From a bacterium (lineage in GTDB: Bacteria; JACRDZ01; JAJRWM01): a DNA stretch of 7,434 bases. Where the stretch lies: NCBI GenBank assembly GCA_024276815.1, contig JAJRWM010000099.1:1-7434 (forward strand). Direction: 5' to 3'. This document shows, piece after piece, positions 1-7,434 of this stretch; the first letter of the stretch is position 1; each line of letters opens with the position of its first letter. Under the pieces are notes generated by a model, which was not told the origin of the DNA, did no database searches, and was given only the letters and a program-made list of their open reading frames with translations. Position numbers and translations under genes: made by a program.

Positions 1-138
1 CGCCGTTTCCGCAAGAGACTGAACCAGCGTTTCCACCACCTGTCAACCTCGCCCGTAGTCTGGCCCAACCTGCCCCCGGCTTTTGTTTATCAAGCGGTCA
101 AACATAAAGCGGAGTAAACGGTCACGGCGCTCGTCCAT
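1..138 (-). CDS. Possible small or partial ORF downstream of tpiA, with an in-frame TGA
   Basis: I do not recognise this gene. On the minus strand an ATG at 138-136 opens a frame that begins MDERRDRLLRFMFDRLINKS, charged and helix-like. It meets a TGA at 45-43 after 31 codons. The same frame then continues open to the window edge (starting QVVETLVQSL). It may be a 31-residue peptide, the start of a longer gene broken by the TGA, or not coding at all. No good ribosome binding site precedes the ATG; the nearest AGGAG (168-164) is 25 bases away. A different frame from a TTG near 88 (containing VDRWWKRWFSLLRK) is also open to the edge, so the true gene here is undecided. It lies 29 bases after tpiA on the same strand and could be the operon's next member. 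Confidence 0.25.
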
Positions 139-167
139 AAAGACACATGCCGCCGGGGCTACGCTCC

Positions 168-935
168 TCAGACTGTCAGCCGGGCGGTTTCCCTGATGAT
201 TTCAACGAAGGAATCAATTTGGAGGCTGGCGCCGCCCACCAGGGCGCCGTCAATATCAGGCTGGCTGAGCAGAGCGGCCGTGTTTTCAGGCTTCACGCTG
301 CCGCCATACTGGATCCTTACCAAGGACGCCGCCTCGGAACCAAATCCCCGGGCGATCAGTTCCCTGATCTGGGTATGGACCTCCTGGGCCTGTTCCGGCG
401 TCGCCGTTTTGCCGGTGCCGATAGCCCAGATGGGTTCATAAGCGATAATCATCTTTGCCACCTCTTCTTTTGACAAATCGGCGAAACAACCGGCGACCTG
501 GTTGGTGATGACTTCCCTGGTCACCCCCCTTTCCCATTCATTTTCCGTTTCGCCAACGCAAACAATGGGAATAATTCCGTGCTTCAGGGCGGAGAAGATT
601 TTTTTGTTTACAGTTTCATTGGTCTCGTTATAGTAGGCGCGTCTTTCGGAATGACCAATTATCACGTAATCGCAACCGATCTCTTCCAGCATGGCGGGAG
701 CGATCTCACCGGTAAAAGCGCCCTTTTCCTCATAATGAATGTTCTGAGCGGCCAGTTTTATGCTGGAGCCTCGGAGTATCTCCTTGATGGAGAGCAAAGC
801 CGTAAAGGGCGGCGCGATAACCTTGTCCACTTCTGAAATATCATCAGCTTGCTCAAGAAGTCCCCGCACTAAATCACGAGCCGCGGCAAGAGCGTTATTC
901 ATTTTCCAGTTACCTGCGATAATTGGTCTGCGCAT
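168..935 (-). CDS. tpiA: Triosephosphate isomerase
   Basis: Cytosolic enzyme that interconverts dihydroxyacetone phosphate and glyceraldehyde-3-phosphate in glycolysis and gluconeogenesis. The 255-residue length is normal for the family. The TIM-barrel landmarks are all present: GNWKMN at 8-13 with the substrate-binding Lys11, IGHSERR at 93-99 with the electrophile His95, AYEPIWAIGTGK at 165-176 with the catalytic base Glu167, and the phosphate-binding YGGSVKPEN (210-218) and GALVGGASL (230-238). The ATG start is supported by AAGGAAGG (948-941) five bases upstream. The gene ends in TGA. It follows pgk by 15 bases and is in the same reading frame as pgk, so only the pgk TAA and a five-codon linker separate the two proteins. 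No damaged catalytic residue or internal stop was seen. Confidence 0.98.
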   Translation of the reverse strand: MRRPIIAGNWKMNNALAAARDLVRGLLEQADDISEVDKVIAPPFTALLSIKEILRGSSIKLAAQNIHYEEKGAFTGEIAPAMLEEIGCDYVIIGHSERRAYYNETNETVNKKIFSALKHGIIPIVCVGETENEWERGVTREVITNQVAGCFADLSKEEVAKMIIAYEPIWAIGTGKTATPEQAQEVHTQIRELIARGFGSEAASLVRIQYGGSVKPENTAALLSQPDIDGALVGGASLQIDSFVEIIRETARLTV

Positions 936-940
936 AATTT

Positions 941-948
941 CCTTCCTT
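941..948 (-). promoter_or_regulatory. Ribosome binding site of tpiA
   Basis: The minus strand reads AAGGAAGG, five bases before the tpiA ATG and two bases after the pgk TAA. This shows that tpiA has its own initiation site and is not only made as a fusion with the in-frame pgk. Confidence 0.75.
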
Positions 949-950
949 AT

Positions 951-2138
951 TTACTTATCGTTGAGCGCGGCGACGCCGGGAAGCTCCCGGCCTTCCAGGA
1001 ATTCCAGAGACGCTCCGCCGCCGGTTGAAATATGGCTTATTTTGTGGGCGACGCCGGACATGTGGATCGCCGAGGCGGAGTCTCCGCCGCCAATAATGGT
1101 GACCGCCTGGGTGCTGGCCAGGAAGCGGACAATCTCAAACGTGCCTTTACGGTACTCCGGCAGTTCAAAAACGCCCATCGGCCCATTCCACAGGACCAGC
1201 GCGGCTCCTTTAATTGAGCCCTCAAACAGTTTGATCGTTTTGGGACCAACATCCAAACCCTTCCAGCCGTTCGGAATGTCAACGCCCTCGGTAATCCTGG
1301 TTGGCGCCCCTTCTTTCACTTCCTGAGCGATAACATGATCCACCGGCAACAATACCCGAACACCCTGTTTCTCAATTTCCCGCAACAATTCGTTGGCCAG
1401 GTCCAGTTTGTCCTCTTCCACCTTGGAATCGCCAATATCATGCCCGGACGCTTTCAGAAAGGTATAAGCCATCGCGCCGCCCACAATAAAGGTATCCACT
1501 TTATCAATCAAGTGACGGATAACACCGATCTTGTCGCTGACCTTGGCGCCGCCGAGCAGGGTGACAAAGGGATGCTTGGGATGCCTGGTAGCCTGGTTAA
1601 GAAAATTGATCTCTTTTTCCAGCAACAGACCGGCAGCCGCTTTTTCCGTGTATTTGGCGACCGCGCAGGTTGAGGCGTGCGGGCGATGAGCGGTACCGAA
1701 AGCGTCATTGACATAGTAATCAGCGAGCGCCGCCAGTTTTTTGGCGAACTCCTCGTCATTCGCTTCCTCCTCAGGATGGAAGCGGACATTTTCCAGCAAT
1801 AAGACTTCGGCGTTCTGGAGACTATTGACCGCGGCCGTAACTTGCGGTCCGATACAGTCGTCCATTTTTTTAATAGGCATTTTCAGTTTTTTTTCCAGGA
1901 TTTTCTGGATGGGAGTTAAGCGCAAACTCTCAACGACTCGCCCCTTGGGACGTCCCAGGTGAGAGATCAGGATGGTTTTCGCGCCATGGGTGGTAAGGAA
2001 TTTAATGGTCGGCAATGATTCATTAATCCTCAAGCGGTCGGTTACTTCGCCGGCTTCGTTCATGGGAACGTTAAAATCAGCGCGCACCAGAACACGCTTC
2101 CCCCTGACCGATAAATTTAAAACACTGAGTTTATCCAC
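951..2138 (-). CDS. pgk: Phosphoglycerate kinase
   Basis: Cytosolic monomeric kinase that transfers phosphate from 1,3-bisphosphoglycerate to ADP, the first ATP-yielding step of glycolysis. The 395 residues match the usual bacterial length. Visible family motifs are RADFNVPMN (19-27, substrate site), SHLGRPKG (59-66), LLLENVRFHPEEE (113-125), YVNDAFGTAHR (142-152), GGAKVSDKIGV (196-206), GGAMAYTFLKA (220-230), LWNGPMGVFE (316-325) and the nucleotide-binding GGGDSASAI (350-358) with STGGGASLEFLEG (371-383). The start is a GTG preceded by AGGAG (2149-2145) at six bases. It sits 14 bases downstream of the TGA that ends the full-length gap frame and 15 bases upstream of tpiA, so the three genes are almost certainly co-transcribed. 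The gene ends in TAA and has no internal stop. Confidence 0.98.
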   Translation of the reverse strand: MDKLSVLNLSVRGKRVLVRADFNVPMNEAGEVTDRLRINESLPTIKFLTTHGAKTILISHLGRPKGRVVESLRLTPIQKILEKKLKMPIKKMDDCIGPQVTAAVNSLQNAEVLLLENVRFHPEEEANDEEFAKKLAALADYYVNDAFGTAHRPHASTCAVAKYTEKAAAGLLLEKEINFLNQATRHPKHPFVTLLGGAKVSDKIGVIRHLIDKVDTFIVGGAMAYTFLKASGHDIGDSKVEEDKLDLANELLREIEKQGVRVLLPVDHVIAQEVKEGAPTRITEGVDIPNGWKGLDVGPKTIKLFEGSIKGAALVLWNGPMGVFELPEYRKGTFEIVRFLASTQAVTIIGGGDSASAIHMSGVAHKISHISTGGGASLEFLEGRELPGVAALNDK

Positions 2139-2144
2139 AAGTGG

Positions 2145-2149
2145 CTCCT
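2145..2149 (-). promoter_or_regulatory. Ribosome binding site deciding the GTG start of pgk
   Basis: The minus strand reads AGGAG, six bases before the GTG at 2138-2136. It fixes GTG as the initiation codon, giving an N-terminus (MDKLSV...) of normal length before the RADFNVP motif. Confidence 0.8.
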
Positions 2150-2152
2150 AAA

Positions 2153-3151
2153 TCAATTTGTAATGTATTTAACCAGGTCAACAACCCGGCAGGAATAGCC
2201 CCATTAATTATCGTACCAGGCCAGGATTTTAACCAGGCTGCCGCCGTTGACCATGGTGCTCAGTCCGTCAACAATGGAAGAGTTGGGATTGTTGCGGTAG
2301 TCAATAGAGACCAAAGGCTCCTCGTTGTATTGCAGGATGCCGGCCAGTTGCCCTTCAGCCGCTTCTTTCAGGGCCTGGTTGACTTCCCGGGCGGATGTTT
2401 CCTTGTTAACGCTGGCGACAAAATCGACCAGTGAGACATTGGGGGTCGGTATCCTGATCGCCATACCATCAATCTTGCCTTTTAATTCAGGCAGTACGAT
2501 AGTGACGGCCTTGGCGGCCCCGGTTGTCGTCGGGATCATTGACAGAGCGGCGGCCCGGGCCCTTCTCAAATCGCTGTGAGGCAGGTCCAGTATCCGCTGA
2601 TCGTTGGTATATGAATGGATAGTCGTCATGAGACTTTTTTCGATGCCAAATTTATCCTGGATAACCCTGACCACCGGCGCCAGGCAGTTCGTCGTACAGG
2701 AAGCGTTGCTGATGATATGGTGGTTTTCCGGTTGATAGGATTTTTCGTTAACGCCTAAGACGATGGTGATATCAGGTTCGGTGGCCGGCGCTGAAATAAT
2801 CACTTTTTTCGCGCCAGCTTCCAGGTGTAAGGCGGCTTGCGCCCGTTTGCGGAAAAGGCCGGTCGCTTCGATGACCACGTCAACCCCCAGTTCTTTCCAG
2901 GGCAGATCCGCCGGGCTCCTTTCCGCCAGCACCTGTACCTTTTTCCCGTCAACAATCAGACTGTTCTCGTCCGAACTGACATCAGCCGGCCAGGTTCCCT
3001 GGATGGAGTCGTACTTTAAAAGATGAGCCAGGGTTTTCGCGCTGGTCAGATCGTTGACCGCGACTATTTCAAAAGCCTGCTTTTCGTGATTGGCTTTCAT
3101 GATGTTGCGGCCAATACGGCCAAAACCGTTAATCGCTACTTTTGGAGCCAT
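2153..3151 (-). CDS. gap: Glyceraldehyde-3-phosphate dehydrogenase, with an in-frame TAA at codon 316
   Basis: Phosphorylating dehydrogenase that makes 1,3-bisphosphoglycerate from glyceraldehyde-3-phosphate, Pi and NAD(P)+; cytosolic tetramer in the family. It has the Rossmann motif INGFGRIGR (7-15), Asn33-Asp34 typical of NAD-preferring enzymes, the active site [12 protein letters not shown] (148-159) with catalytic Cys152, His179 in [11 protein letters not shown], the DLRRARAAA loop (194-202) and [10 protein letters not shown] (291-300). AGGAGG lies six bases before the ATG. The frame hits TAA at 2206-2204 directly after AWYDN (residue 315), then continues [16 protein letters not shown] to a TGA at 2155-2153. 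Families read N-E-W-G-Y here, so the TAA replaces a near-invariant Glu. With Glu restored the protein is 332 residues, the normal length. Without readthrough it loses its last 17 residues, including the C-terminal helix. If only the first stop is used, the gene spans 2204-3151. Confidence 0.96.
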
Positions 3152-3157
3152 GGTTTT

Positions 3158-3163
3158 CCTCCT
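3158..3163 (-). promoter_or_regulatory. Ribosome binding site of gap
   Basis: The minus strand reads a perfect AGGAGG, six bases before the gap ATG and within the 27-base gap after the prenyltransferase stop. It is among the strongest initiation sites in the window, as expected for an abundant glycolytic enzyme. Confidence 0.85.
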
Positions 3164-3178
3164 GAAATGATTGATAAA

Positions 3179-4111
3179 CTAACCAAAATATATTTTCGAA
3201 ACAGTAGCGGCGAGATAACCGCCGGCAAGCAACAGGCCGGTTATCAAATGAACTCCAACAGTGGAAGCGGAGACCGGTAAAAGCGCCGCCGGATTGTTGA
3301 AATTACCTTTGGCCGCCTGGACAGCTTTAAAAGATAAAGGGATAGTCGCCAAGGCGGCGAGAACAAAATAAGGAGCCGCGGTAAACAACGCCAAAATGAT
3401 TACCGATAAATATGTGAGAACCATCAAAACATAATATAACATAATCGCTTTCTCACGTCCCAGCAAGACAACGACAGTTACCTTGTCAACCTGTTTATCA
3501 GCCTCATAATCAGGAAATTCGTTGATATAAAGGATAGCCGTTATCAATAACGCAACCGGCAAACTGGCGGCCAGGACCTCGCCCAGGTGAACCAAGGAGC
3601 CGCCCTGGACATAATAGGCTCCCAAAACCACTAGAGGGCCGAAGTTAAGCCCGACAATCAGTTATCCCCAGCCCCGATATCCGACCTGGAACGGCTTGGC
3701 CGTATAAAACACCCCGGATAGCAAGCCGAACAAACCCAGATATAATATAACATTCCCGGGTACTTTACCATTAAGATAAATACCGCAAATACTGCCCAGG
3801 ATAAAAAAAGCGCAGGCTCCCCAGAAAACTTCTTCCGGCTTAAGCAGTTTTTCCTGGATCACCCGGCTGCCGCCGCTGAAAGGATTAAAATGCTCGTTAA
3901 CCTCGTCATTGGCTGAAAGATGGTCATAGTAATCATTCATCATGTTGGTGCCGGCGTGGAGAAAAACAACCCCCGCCAGGGTCCAGAGAAACAAGGAAAC
4001 AGAAAAGTTACCGTAGCGTCCGGCGATAGCGGCACCCAGGCAAACCGGCACGATGGTCGCGGTGAAAAAAGGCGCTCTGACTGCTTTAAGCCATCTTCGG
4101 AGAAGTGTCAT
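3179..4111 (-). CDS. menA: UbiA-family prenyltransferase, probably MenA, with an in-frame TAA at codon 150
   Basis: Integral membrane enzyme that attaches a polyprenyl chain to a ring acceptor. Best match is 1,4-dihydroxy-2-naphthoate polyprenyltransferase of menaquinone synthesis. The first Asp-rich motif is NDYYD (59-63), followed by FNPFSGGSRVIQ (75-86), then YTAKPFQVGYRGWG (136-149). A TAA at 3664-3662 comes next, and the same frame resumes LIVGLNFGPLVVLGAYYVQ (151-169) and reaches the second motif NEFPDYEAD (197-205). With one residue at the TAA the protein is 310 residues with many hydrophobic segments, normal for the family. Relatives carry an acidic residue after the Gly; GAA-to-TAA is one change. 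The two halves each hold one Asp-rich motif, so neither half should work alone. Start chosen as ATG 4111, with GGAG (4121-4118) six bases upstream; a TTG at 4177 lies inside the promoter. Other UbiA acceptors cannot be excluded. Confidence 0.88.
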
Positions 4112-4117
4112 ATGAAT

Positions 4118-4121
4118 CTCC
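4118..4121 (-). promoter_or_regulatory. Ribosome binding site fixing the prenyltransferase start
   Basis: The minus strand reads GGAG, six bases before the ATG at 4111. It supports the start MTLLRRWLKAVRAPFF, which matches the normal family N-terminus, over a TTG 66 bases upstream. Confidence 0.7.
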
Positions 4122-4147
4122 AAAAGCTCCAACACTGTGATGAAATC

Positions 4148-4177
4148 ATAATAAGCAATATCCCTTCTCTTTGTCAA
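4148..4177 (-). promoter_or_regulatory. Sigma70-type promoter for menA-gap-pgk-tpiA
   Basis: On the minus strand a perfect -35 TTGACA (4177-4172) is followed after 18 bases by TATTAT (4153-4148), five of six matches to the -10 consensus. The predicted start near 4141 gives a leader of about 30 bases before the ATG at 4111. The downstream gaps (27, 14 and 15 bases) suggest that this promoter drives the whole four-gene cluster. Confidence 0.65.
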
Positions 4178-4195
4178 TGATTATTTATTTGACAA
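4171..4195. repeat. 7-bp inverted repeat over the -35 box, possible operator
   Basis: TTGTCAA (4171-4177) and TTGACAA (4189-4195) form a perfect 7-bp inverted repeat with an 11-base A/T-rich spacer. The left arm coincides with the -35 hexamer of the menA promoter, so a protein bound here would block the promoter. Being short and A/T-rich, it could also be chance. Confidence 0.35.
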
Positions 4196-4215
4196 TTAGT
4201 TATAGAAGTTCACCT

Positions 4216-4968
4216 TTAATACAGCGCGCTGACGGCAACAACGAAAGCGTCCACTTCCTTCGCGCCGGCCCGCATCAGGGTGGTCGCGCACTCGTTGACG
4301 GTAAAACGGGTGGTGGCGATATCGTCAAACACTAACACCCGCTTATTCTTTATGAGCGCTGGGTCGGGGACCGAAAAGCAACCCTTGATAAGTTTTTGCC
4401 GGGCCTGATAGGTGACAGCGCCGCTCATAGGAGCGGTTGATTTTTTCCTTTTCAGAGCGTTGGTATTCATAGGTATGTTCCATTCTCCCGCCAGGCAGCC
4501 GGCGATTTCCTCCGCCTGGTTAAAGCCCCGGTTTAGCCGGCGAAGCCCGGGCAGCGGTACCGGGAGCAAAAGATCATATATCTCCGGGTTGAAATCGCCG
4601 GGCAAGTTCTTAAGAACAGCCTGGCTTAAAAAGCGAGCCAGCGGCCGAACGCCTTTAAACTTCAGGGCATTGAGCGCTAACCTGGTAACCCCGTAAAATT
4701 CAAAACAAGCGAACAACTGTTCAAAAACAAAACGCCTGTTTTGGCAGATTGAGCAAAAGCTTGTCAGTTCAGGATCCACCCGGGAGAGACACCGGGGACA
4801 GCGGGGATAGCTTAAGAGCGGCAGGTTTTCCCGGCACGCTTTACAAAAATGCAAATTATCATAGTTGTCATCAAACAGTTACCCGCAATTCAAACAGACC
4901 GGCGGATAGAGAAAATAGAGAAGGTTGTCAGCCAGGTTTTTGATCCTTTTCAGCGTTTTCCCCCGCAA
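4216..4968 (-). CDS. comF: ComF-family phosphoribosyltransferase-like protein, with an in-frame TAA near the N-terminus
   Basis: ComF/GntX family protein, linked in other bacteria to DNA uptake; the biochemical role is uncertain. It is built from N-terminal cysteine knuckles and a type I phosphoribosyltransferase fold. Numbering from a TTG at 4968, the cysteine pairs are C25/C28, C42/C45, C57/C60 and C72/C75. They are followed by LLLPVPLPGLRRLNRGFNQAEEIA (the classic RGFNQA motif) and the PRPP loop VLVFDDIATTRFTVNEC, with Asp215-Asp216. A TAA at 4881-4879 falls between the first two cysteine pairs, directly after CLNCG. The frame is open on both sides, so either the TAA is an error, mutation or recoded site, or translation restarts at a later TTG (4854). 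Three positions look unusual: Arg221 replaces the usual Gly of the PRPP loop, Met replaces the usual Gln after KSTAP, and Leu replaces the usual Asn in RQKLIKG. The exact start is unsure; no in-frame ATG exists. Confidence 0.85.
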
Positions 4969-5014
4969 ACATCTTACCCCGCTTAACTTAATATATACTT
5001 AAAGCCGATGACTT

Positions 5015-5020
5015 ATTATA
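5015..5020 (-). promoter_or_regulatory. Candidate -10 box for comF
   Basis: The minus strand reads TATAAT (5020-5015), preceded by TTATTG. It would start transcription about 40 bases before the TTG start of comF. No recognisable -35 hexamer lies at 17-18 bases, so the call is weak. Confidence 0.35.
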
Positions 5021-5073
5021 CAATAATGATGTCGGTCGTTTTGTTTTTAGTGAAAAACGGGTGGTGTTACTGG

Positions 5074-5102
5074 TTGACAAAATTTCCTTTTTGCCATAAA
5101 AA
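5074..5102 (+). promoter_or_regulatory. Candidate promoter for the HAMP-cytochrome gene pair
   Basis: A perfect TTGACA (5074-5079) is followed after 17 bases by TAAAAA (5097-5102), four of six matches to the -10 consensus. The leader would be about 95 bases. A second option is the downstream TATAAT boxes at 5131-5136 and 5138-5143, which match the -10 perfectly but have no good -35. Confidence 0.4.
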
Positions 5103-5191
5103 TAAATGAAACTATGCAGAATTGTTATTGTATAATTTATAATGAATTATGTATGTCTTTCGCGCGCTGGTCAGTTAAAGCAGGCATACGC

Positions 5192-5197
5192 AGGAGG
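5192..5197 (+). promoter_or_regulatory. Ribosome binding site deciding the ATG start of the HAMP gene
   Basis: A perfect AGGAGG lies eight bases before ATG 5206 and only five bases before the adjacent TTG at 5203. The spacing favours the ATG. Confidence 0.8.
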
Positions 5198-5205
5198 TTA
5201 TCTTG

Positions 5206-5805
5206 ATGGAAAAGAATTCCGAGCGTCGGGGCAATTATTTTATCAATAAATCTTTCCAGACAAAATTTGTCCTCAGATTTGTCATTTTATTAACCGTCGG
5301 CCTGATTATTTCCGCCGGCCTGTTGTACCTCTTATCGAACAAAAGCATTTCCGCCAACATGGCCTACGGCCATTACCGGGCCCAGATGCGTAATACGTTC
5401 GAGATGTTGCTGCCCAACGTTATCATTACGACTGTGGCGGCGGTTTTCATCGTCAGCGTACTGGGTATTGTCTTGTTCATTCGCTACAGTCATCGGCTCG
5501 CCGGCCCGTTATACCGTTTTGAAAAAACGGCTCAGCGAATCAGCCAGGGCGACCTGACGGATGAAATAAAGCTCCGCAACAAAGACGAGATGGTCGAACT
5601 GGGGAACTCCCTGACTTAGATGACCAGGAAGCTGAACCAAAAGATTGTTGACATCAAGCGGGAAACAGCGGCTATCTCCGCGGTCGCCGAGAAACTGGAT
5701 AACAGCCTGAACAATTCCGATTCCAAATAATCTAAAGAGTTAACAGAGAAACTTAATAAACTGGTCAAAGAGATGAAGGATTCAGTTGATTTTTTCAAGG
5801 TCTAA
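5206..5805 (+). CDS. Small two-pass membrane protein with HAMP domain, with in-frame TAG and TAA
   Basis: Inner-membrane protein of about 199 residues with no recognised output domain; the role is unknown but probably signal relay or a scaffold. Layout: short cytoplasmic N-terminus, TM1 about 22-43, a short loop rich in charged and polar residues (45-68), TM2 about 71-92, then HAMP about 93-145. The HAMP begins RYSHRLAGPLYRFEKT (93-108), with the family's conserved Gly-Pro-Leu and the DEMVELGNSL segment at its second helix. A TAG at 5617-5619 (codon 138) interrupts the second HAMP helix. The frame continues MTRKLNQKIVDIKRE and a coiled-coil-like tail, meets a TAA at 5728-5730 (codon 175), resumes SKELTEKLNKLVKEM and ends at TAA 5803-5805. 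Continued heptad-like, Lys/Glu-rich sequence on both sides argues that the tail is genuine coding. Glu, Gln or Lys would fit either stop position. It lies three bases upstream of the propeller/cytochrome gene, in the same frame. Confidence 0.85.
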
Positions 5806-5808
5806 GCC

Positions 5809-7434
5809 ATGCCGAAAATAAAGCGGATTTTTACCGGGATTCTTGGGGGAATTTTCATTTTAGGCGCGGTTCAGCTCCGGGCGGTCAACCACCCGGGGAG
5901 AAACAACCACGCTAATACCGGGACTTTTTTCCAGGAGGAGCGGGACGTCATTAACCAGCTATACTACCTGGAGATGTCCGACCCGCCCCGGATCAAACAC
6001 GTCGTCTTCGCCGGCGGCAATAAACCGGATACCATCGTCGCCAAAGGCGGTTCTTTCGATATCTCGCCCCGGGGTCGGACCATTGTTTACAGTTATAATA
6101 ACCGTTTGCGGCTGACGAAGTTGGCTGGCAGGGGTAAAACCATCCTGACCAGGGGAGAAGGCGACCGTCCCAAATGGTCGCCCAACGGCGAGTTGATAGC
6201 CTATATTGATAAACTTGAATCCGGCAAAGAAGCAATCTCTGTTATGGATAAACTGGGAGAAGAAACTGAGACCCTGCTGATTATTGACCGGGTAACAGAC
6301 TTTTTTTGGGCAAACAACAGCGATAATATTCTCCTGGTGGCCAAAAGGAACGAGTTCTATTATCTTATCAAGGTTTCGCTGGACGCTTACAAGGATACCC
6401 TCTACCAATTCCCCCAACATATTGAAATCAGGCAAGCCGCCTTTACCCCGTTTGCCAAAAAGCTGGCCTATGTTTCCAGGAACAAGGCCGGAGAAGAAAC
6501 GGTTTTTCTGGTTGATCTGAATATTTACCGGTTATTCCGGCTCACCAGGCCATACCAGAAGTGTTTCGGGTTAAGCTGGTCTCCCGACGGAAAAAGCCTG
6601 GTGTTCAGCGGGGACAATAATTTATATACCGTCAAGGACATCAAGGGCAATGTCTACAAGCTGCAGGAAGGCGTCGACCGGCCGGTCTGGTCCAGAAACA
6701 GCGATAAAATTGTTTTCACAAAAATTGGCGACGACACCAAGATGGCTCTGTACAATATCCGCAATGATTATATCCAGGACCTGGATATCGGCTCAAATCC
6801 GAAGCGGAATATGATCCTGCTTGAGAAACGGAAATCACTGGCCGATGTGCAGGTAGTTAAAGTAAATGGTGACATAACCTATTCCGGCCCCAATAAAAGA
6901 CGGCAAAAGCTACGCGACGGGATGCTGATTCCCATTAATTCTTCTGTTCAGACCGACGCCTACAGCACCGCGGATTTTTTGCTGGGGCAGGATATCGACC
7001 TGACAGTCTCCCCTCACACGGAAGTTAAAATTGATTACGACGAGGTAGCGGGTTATTTCGAGGAAGTCGCCAAGAAGCGAGAGCTGAAAATGAAAGTTTT
7101 GACCGGGCAGGTTAAGATAAAAGACCGGGGCAAGACCTTGACGGTTAGCGCCGGCGAGGAATACGTGGTTCCCCTGGCGAAAGCCTCGGCCGCCGCGGAA
7201 GAGAATCCCCGGGGGGGATTAACCGCTTCCTTACTGTTTGGCCGGACCGAAAAAATCCGGCGAAAATCCGCCCGCAACAGTGCGGGAAAGAGTTCCGGCA
7301 AGGCGCAAAAGGTCCAACTTGAGGTAAACCATCCTCATGGTGCCGAGGCCGGGAACAGCGACTGTTTGAAATGTCATCCCGACCGGCCGGACTGGAGCCT
7401 GGTGGATTATAAAACAGTTGAGTTCACCCCGGAA
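5809..7434 (+). CDS. TolB-like propeller / FecR-like / c-type heme fusion protein (3' end outside window)
   Basis: An open frame of 542 codons with no internal stop runs off the window; I do not recognise a named gene. The N-terminus MPKIKR plus a hydrophobic stretch (7-22) is a signal peptide or membrane anchor, so the rest should be exported. Residues about 60-335 contain TolB/WD40-like blades with repeated motifs: ISPRGRTIVY (85-94), RPKWSPNGELIAY (120-132), AAFTPFAKKLAYV (210-222), LSWSPDGKSLVF (255-266) and RPVWSRNSDKIVF (291-303). Residues about 345-455 look like a FecR domain (DGMLIPINSSVQTDA, then LTVSPHTEVKI and SAGEEYVV). A basic, Ser/Lys/Arg-rich linker (about 477-503) leads to NHPHG and the heme c site CLKCH (Cys519, Cys522, His523), with His508 or His510 as possible second ligand. 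More hemes may follow. A weak AAGG precedes the ATG by eight bases; translation is probably coupled to the HAMP gene, whose TAA ends three bases upstream. Confidence 0.88.
   Translation, partial: MPKIKRIFTGILGGIFILGAVQLRAVNHPGRNNHANTGTFFQEERDVINQLYYLEMSDPPRIKHVVFAGGNKPDTIVAKGGSFDISPRGRTIVYSYNNRLRLTKLAGRGKTILTRGEGDRPKWSPNGELIAYIDKLESGKEAISVMDKLGEETETLLIIDRVTDFFWANNSDNILLVAKRNEFYYLIKVSLDAYKDTLYQFPQHIEIRQAAFTPFAKKLAYVSRNKAGEETVFLVDLNIYRLFRLTRPYQKCFGLSWSPDGKSLVFSGDNNLYTVKDIKGNVYKLQEGVDRPVWSRNSDKIVFTKIGDDTKMALYNIRNDYIQDLDIGSNPKRNMILLEKRKSLADVQVVKVNGDITYSGPNKRRQKLRDGMLIPINSSVQTDAYSTADFLLGQDIDLTVSPHTEVKIDYDEVAGYFEEVAKKRELKMKVLTGQVKIKDRGKTLTVSAGEEYVVPLAKASAAAEENPRGGLTASLLFGRTEKIRRKSARNSAGKSSGKAQKVQLEVNHPHGAEAGNSDCLKCHPDRPDWSLVDYKTVEFTPE
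7363..7377 (+). other. c-type heme attachment motif CLKCH
   Basis: Codons 519-523 of the propeller/FecR protein encode Cys-Leu-Lys-Cys-His, the CxxCH signature for covalent heme c binding after export. The preceding N-H-P-H-G and the spacing resemble small multiheme (c3/c7-like) cytochromes. One heme site is visible before the window ends. Confidence 0.8.

Follow-up and report, generated by a model that had tools for sequence, protein, structure and literature searches.

In-frame UAA and UAG codons in a draft bacterial genome: probable G:C-to-T:A errors imitating a glutamate code

In Blastocrithidia, UAR codons mean glutamate and UAA also serves as a stop (PMC12153298). The new bacterial codes reported from the Codetta screen all concerned arginine codons, and the same screen produced false stop reassignments, which came from in-frame stops that no suppressor tRNA accompanied (PMC8629427). 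When coverage and read quality are poor, bacterial assemblies are known to acquire internal stops (PMC11017572), and oxidised guanine has been described as a source of G>T artefacts in libraries (Costello et al. 2013, as cited in PMC12390751).

The window analysed here, 7,434 nucleotides long, is the whole of one contig (C20) of a 2.39-Mb draft genome that consists of 246 contigs and is 91% complete; the three relatives from its phylum that were available all belong to other families. It resembles Blastocrithidia in that UAA and UAG stand at Glu positions while still terminating genes and differs from it in that no cognate tRNA was found, the release factors are canonical, GAA and TAA occur as alleles of one codon within one assembly, and non-Glu sites and TGA are affected as well. 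With the false calls of the Codetta screen it shares stops that lie opposite residues whose codons a single substitution would turn into a stop, in the company of no suppressor tRNA, but those were pseudogene transitions that made UGA or UAG seem to be Trp, whereas here transversions make UAA and UAG seem to be Glu. As in the spurious stops of low-coverage assemblies, intact genes seem interrupted through errors entering the consensus; the difference is that one transversion class dominates here and mimics a Glu reassignment. The 8-oxoguanine artefact is similar in its near-exclusive G>T/C>A changes at scattered sites unrelated to gene function, though it is known mainly from read-level variant calls and here the changes stand in assembled contigs. 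We propose that the five in-frame stops of the window are very probably erroneous bases that arose by G:C>T:A substitution in a fragmented and incomplete draft assembly.

Interrupted genes of the window

The genes and the stops within them are arranged as follows.

168..935, minus strand: tpiA, without interruption, TGA end
951..2138, minus strand: pgk, without interruption, TAA end directly before the tpiA ribosome-binding site
2153..3151, minus strand: gap (GAPDH), true end TGA at 2153-2155
2204..2206, minus strand: TAA in gap, at the invariant Glu of WYDNEWGY
3179..4111, minus strand: menA (UbiA family), true end TAG, then AGGAGG and gap
3662..3664, minus strand: TAA in menA, at a Glu-preferring position, spanned by the Pfam UbiA domain
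4216..4977, minus strand: comF, ending in TAA; the 5' limit of these coordinates is not a defined start
4879..4881, minus strand: TAA within the double zinc ribbon encoded by comF, spanned by Pfam DZR_2
5206..5805, plus strand: short membrane HAMP-domain gene, true end TAA adjoining the ATG of the next gene
5617..5619, plus strand: TAG in the HAMP-domain gene, at the end of the HAMP domain, spanned by the Pfam domain
5728..5730, plus strand: TAA in the HAMP-domain gene, in the coiled C-terminal part outside any domain, where one weak alignment gives Gln

The five internal stops, four TAA and one TAG, lie exactly where the original prediction had placed them, and its statement that no frameshift accompanies any of them holds too, each frame being open on both sides of its stop; frameshifts were rejected as the cause. 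A contaminating contig from a recoded ciliate was rejected on account of the ordinary bacterial gap-pgk-tpiA cluster and its neighbours, and pyrrolysine because it would concern UAG only. As had been noted, pgk, tpiA and a 542-codon ORF contain no internal stop at all. At 5809-7434 on the plus strand, an open ORF with a beta-propeller-like part runs off the contig; close to the contig end it carries a haem-binding-type CLKCH motif.

The site in gap, which is present in one copy only in the genome, was called a Glu position, and Glu indeed occupies it in 90 of 90 reference alignments. The menA site, said to be acidic, prefers Glu in Pfam rescoring with substituted residues (E 120.2, S 118.6, Y 116.2 bits). 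The remaining three sites were thought to tolerate Glu, which is true of the comF site (E 35.0, S 34.6 bits) and of the first HAMP site at 5617 (Q 35.1, E 34.0, S 33.6 bits), though neither of them separates Glu from Ser or Gln, and at 5728 the residue is not determinable. Judged by alignments and domain profiles, a clear preference for Glu is present at the gap and menA sites only. The same codons terminate genes within the window, as the TAA of pgk is followed by the ribosome-binding site and tpiA, and the TAG of menA by AGGAGG and gap.

Stop codons and decoding across the genome

Of the 2.39 Mb of the draft genome 1.28 Mb were read, and homology was scored against 2.8 Mb of reference DNA drawn from the surroundings of 80 gap genes of other genomes and from portions of an Acetoanaerobium replicon, with the scans filtered against antisense shadow frames. 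The PLSDB entry NZ_CP154629.1 (L263 and others), the 2.63-Mb "plasmid" pTPELB2 of Acetoanaerobium noterae, bears many housekeeping genes and looks chromosome-like. In gap of one genome of the same phylum (L092 of G002) a single in-frame TGA occurs, not far from the N-terminus and at a position that is variable.

In 102,008 aligned codons of the genome under study about 27 in-frame stops appeared, on our own reading, to be genuine interruptions. The original prediction had spoken of clustered base-call error; the events are, however, not confined to the window, and similar stops are spread over the whole draft genome, many of them at conserved Glu. Examples of the latter are DAHP synthase (LC*RGIRTFE), PtsI (LPGE*EQF), an ABC ATPase (KG*F) and FabH (TSD*WI), and further ones occur in UvrB, GlmU, an HD-GYP protein and a FabK-like protein. 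The window is nevertheless dense in them: its roughly 2,290 codons hold five, where the genome-wide rate leads one to expect about 0.6 (P about 4e-4), a value to be read knowing that the window was chosen for its stops.

This genome-wide distribution, with many conserved Glu positions, makes recoding a hypothesis worth a serious test. A code of dual meaning, in which UAA and UAG are Glu inside genes and still act as terminators, as in peritrich ciliates and Blastocrithidia, would account for the many interrupted genes and for the few or no TGA codons in the homology-supported set. It is nonetheless very improbable in our view, because residues other than Glu are affected and TGA is found within domains. 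In Pfam rescoring Glu falls 4.9 bits behind Ser at a TAA site in CvpA, 4.8 bits behind Tyr at a TAA site in a TPR protein, and also behind Ser at a TAG site in a PMT protein; internal TGAs lie within Na/H exchanger, GAF and TPR domains, where the rescoring could not name the lost residue.

The decoding machinery argues in the same direction. Altered RF1 had been proposed as a sign of recoding, and both RF1 (PVT, GGQ) and RF2 (SPF, GGQ) turned out to be intact, with canonical motifs. TAA and TAG terminate 468 of 720 long ORFs, and TGA ends long ORFs too. No tRNA with a UUA or CUA anticodon was present among the tRNAs recovered, which is a weak point if taken alone, as the set from this 91% complete assembly is also without Trp, Tyr and Asn tRNAs; the sole tRNA-Glu recovered has a UUC anticodon and a normal five-pair anticodon stem.

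Another reading is that the nonsense mutations are true and recent, or that the genes are pseudogenes of a decaying genome; very young pseudogenes do show in-frame stops and no frameshift. We hold this reading for scarcely credible, as the affected set includes, besides the single-copy gap, also serS, fabH, plsX, ptsI and ribosomal protein L1, and as one transversion class fits the changes, whereas natural divergence in this genome is rich in transitions.

Among stop candidates found by coding potential, which still include true gene ends, TAA, TAG and TGA stand at 78:46:19, and codon usage predicts 55, 31 and 14% for these stops if they are made by G>T/C>A changes. The homology-supported set contains no TGA and an excess of Glu, a stronger bias towards Glu than would follow from symmetric errors. 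This may reflect partly our own classification and sparse references and partly a context dependence of the damage. Owing to the apparent Glu excess it also stays conceivable that decoding is leaky, with UAA and UAG occasionally tolerated as Glu and an independent background of G>T errors added to this, for which we see very little probability. If this were true, GAR-to-TAR changes would be nearly synonymous and would accumulate in this bacterium, whose phylum has been sampled only sparsely.

Disagreeing contig overlaps

Many contig ends of the bin (for example L003/L007, L006/L104 and L041/L107) have an identical overlap of exactly 141 bases, as a k-mer assembler would leave it. In five cases the end overlap is longer and the two contigs disagree, with 15 single-base differences in all, and 14 of these 15 are G/T or C/A. 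One codon of FabH is GAA on C18 (L019) and TAA on C24 (L024), and the stop codon is not a stable genomic allele there. The SSGGG motif of AroK has GGA against GTA between overlapping contigs, and the other codon pairs include GTT/TTT (twice), CAC/CCC, TGG/TGT at a PAS-type Trp and TGC/GGC. The resulting residue pairs (V/F, P/H, G/V, W/C, G/C, L/M and E/stop) indicate that codons are affected regardless of function, and about two of the 15 differences are silent. From codon usage 7.5% of G>T/C>A changes are expected to create a stop, and 1 of 14 in the overlaps does so.

Both alleles of these loci were assembled and most pairs are missense, and the FabH stop thereby belongs to a wider class of G>T/C>A changes. 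Both this GAA/TAA pair and the origin of missense changes from the same substitution class stand against a dual-meaning code. Together with the non-Glu sites and the canonical release factors and termination by all three stops, the FabH pair leaves readthrough or UAA/UAG as Glu, which had been mentioned as a novel possibility, unsupported. The assembly was searched for another copy of the window that would allow the alleles to be compared directly, and none was found; it counts against the error reading that paired alleles are seen elsewhere in the assembly and not at the five sites themselves.

The assembly of both alleles in five overlaps could also be expected if the T alleles were real, that is, if the population carried many segregating G:C>T:A mutations, as a lineage without MutY might, and the contigs displayed some of the mutant alleles. 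In agreement with this, no mutY was found above the curated cut-off in the 91% complete genome (G000), where only a weaker endonuclease-III-like match appeared. We consider such polymorphism unlikely, however, because mutM is present and intact in the same genome (mutM/endonuclease-III-like loci at C36:4861-5376 and C60:17976-18323), and because invariant residues of presumably essential genes are changed while only about two of 15 differences are silent, which gives no sign of selection. The long-term spectrum is also different from that of a G:C>T:A mutator, as repeat copies diverge mainly by transitions: in four families with copies in the same genome, 36 of 59 singletons are transitions and 15 of 59 are of G/T+C/A type, while in the overlaps this type makes up 14 of 15 differences (P about 2e-6). 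Whether error or polymorphism, the event is one in the letters of DNA and not in decoding.

Probable source of the changes and other sequence features

Missense changes of the G>T class are found at invariant residues elsewhere, such as Walker A G to V and AroE GDN to GYN, and an HD-GYP change of FDP to FYP lies on a contig that also bears a Glu-to-stop change. A 12-type substitution spectrum at conserved residues, genome-wide against a control genome, was swamped by natural divergence, and at the conserved sites of gap, pgk and tpiA there is almost no G>T/C>A missense. This scarcity, the Glu bias of the homology-supported set and the high density of stops in the window all speak against error. 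Even so, the preference of the original prediction for base-call error or recent mutation by a G-to-T change is supported by the overlaps, the non-Glu sites and the canonical termination.

From this we infer a technical cause of the 8-oxoguanine type, rather than real polymorphism, which the sites of the window would share with the rest of the genome. The likeliest source would be oxidation of guanine while the sample or the library was handled, combined with low local coverage; it may have replaced G by T, or C by A, at scattered sites, and the assembler would then have kept these bases. A minority of such changes would make stops and most would be missense. The true codons of the organism would most probably be GAA or GAG, with Ser codons possible at the comF and HAMP sites.

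Under G>T/C>A errors the change of GAA or GAG to TAA or TAG is the commonest route to a stop, and 57% of error-made stops here would be former Glu codons. With Glu codons dominating in this way, a damaged draft genome can mimic a code in which UAA and UAG are Glu. The stops are important as a caution and not as biology, being very probably no real feature of the organism, and G/T pairs in disagreeing contig overlaps serve as a quick test that needs no reads.

Some repeated sequences were also observed in this material. An interspersed, REP-like repeat of about 122 bases, with the inverted-repeat core ATTCCCGTGCCAACGGGAAT, occurs at L015:6941-7062 and in about 19 more copies, about 95% identical to each other, among them those on L004, L025, L040, L055, L060, L072, L099, L111, L143, L151 and others. 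Tandem arrays of diverged long units are present at L015:8610-9639 (units of about 145 bases) and L101:15016-15874 (about 159 bases).
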